The position numbers and the translations under genes are program-made. From Candidatus Hydrogenedentota bacterium (GTDB lineage: Bacteria > Hydrogenedentota > Hydrogenedentia > Hydrogenedentales > SLHB01), in the NCBI GenBank assembly GCA_016215105.1, contig JACRLJ010000006.1, forward strand, positions 69,030 through 125,458: 56,429 nt of DNA, given 5' to 3'. Each line of letters opens with the position of its first letter. The first letter of the stretch is position 1. The notes under the pieces are model-generated. The model was given only the letters and a program-made list of their open reading frames with translations. It ran no database searches and was not told the DNA's origin. This document shows, in pieces, positions 1 to 56,429 of the stretch.

Positions 1-92
1 GCGCCACACTGGGACGGTGTGGCGCGCTCATGGAGGTGAAACCCTATAAGGTTCACGCTGGCCGCATGGTGTTGGGATTGGACACCACCAGC
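1..92. other. Cluster of three stem-loops at window start
   Basis: Seen directly: a perfect 9-bp inverted repeat (GCGCCACAC, positions 1-9, with GTGTGGCGC, 17-25). A second hairpin lies near 32-52 (GTGAAACC with GGTTCAC, one bulged A). A third lies near 56-92 (GCTGG/CCAGC closing TGGTGT/ACACCA, with a 5-nt bulge). No T-tract follows the first hairpin, so it is not a classical intrinsic terminator. The array could be the 3' end of an upstream transcript or part of a structured RNA cut by the window edge. I recognise no known RNA family in it. Confidence 0.35.
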
Positions 93-99
93 GTTTCCT

Positions 100-383
100 T
101 ATTCGCTTAAACTGGTTTGACCCGTGTCATCGGCGGCCTCGTTATCCTCGGCTCGCCTTGACACTCAGTGTATCGGCCCTTGCGCGGAAACCTTTAGCTC
201 GGATACCGCGCCACGCGCATATTCCGTGCGTGGCGCGCGCTCGACGACGGTGCATCGAGTTGATATTTTGGGTGTTTTCCTACTATCATAGGATACCTCA
301 TACACGGCGCGTGCGCGTCTTCGACGAAGCCAATCACCTCACGGGTTTGCCGCGAACGCCAGCGCCTTCCGAGAACCGGAACC
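100..383 (+). other. Non-coding leader of the menaquinone operon
   Basis: No convincing coding region is seen; the short frames here lack coding character and an RBS. It holds a consensus -35-like TTGACA at 158-163 whose tail overlaps a perfect 11-bp palindrome ACACTCAGTGT (161-171), with no good -10 at the right distance. A better promoter candidate lies at 260-289. The leader before menG is therefore probably about 90-220 nt long. Confidence 0.4.
260..289 (+). promoter_or_regulatory. Candidate sigma-70 promoter of the men operon
   Basis: TTGATA (260-265) and TATCAT (284-289) are separated by 18 bp, upstream of the first men gene in the same direction. An alternative -10, TACTAT at 281-286, would leave a 15-bp spacer. 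The match is moderate and the assignment is inferred from position. Confidence 0.35.
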
Positions 384-1148
384 ATGCCAAAACCACAGTC
401 ACAGATGACCCTCGACGCCCGCACGCCCAGCGCAGCGCAATCGCCAACCGCACCGTCACGGCGTGACGTGTGGCGCATGTTCGACCGTATCGCGGGACGC
501 TATGACTTTCTCAATCGATCGCTCTCGCTACGCCAGGATGTGATGTGGCGCCGCCGCCTCGCGCAGAGTCTGCCCGCCGGCACGGGATTGAGCGTGCTGG
601 ACCTCGCGACGGGCACGGGCGACGTGTTGCTGCAACTGTGCCAAGATCGCGGTAAGGTCGCCCACGGGGTCGGCGTTGACATGGCCGCAAACATGCTCGC
701 CATCGGAAAAGCAAAGATTCGCGATCGGAAGCTCGATGGCGTCCTGGCGATCACACGCGGCGACGCGAGTCAGCTTGCCGTGCGCGACGCCGGTTTCGAC
801 GCCGTTACCATCGCCTTCGGCATACGCAACGTGATCGACCCGGCCGTGGTACTGCGCGAGATGCGGCGCGCGCTGAAAGACGGTGGCCGCGCGTTGGTGC
901 TCGAATTCTCATTGCCGTCGAACGCGCTCGTGCGGGCCGCGTACCTCTTCTACTTCCGTCATGTGTTGCCGAGAATTGGCGCGCTGATCTCCGGCGACGC
1001 GCACGCGTACCGCTATCTCAATACCACCGTAGAGTCATTTCCCTACGGCCAGGCGTTTTGTGATTTAATGGTCACGGCGGGTTTTGCCAACGTGAAGAGG
1101 ATTCCGCTGACTCTTGGCATTGCCACGTTGTACACAGGAGATAAGTGA
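384..1148 (+). CDS. menG: Demethylmenaquinone methyltransferase MenG/UbiE
   Basis: SAM-dependent C-methyltransferase that converts demethylmenaquinone to menaquinone, the last step of the pathway (also demethoxyubiquinol methylation in UbiE). 254 residues, close to the usual 230-255. The UbiE signature is visible: MFDRIAGRYDFLNRSLS near residues 31-47, then the SAM-binding LDLATGTGD near 73-81, and FGIRNV in the middle. The methyltransferase fold extends to the C-terminus. The first ~28 residues are a polar extension. It heads the men operon, which supports menG rather than a ubiquinone role; no ubiquinone genes are in the window. The SD is weak, so the exact start is less certain than the function. 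Confidence 0.93.
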   Translation: MPKPQSQMTLDARTPSAAQSPTAPSRRDVWRMFDRIAGRYDFLNRSLSLRQDVMWRRRLAQSLPAGTGLSVLDLATGTGDVLLQLCQDRGKVAHGVGVDMAANMLAIGKAKIRDRKLDGVLAITRGDASQLAVRDAGFDAVTIAFGIRNVIDPAVVLREMRRALKDGGRALVLEFSLPSNALVRAAYLFYFRHVLPRIGALISGDAHAYRYLNTTVESFPYGQAFCDLMVTAGFANVKRIPLTLGIATLYTGDK

Positions 1149-1185
1149 CCGCCGGTCATCGCGCCGGCAAGACACTTTGATTACA

Positions 1186-2595
1186 ATGTCCACTGGATAC
1201 ATTTTCCAAGAGGAGCATGTCGATAGTTTGGCTCACGCGCAGTTAGTGGAACGCCTGGAAGAAGCGCTGTCCGCGGCGCTCACTGCCGCCGGCGAGGCGC
1301 CGCGCGTGTTTCGAGTGGAAGCGCCGCTACCGAACATTTCGCCGCTGAAGTGGTTGCGCGCCCAACGGCCGGGACCGCGAGTGTACTGGTCCGATCGCGA
1401 TGGCATCTTCGAGTCAGCGGGTGTGGGAGAAGCGTGCGTGGTCGGTGGTGTCGATCCCGTTGATTACACGGCGCTATTTGCCCGCCTGTGCGAAACGCTC
1501 ACGCCCGCGTACCCCAACCTGAGCTTCTATGGCGGTATCCAATTCGACTCCGCGAGCGATCTGAGCCCGCAGTGGGCGCCATTCGGCTCGTACCGCTTCG
1601 TTGCGCCGAAGTTCGAGCTTTTTCGAAGCGCCGGCGCCACGCGGTTCGCTTGTACCATCGTTTCCGCCAAGGAGCGTTCCGTACGGGATCAAATTGCCGA
1701 TACGATTCTGCAGTTGCGCGCGCTTTCGTTCGGTGTCAACGAATTGCCCGCCGATTGCGCGCCTCCCTTGTCCCGGCGCGACGCGCCGGACTACGCAGGC
1801 TGGGCTGACGCAATACGCCAAGCGTTGGCGGCGGCGGAACAGGGCGCCATCGAGAAAGTGGTGCTCGCGCGGGAATCGCGCTTCACGTTTTCAGAACCCC
1901 TCGACCCCCTTGCGTTGCTCGTGCGCCTTACGGACGCCACGCCAAACTCCTATCACTTCTGTTTTCAGGCGTCGGATTCCACCGCGTTCATTGGCGCGTC
2001 GCCCGAACGGTTGTTCCGGCGCGAAGGGCAACGCCTGGAAAGTGAAGCCTTGGCGGGAACCCGCCCGCGCGGCGCGGACGAGATCAGCGACCAGGCGCTC
2101 GGAAACGCGCTCATGCAGTGCGACAAGGATATTCGCGAGCATCGCTTCGTCTTCGAAGCGCTGCGCCACGCCTTTGCGGCCCTATGCGATTACGTCACCG
2201 CCGACCCGGATGTGTCGTTGATCAAATTACAGGTCTGCCAACATCTGTGGCGCCGGATCGAGGGCGCGCTACGGCCTTCCGTCTCGGACCCCGATATCCT
2301 GCGCGCGTTGCATCCCACGCCCGCCGTCGGCGGTTACCCGACCGCCGCCGCCCTGGCGCTAATACCGCGCCTCGAACCGTTCCACCGCGGCTGGTACGCC
2401 GGCCCGGTCGGACGGATAACTCACGATACCGCCGAGTTTGCCGTCGCCATTCGATCCGGTCTCGTTCAAGACTCTTTCTTGGCGGTATATTCCGGCGCGG
2501 GAATCTTGCCGGGTTCACATCCCGAATCCGAATGGGCCGAAATCGAAAACAAAATGGGCACGTTTTTGAGCGTGTTGTCCGCCAATGGCGGATGA
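1186..2595 (+). CDS. menF: Isochorismate synthase MenF
   Basis: Chorismate-binding enzyme that isomerises chorismate to isochorismate, the entry step of menaquinone synthesis. The 469-residue product starts at the ATG at 1186 (MSTGYIFQEE); an upstream in-frame ATG would translate through the menG end without an RBS. Family motifs in the C-terminal half: EKVVLARE (catalytic Lys region), FIGASPERLF, LAGTRPRG, HLWRRIEG, LHPTPAVGGYP and WYAGPVG. The N-terminal ~200 residues are the less conserved part. It ends 11 bp inside menD, consistent with translational coupling. Salicylate or anthranilate synthase-like roles are unlikely in this operon. Confidence 0.93.
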   Translation: MSTGYIFQEEHVDSLAHAQLVERLEEALSAALTAAGEAPRVFRVEAPLPNISPLKWLRAQRPGPRVYWSDRDGIFESAGVGEACVVGGVDPVDYTALFARLCETLTPAYPNLSFYGGIQFDSASDLSPQWAPFGSYRFVAPKFELFRSAGATRFACTIVSAKERSVRDQIADTILQLRALSFGVNELPADCAPPLSRRDAPDYAGWADAIRQALAAAEQGAIEKVVLARESRFTFSEPLDPLALLVRLTDATPNSYHFCFQASDSTAFIGASPERLFRREGQRLESEALAGTRPRGADEISDQALGNALMQCDKDIREHRFVFEALRHAFAALCDYVTADPDVSLIKLQVCQHLWRRIEGALRPSVSDPDILRALHPTPAVGGYPTAAALALIPRLEPFHRGWYAGPVGRITHDTAEFAVAIRSGLVQDSFLAVYSGAGILPGSHPESEWAEIENKMGTFLSVLSANGG

Positions 2596-4345
2596 AACCG
2601 CGAATCTGAATACCGTTTGGGCCGGGCTCATTATCGAAGAGCTTGTTCGAAACGATGTCACCATGTTTTGTATGGCCCCCGGTTCGCGCTGCGCGCCGCT
2701 GACCGTCGCGGTGGCTCGCCATCCCAAGGCGCACAGCGTCGTTCACTTTGACGAACGTGGCGCCGCATACCACGCTCTGGGCTTTGCCCGCGCAACGGGA
2801 CACCCTGTCGCGTTCGTTTGTACCTCCGGTACCGCAGTAGCCAACGCCATGCCTGCGGTCGTCGAGGCGTCGCAATCGCACACACCCCTGATTCTTCTCA
2901 CGGCCGACCGTCCGCCGGAGTTGCTCGACGTGCGAGCCAATCAGGCCATCGACCAGACACGCATCTTTGGTGAGTACATGCGCTGGGACACCGTGCTGCC
3001 GTGTCCCGATTTGGCGATGCCGCCGCGCATGGTCTTGACCACTATCGATCACGCGGTCTACCGGGCGCGCCGTTCTCCGGCAGGCCCTGTCCATATCAAC
3101 TGCATGTATCGTGAGCCCCTTGTTTCGGATACCCCCGATTTCGGCTCTCTCGCGCACAGTACCGAACTCGCAGACTGGTTTGCCGACGCCACGCCGTTCA
3201 CTACCACGGCGATTCCCGCCACTCATATCCCAGACGCCGAACTCCGAGAACTAGCCAAGCTGCTCGATACCGTTGAACACGGACTTCTCGTTATCGGAGA
3301 ATTGAACACGGTCGCGGAACGCCAAGCCGCTAAGGCGCTTGCCTCGGCGCTGAACTGGCCCACCGCTCCAGACGTCACTTCCGGATTGCGCTTCGGAGAA
3401 GGTGGAAACCCGTTCTTGCCCTACTATGACCAGGCCCTCCTCTCCAAGATTACCCAACGCCTGCTATCGCCGTCGTGCGTCCTTCACATCGGAGGACCCT
3501 TTGTCTCGAAGCGGCTCCAGAAATTTGTCGAGGAATCCAGTCCACTCCACTATATCGTCATAGCAGAACACCCCCGCCGCCAAGATCCCGGCCACCGGGT
3601 CTCCGCCCGGTTCGAAGCGGATATCCCGGAGGCGTGCGCGCAGCTTGCCCTGTTGGTGAGCCGCAAACCGTCCGACAACCGCACTCGCGAACTCCAGGAC
3701 CAGACCGACAGAATATATGACGTCCTGAGCACCGAGCTTGAAGACGCCGGCGATCTTTCCGAGCCGGCCGTGGCCTTCCTCGTTTCCCGTCACGCTCCCG
3801 CCGACAGCGTCGTGTTTCTCGGCGCCAGCATGCCCATCCGCGACATGGATATGTTCGGGTCAGCGTCAAGCGCCCGGTTTCGGACCGCCGCCAACCGCGG
3901 CGCCAGCGGAATCGATGGAAACATCGCCACTGCGGCCGGTTACGCCCGCGCCTTGAATGCGCCCGTTACCGCCATACTCGGCGACCTAGCCGCCCTGCAT
4001 GACCTGAATTCGCTCGCGTTGCTCCAAGACCTTTGTTCGCCCTTGGTCCTCGTCGTGATCAATAACCGGGGCGGTGGCATATTCTCCTTCCTGCCCGTGG
4101 CAGGACAGACCGATGTCTTCAAGGAATTCTTCGCCACCCCCCACGACTTCGACTTTGCCAACGCCGCCACGATGTTCGGACTGGCATACAAAACGCCCGC
4201 CACGCCGGCAGCATTCGTAACCGCCTATCAAGCCGCCCTCCAACGGAACAGCGCCACGCTAATTGAAGTGTCCTCCGACCGGGACGCCAACCACCGCCTC
4301 CACAAATCGCTGCAAGACAAAATCGTCGAGTGGGTGGAGGTCTAG
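2585..4345 (+). CDS. menD: SEPHCHC synthase MenD (ThDP-dependent)
   Basis: 2-succinyl-5-enolpyruvyl-6-hydroxy-3-cyclohexene-1-carboxylate synthase; it couples 2-oxoglutarate to isochorismate using thiamine diphosphate and Mg2+. 586 residues, a typical length. The N-terminal pyrimidine-binding domain has APGSRCAPLT and the FDERGAA segment with the ThDP-activating Glu. The C-terminal pyrophosphate-binding domain has ILGDLAALHDLNSL followed by INNRGGGIF. It overlaps menF by 11 bp and ends 5 bp before the menH start, as expected in a compact operon. Confidence 0.95.
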   Translation: MADETANLNTVWAGLIIEELVRNDVTMFCMAPGSRCAPLTVAVARHPKAHSVVHFDERGAAYHALGFARATGHPVAFVCTSGTAVANAMPAVVEASQSHTPLILLTADRPPELLDVRANQAIDQTRIFGEYMRWDTVLPCPDLAMPPRMVLTTIDHAVYRARRSPAGPVHINCMYREPLVSDTPDFGSLAHSTELADWFADATPFTTTAIPATHIPDAELRELAKLLDTVEHGLLVIGELNTVAERQAAKALASALNWPTAPDVTSGLRFGEGGNPFLPYYDQALLSKITQRLLSPSCVLHIGGPFVSKRLQKFVEESSPLHYIVIAEHPRRQDPGHRVSARFEADIPEACAQLALLVSRKPSDNRTRELQDQTDRIYDVLSTELEDAGDLSEPAVAFLVSRHAPADSVVFLGASMPIRDMDMFGSASSARFRTAANRGASGIDGNIATAAGYARALNAPVTAILGDLAALHDLNSLALLQDLCSPLVLVVINNRGGGIFSFLPVAGQTDVFKEFFATPHDFDFANAATMFGLAYKTPATPAAFVTAYQAALQRNSATLIEVSSDRDANHRLHKSLQDKIVEWVEV

Positions 4346-4350
4346 CAGCC

Positions 4351-5139
4351 ATGCTTGATTATGCGCTCACCGGCAACCCGGCCGGCCCCGCTATTCTCTT
4401 CCTGCACGGCTTCCTCGGCGCCCACGACGACTGGGACGAGGTCGTTCAGCGTCTTGCGCCCGTCTACCGCTGCGTCACGATTGATTTGCCCGGCCACGGC
4501 CGTTCGGTGGGCGCTTCGTGCCTCGATGACTACGGCATGGTGGCTACCGCCGACGCCGTCATCGAGGTGGCGGACGAAGCCGGTCTGGACCATTTTTCCG
4601 TGGTTGGCTATTCCATGGGCGGACGTATCGCCCTTTACCTGGCCACGGTCTTCGCGATGCGGCTAGACTGCCTCGTCCTCGAATCCGCCTCGCCCGGTCT
4701 CAAGTCTACCGCCGAGCGGGAAGCGCGTCGTGCCCGGGACGCCGCGTGGGCCGAAACCTTCGAATCGGAAGAACTCCTGATCGCGCTCGAAAAATGGTAC
4801 GGCCAGCCGATCTTCGAGCAAATCAAGACGGACCCCGTTCGGTTCGACGCCATGCTCCGGCGTAGGCTTACCAACGGTCCCCGGGAGGTGGCCCGCGCCC
4901 TGCGCGCCTTGGGCACGGGCAGTCAGTCCCCTCTGTGGAACGAGCTCGCCTTCCACACCATGCCGACGCTCCTGGTGGTCGGCGAACACGACGCCAAGTT
5001 CCGCGCCATTGCCGAGGAAATGACCCAGCGTTGCCCCGCGATGCGCCTTGGAATGGTCCCTGGATGCGGTCACAACGTTCACTTCGAGAAGCCGCAAGAG
5101 TATACTGAACTCTTGCAATGCTTTATCCCCAGCGCGTAA
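4351..5139 (+). CDS. menH: SHCHC synthase MenH (alpha/beta hydrolase)
   Basis: 2-succinyl-6-hydroxy-2,4-cyclohexadiene-1-carboxylate synthase; it eliminates pyruvate from the MenD product. 262 residues from the ATG at 4351. Alpha/beta-hydrolase features: HGFLGAHDDW near the N-terminus, nucleophile elbow GYSMGG, acid VGEHDAKF and catalytic His in PGCGHNVHFE. The frame opens 21 bp upstream, but those codons overlap the menD end. On fold alone it could be another hydrolase; its place between menD and menB makes MenH by far the best call. Confidence 0.88.
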   Translation: MLDYALTGNPAGPAILFLHGFLGAHDDWDEVVQRLAPVYRCVTIDLPGHGRSVGASCLDDYGMVATADAVIEVADEAGLDHFSVVGYSMGGRIALYLATVFAMRLDCLVLESASPGLKSTAEREARRARDAAWAETFESEELLIALEKWYGQPIFEQIKTDPVRFDAMLRRRLTNGPREVARALRALGTGSQSPLWNELAFHTMPTLLVVGEHDAKFRAIAEEMTQRCPAMRLGMVPGCGHNVHFEKPQEYTELLQCFIPSA

Positions 5140-5232
5140 CGCGGCCGCCAGCGTCCTCATACACGGGCTGTTGGCGCCGAAATACCACCATTGACCATGG
5201 ATTTGCGGCCTCGCCGCGGTAGGAGTGTTCCA

Positions 5233-6054
5233 ATGTCAGGCATCGCATGGGCCGAGGCAGGCTCGTACAAGGACATCAAGTATCACAAGGCCGAAGGTAT
5301 CGCCAAGATCACCATCAATCGGCCCCGAGTCCGCAACGCGTTCCGTCCGCTGACGATCGACGAAATGGCCCACGCCCTGAATGACGCCCGGTTCGACCCG
5401 GCCATCGGCGTAATCATCCTCACGGGAGAAGGCAAGGAGGCCTTTTGCTCCGGTGGCGACCAAAAGATACGTGGGGCCTCCGGTTACGTGGATGACAAAG
5501 GGACGCACCGCCTCAACGTTCTCGACCTCCAGCGGCAGATGCGGACTTGCCCGAAGCCCATCATCGCCATGGTGGCCGGCTACGCCATTGGCGGTGGCCA
5601 TATCCTCCATCTGGTCGCCGACCTGACCATCGCGGCGGACAACGCCGTGTTCGGGCAAACCGGCCCCAAGGTAGGCTCCTTCGACGGTGGTTTTGGCGCC
5701 AGCTACATGGCCCGCATCGTCGGACAGAAGAAAGCGCGCGAGATCTGGTTCCTGTGCCGCCAGTACAACGCGCAACAAGCGCTCGACATGGGCCTCGTCA
5801 ACGCGGTAGTACCTTACGATCGGCTCGAGGTAGAAACGGTCCAGTGGTGCCGCGAAATCCTTGCGAATTCCCCCATGGCCGTCCGCTGTCTGAAGGCCGC
5901 CCTGAACGCCGACTGCGACGGACAAACTGGTTTGCAGGAGTTGGCCGGTAACGCCACCATGCTGTTCTACATGTCCGAAGAGGGTCAGGAAGGCCGAAAC
6001 GCCTTCAACGAAAAGCGAAAACCCGACTTCTCCAAGTTCCCTCGAAATCCGTAA
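5233..6054 (+). CDS. menB: 1,4-dihydroxy-2-naphthoyl-CoA synthase MenB
   Basis: Crotonase-family enzyme that cyclises o-succinylbenzoyl-CoA to DHNA-CoA. The start at 5233 is set by AGGAG 7 nt upstream; this gives 273 residues. Motifs: CSGGDQ, the active-site segment [18 protein letters not shown] and [13 protein letters not shown]. The C-terminus is very like the proteobacterial enzyme (DFSKFPRNP). The Gly in QTGPKVG fits the bicarbonate-dependent (type I) MenB class. Overall resemblance to E. coli MenB is striking for a bacterium with planctomycete-type genes; this comparison is from memory and not computed. Confidence 0.95.
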
Positions 6055-6084
6055 CTCGCTACTGTGGAATGTGTTACAGCAGCC

Positions 6085-6972
6085 ATGCCCCAATCTCCTC
6101 TCGAAGTCTGGTTACTAGCCGCCCGGCCAAAGACGCTTTGGGCCTCGTGTTCGCCCGTTATCATCGGCGGAGCGCTGGCCTACGGTGACGCCGCGTGGCA
6201 CACCCCCTCGTTTCTCGCAGCCCTCGTAGGCGCCGTCCTGATTCAAATTGGCACAAACTTCGCCAACGACTACTTCGATTTCGCCAAAGGGACCGACACC
6301 GCCGACCGCGTGGGACCAACCCGCGCCACCCAGGCGGGCCTGGTCTCGCCGGCGGCCATGAAGCGGGCCGCGTGGATTGTCTTCCTGCTTACACTGGTCC
6401 CCGGGGCCTACATCATCTTCAGGGGCGGCTGGCCGTTCCTGACCATCGGCCTGCTCTCCATCCTCTTCGGGGTCCTCTATACCGGCGGCCCCTACCCCCT
6501 TGGCTACCTCGGTCTCGGAGATATCCTGGTCCTGATCTTCTTCGGCCCCGTCGCCGTGGGCGGGACCTATTACCTCCAGGCGATGACCATCCACCCCCTT
6601 GTCGTCGTGGCCGGCCTCGCCCCAGGCCTGTTCTCGGTCGCCATTCTGACCGTAAACAACCTCCGCGACCTCGACGGTGACCGTGTCGCGGGAAAGCGGA
6701 CCTTGGCGGTCCGATTTGGCCGGACTTTCGCACGCTTCGAGTATTTGCTATCTATTCTGATCGGCGGGTGCGCAATTCCTGTATACTTATGTATGGAAGC
6801 CGGGAAACACTATTACGCTTTGATCTCAGTTGTTGTCGCCGTACTGGCGATTCCAGCCATCAAGACTGTGTTCACCAGTAGCGACGGACGCGCGTTGAAC
6901 GATGTGCTTGCGGCGACTGGCAAGCTGTTGCTGGTGTTCAGTATTCTACTTTCGATTGGATGGCTGCTATGA
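6085..6972 (+). CDS. menA: DHNA polyprenyltransferase MenA
   Basis: Membrane prenyltransferase of the UbiA family that attaches the polyprenyl chain to 1,4-dihydroxy-2-naphthoate, giving demethylmenaquinone. 295 residues with about eight to nine hydrophobic segments. The two Asp-rich motifs are present: NDYFDFAKGTD near residues 54-64 and NNLRDLDGDRVAGKRT near 191-206. An in-frame ATG 21 bp upstream has no better RBS. The stop overlaps the menC start as ATGA. Confidence 0.94.
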   Translation: MPQSPLEVWLLAARPKTLWASCSPVIIGGALAYGDAAWHTPSFLAALVGAVLIQIGTNFANDYFDFAKGTDTADRVGPTRATQAGLVSPAAMKRAAWIVFLLTLVPGAYIIFRGGWPFLTIGLLSILFGVLYTGGPYPLGYLGLGDILVLIFFGPVAVGGTYYLQAMTIHPLVVVAGLAPGLFSVAILTVNNLRDLDGDRVAGKRTLAVRFGRTFARFEYLLSILIGGCAIPVYLCMEAGKHYYALISVVVAVLAIPAIKTVFTSSDGRALNDVLAATGKLLLVFSILLSIGWLL

Positions 6973-8072
6973 AACTGGCGTCGATCTCTGTACGGCGATA
7001 CGACCTGCGTCTCGAGCGATCAATCCCTCTGCGAGACACCAATCTATCCGTTCGCTCCGGTCTCATCCTCACACTGCAAAGCGATAGCGGCCATTCCGGC
7101 TACGGCGATATCGCGCCCCTGCCCGGCTTCAGTGGCGAAACACTCGATGAAGCCACCGAACAAGCCCTCTCGCTTTCAGACCTCGTGATCACGACCGAGC
7201 TGCCGTCCGGAGACGCCCCGCTGGGGTGGGCTCTCGCCGATTGGGTCGAACACCACGCCATGCTCGCGCCCTCGGTGCGATTTGGGATCGAGTCCGCCCT
7301 GCTGAATCTTATCTCGCAAGTCGAAGGTGTGCCGCTGTCCAAAATACTGGCCGCGCGGCCGCGCGACAGCGTCTCCGTATGCGGCTTGGTGATCGGTTCA
7401 GGGGACCTCGCTGTGCAGCAAGCGCGGCATTTGACAGCGCAGGGTTACAGGGCGCTCAAGATCAAGGTGGGCCGCAAACCCGTACAAGAGGACATCGCCT
7501 TCGTCCACTTGATGCGGCAATCCGTGGGAAACGACATTGCCCTCCGCGTAGACGCGAACCGCGCGTGGGAAATGAACGACGCCATCGCCTTCGCAAACGG
7601 AGTTCGCGACTGCGCCATCGAATACGTCGAGGAACCTCTTGCGGACTCGAGCGCCTTGGCGGAGTTCCACACCGCGACTGATTTCCCCGTCGCGTTGGAC
7701 GAGTCCCTCGTGGGACTCGACCCCAAGACATTCACTCCCTTCCCGGGCGTTACTGCTTTCATCCTGAAGCCGACCATACTGGGCGGCATCGAACACACCC
7801 AGGACTGGATACGCCGAGCGAACGATTGTGGCATCACGCCTGTCATCAGCGCAGCCTTCGAGTCGGGCGCCGGTATCAATATCCTCGCGCAACTTGCCGC
7901 GTGCATTACCGGCGGCGACGCGCCTGTCGGCCTCGATACTTACGGCTGGTTAGCGGAAGACGTCCTGTCCGAACGCCTGGACATGAAGAACGGTCACTTG
8001 GACCTTGCCCAGGCGGACGCGACCGCGAGCCATATTGACGCCACGCATCTCCGCACCGTCGAGCATGTCTGA
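6969..8072 (+). CDS. menC: o-Succinylbenzoate synthase MenC (enolase superfamily)
   Basis: Dehydrates SHCHC to o-succinylbenzoate. 367 residues. Enolase-superfamily residues are visible: KIKVGR (catalytic Lys pair), DANRAW, EEPL and DES (the three metal ligands), then ILKPTILGG with the second catalytic Lys. The start at 6969 overlaps the menA stop by 4 bp (ATGA), a sign of translational coupling. Related enzymes (muconate cycloisomerase, N-acylamino-acid racemase) share these motifs; operon context decides for MenC. Confidence 0.92.
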   Translation: MKLASISVRRYDLRLERSIPLRDTNLSVRSGLILTLQSDSGHSGYGDIAPLPGFSGETLDEATEQALSLSDLVITTELPSGDAPLGWALADWVEHHAMLAPSVRFGIESALLNLISQVEGVPLSKILAARPRDSVSVCGLVIGSGDLAVQQARHLTAQGYRALKIKVGRKPVQEDIAFVHLMRQSVGNDIALRVDANRAWEMNDAIAFANGVRDCAIEYVEEPLADSSALAEFHTATDFPVALDESLVGLDPKTFTPFPGVTAFILKPTILGGIEHTQDWIRRANDCGITPVISAAFESGAGINILAQLAACITGGDAPVGLDTYGWLAEDVLSERLDMKNGHLDLAQADATASHIDATHLRTVEHV

Positions 8073-9507
8073 GATTCCGTGCCCCGTAGCGGTTCACGCC
8101 GCGCGCGATCCCGATAGCGTCGCGTTGGCCGGTCCCTCAATCAACTATTCGTACCGCGACCTCGACACAGCGGTTTCGATGGTGGCCAAGAACCTTCGCG
8201 CCGGCGGTATTCGCCGCGGCGATATCGTCGCGCTACATCTCTCATCCTGCGTCGAATATCCAATTCTTTTACTCGGCGTCATTCGCTTGGGCGCGATCGC
8301 TTTCCCGCTGAACACCCATTTGCCTGCGGCGGGTATCGTATCCGCGTTGGAGTCCGTACGCTGTTCTAACCTCATCGCGGCTGCCGACCTTCTTCCTCCC
8401 AAAACCAGCGCGAGTATTCGCGTCTTCGCGCCGCGAGACGTTCTCGCTTCGCGTCACACCATACGGCCTCGACTCGAACGCGTCACCACCGATCGACCCG
8501 CCGTCATCGTGATGACCTCCGGCAGCTCCGGCCAGCCCAAAGCCGCTGTGCTTACCTACGGAAACCTCCACGCCAACGCCAGCGCCTCCAACGCGAGTCT
8601 CCCGTTGGCGCCTGGAAACCGCTGGCTCCTTTCGTTGCCCCTGTATCACGTGTCCGGCCTGGGCGTGGTATTTCGATGCATTGTCGCGGGCGCAACTATC
8701 GCCATCGCGGAAGGACACGAGGAACTGCCCGAGAGCATCACGCGTTGCGCGGTCGGCCATATCTCTCTCGTCGCGACCCAACTGATTCGGCTCATGCAGC
8801 AGCAGCCCGCCGCGGAAGCGCTGACGAGCTTGAAAGCGATTCTACTTGGAGGCAGCGCCCTGCCCGCCAGCATGCTTCGCGCCGCGCTTGAGCGCGGCCT
8901 GCCCATCTACATCAGCTATGGCCTGACCGAAATGGCGTCACAAGTCGCGACCGCGCGCCTGACCGAACTGTCTCCCGATCAGAGACCCGCGGCGCGCGTG
9001 TTGATTCCGCGAAGCGTCCGGATAAACGCGGAATCCGAAATCGAGGTACAAGGGCCGACCCTGTTCCGCGGCTATCTCCGCGGAGATTCCGTGTCCCGTC
9101 CCCTTACCGCCGACGGCTGGTTTCGCACGGGTGATCTGGGGCGGCTAGATGCGTCAAACGGCCTCATCGTGCTCGGACGAAAAGACAACATGTTCATATC
9201 CGGCGGCGAGAACATTCAGCCCGAAGAAATCGAAGCGCTCCTTTCGGGAATCGACGGTATCGCGCAGACGGTCGTCGTACCTGTGAAAGACCCGGTGTAC
9301 GGACATCGCCCGGTCGCCTTCATCGAGCCGGTATCGGAGCAGTGTCCGGATTCCGCAGCATTGACGGAAATTCTCGCGCGAACCTTGCCACCCTACAAAA
9401 TTCCACGCGTGTACCTTCCCTGGCCGACGGAGCTTCGCGGACAGGGAATCAAAGTGAATCGAAAACGCCTTGCGCAGCGCGCCGAAGAACTCGCCGGACA
9501 GCCCTGA
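8065..9507 (+). CDS. menE: o-Succinylbenzoate-CoA ligase MenE
   Basis: Adenylate-forming ligase that activates o-succinylbenzoate with ATP and CoA. 480 residues from the ATG at 8065, overlapping menC by 8 bp. ANL-superfamily motifs: VMTSGSSGQPKAAV (P-loop) near residues 149-162, YGLTEMAS, GWFRTGDLG and GRKDNMFISGGENI (hinge and lid); the acyl-adenylate Lys lies near the C-terminus (GIKVNRKRL). It is the last men gene. DHNA-CoA thioesterase (MenI) is absent and must be elsewhere or replaced. Confidence 0.93.
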   Translation: MSEIPCPVAVHAARDPDSVALAGPSINYSYRDLDTAVSMVAKNLRAGGIRRGDIVALHLSSCVEYPILLLGVIRLGAIAFPLNTHLPAAGIVSALESVRCSNLIAAADLLPPKTSASIRVFAPRDVLASRHTIRPRLERVTTDRPAVIVMTSGSSGQPKAAVLTYGNLHANASASNASLPLAPGNRWLLSLPLYHVSGLGVVFRCIVAGATIAIAEGHEELPESITRCAVGHISLVATQLIRLMQQQPAAEALTSLKAILLGGSALPASMLRAALERGLPIYISYGLTEMASQVATARLTELSPDQRPAARVLIPRSVRINAESEIEVQGPTLFRGYLRGDSVSRPLTADGWFRTGDLGRLDASNGLIVLGRKDNMFISGGENIQPEEIEALLSGIDGIAQTVVVPVKDPVYGHRPVAFIEPVSEQCPDSAALTEILARTLPPYKIPRVYLPWPTELRGQGIKVNRKRLAQRAEELAGQP

Positions 9508-9516
9508 CCGCGATTA

Positions 9517-10032
9517 CTATCGCGCCGGTGGAATCCAAGGTGTGTGCCGAGGAACCCAACGCGGCACGTTGGCCTTGTATTCGAGGTAGTCGCTTCCGAA
9601 CCGCCGCGCCAAACCTCGTTCCTCCACCAACGGGATATAGAGTCCGTTTATCACCAGAAATACCAAGAACCAAGTGAGCAGCGAACTCGATCCGAGTAGA
9701 GCGGTCTCCCCTGCAAGCACGAAGGCGACACCGGATATCATCGGATTGCGCACATGACGGTACACGCCGTCCACCACCAGGCGCCGCGGCGCGTCCCACG
9801 GCGCCAACGACCCGCGGCCAACCGTTGCGAACAACGCAATGGTCTTGATCATCAACCATAGTCCCATCGAAAGCAGGCCGGCGCCAAGAAGTAGCGGGAC
9901 CAGCAAAGCAGGAAACGAATGCCCCCATCCAACATTATCGAAAGCGTTGCCACGCAAGAGCCACGCAGGCACGGCCACGGTCACTGTGCCCGGCAAAATC
10001 ACAATCGCCAGTAGTACTCGCCACCACGGCAT
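9517..10032 (-). CDS. Membrane methyltransferase, ICMT/PEMT-like
   Basis: 171 residues with about four to five hydrophobic segments. It carries the RHVRNPMISG motif in the second half, typical of the isoprenylcysteine carboxyl methyltransferase / phospholipid methyltransferase (NnrU-like) superfamily. The substrate cannot be told from sequence; bacterial members methylate lipids, quinone-like compounds or unknown targets. It converges on menE with a 9-bp gap and is not part of that operon. Confidence 0.75.
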   Translation of the reverse strand: MPWWRVLLAIVILPGTVTVAVPAWLLRGNAFDNVGWGHSFPALLVPLLLGAGLLSMGLWLMIKTIALFATVGRGSLAPWDAPRRLVVDGVYRHVRNPMISGVAFVLAGETALLGSSSLLTWFLVFLVINGLYIPLVEERGLARRFGSDYLEYKANVPRWVPRHTPWIPPAR

Positions 10033-10085
10033 ACACAGACTTCCCTAACGACATCCAACAAAACCCGCGACGGGATGAACGAAAG

Positions 10086-10105
10086 GGCGGTTGTCCCCAA
10101 CCGCC
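10086..10105 (-). terminator. Candidate terminator after the DUF1501 gene
   Basis: Perfect 8-bp inverted repeat (GGCGGTTG / CAACCGCC) with a 4-nt loop, 28 bp past the end of the DUF1501 gene in its direction of transcription. On that strand it is followed by CTTTCGTT, a weak T-rich tail. The structure is clear; the terminator role is inferred. Confidence 0.45.
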
Positions 10106-10133
10106 GCGATCTTTCCACATAACACAACAAGCG

Positions 10134-11570
<1,437 letters not shown>

Positions 11571-11582
11571 TTCAGGCCCTTC

Positions 11583-12590
11583 TTACAGACGCGCCACGGT
11601 TTCATGCAGGTTCAACACCGCCCGTGCGACGGACGTCCACGCCGCCAATTCCGAAAGGTCTACGCCGTCCGGCGGCGGAGCGAGGCCGATGTGAATCAGC
11701 TTCGCCGCGGCGTCCTTGTCAGACTGATATTCTTTCAGGTGTTTCGCGCAAAGGTCTGTGAGAATGGAAAGCTCCCCCGCGGTCGGTTTGCGCGACACGG
11801 CCTGCCTATACGCCCAGGTGATCCGATCCGCCGCGGTCGCCCCGCCTTCCTTGAGAATATGCCCTGCGAAACACCGCGCCGCCTCGTTATAGGTCGGATC
11901 ATTCAGCAACACCAAGGCCTGCAGCGGTGTATTCGACACCACGCGCTCGGCGGCGCATTCTTCGCGTGTGGGCGAATCGAACGCGAGCAGACTCGGGTGA
12001 AGGAACGAGCGCTTCCAAAACGTGTACAAACCGCGCCGATACTGATCCTCGCCCTTTGACGGATCGTAGATTAGAGGACCCCTAAACGTGTTGCAGTCGG
12101 CGTAATAGCCGTCTGGCTGATACGGATATACGCTGGGTCCACCCATCTTCTCCGAGAGCAAGCCGCTCACCTTCAGCGCGTTGTCACGCACGAACTCCGC
12201 CGCCAGCCGGAACGTGGACTGCCGTTCGAGCCATTTGTTGTCGGGGTCGGCCTCGCGCAACTCCTTGGACGCCGTCGAGGTCTGCCGGTACGCCGCTGAA
12301 GTGACCATCAGCTTTACAAGACGCTTGACGTCCCAGCCGCTGTCACGAAACTCGGCCGCGAGCCAGTCGAGTAACTCCGGATGCGTTGGCCAGTCGCCGC
12401 GCGTGCCTACGTCCTCCAGAACGCGCGACAAACCCGCGCCGTAGAACTTCTTCCACATCCGGTTCACGATGACCCGGCTCGTCAACGGATTCTCCGGAGC
12501 GGTCAGCCACTGCGCCAAGTCCAGCCGTGTCTCGCGGCGCCCCTCGATGGCCGCGTGCGGCAGAAACGCGGGCACCGCAGGATTCACCAC
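11583..12590 (-). CDS. DUF1553 C-terminal part of an interrupted protein
   Basis: 335 residues, DUF1553 (PSD1) domain only: LAQWLTAPENPLTSRVIVNRMWKKF-type start, then LLDWLAAEF, KLMVTSAAYRQTS and SNTPLQALVLLNDP. DUF1553 normally follows DUF1549 in one polypeptide. Reading back in the same frame, two Gly codons and a TAG (12597-12599) separate this segment from the upstream protein, which ends in the conserved RGNWMDD. The fragment opens with a GTG at 12590 that lacks a convincing SD. It is therefore most likely the distal part of one gene broken by a nonsense codon, or reached by UAG read-through. Confidence 0.8.
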   Translation of the reverse strand: MVNPAVPAFLPHAAIEGRRETRLDLAQWLTAPENPLTSRVIVNRMWKKFYGAGLSRVLEDVGTRGDWPTHPELLDWLAAEFRDSGWDVKRLVKLMVTSAAYRQTSTASKELREADPDNKWLERQSTFRLAAEFVRDNALKVSGLLSEKMGGPSVYPYQPDGYYADCNTFRGPLIYDPSKGEDQYRRGLYTFWKRSFLHPSLLAFDSPTREECAAERVVSNTPLQALVLLNDPTYNEAARCFAGHILKEGGATAADRITWAYRQAVSRKPTAGELSILTDLCAKHLKEYQSDKDAAAKLIHIGLAPPPDGVDLSELAAWTSVARAVLNLHETVARL

Positions 12591-12596
12591 CCCGCC

Positions 12597-15500
12597 CTAG
12601 TCATCCATCCAATTGCCTCGCGGAAGAACATGCATGACCCGCGGCTCCGCGGCCTCCGTAACCAGAGAAATCGGAATCTCCTTCAACAACGTGTCCCGAT
12701 CCGCCGCCGCAGTCTTCAGTTGCGCGCGCGGCGCGTCCAATTCCGGCGCCCCACCCCGATAGTACTTGGCCAGAATCTCTCTCTCTTCGGGCGTGCGCAG
12801 CTTCGGATCGATGCGCAAGGCCGCGTAGGCCGCTTCGGGCATTCTCGCCTTGACCGAAATGGACGGAGCGTCCGTGGTCGTCAGGCTAAGCCGGAATCGT
12901 CCGATCACATCCTGCGCGCGTTTTGATTCGTGCTTCAGCCGTATCGTCAGCGTCGTCCCCGTGCCACCGGATACCGGTTGCGCAAACCGAAACACCGCCT
13001 GCCGATCTTCGTTCTTCAGATTGCCGTCAACGGCCCACCCGGTATCCGCCTTGTCGTCAAACGCCAGCGTTACCGGGTTGTTGCGCTGTTCGTAATCGGC
13101 CACCGCTGACCCAATTGCCACCGATTGTGCTTTCGCGGTCCCCGGCGCCGCCGCGTCCACCTCGAAACTCGTCAGTGTGAAGTTGCCGCCGCCACGAGAC
13201 AGTCCGGTGTTGCCGAAACTGGGATCGCGCAGCGCCTCCAACCGTATGCCGGTGAGATTGCGTTGACCCGTGCGGACCGTGATCGTGTAGTTCTCGTTAT
13301 CCGGCTTCGCGCCGGATGAGAGAATCGATCCATCGGGCAAAAGCTTCAGCGTGGTTCCGTTGCTCGCGGTGGAGGACTCCGGCGAGACGGTGATCCAGTC
13401 GTTCTTTTCCCCCGCGATTTCGGCGACCAGCTTCTGTTCCCACACCGTCTGCGACGTGGCCAGTTGATCGGTCGGGGTGTCCAGCGTCTTCTGAAGCGCC
13501 GCGATTTGCTCATCGAGAGATTTCTGCTTCGCCGCCTGCTCGTCCGTAGGCAACGAGATTACCGGGTCCCACCGTTCACCGGCGCCATAAACACCTTTCT
13601 CTTTAATATCGGCGAAAAACGCCCCCAGGCTGTAGAAATCCTTCATGGTGAACGGGTCAAACTTGTGATCGTGGCATTCCGCGCAGCCCACAGTCGAGCC
13701 CAGCCACGCCGTTGAAGTCGTCCGCACGCGATCCGCAACGTACTTCGCGAGATATTCTTTCGCTTGCGCGCCGCCCTCGGCGGTGAGCTGGTTCAAGCGA
13801 TTGTATCCGGACGCGATTTTCTGTTCGCTTGTGGCGTTGGGTAACAAGTCACCCGCAAGTTGCTCGATGGTGAATTTGTCGAACGGCTTGTTCTCATTGA
13901 ACGCTTTGATGACGTAGTCTCGGTACGGATACACGCTCCGGAACTCGTCGCCGTGGTACCCGTTCGTGTCCGCGTACCGAACGACGTCCAGCCAGTCCAC
14001 CGCCATGCGTTCGCCATAGTGCGGCGACGCCAGCAGTCTATCCACTTGCTTGTCATATGCATCGGGAGCCGCGTCGTTCACAAACGCGTCAACGTCGGCG
14101 GGAGTGGGCGGCAGGCCCACCAGATCGAAGCATAAACGCCGCAGCAGGGTAACGCGGTCGGCTTCGGGAGACGGCTTCAAACCCTTCATTTCGAGCGTGG
14201 CCAGGACAAACGCGTCAATCGGGTTCTTGATCCAGGGGGAGTCAGTGGGCGAGGGAACTGCAGGGCGGGTGAGGGGGCTGTAGGACCAGTGGGGTTGGTA
14301 TTCCGCGCCTTCGTCGATCCATTTTCGTAACGTCTCTACTTCGTCCGGCTTCAGCCGGTGGCCGGTGCTCGGCGGCGGCATGATCTCAACGGGGTCCTTG
14401 TTGGCCACCCGCCGCATCAGCTCGCTCTGGCCGCTGAGCCCTGGCACAATAGGCCGCTTGCCCTTAATCTCCGCCACCGCGCATTCGCGCTGGTCCAACC
14501 GAAGGCCCGCCTTGCGGTTGCTCTTGTCCGCGCCATGGCAGATGTAGCAATTCTCCGCGAAGATGGGCCGGACGTCGCGATTGAACAATACCGTCTTTAC
14601 CGCCGCATTCGGCGCGGCTGCTGCAACAGGTTTCGCCGGAGCGTCCGTCTTGGGCGCTGCGTCAGGTTTCGGCGCCGGCGTATCCTTTGGTGGCTCCGTC
14701 TTCGGCGCGGCGTCTGGCTTCTTTTCGGCCTCCAATTTCGCCGCCGCGCCAGGATTGCATTTCAGACACACCTTACCGGCCGCCGCGGCTTCTTTGCAGC
14801 ACGGGTGCTCGCATTCCTTGCCGGCGGCGTGGGCTTTGTCGCAGCAACTGTCCTTGTCAAACAGCGCCGCGAGATCCGTCTTCGCCGCCGCAGGTGTCGC
14901 GGGAGTCGGCGCGGTCGCCTCAGCCTTCGCCAGCGCGCCCAGATTAATCGTGAGACCCGGCAACGCTTTCTTGAGCTTCTCCGCGCCTTCGGGTGTCACC
15001 TTGCTGCGCCACAAATAGAGACTCTTGAGACTCTTCAGACCTTCCAGGTTGCACAAGCCGGCGTCGCTGACCTGCGTGCCATACAGATTCAAATACTCGA
15101 GATGTTCGAGTCCTTGAAGATTGGCCACGCCTTGATCGCCAACACCGGTCTTCTCCAGGTGCAAACTCGTCAGATTGCGCAACGGCTTGAGCGCCGCCAG
15201 CCCGCCATCCGAAACTTTCGTGCCCGCCAAGTCCAGCCAAACGACTTGGTCCGCCAACGGCGCAAGCGACTTCAACTGGTCGTCGCCGGCCTTGTCGCCC
15301 ATCAGTTTGAAATCCACCCGCACCAGCGGATAGTCCTTCGCGAGCGGCGTAGCTAACGCCCCCAGGCCTGTCAACGCCGCCAGCGCGTCCGCCGGAGGCG
15401 CCGCCACCGTCTTCGCCAACGCATCGAGCGGAGAAGGCGCTGGTCCCGCCGCCGCGGTCGCCGCGGCTTGAACTGCCGAGTCCGCGGCGGCGAGGGCTGG

Positions 15501-16133
15501 CTTGGTTTCGACGGCAGGCTTTGTCTCAGGTGCAGGCACCGGCGCTGGCGCAGGCGCTGGCGCAGGTGTTGGCGCAGGTGTTGGCGCAGGTGTTGGCGCA
15601 GGTGTTGGCGCAGGTGTTGGCGCAGGTGTTGGCGCAGGTGTTGGCGCAGGTGTTGGTTCGGCGGCTGACTTCGCGGAATCACTCTTCCATGCGCCGAATG
15701 AAGCCCCTTCCGTGATCCACTGCGCGATCAGGCCGATTTGCTCCTGCGTAAGCGGATCGCCCTCGGCGGGCATGAGGTCTTCGTGGCCCCTGGGCAGCGA
15801 AACCAGTCGGCACAGTTTGCTCTCGGCAGGTTTGCCCGGCACAATCACGGAACCGCTCTCGCCACCCTTCAGAATGCACTCCGGCAAGTCCAGCCGCAGC
15901 TTGCCCTTTTGCTTTGCAGGACCGTGACACTTGAAGCAGCGAGATTCGAATATGGGCAGGACTTGGCTTGCGAAGTCGACCTTGGCGGCCTCGGCGGCGC
16001 CCGCGCCTGCCATTACGATCATCAGGCCGCACAAGACCGCGCAAGCCTGCGCTCCCCGAGTCCAGACCAGTTTCCGTGCGTTGCTAAAGACTTCGCGTGA
16101 AACACAGACAAGAACGCAAACAAAGCGAGACAT
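12597..16133 (-). CDS. Two PSCyt1 haem domains + LRR + DUF1549, cut by TAG
   Basis: 1178 residues, exported (hydrophobic segment to about residue 48). Order: first cytochrome-c-like PSCyt1 domain with CFKCH at 66-70; Thr-Pro-Ala-Pro linker at about 159-205; leucine-rich repeats at about 280-397; a Cys-rich patch at about 427-461 ([18 protein letters not shown]); a second PSCyt1 domain with CYICH at 529-533; DUF1549 from about 636 with [11 protein letters not shown] near 815. It stops at RGNWMDD, inside the motif that normally reads on into DUF1553. The TAG at 12597-12599 is followed in frame by DUF1553, so the full product would be about 1515 residues. Family members usually have one PSCyt1 domain and no LRR or Cys-rich part. 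Probably an outer, haem-binding protein acting with the DUF1501 partner. Confidence 0.85.
15559..15654. repeat. Eight perfect 12-bp tandem repeats (Thr-Pro-Ala-Pro linker)
   Basis: Eight exact copies of GGCGCAGGTGTT in a row, preceded by degenerate GCGCTG-containing units from 15541. On the coding (minus) strand each unit encodes Pro-Thr-Pro-Ala, forming a flexible linker between the first haem domain and the LRR region. Perfect identity at nucleotide level implies recent slippage or expansion, so copy number probably varies between strains. Confidence 0.9.
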
Positions 16134-16168
16134 GGCGAGGCACTCCGCTCCATCCAGTAATACGGCCG

Positions 16169-16184
16169 GCCCCGTAGACGGGGC
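16169..16184 (-). other. Stem-loop in the leader of the DUF1549 gene
   Basis: Inverted repeat GCCCCGT / ACGGGGC, which folds as 6 bp with a 4-nt loop. It lies between the candidate -10 element and the ATG at 16133, so it would be in the 5' untranslated region. The role is unknown. Confidence 0.35.
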
Positions 16185-16207
16185 GCGCCCTCACGAACAC
16201 CTGCCGC

Positions 16208-16213
16208 ATTATA
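16208..16213 (-). promoter_or_regulatory. Candidate -10 element of the DUF1549/DUF1501 locus
   Basis: Perfect TATAAT on the minus strand, about 75 bp upstream of the gene start, in the 161-bp gap between kup and this gene. No good -35 sits at 16-18 bp, so it is only a candidate or activator-dependent promoter. Confidence 0.35.
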
Positions 16214-16294
16214 CAGCAGCGCATCCATGCGCGCCACCTCGTGAAAAGGGGCCCTCGGTACGCAGGGCGAATGACTCTCGTGACGAAGCGGCGC

Positions 16295-18136
16295 CTACAG
16301 TTCGACCTGTACGCCGAGTTCGACCACCTGGTTGGGGGGAATCTCGAAGAAGCCGATGGCCCCGTAGGCGTTGCGCGCCAGAATCGCAAACAGATGTTGC
16401 CGCCACGCCGCCATGCCCGGCCTTTTCGTTATGCGGATATTCTCGCGCCCCAGAAAGAATCCCGTAGTACGCAACTCGAGATAGAAGCCATGCCCCAGAT
16501 TCTCGACCGTTACGCGCTCCGCGCGCGGCACGTGCGACGTCTCTTCGACAATGACCGTCAGCACCGCCACGGTCTCATGGATTACTTTGTTGTACTTGAT
16601 GTTGTGCAGCATGACCGGAGGCGTGCCCTGATGATTGCCGGACATGAACACGGCGGCGCCGGGCACTCGCACGGGCCGGTGCTCCATGGTCTCGTCCGTT
16701 ACGTTCGGAACGAACATATCCAGTGGCAACATCCGCTCGCCGAGCCGTTCACCCAGGATCTGGCGGCCCTTCCGCCACGTGATCATCACCGTGTAGATGG
16801 TCACGCCCACAACTAACGGGAACCAACCGCCATGCAGCACCTTCAGCATGGTCGCGCTGCAGAATCCAATATCGAACATCAAGAACGCGCCCGTTAACAA
16901 TAACGCCGGCGCAAGGCGCCAGCCCCACAACTCGCGCATGACCGAAAACAGGAGCAAAGTCGTGATGAGCATCGTCGTTGTGACGGCTACTCCGTACGCG
17001 GCTGCTAGGTTCGTGGATGTCTGAAATCCGACCACCAATCCAACCGTAGCTACCAGCAGAACCCGGTTGATTGTCGGAATGAAAATCTGACCAATCTCAT
17101 GGGCCGAAGTGTGAATAATACTCACCCGCGGGAGATAGCCCAGCAGAGCAGCCTGCCGAGTCACCGAAAACGCCCCCGAAATCACCGCTTGCGAAGCAAT
17201 GATGGTAGCCAAGGTCGAAAGCACCACCATCGGTATCAACGCCCAGCGCGGCGTCAACGCAAAAAACGGGTTGAATTCCCCGGCCGTAGCTGCCGACGGG
17301 GTTCCGAGAATGACGGCGCCCTGCCCAAAATAGTTCAGAAGTAGACACGGCAACGCTATGGCGAACCAACCTAATTGGATCGGGCGCCGGCCAAAGTGGC
17401 CCATGTCGGCGTACAACGCCTCCCCGCCGGTCAGCGCCAGGAACACCGCGCCCAGGACCATGAAACCGCCCCAGCCATTGCGCAGGTAAAAATCGACCGC
17501 CCAGAATGGATTGACTGCCCGAAGCACGACCGGATGCCTGATGATCGCCACCAGTCCCAGGCTGGCGATTACGCCAAACCAAACCAAGATTATCGGCCCA
17601 AATACAGTCCCTATACGGGCGGTGCCCCGGTGTTGAATCAGGAAGAGGCCAATCAAAATGACAATAGTGATAGGCACAACGTAGTGCTTAAACGATGTCG
17701 TTGCGACCTCGAGACCTTCCACGGCGCTCAGCACCGAGATTGCCGGCGTAATCATGCCGTCACCGTACAGAAGCGCGGCGCCAAACAATCCCATGGCCAT
17801 CACTACCAGGCGCCGTTTAGCCTTGTCATTCGACAGCTTCGACAGCGACAGCGCCATCAAGGCCAGGATACCGCCCTCACCGCGGTTGTCCGCGCGCAAC
17901 ACGAATACCATGTACTTGACCGAGATGACGATGATCAGCGACCACAGAAACAGCGATAGAATGCCCAGCACGTTCTCCTCGCTCGCGCGAACGCCGTGGC
18001 TGCCCCAGAAACACTCGCGCAGGGCGTATAGGGGACTCGTCCCAATATCCCCGTACACCACGCCCAGCGCGCCCAAAGTAAGGAACGCGGTGTGTTTCGC
18101 GTCGTGGCCGTTCTGATTCAAAGTTTCCTTGCTCAT
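16295..18136 (-). CDS. kup: Kup-family potassium transporter
   Basis: K+:H+ symporter of the KUP/HAK/KT family in the inner membrane. 613 residues, close to E. coli Kup (622). The hallmark GVVYGDIGTSPLYALRE is near residues 29-45. About twelve hydrophobic segments follow, then a soluble C-terminal domain ending in the family-typical ELGVQVEL. The start codon is ATG. No other K+ genes are nearby, and it is flanked by unrelated genes, so it is probably a single-gene unit. Confidence 0.95.
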   Translation of the reverse strand: MSKETLNQNGHDAKHTAFLTLGALGVVYGDIGTSPLYALRECFWGSHGVRASEENVLGILSLFLWSLIIVISVKYMVFVLRADNRGEGGILALMALSLSKLSNDKAKRRLVVMAMGLFGAALLYGDGMITPAISVLSAVEGLEVATTSFKHYVVPITIVILIGLFLIQHRGTARIGTVFGPIILVWFGVIASLGLVAIIRHPVVLRAVNPFWAVDFYLRNGWGGFMVLGAVFLALTGGEALYADMGHFGRRPIQLGWFAIALPCLLLNYFGQGAVILGTPSAATAGEFNPFFALTPRWALIPMVVLSTLATIIASQAVISGAFSVTRQAALLGYLPRVSIIHTSAHEIGQIFIPTINRVLLVATVGLVVGFQTSTNLAAAYGVAVTTTMLITTLLLFSVMRELWGWRLAPALLLTGAFLMFDIGFCSATMLKVLHGGWFPLVVGVTIYTVMITWRKGRQILGERLGERMLPLDMFVPNVTDETMEHRPVRVPGAAVFMSGNHQGTPPVMLHNIKYNKVIHETVAVLTVIVEETSHVPRAERVTVENLGHGFYLELRTTGFFLGRENIRITKRPGMAAWRQHLFAILARNAYGAIGFFEIPPNQVVELGVQVEL

Positions 18137-18490
18137 GTGATGTGCGATGCCCGATTGGTTTGTACCGGAATACGGAAGCCCTGGATGCGGGCCGGGAATT
18201 ACGCGCCCTCGCTCTCAATCTCGAAAGCCTGGAGCCCATTCCCCGGGATGTGGTGTACTGTGAAGCCGTGCCGTGTGCGCCGACTAAGCATGGCGCGATA
18301 GCCTATACGGTATTCTCTGCTGTTTCAAGTTTTGCTTATTCCATTATGGAACAGGCGATGGCGGGAGGTACCCCCGCGAATCGGCCGCGAGGCGCGCATA
18401 GTATCCGCGCTTCAGGGGGAGTCTACGTGCGTTTCACCCCGCGCCGACGGGCCGCACGCTCCGAGTACGCCCGCAGCCCGAAAGCGGAAC
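18137..18490. other. 354-bp gap between pilR and kup: hairpin, weak promoter
   Basis: No gene seen. It holds a strong palindrome at 18362-18378 (GCGGG, one mismatch, GGTACC core, CCCGC), possibly the end of the pil transcript but without a T-tract. On the kup strand TTGAAA is followed 15 bp later by TATAGG (near 18329-18303), a poor promoter match. A ydaO-type (c-di-AMP) riboswitch, common before kup genes, was looked for and not convincingly found. Confidence 0.4.
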
Positions 18491-19882
18491 CTAATCCGTC
18501 TCCAGGCCGTACTTTTTCAGGCGGTACCGCAAGGAACGCGGTGTGAGTCCGAGAAGGTCAGCGGCCTTCTTCTGAGAATACTTGCTGTTTCGAAGCGCCT
18601 GCTGGATGAGGTTGATCTCAATCTCGGATACGAGCGCCTCGAGGTCCAACCCGTCCTTCGGCAACTCGCTCACGTTCTTTCCAGGCGTGGACACGAAGTT
18701 CCGCACGTTGTCCGGCAGGTCCGACAATTCGATATGCTCGCCATTGCAGAGCGCGACCGCCCGCTCCAGGACGTTTTCCAGTTCGCGGACGTTGCCCGGC
18801 CATCGGAAATTGCGCAAGACCTGCTCCGCATCCGGCGCAATATCAAGCTTGCCACGCCCCAGCTTCGCCGTGTGGCTCGTGACAAAGTGCCGCGCCAGCA
18901 GCGGAATGTCATCCGCGCGATCGCGCAGCGGTGGCACCACGATGGGTATGACGTTCAGGCGGTAATACAGATCCTCGCGGAACGTGCCTTCCTGCGCCAT
19001 CTGGCTCAACTTGCGGTTCGTCGCCGAAATAATGCGCACGTTCACTTTGATTCCCGTGGTCCCGCCAACCGGGGTGACCACGCTGTTATCCAACACGCGC
19101 AGCAGTTTCACCTGCAGCGCCAGCGGCATCTCGCCGATTTCGTCCAGAAACAGAGTGCCGCCGTCAGCGACCACGAAAAGACCTTCCTTGTCCTCGATCG
19201 CGCCCGTAAACGACCCCTTCTTGTGTCCGAACAACTCGCTCTCGAGCAGATTCTCCGGCACGCCCCCGCAATTGATCGCGACAAAGGGTTTTCCCGCGCG
19301 GTCGCTAAGCTGGTGTATCCCGCGCGCGACAAGTTCCTTGCCGGTCCCGCTTTCGCCATGTATGGCCACGGTGCTCGGAAGTGACGCGACCCGGCGTATC
19401 ATTTCACGCACCGTCTCAATCGCGTTGCTGGCCCCGATGAGGTTCTCGACCTTCCCGCGCTTGGCTTGGTCGGTGCGAAGCGCCACGTTCTCGCGAAGAA
19501 GATTGCGCTGTTGAATCGCCCGGCGGATTAGAAGTTTGATCTCGTCATTCTTGAACGGCTTCATAAGGTAATCCGCCGCCCCACGCTTCATCGCCTCGAT
19601 CGCGGTCTCGACGGATCCGTGCGCCGTCATCATGATTGACGGCGTCGCCGGCGCATGCTCCTGCACCCACGTCAACAAGGTCATCCCAGCGTCCCGATCC
19701 GCGCCCATGCGGAGGTCCATCACCACCGCGTCGAACGTCTCCTTTTCGAGCGCGGCCACCGCCCCTTTCACTCCGGGCGCTGTCTGGACCTCATACCCAT
19801 CGTTTGTCAGCACGATCTCGAGCAGCTCGCGCATGCTCGCCTCGTCGTCCACCACCTGGATACGCTGTGAAAGCCCTGCCAT
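18491..19882 (-). CDS. pilR: Sigma-54 response regulator, PilR-like
   Basis: 463 residues in the NtrC-family order. The receiver domain spans 1-~120 with the phospho-acceptor Asp in AVVMDLRMG. The sigma-54 AAA+ domain has Walker A GESGTGKE and the sigma-54 contact loop GSFTGA in place of the usual GAFTGA. The Fis-type helix-turn-helix is at the C-terminus (KKAADLLGLTPRSLRYRL). It starts 2 bp after the pilS stop with GAGGAG as SD. PilR is the best-fitting name because of the pilT-pilS context; NtrC-type regulators are otherwise hard to tell apart. Its targets would be sigma-54 promoters such as that of pilA, not seen in the window. Confidence 0.85.
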   Translation of the reverse strand: MAGLSQRIQVVDDEASMRELLEIVLTNDGYEVQTAPGVKGAVAALEKETFDAVVMDLRMGADRDAGMTLLTWVQEHAPATPSIMMTAHGSVETAIEAMKRGAADYLMKPFKNDEIKLLIRRAIQQRNLLRENVALRTDQAKRGKVENLIGASNAIETVREMIRRVASLPSTVAIHGESGTGKELVARGIHQLSDRAGKPFVAINCGGVPENLLESELFGHKKGSFTGAIEDKEGLFVVADGGTLFLDEIGEMPLALQVKLLRVLDNSVVTPVGGTTGIKVNVRIISATNRKLSQMAQEGTFREDLYYRLNVIPIVVPPLRDRADDIPLLARHFVTSHTAKLGRGKLDIAPDAEQVLRNFRWPGNVRELENVLERAVALCNGEHIELSDLPDNVRNFVSTPGKNVSELPKDGLDLEALVSEIEINLIQQALRNSKYSQKKAADLLGLTPRSLRYRLKKYGLETD

Positions 19883-19884
19883 GT

Positions 19885-21525
19885 TTACTCCTCAGTGTCC
19901 GCGGCCGCGGCATCGTCCGCCGGGGACACCGGCTCATCCGGTTTCGCCGCAGGCAGCCGCACGCTGATCGAGGCGCCGCGGCCCTGACGCGACGCCACGC
20001 GGATCGCGCCGTCGTGGGCTGTAATGATGCGGAGACACACAGCCAGACCCATGCCAACGCCGCTGTCTTTCGTAGTATAGAAAGGCTCAAAGATGCGCGC
20101 AACCTTGTCCGGATCGATCCCGGGGCCCTCGTCGTCAAAGCGAATCTCGGCCGAAGCCTGGCTCGGTGTAACCGTGACCAGCAGCCCGCCGCGCGCGTCC
20201 ATCGCCTCGATCGCATTCTTGCAAATGTTCAAAAACACCTGCTTAATCTGACCGCGATCTCCTGACAACACGCACGGTAGCGGCGGACAGTCCGCCCGAA
20301 TGCTCAGAAGCGGCGCGTCATCGTACTGCGGCCGCAGCAGGTCGCACACTTCCTCGACCAACTGGCACACGTCAAAATTCTCGCGCCGCGTGCTGGGCTT
20401 CCGTGCGAAATCGAGAAAGCCCGTCACAATCTGATTGAGTTGATCGGCCTCCCGCAACGCAATGCCGACCAACCGCTCCGCCACGGGCGGCGCGCTGAGG
20501 CTGCCCCGCAACTCCTCGACCGCTCCGCGAATCGCCGCCAGCGGGTTGCGAATCTCGTGCGCCAGGCCTGTCGCCAATTCGCCTACCACAGCCAGACGAT
20601 CCTGACGCTGCAACTCCTGACGCATGCGCGCCATCTCCGTCAAATCCGTAAACGACGCGATGATCCCGTTCACATTTCCGCGTGTATCGTACATGGTGTT
20701 GGTGGTCAGCCCCAGGAGCTTTGTCTCCCCTGCGCCCACAAGGACGTGGAACTCGTAACTCGTGAAATCCCGCTTCGAGCGCAGCGCCGTAACGACCGGA
20801 CACTCGCCTCCGGAATCCACGCGGAGGACCTCTTGAACCGGGCGAGAGACCGACTCACCTTCCTTGAGGCCGAGGATACGGTCCGCCCCCTTGTTCTGGA
20901 CGATGATGACGCCCCGGTTATCGGTGATCAAGAACCCGTTGTTCATGTTGTCGAGCAATTCATGCTGGAATTGCTGCATGCGGTGAATGCGCTGGTTCCA
21001 GTAACTGCTGATGAACGCAGTGAGATAGAACGCCAACCCCTGGATGAGCACGTTGTACCACAAGCTGATCGAAGGAGGCAGCGTCGCCGCGTCGGGCGGA
21101 GAAAAGGTCTGAATTACCATGAACAGCGTCGCAAACGACGCCAACAGGAAACTCGGGCCCATGCTCAATATCAAACCCGATTCAAGTATCACGATTACGA
21201 AGAGAAAGGCCAGGAAGCTCGTCGGTCCGCCCGTAAATCCCACCGTGGCCGCGACTACGCCAAAGTCAATGAGAACCTGAGCCCAGTTCGACAGAACTTG
21301 CAGCGATCGAACCTGCCGCTGAAGAAAAAGAAGGTACCAAACCGCGCTGACAAACCCCAGGAGGTAGAATCCGAGCAGGAACCCGAGCCCCATTCGCGGC
21401 TCGAAAATAAACGCCCCCAACACCACGACCGGAAGAACCAGTATCCTGGCGACACCCACATACCACTGCCAGGACTCGGGACCCTCACTTTCGCGGCGGA
21501 TGCGCTCTAAAAGGTGAACCGTCAC
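19885..21525 (-). CDS. pilS: Membrane sensor histidine kinase, PilS-like
   Basis: 546 residues. The N-terminal ~180 residues contain about five to six transmembrane segments. A PAS domain follows (NGFLITDNRGVIIVQNKGAD), then HisKA with the phospho-His in ATGLAHEIRNPLAAIRG and a HATPase domain ending in DSGVGMGLAV. The topology matches PilS. The GTG start overlaps the pilT stop (GTGA), so translation is coupled, and pilR follows directly. It is the predicted partner kinase of PilR, controlling pilus gene expression. Confidence 0.85.
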   Translation of the reverse strand: MTVHLLERIRRESEGPESWQWYVGVARILVLPVVVLGAFIFEPRMGLGFLLGFYLLGFVSAVWYLLFLQRQVRSLQVLSNWAQVLIDFGVVAATVGFTGGPTSFLAFLFVIVILESGLILSMGPSFLLASFATLFMVIQTFSPPDAATLPPSISLWYNVLIQGLAFYLTAFISSYWNQRIHRMQQFQHELLDNMNNGFLITDNRGVIIVQNKGADRILGLKEGESVSRPVQEVLRVDSGGECPVVTALRSKRDFTSYEFHVLVGAGETKLLGLTTNTMYDTRGNVNGIIASFTDLTEMARMRQELQRQDRLAVVGELATGLAHEIRNPLAAIRGAVEELRGSLSAPPVAERLVGIALREADQLNQIVTGFLDFARKPSTRRENFDVCQLVEEVCDLLRPQYDDAPLLSIRADCPPLPCVLSGDRGQIKQVFLNICKNAIEAMDARGGLLVTVTPSQASAEIRFDDEGPGIDPDKVARIFEPFYTTKDSGVGMGLAVCLRIITAHDGAIRVASRQGRGASISVRLPAAKPDEPVSPADDAAAADTEE

Positions 21526-22592
21526 TGCCCTTTTTCCATCAAGCGCCGCAGCCCTTCGGGATCGGAACTCCGCTTGAAGGCAACCTCCGTGGAAATCACC
21601 CCGCGCCGCATCAGGCGGTACAGCGACTGGTTCATCGTGATCATCCCGTCACCCGCGCCAATTTCGATCATCGAAGGAATCTGCTCGATCTTCTCCGCGC
21701 GAATCAACGACCGAATGGCCGTGTTGGGTATCATGATTTCCATGGCCATCACCCGGCCCGAGCCATCCGTGCGCGGTATCAACTGCTGCACGCACACACC
21801 CTCGAGCACAAAGGAGAGCTGCGTTCGAATTTGGTCCTGCTGCGAGGCGGGAAACACGTCCACAATACGGTTGATCGTTTGGAGCGCGTCGTTGGTGTGC
21901 AAGGTTGCAAACGCCAAGTGGCCCGTCTCCGCCACCGTTAGCGCCGCCTGAATCGTTTCCGGGTCGCGCATTTCACCGATCAGGATCACGTCCGGGTCCT
22001 GGCGCAACACGTGCCGCAACGCCGCCGCGAACGACTTCGTGTCCGCATGCACCTCGCGCTGATTTATGACCGACCGATTGTGCCGATGCAGATATTCTAT
22101 CGGGTCCTCGATCGTGATCACGTGTACATTGCGTTCCTGGTTAACGCGGTCGATGATTGCCGCCAGCGTCGTGGACTTGCCACTACCCGTCGGCCCGCAC
22201 ACGAGGATCAAGCCGGTCGGTTTTTCCGCGAACGTCGCAATCACGCGCGGCAACCCAAGCTCCTCGAAGGACTTGATCTCGAACGGGATCGCGCGGAACG
22301 CCGCCACCACCGAACCACGGTCGCGATACACGTTCAATCGAAACCGGCTCACGCCATCAATACCAAAGGACATGTCGCATTCTTTGGTGGTTTCAAACTC
22401 CGCGACCTGCTCCTCGTTCATCACGCTGTACACGACGTCCTGCGTGTCCTCCGGTTTGAACGCGTCGTACCCCGCCAGGGGCTCGAGTCCCCCGTGCAAC
22501 CGGATGATGGGCGGAGCGCCCACGACGATGTGGAGGTCGCTTGCCCCCTGGTTAATCATCTTAACCAGAAGTTCTTTGATGCTGATCGACAT
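21522..22592 (-). CDS. pilT: Type IV pilus retraction ATPase PilT
   Basis: Hexameric secretion-type ATPase that powers pilus retraction and twitching. 356 residues. Motifs: Walker A GPTGSGKST, Asp box, Walker B DVILIGEMRD, His box GHLAFATLHTN, and AIRSLIRAEK, a version of the PilT AIRNLIRE signature needed for retraction. A GGAGGGG SD stands just before the ATG. The gene lies 36 bp after pilB and is coupled to pilS. Confidence 0.95.
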   Translation of the reverse strand: MSISIKELLVKMINQGASDLHIVVGAPPIIRLHGGLEPLAGYDAFKPEDTQDVVYSVMNEEQVAEFETTKECDMSFGIDGVSRFRLNVYRDRGSVVAAFRAIPFEIKSFEELGLPRVIATFAEKPTGLILVCGPTGSGKSTTLAAIIDRVNQERNVHVITIEDPIEYLHRHNRSVINQREVHADTKSFAAALRHVLRQDPDVILIGEMRDPETIQAALTVAETGHLAFATLHTNDALQTINRIVDVFPASQQDQIRTQLSFVLEGVCVQQLIPRTDGSGRVMAMEIMIPNTAIRSLIRAEKIEQIPSMIEIGAGDGMITMNQSLYRLMRRGVISTEVAFKRSSDPEGLRRLMEKGQ

Positions 22593-22628
22593 ATCCCCTC
22601 CCGCGCGTGTTTCCAGTTCGATTTGGCG

Positions 22629-23858
22629 TTAATCGGCCGCGGTAACCCGCAGCACCTCTTCGATCGTCGTCTGCCCTTTGGCCGCCTTCGATAGCGCGTT
22701 CTGACGCAGCGTCTTCAGGCCGCATTGAATCGCCACTTCCTTGAGCTGGGTCGACGCCGCTCGATGCAGCACCAAGTCCTGCATCTCCGGATAATTGGGC
22801 ATTGCCTCGATCACCGCGAGACGTCCACGGTAGCCCGTGCCCTTGCATTTGTTGCAGCCGCGTCCGCGCACGAACGCCGGGGTCTCGCCGTCCTCGAGTC
22901 CATGGAACTGGATACGCTCCAGCACGTCGGACGGCACCCGGATCGGCTCCTTGCAGTCAACGCACACCTTGCGCAGCAGGCGCTGCGCCGCCGCCAACGC
23001 CACCGACGATTGCACCAGGAATGGCTCCAGGCCCATGTCGGTGAGCCGCGTAAATACGCTCGAGGCGTCGTTGGTGTGCAAGGTGCTCAACACCAGGTGC
23101 CCCGTGAGGGCCGCCTTCACGGCAATATCCGCCGTCTCTTCATCGCGGATTTCGCCGATCATCACGATGTCCGGGTCCTGGCGCAAGATACTGCGCAGAC
23201 CGGCCGCGAACGTCAGCCCAATCTGCGATTGCGCCTGCACCTGGTTAATCCCGTACAACTCGTATTCGACAGGATCTTCCACCGTGACGATGTTGCAGTC
23301 GATTTGGTTCAGCTTGTGCAGCGCGCTGTACAGCGTCGTTGTTTTTCCGCTGCCCGTTGGCCCGGTTACCAGAATCATCCCAAAGGGCAACGCGAGCGCA
23401 TCCTTAAACGCCTGCATGGGCTGCGGCTCAAACCCCAGCTTCTCGAGGTCCAGCGATAGATTGCTCTTGTCGAGCACGCGCATGACCACTTTCTCGCCGT
23501 AGTACGTCGGCAGGATTGACATTCGGAAGTCGATCTCCCGCCCTTTGAACCGGATGCGGAATCGCCCGTCCTGCGGAAGCCGGTGCTCCGAAATATCCAG
23601 CCCGCTCATGATCTTGAGGCGTGAAATCAGCGCGGACTGCACGCTCTTCGGCGGGCTCTTGGTCTCTTCAAGAATGCCGTCCACGCGATAGCGCACGCGA
23701 AGAACCTTCTCAAACGGCTCGATATGAAGGTCGCTGGCGCCCGCCTCCAATCCGTTAACCAGGATCAAGTTGACCAAACGGATAACCGGCGCGTCCTGGG
23801 CGTCCGCCTGGAGCGACGCGACGTCGCCAATATCCTTCTGCTCCTCGACTACTTCCAA
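22629..23858 (-). CDS. pilB: PilB/GspE assembly ATPase, distal part of split gene
   Basis: Catalytic part of the pilus extension ATPase: 409 residues with N2-domain segment RLKIMSGLDISEHRLPQDGR, Walker A GPTGSGKTTT, Walker B IVMIGEIRDEET, His box GHLVLSTLHTND and the four-Cys zinc motif (CVDC near the end, CNKC after it). The frame is open back to the TAG at 23955-23957, which separates it from the N-terminal MshEN domain; the first initiation codon after the TAG with any support is the TTG at 23858, without a good SD. The intact gene (22629-24356) would have 576 codons, normal for PilB. Probably a nonsense mutation or read-through site. Confidence 0.85.
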   Translation of the reverse strand: MEVVEEQKDIGDVASLQADAQDAPVIRLVNLILVNGLEAGASDLHIEPFEKVLRVRYRVDGILEETKSPPKSVQSALISRLKIMSGLDISEHRLPQDGRFRIRFKGREIDFRMSILPTYYGEKVVMRVLDKSNLSLDLEKLGFEPQPMQAFKDALALPFGMILVTGPTGSGKTTTLYSALHKLNQIDCNIVTVEDPVEYELYGINQVQAQSQIGLTFAAGLRSILRQDPDIVMIGEIRDEETADIAVKAALTGHLVLSTLHTNDASSVFTRLTDMGLEPFLVQSSVALAAAQRLLRKVCVDCKEPIRVPSDVLERIQFHGLEDGETPAFVRGRGCNKCKGTGYRGRLAVIEAMPNYPEMQDLVLHRAASTQLKEVAIQCGLKTLRQNALSKAAKGQTTIEEVLRVTAAD

Positions 23859-23954
23859 TCCCTGCTGCTTTTCTTCGCTGCCGATAAGCGCGTCGTACAG
23901 GGCTTCGCTCTGTTTGCCAACTCCGTAGTGCTTCTCGATGGTCGCCAGCAGTAC

Positions 23955-24356
23955 CTACTCGACCGCCACCACGGGCTCGATCTCATAGCTCGTCAGCATC
24001 CGGAGATCGTCGAGCGCCATGATGTTCAACGGGTCCGCCATCGCCAACGTCAAGACATCGCCCGTCACGGACACGGGCATCATCTGGTACTGACGCGCCA
24101 GCGACTCTGGGACCTCCTTGAGAATTTCCTTCGGAATATTGTAGTTCGCGACGCGGATATGAGGAATCCCGAGTTGCTCGCTCAGGGTAATAACCAGGTC
24201 TTCTTCGGAAAGGTAGCCCTTTTCGACCAGGATATGGGCCAAGCTCTGTCCCGTGGACCGTTGCAGCGCGAGGCATTCCCGGAGCTGCGGCTCCGAGACG
24301 AGCTGTTGTTCAAGCAGCACGTCCCCGAGGCGGCGTTTGGCTGTTTTTGGCGGCAA
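23955..24356 (-). CDS. pilB: PilB N-terminal MshEN domain, ends at in-frame TAG
   Basis: 133 residues. TTG start at 24356, fixed by a GGAGGG SD 7 nt upstream and an in-frame TGA immediately before it. It holds one MshEN (GspE N-terminal) domain with two tandem motif copies: RRLGDVLLEQQLVSEPQL, then LAHILVEKGYLSEEDLV. In MshE-type ATPases this domain binds cyclic di-GMP. The product stops at PVVAVE-TAG; the same frame then continues VLLATIEKHYG into the PilB core, just where family members read through. A free MshEN domain might act alone, but loss by mutation is simpler. Confidence 0.8.
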   Translation of the reverse strand: MPPKTAKRRLGDVLLEQQLVSEPQLRECLALQRSTGQSLAHILVEKGYLSEEDLVITLSEQLGIPHIRVANYNIPKEILKEVPESLARQYQMMPVSVTGDVLTLAMADPLNIMALDDLRMLTSYEIEPVVAVE

Positions 24357-24442
24357 TCAACTACCCTCCGTTCTCAAGATCCCGAACCGGAGTATCCGGA
24401 CGTGGTGTACAAAAACTGATCTTCCCGGACAATATCCCCATC

Positions 24443-26725
24443 TTAGGCCACCTCGCTGAGTCCGAGGTGACTGAGGATCTCGGTCGCCATATCACATGTC
24501 ACTTCCTGTCCGACTAAGCTCGCAAACGCGGCGACCTTGCGCAGCGAGCCCGACATCTTTCGGATGTCATTGGGCACGCGTGTCGCGATGAGCGACAAAA
24601 CCTCTTCGGGCACCTTCACCTTGCTGTCCTTGGCTTGGCGCCGCAATATCGCCATCCGCGTCTCCCACTCCGGGGGCCGCAAGCTGGCGACAATCCCGCC
24701 CGCGAACCGTGAGACCAGTCGCTTTTCCAACTGTCCCAACTGATCGGGCGGTTTGTCTCCTGCAATGATAATCTGGCGGCCCTCCTGATGCAACGCATTA
24801 AAGATGTGAAAGAATTCCTCCTGCGCCTCGACTCGACCGCCCATAAACTGGATATCATCGAGTATCAGAACGTCCCAATGGCAGTAATTCTCCCGGAATG
24901 CCCCCAGCGCATGCTCCTGTATCGCGTCGCCCAGCGCGCTCGCAAAGCGGCTCGACGAGACGTAGCCCACGCGCCGGTTCGGTTCCACATTGAGTATGTG
25001 GTTGCCAATGGCGTTGATCAGATGCGTCTTGCCTATCCCTACGTCGCCATAAAGAAAAAACGGATTGTACTCGCTGCCCGGTTTCTCGGCCACGGCCTTG
25101 CCCATCGCCACCGTGAACGAGTTGGCCTTGCTGACGATGTACCCCTCGAAGGTGTAGCCCTCTAAGGGTTGTTCCGACGCGAGCGCCGCGTGCATACGGT
25201 CGTCCTCGGGCGCGTACGCCACCGGACTTTCCAGCGCCGCGAGCGCGTCCCGCTCCGCCTTGTTGAGCGGCGTGACGGTCGCATGCTTGCGCCGGCGCTC
25301 GTCTTCAAGCTTCCCCCGTTGTTGCGCGCTTTCCAGCGCCGCCGTCTCTACCGACTTGGCTGCTTGCGAAGCCGCGTTCACGACCTCGTGCAGACGGGCC
25401 TCCTGGGTCGCCAAGGCTTCCCGCGCCTGCTCCAGCGCCGCAATCTCCGCTTCCGCGGATCGAGACACCGGCGTCGCGGACGCCTTGTGAATGCGCTCAT
25501 CCATAAGCGAAACAACGTCGTGCATCGCGGCGCGTACACTCTCGCCGACCGCCGCCGCCAGATCCTCGACCGAGGGACCGGCGTGCGCCGCGCCACCCGA
25601 AGCGTTCGAGCGAACCCCGCCAATACTCGCCGAAGCTTCCTGAATCGCGCTCTTCATCGCCGCCGCAAGTTCCTCGGCGGACAGCCCCGCCGCCGCCGCG
25701 GGCGCGGAGGACTGAATGCGCTCGTCGAGCAAGCCAATCATCTCGTGCATGGCTTCGCGGACGCTCTCGCCGACAGCCGCAGCCAACATTTCCGCCGATG
25801 GACCCGATGACGCCGCCTGCGCAGGCATGGCGCTGCGAACGGCATCCACCATGACCGTCATCGCTTCGTTCACGGCTTCGCGCGCCGATTCGCGCGCCGC
25901 CGCCGCTATGTCATCAGACGAAACGTGCGATTCGGATGGCGCGGATGGCGCCGCGGGAGCCGCCGTGCGCCCCGGTTCCTGTGGGCGCGACGAGGGAGCC
26001 GGCGCTACGGCAGGGCGCTCGACCGCCGGCGCTTTTCCCGCCGCGGATTCCGCCGGTTTCGGCGCCTGCGTTTTGGGGCGTTCCGTCAGACCAAAGCTGC
26101 TCGCGGTCTCTTCACCGCGGTCCACGTGCTTCTCGAGAACGCGCCGGGCAACCGTCTCATAGTGGTACCAGTCGCAAAGAATGGGCTTGATTTTCAGTTC
26201 CGGGCACGCCGTCCGCACCGCTTCGAGCGCGTCCGAGTCCAGCGGGTCAACCATCGCAACCGTCAGGATCTTCCCCAGACGATCAATAGGCAAGAGGTTG
26301 TGCTTGAGGCAAGTCTCTTTGGATATGTACTTGAACAACTCCTCATTGAACTGATAGTCGAGAAGACTCAAGTGCGGTATCTTGCACTGTTTTACCAGAA
26401 ACGAAATCAGCGTCTCGCGATGAATAAACTTGAGATCAACAAGCATCTGACCAAGAAAACCACCCTCGCGCTCCTTCTTCGCCAACGCCTCATCGAGCTG
26501 CGCCTGGGTAATCACGCCCTCTTGTACGAGGATCGATCCCAGTTGGTGGCGAGGATGCTCGAGTTCGCCACCATCGGCCGTGAGGTCGCTCGCGGATTGC
26601 GGATTCGATGCGCGAGATGGCGCCGCGGCAGCCGGTTTCGAGCCGGATGGAGACGGCGCGGCCGAAGACGCTGCGAACTTATCAGCGTCGCCCTTTGCCC
26701 CTGAATCCTTGCGCCAACTCAACAT
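24443..26725 (-). CDS. MshEN domain fused to DnaA-like AAA+ ATPase
   Basis: 760 residues from the ATG at 26725 (GAGG 9 nt upstream; a GTG at 26776 and an ATG at 26758 are in frame). Order: polar leader; MshEN/GspE_N domain at about 59-200 with degenerate binding motifs (HQLGSILVQEGVITQ, FLGQMLVDLKFIHRE); Pro/Ala-rich linker; four degenerate helical repeats at about 265-412 (LAAAVGESVREAMHEM type); coiled coil; a DnaA-domain-III AAA+ module with Walker A GDVGIGKTH near 560, Walker B VLILDDIQF near 618, box VII KRLVSRFAGG and sensor-2 VPNDIRKMSG. It ends just after the AAA+ lid, without the DnaA DNA-binding domain IV. It leads the pilB-pilT-pilS-pilR operon. A role in pilus regulation or localisation is inferred; it is not the replication initiator. 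Confidence 0.85.
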   Translation of the reverse strand: MLSWRKDSGAKGDADKFAASSAAPSPSGSKPAAAAPSRASNPQSASDLTADGGELEHPRHQLGSILVQEGVITQAQLDEALAKKEREGGFLGQMLVDLKFIHRETLISFLVKQCKIPHLSLLDYQFNEELFKYISKETCLKHNLLPIDRLGKILTVAMVDPLDSDALEAVRTACPELKIKPILCDWYHYETVARRVLEKHVDRGEETASSFGLTERPKTQAPKPAESAAGKAPAVERPAVAPAPSSRPQEPGRTAAPAAPSAPSESHVSSDDIAAAARESAREAVNEAMTVMVDAVRSAMPAQAASSGPSAEMLAAAVGESVREAMHEMIGLLDERIQSSAPAAAAGLSAEELAAAMKSAIQEASASIGGVRSNASGGAAHAGPSVEDLAAAVGESVRAAMHDVVSLMDERIHKASATPVSRSAEAEIAALEQAREALATQEARLHEVVNAASQAAKSVETAALESAQQRGKLEDERRRKHATVTPLNKAERDALAALESPVAYAPEDDRMHAALASEQPLEGYTFEGYIVSKANSFTVAMGKAVAEKPGSEYNPFFLYGDVGIGKTHLINAIGNHILNVEPNRRVGYVSSSRFASALGDAIQEHALGAFRENYCHWDVLILDDIQFMGGRVEAQEEFFHIFNALHQEGRQIIIAGDKPPDQLGQLEKRLVSRFAGGIVASLRPPEWETRMAILRRQAKDSKVKVPEEVLSLIATRVPNDIRKMSGSLRKVAAFASLVGQEVTCDMATEILSHLGLSEVA

Positions 26726-26792
26726 AATACCGGACCTCGGGTGTAGTTTCTTGTGCATGCGCCGATGATCGGGCACACCTCTCCATTCGAGT

Positions 26793-26822
26793 ATTTTACC
26801 ACAAAGCAGCCAATTGCGTCAA
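26793..26822 (-). promoter_or_regulatory. Sigma-70 promoter of the pil operon
   Basis: On the minus strand TTGACG (26817-26822) and TAAAAT (26793-26798) are separated by 18 bp, followed by a start region near 26786. This is one of the best promoter matches in the window. Transcription would begin about 60 nt before the ATG at 26725, which favours that start over the GTG at 26776. Confidence 0.6.
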
Positions 26823-27027
26823 GTAATTTCCCTGTGTAACTCATGTAATACCAATAATTTGGGTACCCATGATCGCCGGTCAGGCTCGGAACTCCATGGA
26901 AGCGTAGAATAAATGACGTATCAAGTGACACCTCAATGCCCAACGGTGTCCTGGGGATACTTTCGAGAGCCGGTGTTGTAGTTCGCCAACACCACGCGCA
27001 ATGGTGGATGTTGCGCGCAACGGTCAT

Positions 27028-27033
27028 TATAAT
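27028..27033 (+). promoter_or_regulatory. -10 element before the epimerase gene
   Basis: Perfect TATAAT 22 bp upstream of the epimerase ATG; the SD GGGAGGA lies between. The -35 position (27005-27010, TGGATG) is poor. The 278-bp gap upstream (26777-27054) is otherwise a divergent promoter region shared with the pil operon, and no gene is seen in it. Confidence 0.45.
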
Positions 27034-27054
27034 CGCGCTCCGGGAGGAAGACGA

Positions 27055-27996
27055 ATGGCAAGGTACTTGGTGACCGGGGGCGGGGGATTCATTGGCAGTA
27101 ACTTGGTCCACGCCCTGCTGGTGCGCGGCCAACACGTCCGGGTCCTGGACGATTTCTCCACCGGCAAGCCGGAAAACCTGGCGGATGTGCTGTCCGACAT
27201 CGAATTGGCCGAAGGCAGCATCTGTGACAAGGATCTCTTGCCGGCGGTGTTCAAAGGCGTGGACTACTGTCTTCATTTGGCCGCGCTCCCATCGGTTCCG
27301 CGGTCCATCGAGGCGCCTTGGCAGTGCAACCGAAGCAACGTTGAAGGGTCAATCAACGTTCTTCTCGCCGCGCGGGACGCGGGTGTTCGGCGAGTCGTCG
27401 TGGCCTCGTCATCATCCGTGTACGGCAACGCCGCGGAGATGCCCGCATCCGAGACGGCCCCGATAGCCCCCATTTCGCCCTACGGCGTTTCCAAAGCCGC
27501 GATCGAAATGTATGCGCGGGTATTCGCCGGCATCTACCGGATGGACATTGTCGCCTTGCGCTATTTCAATGTCTTCGGTCCCCGGCAAGACCCGAATTCA
27601 GCGTATGCCGCAGTGATCCCCGCCTTCATCCGGCGTATGCGGCGCGGAGAGTGTCCGCACGTCGACGGCGATGGATTGCAGGGCCGCGACTTTACCTACG
27701 TCGCCAATGTCGTCGACGCGAACATCCGCGTATGCGAATTCCCCGGACCGCTCGCAGGGACTTACAACATCGCATGCGGCGCTACGACCACAATCCTTGG
27801 AATTGCCAACGCTCTTAACGCCATCATGGGCGTAGACCTCCAGCCCGAGTTCGGCCCCCCGCGACCCGGTGATATACGTCAGTCGTACGCCGACATCTCA
27901 AAAGCGGAAGTGGCTTTTGGGTATCGGCCATTGGTGGCCATAGAAGACGGGCTTGCTCAAACCGTAGCCTGGTTCGATGGCGCAACAAAGGGGTAG
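27055..27996 (+). CDS. NAD-dependent sugar epimerase, WbpP/GalE-like
   Basis: 313 residues, extended short-chain dehydrogenase/reductase. Rossmann motif GGGGFIGSN near residues 8-16, Asp of DDFSTGKPENL that fixes NAD+, LAALPSVPRS, and the catalytic YGVSK (Tyr-X3-Lys). The wording of these motifs is closest to type-III UDP-GlcNAc/GalNAc 4-epimerases such as WbpP, which make precursors for surface polysaccharide. The start is set by GGGAGGA 6 nt upstream. The exact sugar cannot be assigned. Confidence 0.85.
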   Translation: MARYLVTGGGGFIGSNLVHALLVRGQHVRVLDDFSTGKPENLADVLSDIELAEGSICDKDLLPAVFKGVDYCLHLAALPSVPRSIEAPWQCNRSNVEGSINVLLAARDAGVRRVVVASSSSVYGNAAEMPASETAPIAPISPYGVSKAAIEMYARVFAGIYRMDIVALRYFNVFGPRQDPNSAYAAVIPAFIRRMRRGECPHVDGDGLQGRDFTYVANVVDANIRVCEFPGPLAGTYNIACGATTTILGIANALNAIMGVDLQPEFGPPRPGDIRQSYADISKAEVAFGYRPLVAIEDGLAQTVAWFDGATKG

Positions 27997-28000
27997 ACCC

Positions 28001-29050
28001 GTGTCGAACAATTCTCTTTCCAACGCATTTCGATCCGTCCCTCTCTTTCTCGCGATTCTCGCGGTCGCGGGATGCGCAAGCCTTCCAAACTCCCAGCGCA
28101 GTCCGGCGAAATTGAACGGTAGCCTGTGGTGGGTAACGCCCGATGACGCTCACCGGCCCATCGAATCGTGGAAAGCCGATCTCGACGCGCTACAAGCGCT
28201 CGATATCTCGCTTCTCGTCCTCAATGGCCCGTTCGTGGGAGAAGACCTCGCTGCAGGGCAGACCGATCCCATGGAAGCCTTCTTCGCGGAGGCCGACCGC
28301 CGCCATCTGTCGCTCTATCTGGATACGCTGTCGGCGCCGAACTGGTGGACCCTCACCGATCCCGCTCCGGAGGTCGCGCGGGCGCGGACGCGAATTCAGC
28401 GCCTGCAACAACGCTACGGCAAGCATCCGTCCTTCTCCGGCTGGTACATCCCATACGAGCTCTACGTATTCTGGGGCGCTCAAGCGGATCTTCTGCGCAC
28501 CCTCTACCGCGACATCTCCGCCGCGTGCAAGGAAGCCGCGCCCACCCGCCCCGTGCTGATTTCACCGTTCTTTATCCTCGACAAAGCCGGAAATCTGGGC
28601 GACTTCCGCTGGGCTACGCCAGAGGAATATCAGGCCTTCTGGACCGAAACGCTCCGCGCGACGAGCATCGACTGCGTGGCGCTGCAGGACAGCGGTGAGC
28701 ACCTTTCCTGCTACACGTTGGATGACCGCCGCCCCTTCTTCGCCGCAATGAAAAACGCCTGCAAGGCCTCCGGAAAGACGCTCTGGGCCAACGTCGAGAT
28801 GGGTGAACTGGACGTGGCCAGTATCGACGCCTACGTGGCCCGGTTCGGACGAAAGACGACCGTAAACGACCCTGTTACCGCGTCCTCGTGGCGCGGAGTG
28901 CCGGCGGAGAAACTGCGCGGCAAGCTGCGGCTCGCCGGCGAGTACTGCCCCACGGCGATTTCCTGGGGATACCGTGAGTTTGTCCGCCCCTCGCTCGGCC
29001 CAACATCCGCTCAATTGTATCAAGAGTATCACGCGATTTTGGCGCGGTAA
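28001..29050 (+). CDS. DUF4434-type lipoprotein, TIM-barrel-like
   Basis: 349 residues from the GTG at 28001 (AAAGGGG 6 nt upstream); an ATG at 27977 inside the epimerase gene is in frame. The N-terminus is a lipoprotein signal ending in the lipobox LAVAGC. The body matches the DUF4434 pattern: WWVTPDDAHRPIESWKADL, SLLVLNGP, GWYIPYELYVFWG, PVLISPFF and DCVALQDSGEH. DUF4434 resembles glycoside-hydrolase barrels with an acidic pocket; substrate unknown. Only 4 bp separate it from the epimerase, so they are likely co-transcribed. Confidence 0.75.
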   Translation: MSNNSLSNAFRSVPLFLAILAVAGCASLPNSQRSPAKLNGSLWWVTPDDAHRPIESWKADLDALQALDISLLVLNGPFVGEDLAAGQTDPMEAFFAEADRRHLSLYLDTLSAPNWWTLTDPAPEVARARTRIQRLQQRYGKHPSFSGWYIPYELYVFWGAQADLLRTLYRDISAACKEAAPTRPVLISPFFILDKAGNLGDFRWATPEEYQAFWTETLRATSIDCVALQDSGEHLSCYTLDDRRPFFAAMKNACKASGKTLWANVEMGELDVASIDAYVARFGRKTTVNDPVTASSWRGVPAEKLRGKLRLAGEYCPTAISWGYREFVRPSLGPTSAQLYQEYHAILAR

Positions 29051-29090
29051 ATACCGGATGAACGAAAAGCGCAAGGCGCCGGGACCCGGT

Positions 29091-29119
29091 TTGTCTAGCC
29101 CGGCCACATGGTGTAGAAT
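29091..29119 (+). promoter_or_regulatory. Candidate promoter of the CheX-like gene
   Basis: TTGTCT (29091-29096) and TAGAAT (29114-29119) with a 17-bp spacer. A 6-bp hairpin (GGGCGC/GCGCCC, 29133-29153) would sit near the start of the transcript. The leader to the ATG at 29230 is about 105 nt. Confidence 0.45.
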
Positions 29120-29229
29120 AGCGTCCAACTTTGGGCGCGCGAGGCTTGCGCCCGCGATTCACTGGGGTGTGCTTTGACCCGTATCGAGCCGCTAAGCGGA
29201 TTCAGATACCGAGGGAGAAATCCAATTCT

Positions 29230-29736
29230 ATGGAACCACAATCGAACCCGGCGGACAAGATCAACGTCGAGTTGGTCGTGCCGTTCGTGGGCGCTACGCA
29301 TAAAGTGTTCGAGACCATGATGTCAACCAAGGTTCAGCGCAAGGAAGTGCGTGTGAAAAACAACAACGTCATGCTCGGGGACATCACCGGGGTCGTCGGT
29401 CTGAAAGGTCAGATTGTTGGCACCGTGATGCTCAGCATGCCGGTATCCGCCGCCGCGAAGAGCGTCGGCCGGCTCCTTGGCGAAGAGGTCTCCGGCGGAG
29501 TCGAAAGCGAGACGCTTCGCGACGGCGTCGGTGAGATTACAAACATCATCGCGGGCCAGGCCAAGGCCGCGCTCAGTACCAGTAAGTATAAGTTCGAGAT
29601 CTCCACTCCGGCAATTGTTTCAGGGTCCCACCATGAAATCAGCGCCAAGAAAGGATGTACCTGCCTCGAAGTGATCTTTGAGACGGCGGAAAAGGAGCTT
29701 TTTTCCGTCGAGATCGCATTTGTCGAGGCCGTCTGA
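29230..29736 (+). CDS. CheX/CheC-family chemotaxis phosphatase-like protein
   Basis: 168 residues, start ATG at 29230 with GAGGGAG about 12 nt upstream, a longish spacing. The CheX fold is suggested by alternating strands and the motif DGVGEITNIIAGQAK near residues 97-111, which carries the E-x-x-N pair used to dephosphorylate CheY-P. The family regulates chemotaxis or pilus-driven motility by removing phosphate from response regulators. No other che genes are present; the pilus operon is nearby. The family call is fair; the role is inferred. Confidence 0.8.
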   Translation: MEPQSNPADKINVELVVPFVGATHKVFETMMSTKVQRKEVRVKNNNVMLGDITGVVGLKGQIVGTVMLSMPVSAAAKSVGRLLGEEVSGGVESETLRDGVGEITNIIAGQAKAALSTSKYKFEISTPAIVSGSHHEISAKKGCTCLEVIFETAEKELFSVEIAFVEAV

Positions 29737-29787
29737 TTCTTGAAAGCCCGGCTCGCCCGCCGGCGGCGCCGGACGACGCTGCTGCCT

Positions 29788-31524
29788 CTACGATCCGAAG
29801 AATGCCCTAAGCGCGGCGACGTACGCTTCGGCGAAAGACTGGCGCCAGGCGGGGTCGGCCAATCGTTCGCAATCCGCCGAGTTCGTGAGATTCGCCACCT
29901 CGACTAACGTTTTGGTTGGGATGAGATTGTTGCGTAGCACGCCCGGCACGTACACTCTCCCGCCACTCTGCCGTATCTGAGATCGAATCGGGTCGCCGTC
30001 CTGATGGACTTTGATGCGCCCCTTTTCCAACGCGTCAACCAGGGCGCCGGCAAAATTCCGTGAAAGGGCCTCGTCCCTACGGCAGTCGGACGCCGATTCA
30101 CGGAAGTACCGTTGTTCGCGCACTTCGGCGAACGTGTCGTACATCGTTCCTTCGTGACTCTCCTTCTTGCCCCGATACGCAGCCCCCGGGATGTACACCA
30201 TGGCCCCGCGTGATTTTCCGTCGTAAAGCGCGTCGCAGTGGAAGCTGGTGAACACTATCTTACGCGGATCGATCTTTCGCTTGGTTTCCTTCCGGTATAT
30301 TGAATTGGCCAGGTACCACCGCAGGTTCACGGAGACCACCGCATCCGTTTCTTGCTCGTCCGAGTTCTTGTAACGAGGCGTCGTGAGCAGTTCCTCATCC
30401 GTATCGTGCTCGAAACGATGGCTGCTGGACGACTTGTACTGCTGGCCGGGATCGAGCAGAGTCATATACACTTTGGCGCGCGTCGTAGTCTCGAGCAACG
30501 CTTTCACGCGGCACGCGATGTCGTAGTTGAGTTCGTCCTCGTACAACCCGTGTCGAGCGTTGTGAGCGCCGTAGTCCCGCCCCCCGTGCCCCGGATCAAT
30601 CACAATGACCACACCCTCGAGATCGTGCGAGCGCACTTGCCCCCGAAGGCGCTTCGCTTCCCGCACGCTCTCCTCGTAGTGTTTGCGCTCCTCCGTCCCT
30701 TCGGGGCGATAGCGGTCCGCCAGCATACCTGCGGGAATCTTGATCCTCTGCCCGGTGGCCATCGCATGAACATCCTTGATGCCGCTGCGCTTCTGGATCT
30801 CATCACACGCCTTGAGTATGTCCGCCGTATCCCGGTAATCCGTGAAGCGCACCGCCACGGCCGTAAACAAGGCCTCGCCCTGCTTCAGATGGTACACGGC
30901 GTACTCCCCTTCCCCATCTCTTCCGTAAGTCAATTCCCCCTTGGATACCTCGGGATCCGCCGGTGCTGTCAAACGCTTGGGTGTCGGCCGCTTCATTACG
31001 GCGGAAAGCAGTGTAGCGGGGAACGTTATCTTCTGCCCCAGGGTGAGGTCCCCCGTCTTCAGGTGATTGGCCGACGCGACCGCCTTGTAGTTGTCACTGC
31101 GGCCGGTTATCCACTGGCAAAGCAGCCCCAGCGTCTCCTGGCCGCCTTCACCGGCGAACGTGACCTCATGCGTCCAGCCCCGAGCGTCAACCACGTCATT
31201 CCTGAAGATGGCCAGAAGCACCGCGCGCTGCGTCTCGGCGTTTAGTTGGCTGAACGGTATCGCGGCGGCCGCCACCCCCTTATACACCGCCACGTTCTTG
31301 GGATCGGCCAAGTACTTCCGCAAGAACGAGTCACGCTCCTTGCCTTTCGGAGGACGGCACTCGAGGTACAACGCGCGCCCAACACGAATCGACGCGGACG
31401 CCCCCTCTGCCAACGGCGCGTGAGTCGAGGCCGATGCTGCGTATACCGGCTGCGCGCAACACGTCAACGCAATACCAATGAGAAGCCAGACGAAAGGCGC
31501 GGCAAGAAAGCCTCCGTATTGCAA
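29788..31524 (-). CDS. N-acetylmuramoyl-L-alanine amidase (Amidase_3) with LysM
   Basis: Cell-wall hydrolase cleaving the amide bond between MurNAc and the stem peptide. From the TTG at 31524 it has 578 residues with a signal sequence ending QPVYA. Two LysM-like segments precede the catalytic domain. Zinc ligands and catalytic residues: His in [11 protein letters not shown], Glu in YEDELNYD, His in TSFHCDA and Glu in LVEVANL. The start is uncertain: the frame is open to 31719 with an ATG at 31632, but codons upstream of 31524 lie in a dispersed repeat that does not look coding elsewhere. No SD is convincing for either. It follows the PilZ gene in the same direction. Confidence 0.82.
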
Positions 31525-31616
31525 GACTCCGCCCGGGCCAACGATGGTATTGAACGACTTACAAATGCTCTCTGGCCGCGCCGCACCAAAAAGCAGGCTT
31601 TCTGGCCGGATTCCTA
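31496..31616 (-). repeat. 121-bp dispersed element, copy A
   Basis: Read on the minus strand, this segment aligns without gaps to 41935-42055 on the plus strand (100 of 121 positions identical by hand count). It opens TAGGAATCCGGCCAGAAAG and ends GCCGCGCC. The box CGGCCAGARAG occurs twice near the 5' end, and the same box appears inverted at the 3' end. Positions 35-50 of the element pair with 106-121 (15 of 16 pairs here). It lies 27 bp past the PilZ stop and overlaps the first codons of the amidase. It may be a MITE-like element or a structured RNA. Confidence 0.75.
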
Positions 31617-31643
31617 GGCCTGTTCGGCTCATGAGTAGGCGGT

Positions 31644-32282
31644 CTAACCTTCCGCGTGGAGCTCTTTGAGCCGCCGCTGAACATACCGGGCAAGCGCGTT
31701 CGCCGCCAGCGGATCGCACGTAAGGAAACGAATGCCAAACAAACGGCCGCTATCCACACCGCCATCGTCCACTGCATTCATGTGGACCACCTGCCCCAGA
31801 ATCGTATGTATCGTTTCTCCGGGCAGGGATAAGGACATTTCGACCGTGGTGTCAAAATCGAATGGCGCATGGCTGCTAACCAGTGCGCCGCCCTCGCTCA
31901 TATCGAGTACATCAGCGTCATATCGGCGCACGCGAACTTGATCTTTGATCTGCGCGGTAAGATCCGTCGGGACGCGCAGCGCGCTCCGGTGCCGGTTGCG
32001 CCGCGGTGTGTCGGGCAAGCTCAGAATGATACCGTCGTTGATCTTACTGGGGCCGCTCACGACGACCGTGTTGTATTGGGTGTATCCCTCCGTGTCGTGA
32101 AACTCCAAATCGACCCGCATCCCGCCCAGCGGGAAGTTCCTGAGTGGGAAAGTCACCCGCACCGTGTCCGCGCCAACTTCGAGAAGCTCTACCAGAAAGC
32201 GCCTGCCACTCACCAGGAGCATACAGCGGTTCCCGGTGTAAAAATCAGACGTGACTTCGCCAGCAGAATGCGCGGTTGGCAT
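31644..32282 (-). CDS. PilZ-domain protein with YcgR-like N-terminus
   Basis: 212 residues. The N-terminal ~95 residues resemble the PilZN/YcgR flagellar-brake fold. The C-terminal PilZ domain has both cyclic-di-GMP motifs intact: the R-x-x-x-R pair in HRSALRVP and D-x-S-x-x-G in DMSEGGA. Predicted cyclic di-GMP receptor; targets unknown. It lies between two other cell-surface or c-di-GMP-type genes on the same strand, with a 136-bp gap upstream. Confidence 0.85.
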
Positions 32283-32418
32283 CGTGTTCCTCCAGGAAAG
32301 GTAGTGTCGAATTCTAACACAGGGTCAAGAGACGGTCAACGCCACCAAGACCGCTCGCCACCGCGGCCCGCTCGAACGCGATTCGTATTCGCTCGCAAAC
32401 AGCGACAAGACCGCAACG

Positions 32419-33510
32419 TTAGTAGTAATAGCGGCCAATGGCGTCGGCAATGTCCGATGCGGTCGCCACGACCGGCGTAACGCGAAGGTTGGTCGCCAAC
32501 TCAACGTCCTCAATCGCGATCAAATCCAGAGGATTCGACATCGCCAAGGTAAGCTCCTCCGGCGTAATCCGGATAGGAATGCACGCGTGATGGGATGCGA
32601 GCCGCCCGTTAATCAGGCGTACCGCCGCGAGCTCAACGGTCGCGTCGTTCAACAGCACAAACGGGGCCTGCACCTGGGACGCGAGAACCTGCGCGACCAA
32701 GTCCTCCGCGGTGTAACCGCGCGCCACCAGGATCTCCCCGAGGCGGCGGTGCCGCGAAGTCTCTTGTTCAACAAGGGCCGAGTCCAGTTGCTCCTGGGTG
32801 ATAACGCCCGCCGTGACCAGGATGTCGCCCGTTCGCCGCTTGTGGCCGCGTGAATCGAGCGCCGCCGTGGCGATGTGTTCCGGCACGCCCGATGGCTGAG
32901 GCGCCGCTTCGGCGGGTGTCGCGCTTCTGCGGCGCAGGGACTCGATCTCCGCGCGCAAAACGACGATTTCCTGGTGCGCTTCCTCACGGTCGCTGAGAGC
33001 CTGCGCCAACTGGTTCGGCAGGCCATGGTCACCGGTGTCGGTGTGGTTCGGCAGGCTATGGTCCGCGGTGTCGGTGACGCTATCGCTATCGCCGCTCCGC
33101 GAACTGGCGCCTCGGGCTTCCGCCAGCTCTACCTCCAGCGAAGCCACCTGCTCACGAAGTTGTTGCGCGGTCCGCTCCAAATGAGCGGCGCGCCTCTCCG
33201 CTTCCTGTTGCGCGCTGCAGCGCTCCTCATAGACTTGCCGCAGACGCTTCAACTCGTCTCCCAGCGCCGCGGCCTCCTCCGAAAGCGCGCGATTCTTGAG
33301 TTCGAGAGACTCCAATTCGCCGCGCAACCCCGTGGTTTCTTCGGGTACGGTTTCGTCGCGCAGATCGTGAACGACCGAATCCAGCCGATCCTTTGCGCGA
33401 GATAGTTGATCGGAAAGGCCTTGCTGAGCTCGGGACACCTGGGCGTTCCACTCCGCAACGGCGGCCTCCAGGCGTACCAGGATATCCGGTTGTTGAGGTA
33501 GTTCCGGCAC
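32419..33510 (-). CDS. Coiled-coil protein with C-terminal MshEN domain
   Basis: 363 residues from the GTG at 33510 (AGGAG 7 nt upstream); the open frame reaches 33756 but the extra part has no RBS. Residues ~10-200 are a long Glu/Ala/Gln/Arg-rich coiled coil. A short linker includes a duplicated 11-residue unit (TADHSLPNH, TGDHGLPNQ). The C-terminal ~140 residues form an MshEN domain with two well-kept motif copies, RTGDILVTAGVITQEQL and RLGEILVARGYTAEDL, better preserved than in the DnaA-like fusion. No ATPase domain follows, so it is a stand-alone sensor or adaptor. Predicted to bind cyclic di-GMP; partner unknown, pilus machinery plausible. Confidence 0.78.
   Translation of the reverse strand: MPELPQQPDILVRLEAAVAEWNAQVSRAQQGLSDQLSRAKDRLDSVVHDLRDETVPEETTGLRGELESLELKNRALSEEAAALGDELKRLRQVYEERCSAQQEAERRAAHLERTAQQLREQVASLEVELAEARGASSRSGDSDSVTDTADHSLPNHTDTGDHGLPNQLAQALSDREEAHQEIVVLRAEIESLRRRSATPAEAAPQPSGVPEHIATAALDSRGHKRRTGDILVTAGVITQEQLDSALVEQETSRHRRLGEILVARGYTAEDLVAQVLASQVQAPFVLLNDATVELAAVRLINGRLASHHACIPIRITPEELTLAMSNPLDLIAIEDVELATNLRVTPVVATASDIADAIGRYYY
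33012..33077. repeat. 33-bp tandem duplication in the MshEN coiled-coil gene
   Basis: 33012-33044 and 33045-33077 are adjacent copies starting GGTTCGGCAGGC, 29 of 33 positions identical by hand count. They encode two copies of an 11-residue unit in the linker between the coiled coil and the MshEN domain. The reading frame is kept. Confidence 0.8.
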
Positions 33511-33938
33511 TGTGTGACTCCTCGCCCAATCACCCGTAAAGCTCGATTTCAGCGTTTGTTCCTCGGCCTGGTCTTGCGGCGGAATAACAAACTGCGGGTA
33601 TGCGTTAACACTAAATTCGGCAATTGGCCGGGACTGACCCCGTCTCTCGTGCGGCGGAGCTAGACGCGAAAAACGGGGTCTCTCCCTCACCTTGACGCGC
33701 AGACCGCTGAATTTGGACTGAGACCACGGCCCATGTTGGATTGAAGTATGCACCACGGCGCCAATCGCGTCAACCTATACTTCGCAGTTGGTTGGGATCG
33801 CCCCCGTCCTTCGCAAGACAGTCTTGTGGGAAACGCCGGTCCTGTCCCAGGCCTGGATGGTGTACCGTTGTTGCATCCACAGTTCACATTCTCCTAGGAT
33901 GGCCGTGCTCCAATCTCCCAATTCCGTACACGAAGCGC
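33511..33938. other. 428-bp divergent gap with several stem-loops
   Basis: No gene is supported. It separates the divergent MshEN coiled-coil gene and the phosphatase gene. Structures seen: an imperfect 14-bp inverted repeat at 33630-33686 (listed separately); GAAGTAT/ATACTTC at 33743-33783; and the palindrome AAGACAGTCTT near 33820. No clear sigma-70 promoter was found for either gene. Confidence 0.45.
33630..33686. repeat. REP-like imperfect inverted repeat
   Basis: GGGACTGACCCCGT (33630-33643) and ACGGGGTCTCTCCC (33673-33686) are inverted with two mismatches and a 29-nt loop. Short intergenic GGGACnGAC-type hairpins resemble the REP sequences mobilised by Y1-family (RAYT) transposases; that link is recalled knowledge and not shown here, since no such transposase is in the window. 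Confidence 0.45.
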
Positions 33939-35276
33939 ATGGACATTCCCAACTGGCGCCCCCTCAAACGCGCCGAACTTAGGCTGCGTCGATTCCGCAA
34001 GAAAGGATCTCAACCATTGAAACGCCGATTGCTCTATACGTTCGCGGCCCTTGCTGTGGCGGCGGTTCTCGTCAGCCAATTCAAAGGCAAGGTAGTCGCA
34101 TGGTACGTCGACAACCATACCGTCCGTACCACAGCGCTGCCCTCTTCCGGCCAGCCTGACCAAGTCTGTCTCACCTGGAGCGGCGATCCGCGCGCTACAC
34201 AAACCATCGAATGGCGTACCGCCCCAGCGGTACCGGACGGCTGGGTACAGTATCGAGAAAAAGCGGATGCCAACAACACGCCCGCCGAGGCCGAAGCCAC
34301 GCTCACCTCCGTCAACGACAGGCTGCTTCAAAACGATCAGCTCATTCACCGGTTTACGTCCGTGCTGCATGGGCTGAAGCCCGCAACCGCCTACCAATAC
34401 CGCGCGGGCAGCAAGCAACAGGACCATTGGAGCGACTGGGCCGAATTCACGACGGCGCCGGACAAACCGGTCGGATTCTCCTTTGTGTATATGGGCGATC
34501 CGCAGATCGGACTGGACAGTTGGGGCAAACTCATGCAGGCCGCCGAACAACGCTGTCCAACCGCCGCCTTCTACGCGATCGCGGGCGACCAAGTGGACAA
34601 CGGCAATCGGCGCGATCAATGGGACGACTTTTTCGACGCCGCTCGCGGCGTGCTGGATCGCCATCCCCTGGTTCCGTGTCTGGGCAACCACGACTACGGC
34701 AAGAGGCTCGCGCCCGAGATGTACCTCCAACTCCTGACCCTTCCGGAGAATGGCCCTAAGACTCTTCCGGCAGAACATGCCTACTCGTTCCGCTTTGCTG
34801 GCGCCCTGTTTGTCGTTTTGGATTCCAATCAAGCACTGAAGGAACAGACACCCTGGCTCGAGGAACAATTGGCGCAACCGGGTCCAACATGGAAATTCGT
34901 GATGTACCATCACCCGGCCTATTCCTCGAAAGGTACGCGCGACAATGAGGAACTGCGTCAACTGTGGACGCCGCTCTTCGATAAGTACCACGTGGACGTC
35001 GCGCTGCAAGGACATGACCACGCCTACCTGCGCACGTATCCTATGAAAGAGGGAAAACGTGCGCAATCTGCGAAGGACGGCGTTTACTACATCGTTTCCG
35101 TTTCGGGTACAAAATACTACGAGCAAACACAGCACGACTACGCCGAGATCGCTTTCACCAAGACGTCGACCTACCAGATATTCGACGTAACTACAGATCC
35201 CAATCGACTTACCTACCGCGCCTATGACGTTCAAGGGAACGTCAAAGACGAGTTCACGATCGACAAGCAGGGCTAG
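33939..35276 (+). CDS. Purple-acid-phosphatase-like metallophosphoesterase
   Basis: 445 residues from the ATG at 33939. An N-terminal basic stretch and a transmembrane segment (YTFAALAVAAVLVS, near 37-50) suggest membrane anchoring with the enzyme outside. A fibronectin-III-like purple acid phosphatase N-domain follows (VCLTWSGDPRATQTIEW). The calcineurin-like domain has metal ligands in YMGDPQIG, AGDQVDNG, GNHDYG, MYHHPAY and QGHDHAY. GDPQ replaces the common GDxH first motif, as in several bacterial members. Likely releases phosphate from organic esters; substrate unknown. Confidence 0.85.
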   Translation: MDIPNWRPLKRAELRLRRFRKKGSQPLKRRLLYTFAALAVAAVLVSQFKGKVVAWYVDNHTVRTTALPSSGQPDQVCLTWSGDPRATQTIEWRTAPAVPDGWVQYREKADANNTPAEAEATLTSVNDRLLQNDQLIHRFTSVLHGLKPATAYQYRAGSKQQDHWSDWAEFTTAPDKPVGFSFVYMGDPQIGLDSWGKLMQAAEQRCPTAAFYAIAGDQVDNGNRRDQWDDFFDAARGVLDRHPLVPCLGNHDYGKRLAPEMYLQLLTLPENGPKTLPAEHAYSFRFAGALFVVLDSNQALKEQTPWLEEQLAQPGPTWKFVMYHHPAYSSKGTRDNEELRQLWTPLFDKYHVDVALQGHDHAYLRTYPMKEGKRAQSAKDGVYYIVSVSGTKYYEQTQHDYAEIAFTKTSTYQIFDVTTDPNRLTYRAYDVQGNVKDEFTIDKQG

Positions 35277-35412
35277 CGCCATTGTCAACGACAACGCCGC
35301 CGGAAACGTAAATGTAACTGGTAGGTGGACGCTAGTGTCGATCCATCGAATGAACTCCGAAATACATCCCAGGTTTCCGAGTGTTGCCTTCTAGGCGCCT
35401 GGAGAATAATTG

Positions 35413-35445
35413 CCAACTGTCCTTGGGAAGTGAGTGGGCAGTTGG
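35413..35445 (+). other. Leader stem-loop before the small membrane protein
   Basis: CCAACTGTCC (35413-35422) pairs with GGGCAGTTGG (35436-35445) over 10 bp including one G-U, closing a 13-nt loop. The 3' arm ends 2-3 nt before the AGGTGAG ribosome binding site of the next gene. It could control translation or act as a terminator for the phosphatase gene; there is no T-tract. Confidence 0.45.
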
Positions 35446-35460
35446 GTAGGTGAGACAAGT

Positions 35461-35649
35461 ATGAAAAATGATCCAGCGATGAATTTCCTTGTCCTCGCGG
35501 CCGGCGTGCTGCTCCTGTTTCTTGGTGTGCGAGTATTCGATCGCGTCATCCACGCATTTGACGGACACCTGCGCCGGGACACAATGCTTCGCGCCGCCGG
35601 TGGGCTGATACTCGTCGTCGCCGGCTTGTATGTAATCGTTCGCTGGTAG
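35461..35649 (+). CDS. Small two-segment membrane protein
   Basis: 62 residues from the ATG at 35461, with AGGTGAG about 7 nt upstream, which decides this start over an in-frame codon at 35434. Two hydrophobic helices (MNFLVLAAGVLLLFLGVRVF and AAGGLILVVAGLYVIV) flank a short polar loop containing RRD. Composition and RBS support a real gene. No family recognised. It could be a small regulator or assembly factor of the inner membrane. Confidence 0.6.
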   Translation: MKNDPAMNFLVLAAGVLLLFLGVRVFDRVIHAFDGHLRRDTMLRAAGGLILVVAGLYVIVRW

Positions 35650-35829
35650 ACCGATCGCGTAAGCAGCCAACTGCGCGTCTAGAATGACTTCCCGCTTCTG
35701 CGTCCTCCTTATCCGCGACCCCCGCGAGAGCAACCGTGACTTTTGCAGACCATGCGGCTAGGATAGCTGCCGAGTCACGGAACCAGCGGCGCGTTACGTG
35801 CGCCGGCGCCGGTCTCTCAAGGAGGAGTA

Positions 35830-37140
35830 GTGAATCGTACCGTTCGAGCATTGTCCGTCATCCTGTTCTTTCCTGTCGTGTCGGCCATCGCAGTACCCGT
35901 GTCCGATATGGCGCTGGACGCTCGCAGCCTGTATGTCCTGCCCGATTCGTCAATCGTCCAGGACGAGTTCCTCCCGGATATGCTCGAGCCGTTGCCCGTG
36001 GCGGACGCTGCGCCAGACGAAAGCGCCACGCCCGCCATTCCCGCGAATCCGTTTCCGTGCCTGCCCGAGCGCGCGTCCCCCGTAGAAGTGCGCGCGCTGT
36101 ATCTCACTGGTTGGACGGTGGGTATCAACTCGCAACTCCAGCACTACGCCGAACTCGCCGACAAGACGGAGCTGACGGCGTACGTGGTCGATATCAAAGA
36201 CATGGACGGCCACATCGGGTACAAGTCCGAGATTCCAAGAGTCGTCGAGATCGGCGCCTTCGAGAAACGCTACGATCCGCGAAAAGTGGTTGATACATTT
36301 CACGAACATAACGTCCGCGTCATCGCGCGAATCGCGTGCTTCAAAGATCCCGTCGCATCCAGCAAGTTGCCGGAATTGGCTGTACGCACCAAGTCCGGCG
36401 CCCTATGGAAAGACGTGAAGAAGGCGACGTGGCTCAACCCGTATAGCGAAAAAGCGTGGGCATACCTCGTGGATATCGCCAAAGAAGCCCTCGCCCTGGG
36501 CTTCGACGAGATCCAATTCGACTACGTGCGATTCCCCAGCGACGGCAACGTTCGTGACATCGACTACGGCAAGGAGCCCCGCCCCAAGTACGAGGCCATC
36601 AACGGATTCCTCGCATACGCCCGCAAGGAAATGCCCGACGCGATCATCTCCGCCGACGTGTTCGGCGTGATGTGCGTCAGCGCCGGAGATACCGAAGGCC
36701 TGGGCCAGTTCCTCGAACTGGTTGTCCAGAACGTGGACTACCTCTCGCCGATGATCTATCCGTCGCACTACCGCCTGGGCCAGGTCATCCACAAGAAGAA
36801 ATACCCCACCCCCGACACCGAACCCTACGCCGTGGTCAGCGGGACCTTGGCGACCGCACAGGAACGGATCGCGACAGTACAATCCTGCGAGACCGCGCGC
36901 ATTCGTCCCTACCTGCAAGACTTCACGGCGAAGTGGCTCGGCGCCGGCCACTACAAGAGCTACGAAGCCGCCGACATTCGCGCGCAAATCAAAGCCGCCA
37001 AAGACACCGGCTACCCCGAGTGGATCCTATGGAACGCCCGCAACCGCTACACCGAATCCGCGCTAGCGCCCAAGAAACCAAAAACAGTCGCCCTGGGCGC
37101 TGATCTGGAAGTCCGCCTCGGCGAGAAAAAGAGACCGTAA
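35830..37140 (+). CDS. Exported DUF4015 putative glycoside hydrolase
   Basis: 436 residues, GTG start at 35830 preceded by GGAGGAG. Signal sequence at residues 1-~22 (LSVILFFPVVSAIA). The TIM-barrel-like DUF4015 domain fills the rest: ALYLTGWTVG, YVVDIKDMDGHIGY, WLNPYSEKAWAYL, DEIQFDYVRFPSDG (a likely catalytic Asp), SADVFGVM, LSPMIYPSHY and EWILWNARNRY. These strings are characteristic of the family. The substrate is probably a polysaccharide; not determined. Confidence 0.85.
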   Translation: MNRTVRALSVILFFPVVSAIAVPVSDMALDARSLYVLPDSSIVQDEFLPDMLEPLPVADAAPDESATPAIPANPFPCLPERASPVEVRALYLTGWTVGINSQLQHYAELADKTELTAYVVDIKDMDGHIGYKSEIPRVVEIGAFEKRYDPRKVVDTFHEHNVRVIARIACFKDPVASSKLPELAVRTKSGALWKDVKKATWLNPYSEKAWAYLVDIAKEALALGFDEIQFDYVRFPSDGNVRDIDYGKEPRPKYEAINGFLAYARKEMPDAIISADVFGVMCVSAGDTEGLGQFLELVVQNVDYLSPMIYPSHYRLGQVIHKKKYPTPDTEPYAVVSGTLATAQERIATVQSCETARIRPYLQDFTAKWLGAGHYKSYEAADIRAQIKAAKDTGYPEWILWNARNRYTESALAPKKPKTVALGADLEVRLGEKKRP

Positions 37141-37678
37141 ACTGGGGCGAGGTCTCGCTATCGACTTCCCAATAGCGCCCTTTCAGCGATTTATACCGCG
37201 ATGGACAAGCTTGTCTCACCGGACTCGCAACGTACGTTTGTCCTGCTTCGCCACTCCTATTCGTCGTCTTGATCGAGGCCGGACATTGGGCCGGAACAGC
37301 GCGGCAAGCGGACTCGGCAATCGAGTCGAATGAATTGAGGCAAAATGACAAAATCGACGAATTCACTTCGGAATTGGGCTATCCCGCCTGTCTCCGCCAA
37401 ATCCTCCGGCCGCAAAACTCCTCGGCGGCGCAGCGATCCTGCGTGGACGGTCTCAGGCCCTCGAGGAATGGGTGTGCGCCGGATAGACGTTCCCATCTCA
37501 TCGGGGCATCCGCCTGGTATGCATCGTCGGGAGGTAGTCTTGAGAAGATCCTTGTGCCGCCTCAAAGCCGCCACCCGGCAGGTGTCAGGCGCTTGGACCG
37601 GTCCGGTGATCCCGAAGTCAACGAAGAAATGAACAGGCGCAGTGCGCCGCGCGGACTACTTCCCGGCGCGAGAAGAGC
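37141..37678. other. Long gap before the DinB gene
   Basis: A hairpin close to the upstream stop (CGCTAT 37156-37161 with ATAGCG 37172-37177, possibly extended by GGGCG/CGCCC across a bulge and followed by CCCTTT) may end the DUF4015 transcript. The remainder has no gene with clear coding character; the only candidate is listed at 37345-37632. Confidence 0.4.
37345..37632 (+). CDS. Doubtful 95-residue Arg-rich ORF
   Basis: Starts ATG with GAGG 5 nt upstream and encodes a basic, low-complexity product (GRKTPRRRSDP, MHRREVVLRRSL). No family recognised. Codon usage does not clearly match neighbouring genes, and overlapping frames on both strands are similarly long. It may be spurious or a degraded gene. 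Listed because it is the best candidate in a 600-bp gap. Confidence 0.2.
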   Translation: MTKSTNSLRNWAIPPVSAKSSGRKTPRRRSDPAWTVSGPRGMGVRRIDVPISSGHPPGMHRREVVLRRSLCRLKAATRQVSGAWTGPVIPKSTKK

Positions 37679-37707
37679 TTGACTACTGAACTTTTATTCA
37701 GTATACT
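37679..37707 (+). promoter_or_regulatory. Near-consensus promoter with palindromic operator
   Basis: TTGACT (37679-37684) and TATACT (37702-37707) are 17 bp apart, one mismatch each from consensus. The spacer lies almost wholly in a perfect palindrome, TACTGAA (37684-37690) and TTCAGTA (37697-37703), that also overlaps both hexamers. A repressor bound there would block RNA polymerase. It drives the DinB-family gene that starts at 37750. Confidence 0.7.
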
Positions 37708-37749
37708 TCCCCTGAATCAACCGCGGCAGGCCCGCAGAGGAGTACGAAC

Positions 37750-38247
37750 ATGAGAATCGCAGCATCCTTGATTTCCGAATTGTCATACGAATCCGCGAAC
37801 ACCCGCAAGTTGCTCGCGCGCGTGCCCAACGAACACCTTGGGTGGAAGCCTCACGCGAAATCCATGACGTTGGCGCACTTGGCCAGCCACGTGGCGGAAA
37901 TTCCACAGTATGTACCGCCAACGGTGACCGCAAACGAATTGGTGTTTGACCCGGCGACGTATAAACCGACGATTTGCGGCAGCGCCGCGGAAATCCTGGC
38001 GCTTCACGACGCGGCGGTCAAGGACGCCGAGCAAGCGCTAAAAAGTGTAACCGATGCGCAAATGATGGAGAACTGGACTTTCAGGACGCCGACCGAAACA
38101 CTCTTCACCATGCCGCGAATCGCCGTGCTGCGCTCGATGGTTCTGAGCCACATCTATCACCACCGCGGTCAGCTTACGGTCTATCTGCGCTTGAAGGATG
38201 TGCCGCTTCCGGCGCTCTACGGCCCGTCCGCGGATGAGCAGCCATAG
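37750..38247 (+). CDS. DinB-family metal-binding protein
   Basis: 165 residues, four-helix DinB/YfiT-like fold. The metal-binding His set is visible: the N-terminal His in LAHLASHVAEIP near residues 40-51, and H-x3-HH in HIYHHRGQ near 136-143. The C-terminal YLRLKDVPLPALYGPSADE is typical. Members act as thiol-S-transferases (bacillithiol, mycothiol) or damage-inducible proteins of unknown action. GAGGAG lies a few nt upstream. The strong promoter with an operator-like palindrome suggests stress-responsive expression. Confidence 0.85.
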   Translation: MRIAASLISELSYESANTRKLLARVPNEHLGWKPHAKSMTLAHLASHVAEIPQYVPPTVTANELVFDPATYKPTICGSAAEILALHDAAVKDAEQALKSVTDAQMMENWTFRTPTETLFTMPRIAVLRSMVLSHIYHHRGQLTVYLRLKDVPLPALYGPSADEQP

Positions 38248-38368
38248 TCGGAAGTCTTCTCGTACTGAATCGCGGCGTCTGTGTCGGCTCGGCACAGACG
38301 CCGTCATATTTGAATTAGACCGAGAGGCGCCTCGGCGCTCCTGTTCGCCGGCCGCCCCAGAATGTTGC

Positions 38369-39793
38369 CTAGGCAAACAATTCCATGATCGGTTTCCCTA
38401 GCCCGTCTTTGGTGACGTAGAACGGTCTTGCTTCAGTCACGTAGTTTGTCTTCGGTCCGATGCCGAGGGCGCGGTACATCGTCGCGTGGAGGTCCGTGAG
38501 GCGGACAGGGTCTTTGATGGTCTTGCAGGGACGCTCGTCGGCAGTTTGACCGTAGAGAAAGGCCTTCTTGACGCCGCCGCCGAACAGCAACACGCTGCCG
38601 GCGTCGGTGAAGTGGCGGTGCATGCCGTAGTGCTTCATCTCAGTCATCACCGCGGGAACTTCGACTTGGTCTTTCACCTGTTTGCCGGGCTTGCCTTCGG
38701 TGAGCATGTCGCGGCTAAACTCGCTCGCGAGCACAATCAGCGTGCGGTCCAGCAACCCGCGTTCTTCGAGGTCGAGGACCAGTTGCGCAACGGGCGCGTC
38801 GATCTGCTTCTTCAGGTCCACCGTGCGGGTATGGCCGTTCTCGTGCGTGTCCCAATTCTTGAACGGCTCGTATTCGGTGGTGACTTCGATGAATCGCGCG
38901 CCGAACTCGGTGAGCCGCCGCGCGAGCAAACAGCCGAGACCGAAGCGGCCCGTGTTGTAGATGTCGTAAGACTCCTTCGGTTCGAGCGAGAGGTCAAACG
39001 CTTTCGCCGCGGGCGAATTCAACAGCCGGTACGCGTTGTCCATCGAACGCACCAGCGACTCGCGCTGGAAGTCGCTGCCGAGCGCGCCGACGGGCGTGGC
39101 GTCCACGAGCGCCTTGTACGCCTTGTAGCGATTCTGAAAACGCGCCGTCGTCATCCCACCCGGCGGTTGGACGCTGGCCTGGGCCTGTTCGGGATAAGGA
39201 ATAAGGAATGGCCCGAACTCGCTGCCGAGAAATCCCGCGGTATGGAACGCCTTGAGTTCCTCGCCCTCGCCGACCTCGAAGCGCTGACCAATATCGATGA
39301 ACGGCGGCATGTCGGGATTCTTCGGACCGAGCGTGCGCGCGATCATCGCGCCGATGTGGGGCGCGGCGACGCTGAGCGGCGGCTCGTAACCAGTGTGCCA
39401 GTGGTACTGGTGGCGCGAGTGCAAAATAAATCCCAAATCGGCCGCGGTATACGTGCGAATCAACGTGCCGCGATCCATCACCTTCCCAATCTTCTCGAGA
39501 CCCGCCGTGAACTTGATGTTATCGAGCGCGGTGTCAATCGCCGGAAACGTGCTGAGGACCTTGTCCGCGTTGAGGCCGGTCTCGAACGCCGTATAGCGTT
39601 TCGGATCGAAGGTGTCCGTGCTGGCCATGCCGCCGCCCATCCACAACACGATCAGCGTATCGGCCGTAGGCACGATGCGCTCAGCAGGCTCATCGGCCCA
39701 GCCCGCGCGTGGGTAGCCCGCCGCCAAAGCGGAGAGGGTCGCGGCGCTCGACAGCTTGAGAAAGTCGCGGCGATTGAATGTCCGGGTCTTCAT
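38369..39793 (-). CDS. DUF1501 secreted protein, second copy
   Basis: 474 residues with a twin-arginine signal (NRRDFLKLSSAATLSAL, residues 7-23). DUF1501 landmarks: LIVLWMGGGMASTDTFDP, HSRHQYHWHTGYEPP, NWDTHENGH, VLASEFSRDM and DLHATMYRALG. Compared with the first copy the central part differs and WGGEFGRTP is replaced by LASEFSRDM. It follows the DUF1549/DUF1553 gene by 21 bp, so the two are co-transcribed. Probable extracytoplasmic role, substrate unknown. Confidence 0.88.
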   Translation of the reverse strand: MKTRTFNRRDFLKLSSAATLSALAAGYPRAGWADEPAERIVPTADTLIVLWMGGGMASTDTFDPKRYTAFETGLNADKVLSTFPAIDTALDNIKFTAGLEKIGKVMDRGTLIRTYTAADLGFILHSRHQYHWHTGYEPPLSVAAPHIGAMIARTLGPKNPDMPPFIDIGQRFEVGEGEELKAFHTAGFLGSEFGPFLIPYPEQAQASVQPPGGMTTARFQNRYKAYKALVDATPVGALGSDFQRESLVRSMDNAYRLLNSPAAKAFDLSLEPKESYDIYNTGRFGLGCLLARRLTEFGARFIEVTTEYEPFKNWDTHENGHTRTVDLKKQIDAPVAQLVLDLEERGLLDRTLIVLASEFSRDMLTEGKPGKQVKDQVEVPAVMTEMKHYGMHRHFTDAGSVLLFGGGVKKAFLYGQTADERPCKTIKDPVRLTDLHATMYRALGIGPKTNYVTEARPFYVTKDGLGKPIMELFA

Positions 39794-39814
39794 GAGTGCG
39801 CCTCGCCAAAATCT

Positions 39815-41776
39815 TTAGTACACATACTGAAACTCCGGGGTCATGATGAGCGACCAGAGAAAATCCTCGAGCGAATCCGTCGTGACCGGGTCGCCAACCA
39901 TAGCGGTGGCTAACTCCATTTCCTTCTCGGACGGCGTGCGCAGAATCGCCTGCGTATAGAGCGCCGCGACGCGATCACGCGAAGGCTGCGGATTGGTGGC
40001 CAATAGCTTCTCCGTCCCGCGTTTCAACCAGTCCGTCAGCGCCGGACCGTTGGTAAGTTCGAGCGCCTGTAAAGTCGTCGCTTCCGATTGGCGCCGCGTC
40101 GTCACATTGTCTCGGTTCGGACGTCCCAGCGCCCGCGTCAACGCGTCGGAGTTCACACGCCACGCGCGAACGACGCTCGGATCAGATTTCGGCTCGGGGT
40201 TGGGAATCGCAAACTGCGGACTCGCCTGCCACACCCCGGTGAGTGTCGAGATCCCGTCGAGGATTTCTTCCGCGGTCAAGCGTCTTACTTCCGGCCCTTT
40301 GAACACGTAAGCCGGAAGTGGTTGGCGTGGATCAGTCGCGACCGACGGAAGTTGATACGCTCGCGACGTTACGATCAATTGCATGATGTGCTTGAGGTCG
40401 TATCCGTTGGACACCAAGTCCGAAGCGAGCCAGTCGAGCAGATCGGCGCTCCACGGCTGCTGCGCCATGTCGTCCAGCGGCTCGACAAGCCCACGCCCAA
40501 AGTACTGTGCCCAAAGGCGGTTCACGATTGTGCGTGGCGTGCGCCCGTTCTCTTCTTTCGTAATGAGCAGCGCCAGTTGCGCCAAGCGGCCAGTGCGCGG
40601 ACGACTCGCGTCAATGCTCCCCAACTCCGGCCACAGGAATTTGGTCTCGGCTTTCTGTCCGGTAGGAATGTCGCAGCGAACCAGTTCGAGCGGCGCGTCG
40701 GAGTACACGTTCGCCAGACCGTATGAGTCCTTCAGCTTCCATTCGTTGATAAAGCTGTCGTGGCACGACGCGCATTTCAGATTCACGCCGAGAAATATCT
40801 TCGCGATGTTTTGCGACGCCTGCATGGGCGGGCGGACAGCGGCGGCCGTTTCGCCGCGCCACACGATACCGTTCGCAAACCCCTCGCTGGCCGCGCTGGG
40901 ATTGACGAGCTGCGTCACGAACTGGTCGTACGGGATGTTGTTGTAAAGCGCCCAATAGAGCCAGGTCGTAATCGTCTTTCGCCCACCGTCGATGTACCCG
41001 GTGCCCTGAAAATCGTTGCGCAACAAATCATTCCAAAACGTGATCCAGTGTTCCGCGTACGCCTGATTCCGCGAGAGGAGTTTCTGCGCGAGCGCCGCGC
41101 GTTTGTCCGGCGACTTATCCTTCGCAAACTCGCCCGTACTGCTTAGAAACTCCGCCGCCTCCTTCGTCGGCGGCAGCAGCCCGATGGTGTCGAGATACGC
41201 GCGGCGAAGATACACCGCATCGGACACCGGCGGCGCGGGCGTGATCGTCTTGCTGTCAAAATACGCTTGAAGAAACAGGTCGATAGGATTGGTGGACGCT
41301 TGGTCATCTTTCGGTGTGGGAACATCCGGACGCCGCGGCGCCAACGGCGCGGCCCACGAATCACCCGCCTTAATTGCAGACGCGTCCCACTTCAACCCTT
41401 GGTCAATCCACGCGCGCAACACGGCAATCTCATCACTGCTTAGGCGCGCCCCGCTTTGCGGCATAACCTTACCGGGAACGAGTCCCGCGACCAGTTTGAT
41501 CAGAAGACTCTCGCCACTCTTGCCTTCGAGCGCGGCCGGCCCCGACTCGCCTCCCTTAAGCAGGGACTCACGCGACTCGAGCGACAACCCGCCCCGGTGC
41601 TTCGCCCCGGCGTGGCACGAGTAGCACCGCTCCGTGAGGATAGGATGCACGTCCTTGATGAAATCAACCGGACGGTTCGCCGCAACCGGCAAGGCCGGCG
41701 GGTTCGCCCAGACCCAACCGGGCAGACCTGTAGCGGCAACTAGAAATAGCACACCTGCGCGTAAAAAAAGAGTCAT
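39815..41776 (-). CDS. PSCyt1-DUF1549-DUF1553 protein, intact copy
   Basis: 653 residues from the ATG at 41776 (GAGGTGAG upstream; the longer frame to 41830 covers the promoter). A signal sequence ends near AWA/NPP. A cytochrome-c-like domain with CYSCH near residue 50 and LKGGESGP follows; then DUF1549 with KCASCHDSFINEW; then DUF1553 beginning LAQLALLITKEENGRTPRTIVNRLW. It is much shorter than the first copy: one haem domain, no LRR or Cys-rich insert. It shows the normal uninterrupted fusion and so serves as the reference for the broken gene at 11583-16133. Likely partner of the DUF1501 protein downstream. Confidence 0.9.
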   Translation of the reverse strand: MTLFLRAGVLFLVAATGLPGWVWANPPALPVAANRPVDFIKDVHPILTERCYSCHAGAKHRGGLSLESRESLLKGGESGPAALEGKSGESLLIKLVAGLVPGKVMPQSGARLSSDEIAVLRAWIDQGLKWDASAIKAGDSWAAPLAPRRPDVPTPKDDQASTNPIDLFLQAYFDSKTITPAPPVSDAVYLRRAYLDTIGLLPPTKEAAEFLSSTGEFAKDKSPDKRAALAQKLLSRNQAYAEHWITFWNDLLRNDFQGTGYIDGGRKTITTWLYWALYNNIPYDQFVTQLVNPSAASEGFANGIVWRGETAAAVRPPMQASQNIAKIFLGVNLKCASCHDSFINEWKLKDSYGLANVYSDAPLELVRCDIPTGQKAETKFLWPELGSIDASRPRTGRLAQLALLITKEENGRTPRTIVNRLWAQYFGRGLVEPLDDMAQQPWSADLLDWLASDLVSNGYDLKHIMQLIVTSRAYQLPSVATDPRQPLPAYVFKGPEVRRLTAEEILDGISTLTGVWQASPQFAIPNPEPKSDPSVVRAWRVNSDALTRALGRPNRDNVTTRRQSEATTLQALELTNGPALTDWLKRGTEKLLATNPQPSRDRVAALYTQAILRTPSEKEMELATAMVGDPVTTDSLEDFLWSLIMTPEFQYVY

Positions 41777-41801
41777 TGGACTCACCTCATCTACCGCCAA
41801 A

Positions 41802-41830
41802 AGCATACCACGCCCGCCAGCGTTTGCCAA
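41802..41830 (-). promoter_or_regulatory. Sigma-70 promoter of the second DUF1549/DUF1501 pair
   Basis: On the minus strand TTGGCA (41825-41830) and TATGCT (41802-41807) have a 17-bp spacer. The transcript would start about 20 nt before the ATG at 41776, leaving just enough room for the GAGGTGAG ribosome binding site. Confidence 0.6.
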
Positions 41831-41834
41831 ATCT

Positions 41835-41861
41835 AAAAAAGGGACAGACTACGAATTTCCC
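41835..41861 (-). terminator. Weak terminator-like hairpin after the nuo operon
   Basis: Minus-strand GGGA (41861-41858) and TCCC (41844-41841) form a short stem directly followed by six Ts. The stem is only about 4 bp, so efficiency is doubtful. The sequence GGGACAGACTACG on the other strand also resembles REP-type motifs. Confidence 0.3.
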
Positions 41862-41934
41862 GGTGTGATACGGGGGCGAATGCAAATGGGATTGAGGCGG
41901 ATTGAAAAGCTACTGTCCGCGCGCGAGTAACCGT

Positions 41935-42055
41935 TAGGAATCCGGCCAGAAAGTTAGCTTTTTAACGCGGCGCGGCCAGAAAGCATCTGGAAGTTATTCA
42001 ATAGCATCGCTGGCTCGTGCGGTGTTTTGCTATGCGGAGGCTTTTTGGCCGCGCC
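41935..42055 (+). repeat. 121-bp dispersed element, copy B
   Basis: Same element as 31496-31616, in opposite orientation and ungapped. It begins TAGGAATCCGGCCAGAAAG and ends GCCGCGCC. Element positions 35-50 and 106-121 pair perfectly here (16 bp with one G-U). An inner 6-bp stem ATAGCA/TGCTAT is also present. A 3-bp stem at 19-21/30-32 reads GTT/AAC here and GCC/GGT in copy A, so both arms changed together. The 3' end lies 2 bp from the nuoN stop codon; on the nuo strand the long stem could end the operon transcript. Confidence 0.78.
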
Positions 42056-42056
42056 T

Positions 42057-43506
<1,450 letters not shown>

Positions 43507-43514
<8 letters not shown>

Positions 43515-45027
43515 GGGGCAGCTCCAGAGCGCGCGCGAGAATGCGCGGATGCAGTTCAAACGAGTTGTCGCTGGCCGGCGTGCCCATGACGGCGCGCGGC
43601 GACGGTTCGGCGCGTTGCAGCACCGGTTGCGGGTAGAGGCCCAGCCACAGCAGCGCGGCAATCAAGGCGGCCGCCGCCACCAGACTGCGTCCCGAGATGT
43701 CGCGGATGGAGGCGCCTTCGCGGCGCGGACCAAGGAAGATCCGCTGGACCAGCCAGAGCGCGTAGATCGTCGACGCGACCGCGCCAAACGCGCCGATGGC
43801 CGCATACGTCACGCTAACCTTGTAGACGCCAAGCAAGATGAGAAACTCGCCGATGAAGTTGCCCAGTCCCGGCAGCCCGAGCGTAGCCATTGCGAGAAGA
43901 GAGCCCGTCACCCCGAGGCGCGGCGCGCTGTGCCAGAGTCCGCCGAGGCGCTCGATGTCGTTCGTTCCGGCGTTGTCACGCAGCACCGCCGCGAGAATGA
44001 ACAGGCCCGCGACGCTGAGCCCGTGACAAATCATCTGCATCACGACGCCCTGATACGCGGTGGCGTTCATGGCAAACGCTCCGAGCACGACAAATCCCAG
44101 GTGGCTGATGCTGGAATACGCGATAAAGCGTTTCAAATCGGTCTGCGAGAACGCCAGAAGCCCTCCATACAAAATCGCGATTACACCGAATCCCATCGCG
44201 CACGGCGCGAAGCGGTGCGCGGCGTCGGGAAACAAGGGAATCGCAAACCGGATAAGACCGTAGGCGCCCGCCTTGGCCATCAAGCCGGAGAGAATAATTC
44301 CGCCCGCGGTGGGCGCGGCAGAGTACGTCTCCGCCTGCCAGCCGTGCAAGGGGATAATGGGCAACTTGACGCCGAACGCGAGAAAGAAGCCAAGCATCAA
44401 CAGCGCCGACGACGCCCCCGCGCGGGTTGCGAGCAGCCGGTTGTAATCAAAGGTGTGCCCCGAACCCTCAGCGAAGTACAGGCCCAGAATAGACACGAGC
44501 ATGAGCAGACCGCCGGCCTGGGTGTACATGACAAACTTGGCGGCGACGCGTCCTTTCGCGTCTTCACCCCAGAACACAATCAGGAAGTACATGGGAATGA
44601 GCATGACTTCGTAAAAGACGAAGAACAGAAATAGGTCGGCGGACAGGAACACTCCAAGTATTCCGGTAAGGCACGCCAGCAGGTGAAAATGGAACGCGCC
44701 GATTCGCTCACGTATCTCCGTCCACGATACCAGCACCGCGATGGCGCCCAAGAATACGGTGAGCAAGGCCATCAACAGCGAAAGGCCGTCCATGCTGAGG
44801 TGAAAGCCGATACCGAGCTGCGGAATCCACGGCAGATTCTCGTCGAGGAGAACGCGTGACGCGCCGGCGGCCGCCGGGTGGCCGGCCCACACGGAAAGCA
44901 GAAGCGCAAAATCCGCCGCGAGCGTGATGAGCGCAATCCAGCGCACATCGGACGACCCGCGCCGTTCCGAAATCCAGGCGACGATGCCGCCCAGCAATGG
45001 CAAGAGTATGATGAGCTGTAAAGTCAT
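43507..45027 (-). CDS. nuoM: NADH-quinone oxidoreductase subunit M
   Basis: 506 residues. Proton-pumping antiporter-like subunit. Landmarks: FFVFYEVMLIPMYFLI with the essential TM5 Glu, FGVKLPIIPLHGWQAETYSAAP with the Lys/His channel residues, and FIAYSSISHLGFVVLG. The ATG overlaps the nuoL stop as ATGA. Confidence 0.96.
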
Positions 45028-46898
45028 AGGAGTATCACAATCGCCAATGTAATGGCCGCGCCAATCGCCATCGCCGTCGCGTACCAGCGTATGCGGCCGG
45101 ACTGCGAGGCGTGCAAGGCGTAGTTCAAACCCATGTTTACGGAAACGATCGCCGTGTCAATGGCGCCGGTGAAGTCCTTCTTGCAGAAGTTCGCCGCTGT
45201 AATAAACGGACGGACGAAGAGCATGTCGTAGAGCCAATCGAAGCCGCAGCCCGATGCCGACAAAGCGCACAGTTTCGCGCCGGCCGCCGTTTCGGTCCAT
45301 TCCCGGGTCGAATCGCGATGAACAACGAAGCGCGACCACGCAATGTAGATACCCAACAGGCCCGCGGCAATCGCCGCCACTTGCAATCCCAGTTCACCGG
45401 TATGCGCCGTTTGCTCGCCCGCGGTTTCGCTCCACAACGGAGTTCTCTCCAGCAAGTGAGTAATCGGCGTCTGTACGAGACCCGCGAGGGTGGCAAGTCC
45501 GGCAAGTATCCAAAGCGGCACGGTCATCATCGAGCCCGGCTTGCTGGTCACATGACCATTCGATTCGCCGAAAAACACGATGAACACCGCGCGAAACGTG
45601 TAGACGGACGTCAGCACGGCGCCGGTTAACCCAGCCAGCCACAGGTGCCACCCGCCTTGCGGCGAGTACCACGCTAGCATGAGGATTTCATCTTTGCTGT
45701 AGAAGCCCGAAGAAATGAACGGGAACGCCACGAGCGACAGCGCGCCGGCCAGGAAGGTCCAAAATACCGCCGGCAACTGTTTCCTGAGTCCCCCCATCTT
45801 GAAGATGTCCTGTTCGTGGTGAAGGCTGACGATGATCGCGCCCGCCGCCATGAAGAGCAGCGCCTTGAAGAAGGCGTGTGTGAAAAAGTGGAAGATAGCA
45901 GCTGACCAAGCCCCGACGCCAAGCGCCAGGAACATGTATCCGATCTGGCTGATGGTCGAGTACGCGAGAATGCGTTTGATGTCGCGCTGGGCCAAAGCGC
46001 TAATCCCGGCGATGAGCAGCGTCAACGCGCCAACCGCCGCGACGAGGCCCTGTACGCTCGGGGCAAGCTCGAAGATCACGTGGGTGCGCGCGATCAGATA
46101 AACGCCCGCGGTAACCATCGTCGCCGCGTGGATCAACGCGCTCACCGGCGTAGGACCGGCCATGGCGTCGGGCAACCAGACTTGCAGCGGAAGTTGGCCT
46201 GATTTACCGACCGCGCCGCCCAGCAAGAGCGCAGCCGCGGCGACGGCCAGCGGCGCGCCGACGGCCCACTGCACTTGGGCCTGCTCCATCACCGTGTGAA
46301 TGTTAAGGCTGCCGAGGTGCGTCGCCAACAGGAACAGGCCGATAGCCATGGCCGTATCGCCCACGCGCGTGACGATAAACGCCTTCGACGCGGCGCGGCA
46401 ATTCGCCGGATCGCTGTACCAGAACCCGATCAGCAGGTAGCTGCACAGACCGACGCCTTCCCAACCCAAGTACAACAAGAGCAGGTTGTCCGCAAGCACG
46501 AGAATGAGCATCGAGCTTACGAACAAGTTCATGTAGGCGAAAAAGCGGGCGTACCCGGGGTCGTCCCGCATGTATTCGAGCGAGTACACGTGGATAAGGA
46601 AGCCGACGCCGGTCACGATGAACGTCATAACCAGCGAAAGCGGATCGAGGCAGAACGCAATCTGAGGACTCAGCTTTCCAACTTCAAACCACGTCCAAAG
46701 CACTTGGGTATACGAGTTGTCCGGCGGCGGCGCGCCAAGAAAGCGCAGCCCGATCAGGATCGTGAGCGCTGCGGACAGGCCAACGGAGCCGACGCCGATG
46801 AAACCCGCCAACCCGCGCGGCATGCGCGCGCCTAAAAACGCCAGCGCCAAGAATCCGGCGAGCGGTAACGCAGGTATCAACCACAGTTCATTTAACAT
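45024..46898 (-). CDS. nuoL: NADH-quinone oxidoreductase subunit L
   Basis: 624 residues; largest antiporter-like subunit with the long lateral helix at the C-terminus. Landmarks: YLGWEGVGLCSYLLIGFW, GKSGQLPLQVWLPDAMAGPTPVSALIHAATMV, and ILAYSTISQIGYMFLALG. Starts 2 bp after the nuoK stop. Confidence 0.96.
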   Translation of the reverse strand: MLNELWLIPALPLAGFLALAFLGARMPRGLAGFIGVGSVGLSAALTILIGLRFLGAPPPDNSYTQVLWTWFEVGKLSPQIAFCLDPLSLVMTFIVTGVGFLIHVYSLEYMRDDPGYARFFAYMNLFVSSMLILVLADNLLLLYLGWEGVGLCSYLLIGFWYSDPANCRAASKAFIVTRVGDTAMAIGLFLLATHLGSLNIHTVMEQAQVQWAVGAPLAVAAAALLLGGAVGKSGQLPLQVWLPDAMAGPTPVSALIHAATMVTAGVYLIARTHVIFELAPSVQGLVAAVGALTLLIAGISALAQRDIKRILAYSTISQIGYMFLALGVGAWSAAIFHFFTHAFFKALLFMAAGAIIVSLHHEQDIFKMGGLRKQLPAVFWTFLAGALSLVAFPFISSGFYSKDEILMLAWYSPQGGWHLWLAGLTGAVLTSVYTFRAVFIVFFGESNGHVTSKPGSMMTVPLWILAGLATLAGLVQTPITHLLERTPLWSETAGEQTAHTGELGLQVAAIAAGLLGIYIAWSRFVVHRDSTREWTETAAGAKLCALSASGCGFDWLYDMLFVRPFITAANFCKKDFTGAIDTAIVSVNMGLNYALHASQSGRIRWYATAMAIGAAITLAIVILL

Positions 46899-46900
46899 CG

Positions 46901-47212
46901 TTATCCCCGCATCCTGCTAGCGGCGTCGCCGTCCAAGGTCTTGAATAAGCGGCTAAACCGCAGCACCAACGCCAAGCCGACAGCCACTTCCGCCGCCGCC
47001 ATGGTCACGATAATCAGGAACATAATCTGTCCATCGGACTGTCCCCAGCGCGCCCCGGCCACCACAAACGCCAGCCCCGCCGCGTTCAGCATGACTTCGA
47101 TGGATAGCAGGCTGTACACGATGTTCCGGCGCACAAGCAGCCCGATCAATCCCAGCGCGAACAGAATCGCCGCCAGTGCAAGGCCGTGTTCGATGGGCAC
47201 TGACGCGGTCAT
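46901..47212 (-). CDS. nuoK: NADH-quinone oxidoreductase subunit K
   Basis: 103 residues, three transmembrane helices. The buried Glu of the E-channel is in [11 protein letters not shown], and a second conserved Glu is in [11 protein letters not shown]. The ATG overlaps the nuoJ stop (ATGA). Confidence 0.95.
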
Positions 47213-47724
47213 GATTTCAACTCCTTGGCGGACGCCGGATCTCGGCGTCCGAGGTGGTACGCGCCCACCAGCCCCGCAAGCAGCAACAGGGAGGCCAATT
47301 CGACGACCAGAATGTAAGGGCCGTACAGGGCCAAGCTGAGCTCTTTCGGGCTGATCATGCGCGCGCCCTCGAGCGTGCTCACGTTGCCCTTCAGAATGTA
47401 GACCATTTCAGCCAGAAGGATGAGCGCCAGGATGCCGGGACCCGTCCACGCGCGCGCGCTCAACCATTCGCGCTCCTGTTCAGCCGCGTCCGGACCAAGG
47501 TTCAGCATCATGATGACAAACACGAACAGGACCATGATGGCCCCGGCGTAGATGATAACTTCGAGCGCCGCCACGAACGGAGCGCCGAGCACGAAGAAGA
47601 TTACCGACACCGCCAGAAGAGACGTCACCAGCCACAGCAGGGAGTGTATGGCGTTGGCTCGGGTAATGGCCAACCCCGTCGAGACCACGGCCACTGCCGC
47701 CGTGATGTAGAAAATCGCGTTCAT
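47209..47724 (-). CDS. nuoJ: NADH-quinone oxidoreductase subunit J
   Basis: 171 residues, five transmembrane helices. The conserved helix-3 segment [20 protein letters not shown], which carries the pi-bulge region of the quinone-coupled channel, is intact. It follows nuoI by 27 bp and overlaps nuoK by 4 bp. Confidence 0.95.
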
Positions 47725-47751
47725 TCCATGAAACTCCCGGCTCCCGTCCTG

Positions 47752-48285
47752 CTAGAGCAGCAATCCCCGAGGATCCACCGGCGCCGACTCGTTCTCCGCC
47801 TCGCCTTTGCCCTTGCCGCCTATCGCCAGACCCGCCACCCGGTAGAAATTGTAGTCCGGATATTTCCCCGGACCGCTGATGAGCAGATCTTCCTTTTCAT
47901 ACACGAGATTCTGGCGCTTGTATTCACACATCTCGAAATCCGGCGTAAGCTGAATCGCGTACGTCGGACACGCTTCTTCGCAATACCCGCAAAAAATGCA
48001 GCGGGAAAAATTGATCCGGAAAAACTCGGGATACCGCCGTCCGGTCTCGTCTTCCGTCGTTTGCAGCGCTATGCATCCGACCGGACACGCGACCGCGCAC
48101 AGATAGCAGCCGACGCAGCGTTCCGCCCCGTCCGGATCGCGCGTAAGGACGATGCGTCCCCGCCAGCGCGGAGCCAGGTACGGTTTCTCGTCCGGGTACT
48201 GCACGGTTTCGCGCTTGTGAAACGCGTGCATGAACACCAGCCCGATGCTCCGGAGTATGCTGTATATGTTCTCGATGATTTGCAT
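47752..48285 (-). CDS. nuoI: NADH-quinone oxidoreductase subunit I
   Basis: 177 residues. Peripheral-arm subunit holding clusters N6a and N6b: [15 protein letters not shown] and [13 protein letters not shown], both complete C-x2-C-x2-C-x3-C-P motifs. The N-terminal amphipathic helix ([15 protein letters not shown]) lies on the membrane. 6 bp after nuoH. Confidence 0.96.
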
Positions 48286-48291
48286 GGCTTC

Positions 48292-49245
48292 TTATCGCTT
48301 CGCCAGGATAATTGCGCCGGTAATCAGGATATTGATCAGCGACAACGGCAGCATGTACTTCCAGCCGAACGACATCAACTGATCGTAGCGCAGCCGCGGA
48401 AGCGTGGCGCGCAACAGAATGAATCCGCACTGAAACACAAAGACCTTCAGAAAGAACCAGATGATCGGCGGAAGAATTGGACCGTACCAGCCGCCGAAGA
48501 AGAGCGTGACGATCATGGCCGAGATCAGCGTAATGCCGAGGTACTCGCCCACGAAGAACATGCCGAATTTCATGCCCGAGTATTCGGAATGGAATCCGGC
48601 GACCAGCTCGCTCTCCGCCTCCGGCAAGTCAAACGGGATGCGGTGAGTTTCCGCCAGCCCCGCGATACAGAAAATCACGAGCCCGATAAACTGAGGCACG
48701 CAGAACCAAAGGTGTTCCTGAGCCTCCACGATGTCCCGCAGATTGAACGAGCCCGCCAACATCACCACGCCCATGAGCGAAAGCCCCATGAACACCTCGT
48801 AGCTAATCATCTGCGCCGACGCCCGCAGGCCGCCCAGCAGCGAATACTTGTTGTTCGACGCCCAGCCGGCCAGCGCGACGCTGTACACGCCCATCGAGGA
48901 CATGGCCAGGAAGAACAGCAGACCAATATTGAGATCCACCACGCTGAAGCCCGGCGCGAACGGCACCACCGCCACCGACAACAGCGCCGTCGTCATAATT
49001 ACCATGGGCGCGATGAAGAACACCGTCTTGTCCGCGAACGGCGGTATCCAATCTTCTTTGAAAAACATCTTCAGCGTGTCCGCAATGACCTGCAGCAATC
49101 CGAACGGACCGACCCGGTTGGGGCCGTAGCGGTCCTGCCACAACGCCAGCATGCGGCGTTCAAGCCACACGAGCGCGCTCGCGCTGGTCAGCATGATGCC
49201 GAGCGCCAAGGCGATAGTGATCAGAGGCCAAAGTATACTCATCAT
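48292..49245 (-). CDS. nuoH: NADH-quinone oxidoreductase subunit H
   Basis: 317 residues from the ATG at 49245 (ATGA overlap with the nuoG stop; the frame extends upstream only inside nuoG). Eight helices. The quinone-site loop is conserved: [21 protein letters not shown], and in the middle [26 protein letters not shown]-type wording with the acidic residues at the start of the E-channel. Confidence 0.96.
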
Positions 49246-51971
49246 GTAGCGGAGACTTTCTCTACCGAGATCCAAGCCGGGGCGGACAGAAATTCGGCGG
49301 CCGCCAGGCCCGCCGGCACGCCCACCGTGCCACGCGGGAGATCCGGACGAACCGATACCGGGGCGCGCCACGCGGCGCCATTCAACCGCAATTCCACCGT
49401 GTCGCCATTCGCCACTTCGAGCGCCTCGGCGTCAGACGGGCTAAGGGCCGCGTACAACGCCGGGATTCGTTCGGCAAGCGGCGGAGACAGCGCGCTTAGC
49501 TCCTCGGAACCGAAGATATGGTACAGGGAAACAGCCAGGCGATCATTCTTGCGCACAGCAAAGACTTTCGGCGCATCGCCGAAATACGCCGGTGCGCTGC
49601 CCGCCGCGGGTTCAATCAAGCGCACACCCGGATCGCCGCCGCGCAATGGCCCGCCAATTTCCTCCTGAAAACGCGTCAGCGCCTGAGCCGAGTTCCAGCC
49701 CGGCGCCCAAAAAGACGGCAGCAACGACGCGGGAAGTTCACCGCGGTATCCTTCCATCGAGAAGGTCAGCGGCGAATCGGGATCTTCCTGAATCTTGGGC
49801 TCGCTCACATTGATATTCGCGCGCATGGCCGTGCGCCCGCTGTAACGATGCGCTTGGCGCGGAACCTTCTGTCCAAGCGCGCGAAAAGCCGGCGGCGGCG
49901 CGCAATTCCGGACGCCGCTCAGCGCCGGGACCGCCTCTTCGACCGATGCCAGCGCCAAATCGAGCGTCGCCCACTCCGCGACGTCCGCTTTGCCCGTCGC
50001 GACACGCAACGCGCGCAGCCAGCGCCAGCTTTCCTGGACATCCCCCTCCGGCACATAAACCTGGATGAACCGCTGCGCCCGGCCTTCGTTATTGACGAAG
50101 GTCCCGTCCCCTTCCGGGAACGCCGCGGCCGGAAGCGTCACTTCCGCCTTGGCCGTCGTAGCGGTCGGGCTATGGTCGATCACCACCACGTGCTTCGCGT
50201 GCTCGAACAGCGCGTCCACATCCGCGCGCTTCGCGCGGCGGTACAAATCGTTCTCGGCGATGATCACGACGTCGGCGCGTCCGTCGCGGACCGTCTGAAT
50301 TGCCTCGTCGAGGCTGCGTCCGCCGAGCAGAGCCGCGCCGACCGAATTGCACTCGGGCGCGGTGAAGGATAGCGCGGCGGCATGCTCCGTCTTGCACAAC
50401 GCCCACACGATATTGGCGGCGGCCTGAATAATACACTCGTTCGCGCAGGACGCCCCCGCGATAACGAGCGGCTTCTTGGCGCCTTTGAGCGCGGTGGCGA
50501 TGGTTTCGGCAAGTTGCCGCACTTCAGCGGAAACCCGGTCCCCCGTCGGCGCCTCGGGATCGATAGCGTTCGCGACGGCATAGCCCAGCCGCGCGAGATT
50601 GTCCGGCGCCGCGTTATACGTGCTGGTCGCGATTTCATCCAGCTTAGTCGCGGCGGGCGTCGCAATGAACAGCGGACCCTTCTTGGTCTGCACGGCGCCA
50701 CGCACAGCCGCGTCATTCCAGTCCGGAATGCCAATCTTATGCGCCACGGCCATGGGTTCATTGCGCACCGACTGCCGGAGACGCAACGCCATCATCGGCG
50801 CCACATTGGTGACATCTTCACCAAGAACCAACACCGCGTCCGCGTCGCCTATCTCGTCAAGCGAGGGCGTGCGCGCAGGGCCGGTTTTCAAAATCTCAAT
50901 CATCGAGGACACAAGCCGGGTCTCGAGGGCGGTCATGCCCGTGAAGTAATTCTCCGGACCGACCAGTGCGCGCAACGCAAAGTTGGTCTCGACCGAGGCC
51001 CGCGGCGATCCAATTCCGATGGCGGTGGCGCCGTCCGCCAGCAGCCGCGCGAGGTAGCGCAGCACGTCGCCTTTGACCGCCTTTTCAACGGTTTCGACGC
51101 CAGCGTCGTCGCGGCGCCGGTACACAACCTGTTTCACGCGTTGCGCGCTGTTCACAAACTCGTAGCCGTAGCGGCCTCGGTCGCACAGGAAATAGCCGTT
51201 GACCTCGCCGTTGTAGCGGTTGCGAATGCGGCGAAGCTGGCCGTAGCGTTCGCCGGGCGTCGTGTTGCAGCCGAGGCCGCAATGGACGCAGATCGACGGC
51301 GCCACTTGCAGGTCCCAGCGGCGGGTGTAATGTTTCTTCTGCGTCTTGTCGGTAAACACGCCGGTCGGGCACACCTCGACGAGGTTGCCGCTGAATTCGC
51401 TCTCGAGCGTACCCGGCTCATGACGCCCAAAATACACGTTGTCGTGCGACGCGAACACGTTGAAGTCGCGTCCGCCTGCATAGTCGCGGTAGTACCGCAC
51501 GCACCGGTAGCACTGAATGCAGCGGTTCATCTCGTGATTGATGAACGGTCCGAGATCTTGATTAATGTGCGTGCGTTTCTTGAAGCGGTACTCGCGGTCA
51601 TGGTGCCCCGACATGACGGTCATATCTTGCAGGTGGCACTCGCCGCCCTCGTCGCAGACCGGGCAGTCGTGAGGATGATTGGTCATCAGGTGTTCGATGA
51701 CATCCTGGCGGAATTCTTTGGCCTCGGCGTCGCCGATCGAGATTCGGATGTTGGCGCTTGCCGGGGTCATGCAGGACATCACCAGCCGGCCCTGCTTGTC
51801 GTTCTCGTCCTTGAACTGCTTCACGGCGCACTGCCGGCACGCGCCCACGGAACCCAGCGCCGGGTGCCAGCAGAAATACGAAAGGTTCAGACCCAGCGAC
51901 AGGCACGCCTGGAGCAGATTCTGGCCGTCTTTTACCTCGTACGGCTTATCGTCTATGTAAATGGTGGCCAT
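49242..51971 (-). CDS. nuoG: NADH-quinone oxidoreductase subunit G
   Basis: 909 residues, almost exactly E. coli length. The N-terminal ferredoxin domain has [20 protein letters not shown] (N1b), then [16 protein letters not shown] (N5, with His ligand) and [11 protein letters not shown] / CPTGVF (N4). The extra cluster N7 motif C-x2-C-x3-C is present at [10 protein letters not shown], with its last Cys in [11 protein letters not shown]. The molybdopterin-like domain follows. The text closely tracks the E. coli protein throughout ([37 protein letters not shown]-like), comparison from memory. GGAGA precedes the ATG. Confidence 0.96.
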
Positions 51972-51974
51972 CGC

Positions 51975-53252
51975 CTATCTCCACGGACACCGCTTCTCGC
52001 GAATGTGCCGTTCAAAATCTTCCCGGAACCGCTTGATTCCGCTCCCCAGAGGGGACATTGCGCCTGGCGCCAGCGGGCAGAAGGTCATGCCGGGCGCCAT
52101 AAACTTCACTTGCTTGCCGAGACGATCAAGGTCCGCCATCTCGCCTTGGCCCGCTTCAAGCGCGGCCAGAATCTTTTCCGTCCACGGCAGTCCTTCGCGG
52201 CACGGCGTACACCAACCGCAGGACTCATGCGCAAAGAATTGGATCAAGCTGTGTACGAACCCGACCGGACAAGTCTGGTCGTCGAGAATAATCATCGTGC
52301 CAGTGCCCATGCGGCTGCCGGCCTTACCCACGGTGTCGAAGTCCAGTTGCAGGTCCAGGTGTTCCTCGCCCAGGAAGTCCGTCGACGCGCCGCCAGGAAT
52401 GATCCCGCGCAGTTTGAGGCCGTCGCGCATGCCGCCCGCGTGCTCCTCGAGCAGTTCGCGCACGGTCGTGCCCATCGGCAATTCCCAAACGCCAGGACGC
52501 TTCACCTTGCCGCTGACGCCGTAGAGCTTCGTGCCGCCATTGGGCGTGTGGCTGAGTCCCTTAAACCACTCGGGGCCGTTCACCAAAATGTGCGGGATGT
52601 TCGACAGCGTTTCGACGTTATTCACAATCGTGGGTTTGCCCCACAGCCCGCTGATTTGCGGAAATGGCGGCTTGGCGCGCGGCGTGGCGCGTTTGCCCTC
52701 GAGTGAATTCAACAGCGCGGTTTCTTCGCCGCAAATGTAACGGCCCGCGCTCGTGTGCAAATGCAGATCGAGGTTATACCCCGACCCGAGAATGTTGTTT
52801 CCAAGGTAGCCCGCCGCGCGCGCCTCCGCGATGGCCTGCATCAGCAGTTTCGCCGCAAGAATGTATTCGCCGCGCAAGAAGATGTACGCGGTCTCCGCCT
52901 CGATGGCGTACGCCGCGACAATCACCGCTTCGACCAACTGGTGCGGGTCGCCTTCAAGCAAGAGCCGGTCCTTGAACGTCCCCGGTTCCATCTCGTCGGC
53001 GTTTACCACGAGGTACTTGGGCCGGGGCGCATCAGGGCCAATCGGGACCAGACTCCACTTGACGCCCGTCGGGAAGCCCGCGCCGCCGCGCCCGCGCAGG
53101 TTCGAGTCCTTGATCACCTGCGTGACGTCCTTGGGCGCCATTCCGCCGAGGGCCTTGCGCACGGCCGCGTAGCCGCCGGCCTTCTCGTACCCTTTCAAGT
53201 CGAGCGGCGGCTGGCCGGGCCGAATGTTCTTTGTCAGTGGTCGATCCGTCAA
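51975..53252 (-). CDS. nuoF: NADH-quinone oxidoreductase subunit F
   Basis: 425 residues. Holds the NADH site, FMN and cluster N3. Motifs: LRGRGGAGFPTGVKW (NADH/FMN glycine loop), NADEMEPGTFKDR, YICGEETALLNSLEG, and the N3 ligands SCGWCTPCREG plus the Cys of TFCPLAPG. The start is a TTG at 53252 with AGGA 7 nt upstream overlapping the nuoE stop; no ATG or GTG in this region fits the family N-terminus as well. Confidence 0.95.
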   Translation of the reverse strand: MTDRPLTKNIRPGQPPLDLKGYEKAGGYAAVRKALGGMAPKDVTQVIKDSNLRGRGGAGFPTGVKWSLVPIGPDAPRPKYLVVNADEMEPGTFKDRLLLEGDPHQLVEAVIVAAYAIEAETAYIFLRGEYILAAKLLMQAIAEARAAGYLGNNILGSGYNLDLHLHTSAGRYICGEETALLNSLEGKRATPRAKPPFPQISGLWGKPTIVNNVETLSNIPHILVNGPEWFKGLSHTPNGGTKLYGVSGKVKRPGVWELPMGTTVRELLEEHAGGMRDGLKLRGIIPGGASTDFLGEEHLDLQLDFDTVGKAGSRMGTGTMIILDDQTCPVGFVHSLIQFFAHESCGWCTPCREGLPWTEKILAALEAGQGEMADLDRLGKQVKFMAPGMTFCPLAPGAMSPLGSGIKRFREDFERHIREKRCPWR

Positions 53253-53261
53253 AGCAAGATC

Positions 53262-53726
53262 CTACTCGTATTTTTCCAGAATCGCGTCAATCGATTCCGG
53301 CGTTAGGTCATGGTGCAAATCATCGTCAATCATCAGCGTCGGCGCGTGGTCACACGCCCCGAGGCACTGGTTCGGAATCAACGTAAACCGCCCGTCCTTC
53401 GTGGTCTCGCCCAAGGCGATACCCCACCGGGCCCGAAGGTGCTCGCGCAACGACGCGTAACCCATCACATAGCAGCTCACGCTCGAACACACCCGGATCA
53501 CGTGCCGGCCCACCGGGCGGCGGTAGATTAGGTTGTAGAACGTCGCCACGCTGTCCACTTCGTCGGGCGTCATGTTCAACACCGCGGCGATATCGCCCAC
53601 GCTCGCGTCGTCCACCCAGCCACGGTGGCGCTGAACGATCTTGAGCGCCTCGATAGCGGCGGCCTGCCGTTGCTCGTAGAGCCCGGCCTCCGCTTCGATC
53701 TCATGTTTCATTTCGTCTGTCAGCAT
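53262..53726 (-). CDS. nuoE: NADH-quinone oxidoreductase subunit E
   Basis: 154 residues from the ATG at 53726 (MLTDEMKHEIEAE); a TTG four codons earlier is possible. Thioredoxin-like fold with cluster N1a ligands: C-x4-C in VCSSVSCYV and CLGACDHAPT. In the usual place between nuoCD and nuoF. Confidence 0.95.
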   Translation of the reverse strand: MLTDEMKHEIEAEAGLYEQRQAAAIEALKIVQRHRGWVDDASVGDIAAVLNMTPDEVDSVATFYNLIYRRPVGRHVIRVCSSVSCYVMGYASLREHLRARWGIALGETTKDGRFTLIPNQCLGACDHAPTLMIDDDLHHDLTPESIDAILEKYE

Positions 53727-53739
53727 GCAATGGTCCAAT

Positions 53740-55488
53740 TCATCGATCGATGTCCGCCAACACGAAATCCAGCGCCCCGAGAATCGCCAACAGATCCGGC
53801 ACCAACGCGCCCCGCGATATCAGCGGCAACATCTGCATATGCGTGAATGATGGCGTGCGAATACGCGAGCGGTACGACATGGTGTTGCCGTCGCTAATCA
53901 AGTAATAGCCATTAGCGCCTTTGGCGCCTTCAATATTGAAAAACGCTTCGCCGGCCGGAATGACCGGGCCCCAGCTCACGCTCAGGAAATGGTCAATGAG
54001 CGTCTCGATATCGTGCATGGTCCGGGCCTTGACCGGCGGCGTGGTCAGCGGATGATCGGACTTGTACGGTCCCTCCGGCATGACCTTCACGCACTGCTCG
54101 ATGATGCGCAGGCTCTGGCGCATCTCTTCGATTCGCACCAACGCGCGGTCGTAGCAGTCGCCGTTGTGCGCGAGCGGAATGTCGAACTCGAACTGGTCGT
54201 AGCCCGAATAGGGGCGCTTCTTGCGGAAGTCCCAATTCACGCCGGTGGCGCGCAGACCCGCGCCCGTCACGCCCCACTCGATCGCCGTCTTCGCGTCGTA
54301 CACGCCGATGCCCTGGGTGCGGCCCTTGAAAATCCGGTTCTTCATGAGAACGTTGTGAAATTCGGTAATGCGCGCCGGGAAATGCGCGACGAAATCGCGG
54401 ATTCGGCGGTCCCAGCCGCGCGGCAAGTCGTGCGCCACGCCCCCGATGCGGAACCAACTGGGGTGCATGCGGCCGCCCGTGATCGATTCGACAATGCTGA
54501 GCAGGCGCTCGCGGTCGTTGAACATGTAGAACACGGCCGACATGGCGCCAAGGTCCTGGGCGAAGGTGCCGTACCACACCAAGTGGCTGATGATGCGGAA
54601 GATCTCGGACAGCATGATGCGGATGACTTTCGCGCGATCCGGAACGGTGATGCCCGCCAGGCGTTCGACGGCCTGCAAATACGCGAAATTGTTCATCACG
54701 CCGCTGAGGTAGTCAATGCGGTCCGTGTAGGGAATGAACGAATGCCAGGACTGGCGCTCGGCCATCTTTTCCGCGCCCCGGTGGTGATATCCAATCTCGG
54801 GAACAAGATCAACGACTTCTTCGCCGTTCAACTGCAAAATCACCCGCAACAGGCCGTGCGTGCCCGGATGCTGCGGTCCCAGATTGAGGAACATGAACTC
54901 CGCGTCGTCGCTGCTGCGTTTCATGCCCCAATCTTCAGGGTCAAACCGCAGGGCCTCCAGTTCGGCCAGCTGTTTCACCTCGGACAATTGGTACGGCTCG
55001 ATTTCCGTCGCGCGCGCCGGATGCTCTTTGCGCAACGGATGCCCCTTCCACGTGGGAGGCATCAAGATCCGGCGAAGATTCGGGTGCCCGTCGAATTTGA
55101 CCCCGAACATGTCCCACACTTCCCGCTCATACCAGTTTGCGGACGGGAACACGTCCGTAACCGAAGGCGTCGAAGGATATTCTCCCTCGAGGGCCACTTT
55201 GAGCCGCAGGTCCTGGTTCCGGTCGAAGGACAGGAGGTGATACACCACCGTGAAGTCGCTTGCCGGCTGACCGGCCCGGTTCGTGCGGGACCGCTCATCA
55301 ATGGCGGTCAAGTCATAAAGGAGCGGGTAGGGCTGCGTGACCTGTTCTTTGAGATAGCGCAAGACGTCCTTGATTTGGTCCCCGGCGACCCAAATCGTCG
55401 GAAAGTCGTCACGCGTCGCCTGTTCGGCGGCGATACCGGCGCCGAACCGCTCGCGCAAGGTCTGGGCTATCGTAAGGTCTTCGGCCAT
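53740..55488 (-). CDS. nuoCD: Fused NADH-quinone oxidoreductase subunits C and D
   Basis: 582 residues. NuoC (30-kDa) domain at about 1-180: [22 protein letters not shown]. NuoD (49-kDa) domain from about 195: [17 protein letters not shown] (quinone-site His and Tyr neighbourhood), [15 protein letters not shown] and a C-terminus ending [15 protein letters not shown] fusion is the hallmark of the E. coli-type complex I and not of the 14-separate-subunit enzymes of most other phyla. It lies 95 bp after nuoB. Confidence 0.96.
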
Positions 55489-55583
55489 GCTGGTTACCGG
55501 ACGCCTCGCGCGTTAAAACCAAAACTCCTCGGTGCGCGGCGTACTTTGGCTATAATAGAAGTGAAACGCATCGTCACGTTAGG
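55489..55583. other. nuoB-nuoCD gap with a perfect TATAAT
   Basis: A 95-bp gap, larger than other nuo junctions. It contains TATAAT on the plus strand at 55551-55556, antisense to the operon, without a good -35. On the nuo strand the same spot reads CTATTATAG, which might be part of an internal promoter. The evidence is weak. Confidence 0.25.
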
Positions 55584-56222
55584 TCAAACCTCGTCCGGTG
55601 AGCGCAAGTTGGTGGCTTTGCGCCGTTCATCCCGGTGTAAGTCGCGCTGGCAGGGGCGCGTCGGCTGGATCACGCCTTGCGGTCCCACGACCCAGCTCAA
55701 AGGCCGTTTCTCCTTCCCGACAACGTCCTGCAACAGCATCAACCCCTGCAAGAATGCTTCCGGGCGCGGTGGGCAGCCGGGCACATACACGTCCACCGGC
55801 AAAATCTTATCGACCCCCTGGACGACGCTGTAAATGTCGTACATTCCGCCCGAATTCGCGCAAGATCCCATCGAAATCACCCAGCGCGGTTCGAGCATCT
55901 GGTCGTACAAGCGCTTGATAATGGGGGCCATCTTGAGGAACGGCGTCCCCGCAACGACCATGACGTCTGCCTCGCGCGGCGTCGCGCGGATGACTTCGGA
56001 CCCGAAACGGGCCAAATCGTACTTGCTCGTCAGGCTGGTCGCCATCTCGACAAAGCAGCAGGAAAGCCCGAAATTATAAGGCCAGAGCGAGTTCTTGCGG
56101 CCCCAGGCCAGAAGCTCCTGCAGCCGTCCAAACACCACGCTGCGCTGGACGGCCTCTTCGGTAGTGGTGTCCACTCCCGTAGAAGCGGGCGAAACCGAAG
56201 GTTTGCGAAGCGACCACTGCAT
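55584..56222 (-). CDS. nuoB: NADH-quinone oxidoreductase subunit B
   Basis: 212 residues from the ATG at 56222 (GAAAGG upstream, fair); the longer open frame to the window end is not family-like. Holds terminal cluster N2 with the adjacent Cys pair in [14 protein letters not shown], then [16 protein letters not shown] and [10 protein letters not shown]. The C-terminus VTNLRTPDEI-like (here [10 protein letters not shown]) matches the E. coli form. First nuo gene in the window; nuoA is not directly upstream. Confidence 0.95.
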
Positions 56223-56319
56223 ACGCGCGGGGTAAACCTTTCCCAATAGCGGCTGAACCAAGTAACCATGGTCAACGATGACGCGTCTTCGCCGGAACGG
56301 ACCCCAACTCCAACGCGGA

Positions 56320-56429
56320 TCAACAGGACAACGAAGCGGACGCGGTATAACGCGGAGCCGGTGACTTAGCTTCTTTGTCCGCAACTTCCACGTTGTCCGC
56401 GTAGATGTTGCGGACAAAGAAGTCATACC
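56320..56429 (-). CDS. Possible 3' end of an upstream gene, cut by window
   Basis: An open frame of 35 codons runs in from the right edge and ends with TGA at 56320-56322. Its start ([17 protein letters not shown]) reads like protein, but most of it coincides with the 16-bp inverted repeat at 56370-56422, so it may be chance. It does not resemble the NuoA C-terminus. Confidence 0.2.
56370..56422. other. Long perfect stem-loop upstream of nuoB
   Basis: CTTCTTTGTCCGCAAC (56370-56385) and GTTGCGGACAAAGAAG (56407-56422) are exact 16-bp inverted repeats around a 21-nt loop; the loop itself contains a further GTTGTCCGCG copy of the motif. It could be a terminator of the upstream gene (no T-tract), a protein-binding site or a repeat element. 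Confidence 0.6.

Follow-up and report, generated by a model that had tools for sequence, protein, structure and literature searches.

Most of the Hydrogenedentota genomes considered here carry a gene that fuses a MshEN domain to a DnaA-type AAA+ module without the DNA-binding domain, and at every homologous locus retrieved this gene stands directly upstream of pilB, which encodes the type IV pilus extension motor. The fusion is thus the rule of its family and not an oddity. We suggest, with a probability of about 0.55, that the fusion protein is a c-di-GMP- and ATP-gated partner of PilB, which would sense c-di-GMP in trans for the motor. The copy at the center of this analysis lies in a window of 56,429 nucleotides (the whole stretch of DNA that was analyzed) from the 6.7-Mb draft genome, 95% complete, of a Candidatus Hydrogenedentota bacterium (Table 1).

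Table 1. Coordinates, in the window, of the fusion gene, the parts of its product and the genes that follow it.
Feature	Position	Strand	Remarks
Promoter-like site TTGACG-18-TAAAAT	26793..26822	-	Upstream of the fusion gene; consensus match
MshEN / DnaA-type AAA+ fusion gene	24443..26725	-	760 aa; ATG at 26725
MshEN domain	26162..26545	-	aa 61-188; motif I aa 61-84, motif II aa 90-113
Disordered Pro/Ala linker	25930..26125	-	About aa 201-266; pLDDT <50 over most of it (AlphaFold)
Four alpha-helical repeats	25475..25918	-	Helices 270-299, 311-339, 350-375, 386-417
Long helix, probable coiled coil	25331..25456	-	aa 424-465 (AlphaFold)
DnaA domain III-type AAA+ module and lid	24461..25168	-	aa 520-755
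pilB	22629..24356	-	TTG start after GGAGGG; 86 bp after the fusion gene
pilT	21522..22592	-	Second gene after the fusion
pilS	19885..21525	-	6TM_PilS, PAS, HisKA, HATPase
pilR	18491..19882	-	Receiver, sigma-54 activator, Fis-type HTH

The longest open reading frame at the locus (24443-26776, 777 aa) stays open in the same frame up to a GTG at 26776 and ends with a TAA at 24443-24445 on the minus strand. The true start is likely the ATG at 26725, since GAGGT lies about 9 nt upstream of it, the promoter-like site is suitably placed, and the resulting "ML-W" N terminus is common to the paralogues. The first-pass annotation had read a MshEN domain, a Pro/Ala linker, helical repeats, a coiled coil and a DnaA domain III in this one polypeptide, and Pfam, NCBIfam, AlphaFold and Foldseek all bear this out. 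Pfam recognizes Bac_DnaA at aa 523-679 (2.2e-55, 187.7 bits) and MshEN (PF05157; 1.3e-13, 51.1 bits, cutoff 23.1), and NCBIfam the c-di-GMP_motif model NF053729 (54.4 bits, cutoff 38). The NCBIfam model of DnaA itself, TIGR00362, reaches 301.9 bits, below its cutoff of 343.9. In Pfam searches, the fusion protein matched neither the T2SSE ATPase domain (PF00437), which is found in the next gene, nor GGDEF-EAL domains.

Solved structures and structure prediction give the same picture. The top solved-structure match is domain III of Bacillus subtilis DnaA (6.9e-66; identity to 8bv3 about 42%), and for the MshEN part the matches are type IV pilus ATPases and MshE. In an AlphaFold model built on a 35-sequence alignment, the MshEN and AAA+ domains have pLDDT values mostly above 90. 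Foldseek aligns the full model to DnaA domain III with a TM score to the target of 0.87 to 0.90 and returns MshE with c-di-GMP as the best structural match of the MshEN domain. With DnaA domain III (8bv3; Thermotoga maritima 2z4r) the module shares the AAA+ fold, Walker A and B, the box VII arginine and sensor 2, the key residues in the window copy being K566 in Walker A, D623/D624 in Walker B, R673 in box VII and R722 in sensor 2. Shuffling confirms the helical repeats: the repeat unit reaches a score of 100 at another copy, and none of 200 shuffles exceeds 56.

The fusion differs from DnaA in that it has no domains I, II and IV and sits behind a MshEN domain. Its reading frame ends at the AAA+ lid, where the DNA-binding domain IV would begin, and there is no room for this domain because pilB begins 86 bp past the stop. 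Domain IV was not found downstream or in adjacent frames at the locus, and the 40 homologues likewise terminate no more than a few residues from the lid helix, so that its absence, as noted in the first-pass annotation, is confirmed. The locus is therefore not a split or misread true DnaA, as there is neither room nor a frame for domain IV and the dnaA of the host sits elsewhere, on another contig (G000:C5:64839). A one-off fusion or an assembly chimera can also be discarded, the architecture being repeated in about 40 other genomes, as can a part of an IS21/IstB element, since the DnaA-type AAA+ module cross-matches IstB weakly. The seven one-mismatch matches to DnaA boxes in the window do not exceed what chance gives (17 of 100 shuffles), and we therefore see no origin-like site there.

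The fusion gene heads the order pilB-pilT-pilS-pilR, as had been stated. It had also been credited with a good promoter of its own. The TTGACG-18-TAAAAT site is rightly placed and is the sole sigma-70-like match in 9.5 kb. Shuffled sequences yield 2.2 such matches on average, so that the promoter is backed by its position and not by its rarity. The pilB gene of the window contains an in-frame TAG at 23955-23957, just past its MshEN domain, and is intact in relatives; either a genuine nonsense mutation or an error of the draft assembly may account for this. The host genome has 16 GGDEF matches (13 of them strong) and PilM, and it therefore probably possesses both c-di-GMP signaling and a pilus machine. 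Other genes near the operon that relate to c-di-GMP or chemotaxis encode a PilZ protein (31644-32282, minus strand), a coiled-coil protein with a C-terminal MshEN domain whose motifs are near-perfect (RTGD..Q and RLGE..Q; 32419-33756, minus strand) and a CheX phosphatase (29131-29736, plus strand).

The phylum set comprised 68 genomes, all of one order. The search took in the host and 59 relatives, and most of these 60 genomes have, besides the DnaA match, an orthologue that strongly matches the AAA+ part. MshEN and AAA+ are joined in one reading frame in 39 of the 40 loci fetched, or 40 of 41 counting the window copy, the single exception being a copy truncated where its contig stops. Between the two domains, the linker can be as short as 124 or as long as 776 residues. 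The Walker A lysine, the two Walker B aspartates, the box VII arginine finger and the sensor-2 arginine are each present in 41 of 41 homologues; the sensor-1 aspartate is missing from a few divergent members (5/41) and kept in the other 36. Directly downstream, on the same strand, lies pilB at all 40 homologous loci, although at one of them (L078) only its start is left before the contig ends. The genes pilT-pilS-pilR follow pilB at 32 of the 40, a count that includes loci running off the contig inside this stretch (two of them within pilR); at L052, L053, L055, L056 and L091 they were not seen downstream and the fusion-pilB pair is kept. The survey of homologues and neighborhoods that had been proposed as a check thus returned the same architecture (40/41) next to pilB (40/40), and did so in a second lineage as well (see below): homologues co-occur with pilB instead of living apart from pilus genes.

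In six drafts, neither the fusion nor a pilB orthologue was found (G001, G016, G032, G064, G065 and G067); only G032 is more than 90% complete (93%), G016 being 66% complete and the other four incomplete drafts. Genus g37 (G048 and G054) has kept pilB-pilT-pilS-pilR without the fusion gene. Two genomes encode the MshEN and helical part without AAA+, upstream of pilB in G035 (L123/L259) and on a separate contig in G027 (L270). The AAA+ part is therefore dispensable in places, and the fusion gene is strongly tied to PilB yet not indispensable. Many Hydrogenedentota genomes also encode a sister family of about 450 to 480 aa, in which a MshEN domain of almost the same type is joined to a cyclic-nucleotide-binding (cNMP) domain (L253-L257 and, in the host, L252, a copy interrupted by N).

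The MshEN domain carries two motifs of 24 residues, and in each the backbone of the third residue, a glycine, holds the guanine; in MshE, changing the first motif glycine abolished c-di-GMP binding (PMC5013675). In Thermus PilF, the arginine at position one can be replaced by K or L, a hydrophobic residue there was proposed to predict very high affinity, as in GSPII-B, and GSPII-A does not bind c-di-GMP (PMC11731258). The fusion has the same two motifs and five-residue spacer as MshE (5htl) and the PilB/PilF domains. The key contacts (R/K/L, L, G, L, L and Q in both motifs) are mostly kept in the family consensus, with an F opening motif II. Among 45 fusion domains, and with shared ancestry ignored, the glycine is kept in 43 for motif I and in 42 for motif II; the final glutamine is kept in 31 and 38, respectively, and F is the first residue of motif II in 39. 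In the window copy, the R of motif I is replaced by Q and its final Q by K, so this copy may bind c-di-GMP weakly; its motif II starts with F.

The PilB proteins adjoining the fusion have taken another course. Their motif II glycine is absent in 39 of 39 cases and replaced by A, P, Q or V, a count that likewise ignores shared ancestry. The motif reads SLA or SLP, as in the non-binding GSPII-A, where it is SLAEVLV; in the PilB of the window it is degenerate and reads SLAHILV. The glycine is kept in 17 of 20 other PilB/GspE paralogues from the phylum and from two Abyssobacteria-type genomes (again ignoring shared ancestry), and in five of the six paralogous motor proteins of the host. The PilB of G048 and G054 also lacks it, although no fusion adjoins. 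The c-di-GMP sensor thus seems to have moved from the PilB motor to the neighboring gene. Compared with MshE and PilF, the MshEN domain of the fusion has no T2SSE motor attached, the motor being encoded by the neighboring gene, and an F instead of R at the start of motif II. Pairings of MshEN with REC, HD-GYP, CheA, CheX, cyclase and kinase domains (Wang et al. 2016, PMC5013675) show a sensor as portable as in the fusion; the main-text list does not include a DnaA-type AAA+ module.

These observations lead us to propose that the fusion protein is a dedicated regulatory partner of PilB. Its MshEN domain would read c-di-GMP. The AAA+ module, stripped of the DNA-binding domain, would bind ATP and assemble head-to-tail via the arginine finger, and the helical repeats and coil would link the two and give reach. 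Contact with PilB may involve most likely its degenerate MshEN domain, or else a co-assembly around the PilB hexamer. The two inputs, c-di-GMP and ATP, could then govern the engagement or placement of PilB, that is, where or when it works, and the fusion would sense c-di-GMP in trans on behalf of a motor no longer equipped with a sensor of its own. The invariant catalytic residues and the mostly preserved motifs are consistent with such an ATP-dependent oligomeric switch fed by c-di-GMP. From these sequence patterns we infer that c-di-GMP is bound, that oligomerization depends on ATP, that PilB is contacted and in which direction control runs. There is a precedent for c-di-GMP control of PilB in trans, by FimX with PilZ (PMC11656802). 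The FimX of Pseudomonas and Xanthomonas resembles the proposed role of the fusion in being a c-di-GMP receptor outside PilB that controls PilB. It differs in having degenerate GGDEF-EAL domains and no AAA+ module, and it is not homologous, so that the likeness is one of analogy only.

The same protein could be read as a scaffold for the localization or assembly of PilB, in which the MshEN domain docks proteins, c-di-GMP is not a ligand, and ATP-dependent AAA+ polymers place the motor. As in scaffolds, the stretch of helical repeats and coil is long and differs in length between members; motif I is weakened in the window copy; the MshEN domain of the fusion also matches, in Foldseek, the PilB N-domain bound to PilZ; and G035 retains MshEN and the coil upstream of pilB without the AAA+ module. 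Yet the glycines, leucines and glutamines that contact c-di-GMP are kept in most of the family while decaying in the adjacent PilB, and we consider a scaffold of this kind rather unlikely.

The relation of the AAA+ module to DnaA raises the question of a role in replication, and the first-pass annotation had envisaged a coupling to the cell cycle as well as to a second messenger. In a tree of 66 AAA+ domains, the DnaA proteins of all these genomes fall on one side of a branch with support of 100/99, and the Hydrogenedentota fusion forms a separate clade (99/100) outside the DnaA of the same genomes. MshEN- and receiver-linked modules from other phyla lie on the non-DnaA side, in a tree that separates DnaA from non-DnaA modules and does not give the mutual order of the latter groups. 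An example from Elusimicrobia (L196) is placed inside DnaA. The fusion could still act on replication as Hda, the regulatory inactivator of DnaA, does: it would dock on DnaA and stimulate its ATP hydrolysis at high c-di-GMP, so that surface attachment would restrain replication, and the adjacency to pilB would reflect co-expression only. Like Hda, it is a DnaA-type AAA+ protein without the DNA-binding domain and with an intact arginine finger, and the host has no obvious Hda, its only Bac_DnaA match besides dnaA being a weak one of 27 bits. A clamp-binding motif, sought by regular expression, was found in none of the 41 fusion homologues, however, and the Hda model TIGR03420 (NCBIfam) scores 101.7 against a cutoff of 194.8. 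The fusion also differs from Hda in being linked to the pilus and in carrying a large N-terminal sensor and repeats. Moreover, the gene tends to go missing together with pilB (in G032, G064, G065, G067 and G001) while dnaA is present in G032, and the fusion-pilB order is conserved across phyla. We regard such a brake on replication as very unlikely, and less likely than a partner of PilB. With an AAA+ clade apart from DnaA, no recognizable clamp motif and a gene that tends to be missing where the pilB orthologue is missing, the proposed coupling to the cell cycle is not upheld.

Type IV pili can serve DNA uptake, and at the pilus, for example while DNA is taken up, the AAA+ module might handle single-stranded DNA through a DnaA-type single-stranded DNA-binding surface. 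Its nearest solved folds are indeed DnaA structures, including 3r8f, which is bound to single-stranded DNA. The segment before QEEFF, which we take to carry the residues contacting single-stranded DNA in DnaA, speaks against this: it reads GKEAT in most Hydrogenedentota DnaA proteins but GRVEA in most fusions. No competence gene was noticed in the operon either, and we give this possibility very little credence.

Outside the phylum, the survey covered the phyla reached by a peptide-pattern search. The small phylum to which Candidatus Abyssobacteria belongs has a compact fusion (442 to 484 aa) ahead of pilB in three genomes, one of them deposited as Poribacteria. The two loci that are long enough (L160 and L161) show the complete order fusion-pilB-pilT-pilS-pilR, and the third genome (L288) has fusion-pilB. 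In Fermentibacteria there are several MshEN/AAA+ genes in tandem, including one for a product of 1999 aa with two AAA+ modules, and pilB lies close downstream of this cluster (L159). Sensors joined to DnaA-type AAA+ modules thus include MshEN domains in Hydrogenedentota, Abyssobacteria and Fermentibacteria, and receiver domains in Fermentibacteria.

Several further arrangements were seen in these phyla. Elsewhere in the Fermentibacteria genome, many proteins combine a receiver with a DnaA-type AAA+ module without domain IV and form their own clade (L211, L214, L218, L219, L220 and L221). An Abyssobacteria genome (L262, 5902-11067) and one deposited as Poribacteria (L213) encode proteins of about 1722 to 1835 aa with two DnaA-type AAA+ modules and a very long coiled-coil-like stretch between them. 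Two Abyssobacteria-type genomes (L201 and L203) have, beside a normal DnaA, a second one of about 357 to 360 aa, which consists of domains III and IV without the N-terminal domains; its gene shares its contig (G070:C166 and G071:C10) with nearby PilB/GspE genes. In Omnitrophota, a stand-alone MshEN protein of 150 to 207 aa is encoded directly upstream of pilB (L162, L167, L169, L172, L175, L179, L181 and L189); its first MshEN unit keeps both motif glycines, and the adjacent pilB has lost its own. We do not count this parallel as proof, because these loci were retrieved by MshEN similarity and may be subject to ascertainment bias.

Taken more broadly, and tentatively, a DnaA-type AAA+ switch freed from replication may have become a plug-on signaling output which, next to pilB, would provide a c-di-GMP- and ATP-gated assembly replacing the lost sensor of the motor. 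The first-pass annotation had been aware of no function described for the architecture, and in open-access full text we too found no description of a MshEN-DnaA fusion or of this gene. From its sequence, the fusion would be a variant on the trans-acting c-di-GMP regulators of pilus motors. A sensor in the neighboring gene would be a testable answer to how c-di-GMP can control a PilB whose own site has decayed, since the intact sensor of the fusion and the decayed motif II of PilB, set against the intact motif of other PilB/GspE copies in the phylum, lead to a clear prediction of which of the two small domains should bind. The phylum-wide family has kept its ATPase machinery and dropped DNA binding beside a pilus motor. 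The ATP-dependent self-assembly of DnaA is known from replication, and this family would show the switch reused for other tasks. If the AAA+ module does polymerize as a signaling output, the fusion would represent a new class of pilus regulator and, for a DnaA-type polymer, a task outside replication.
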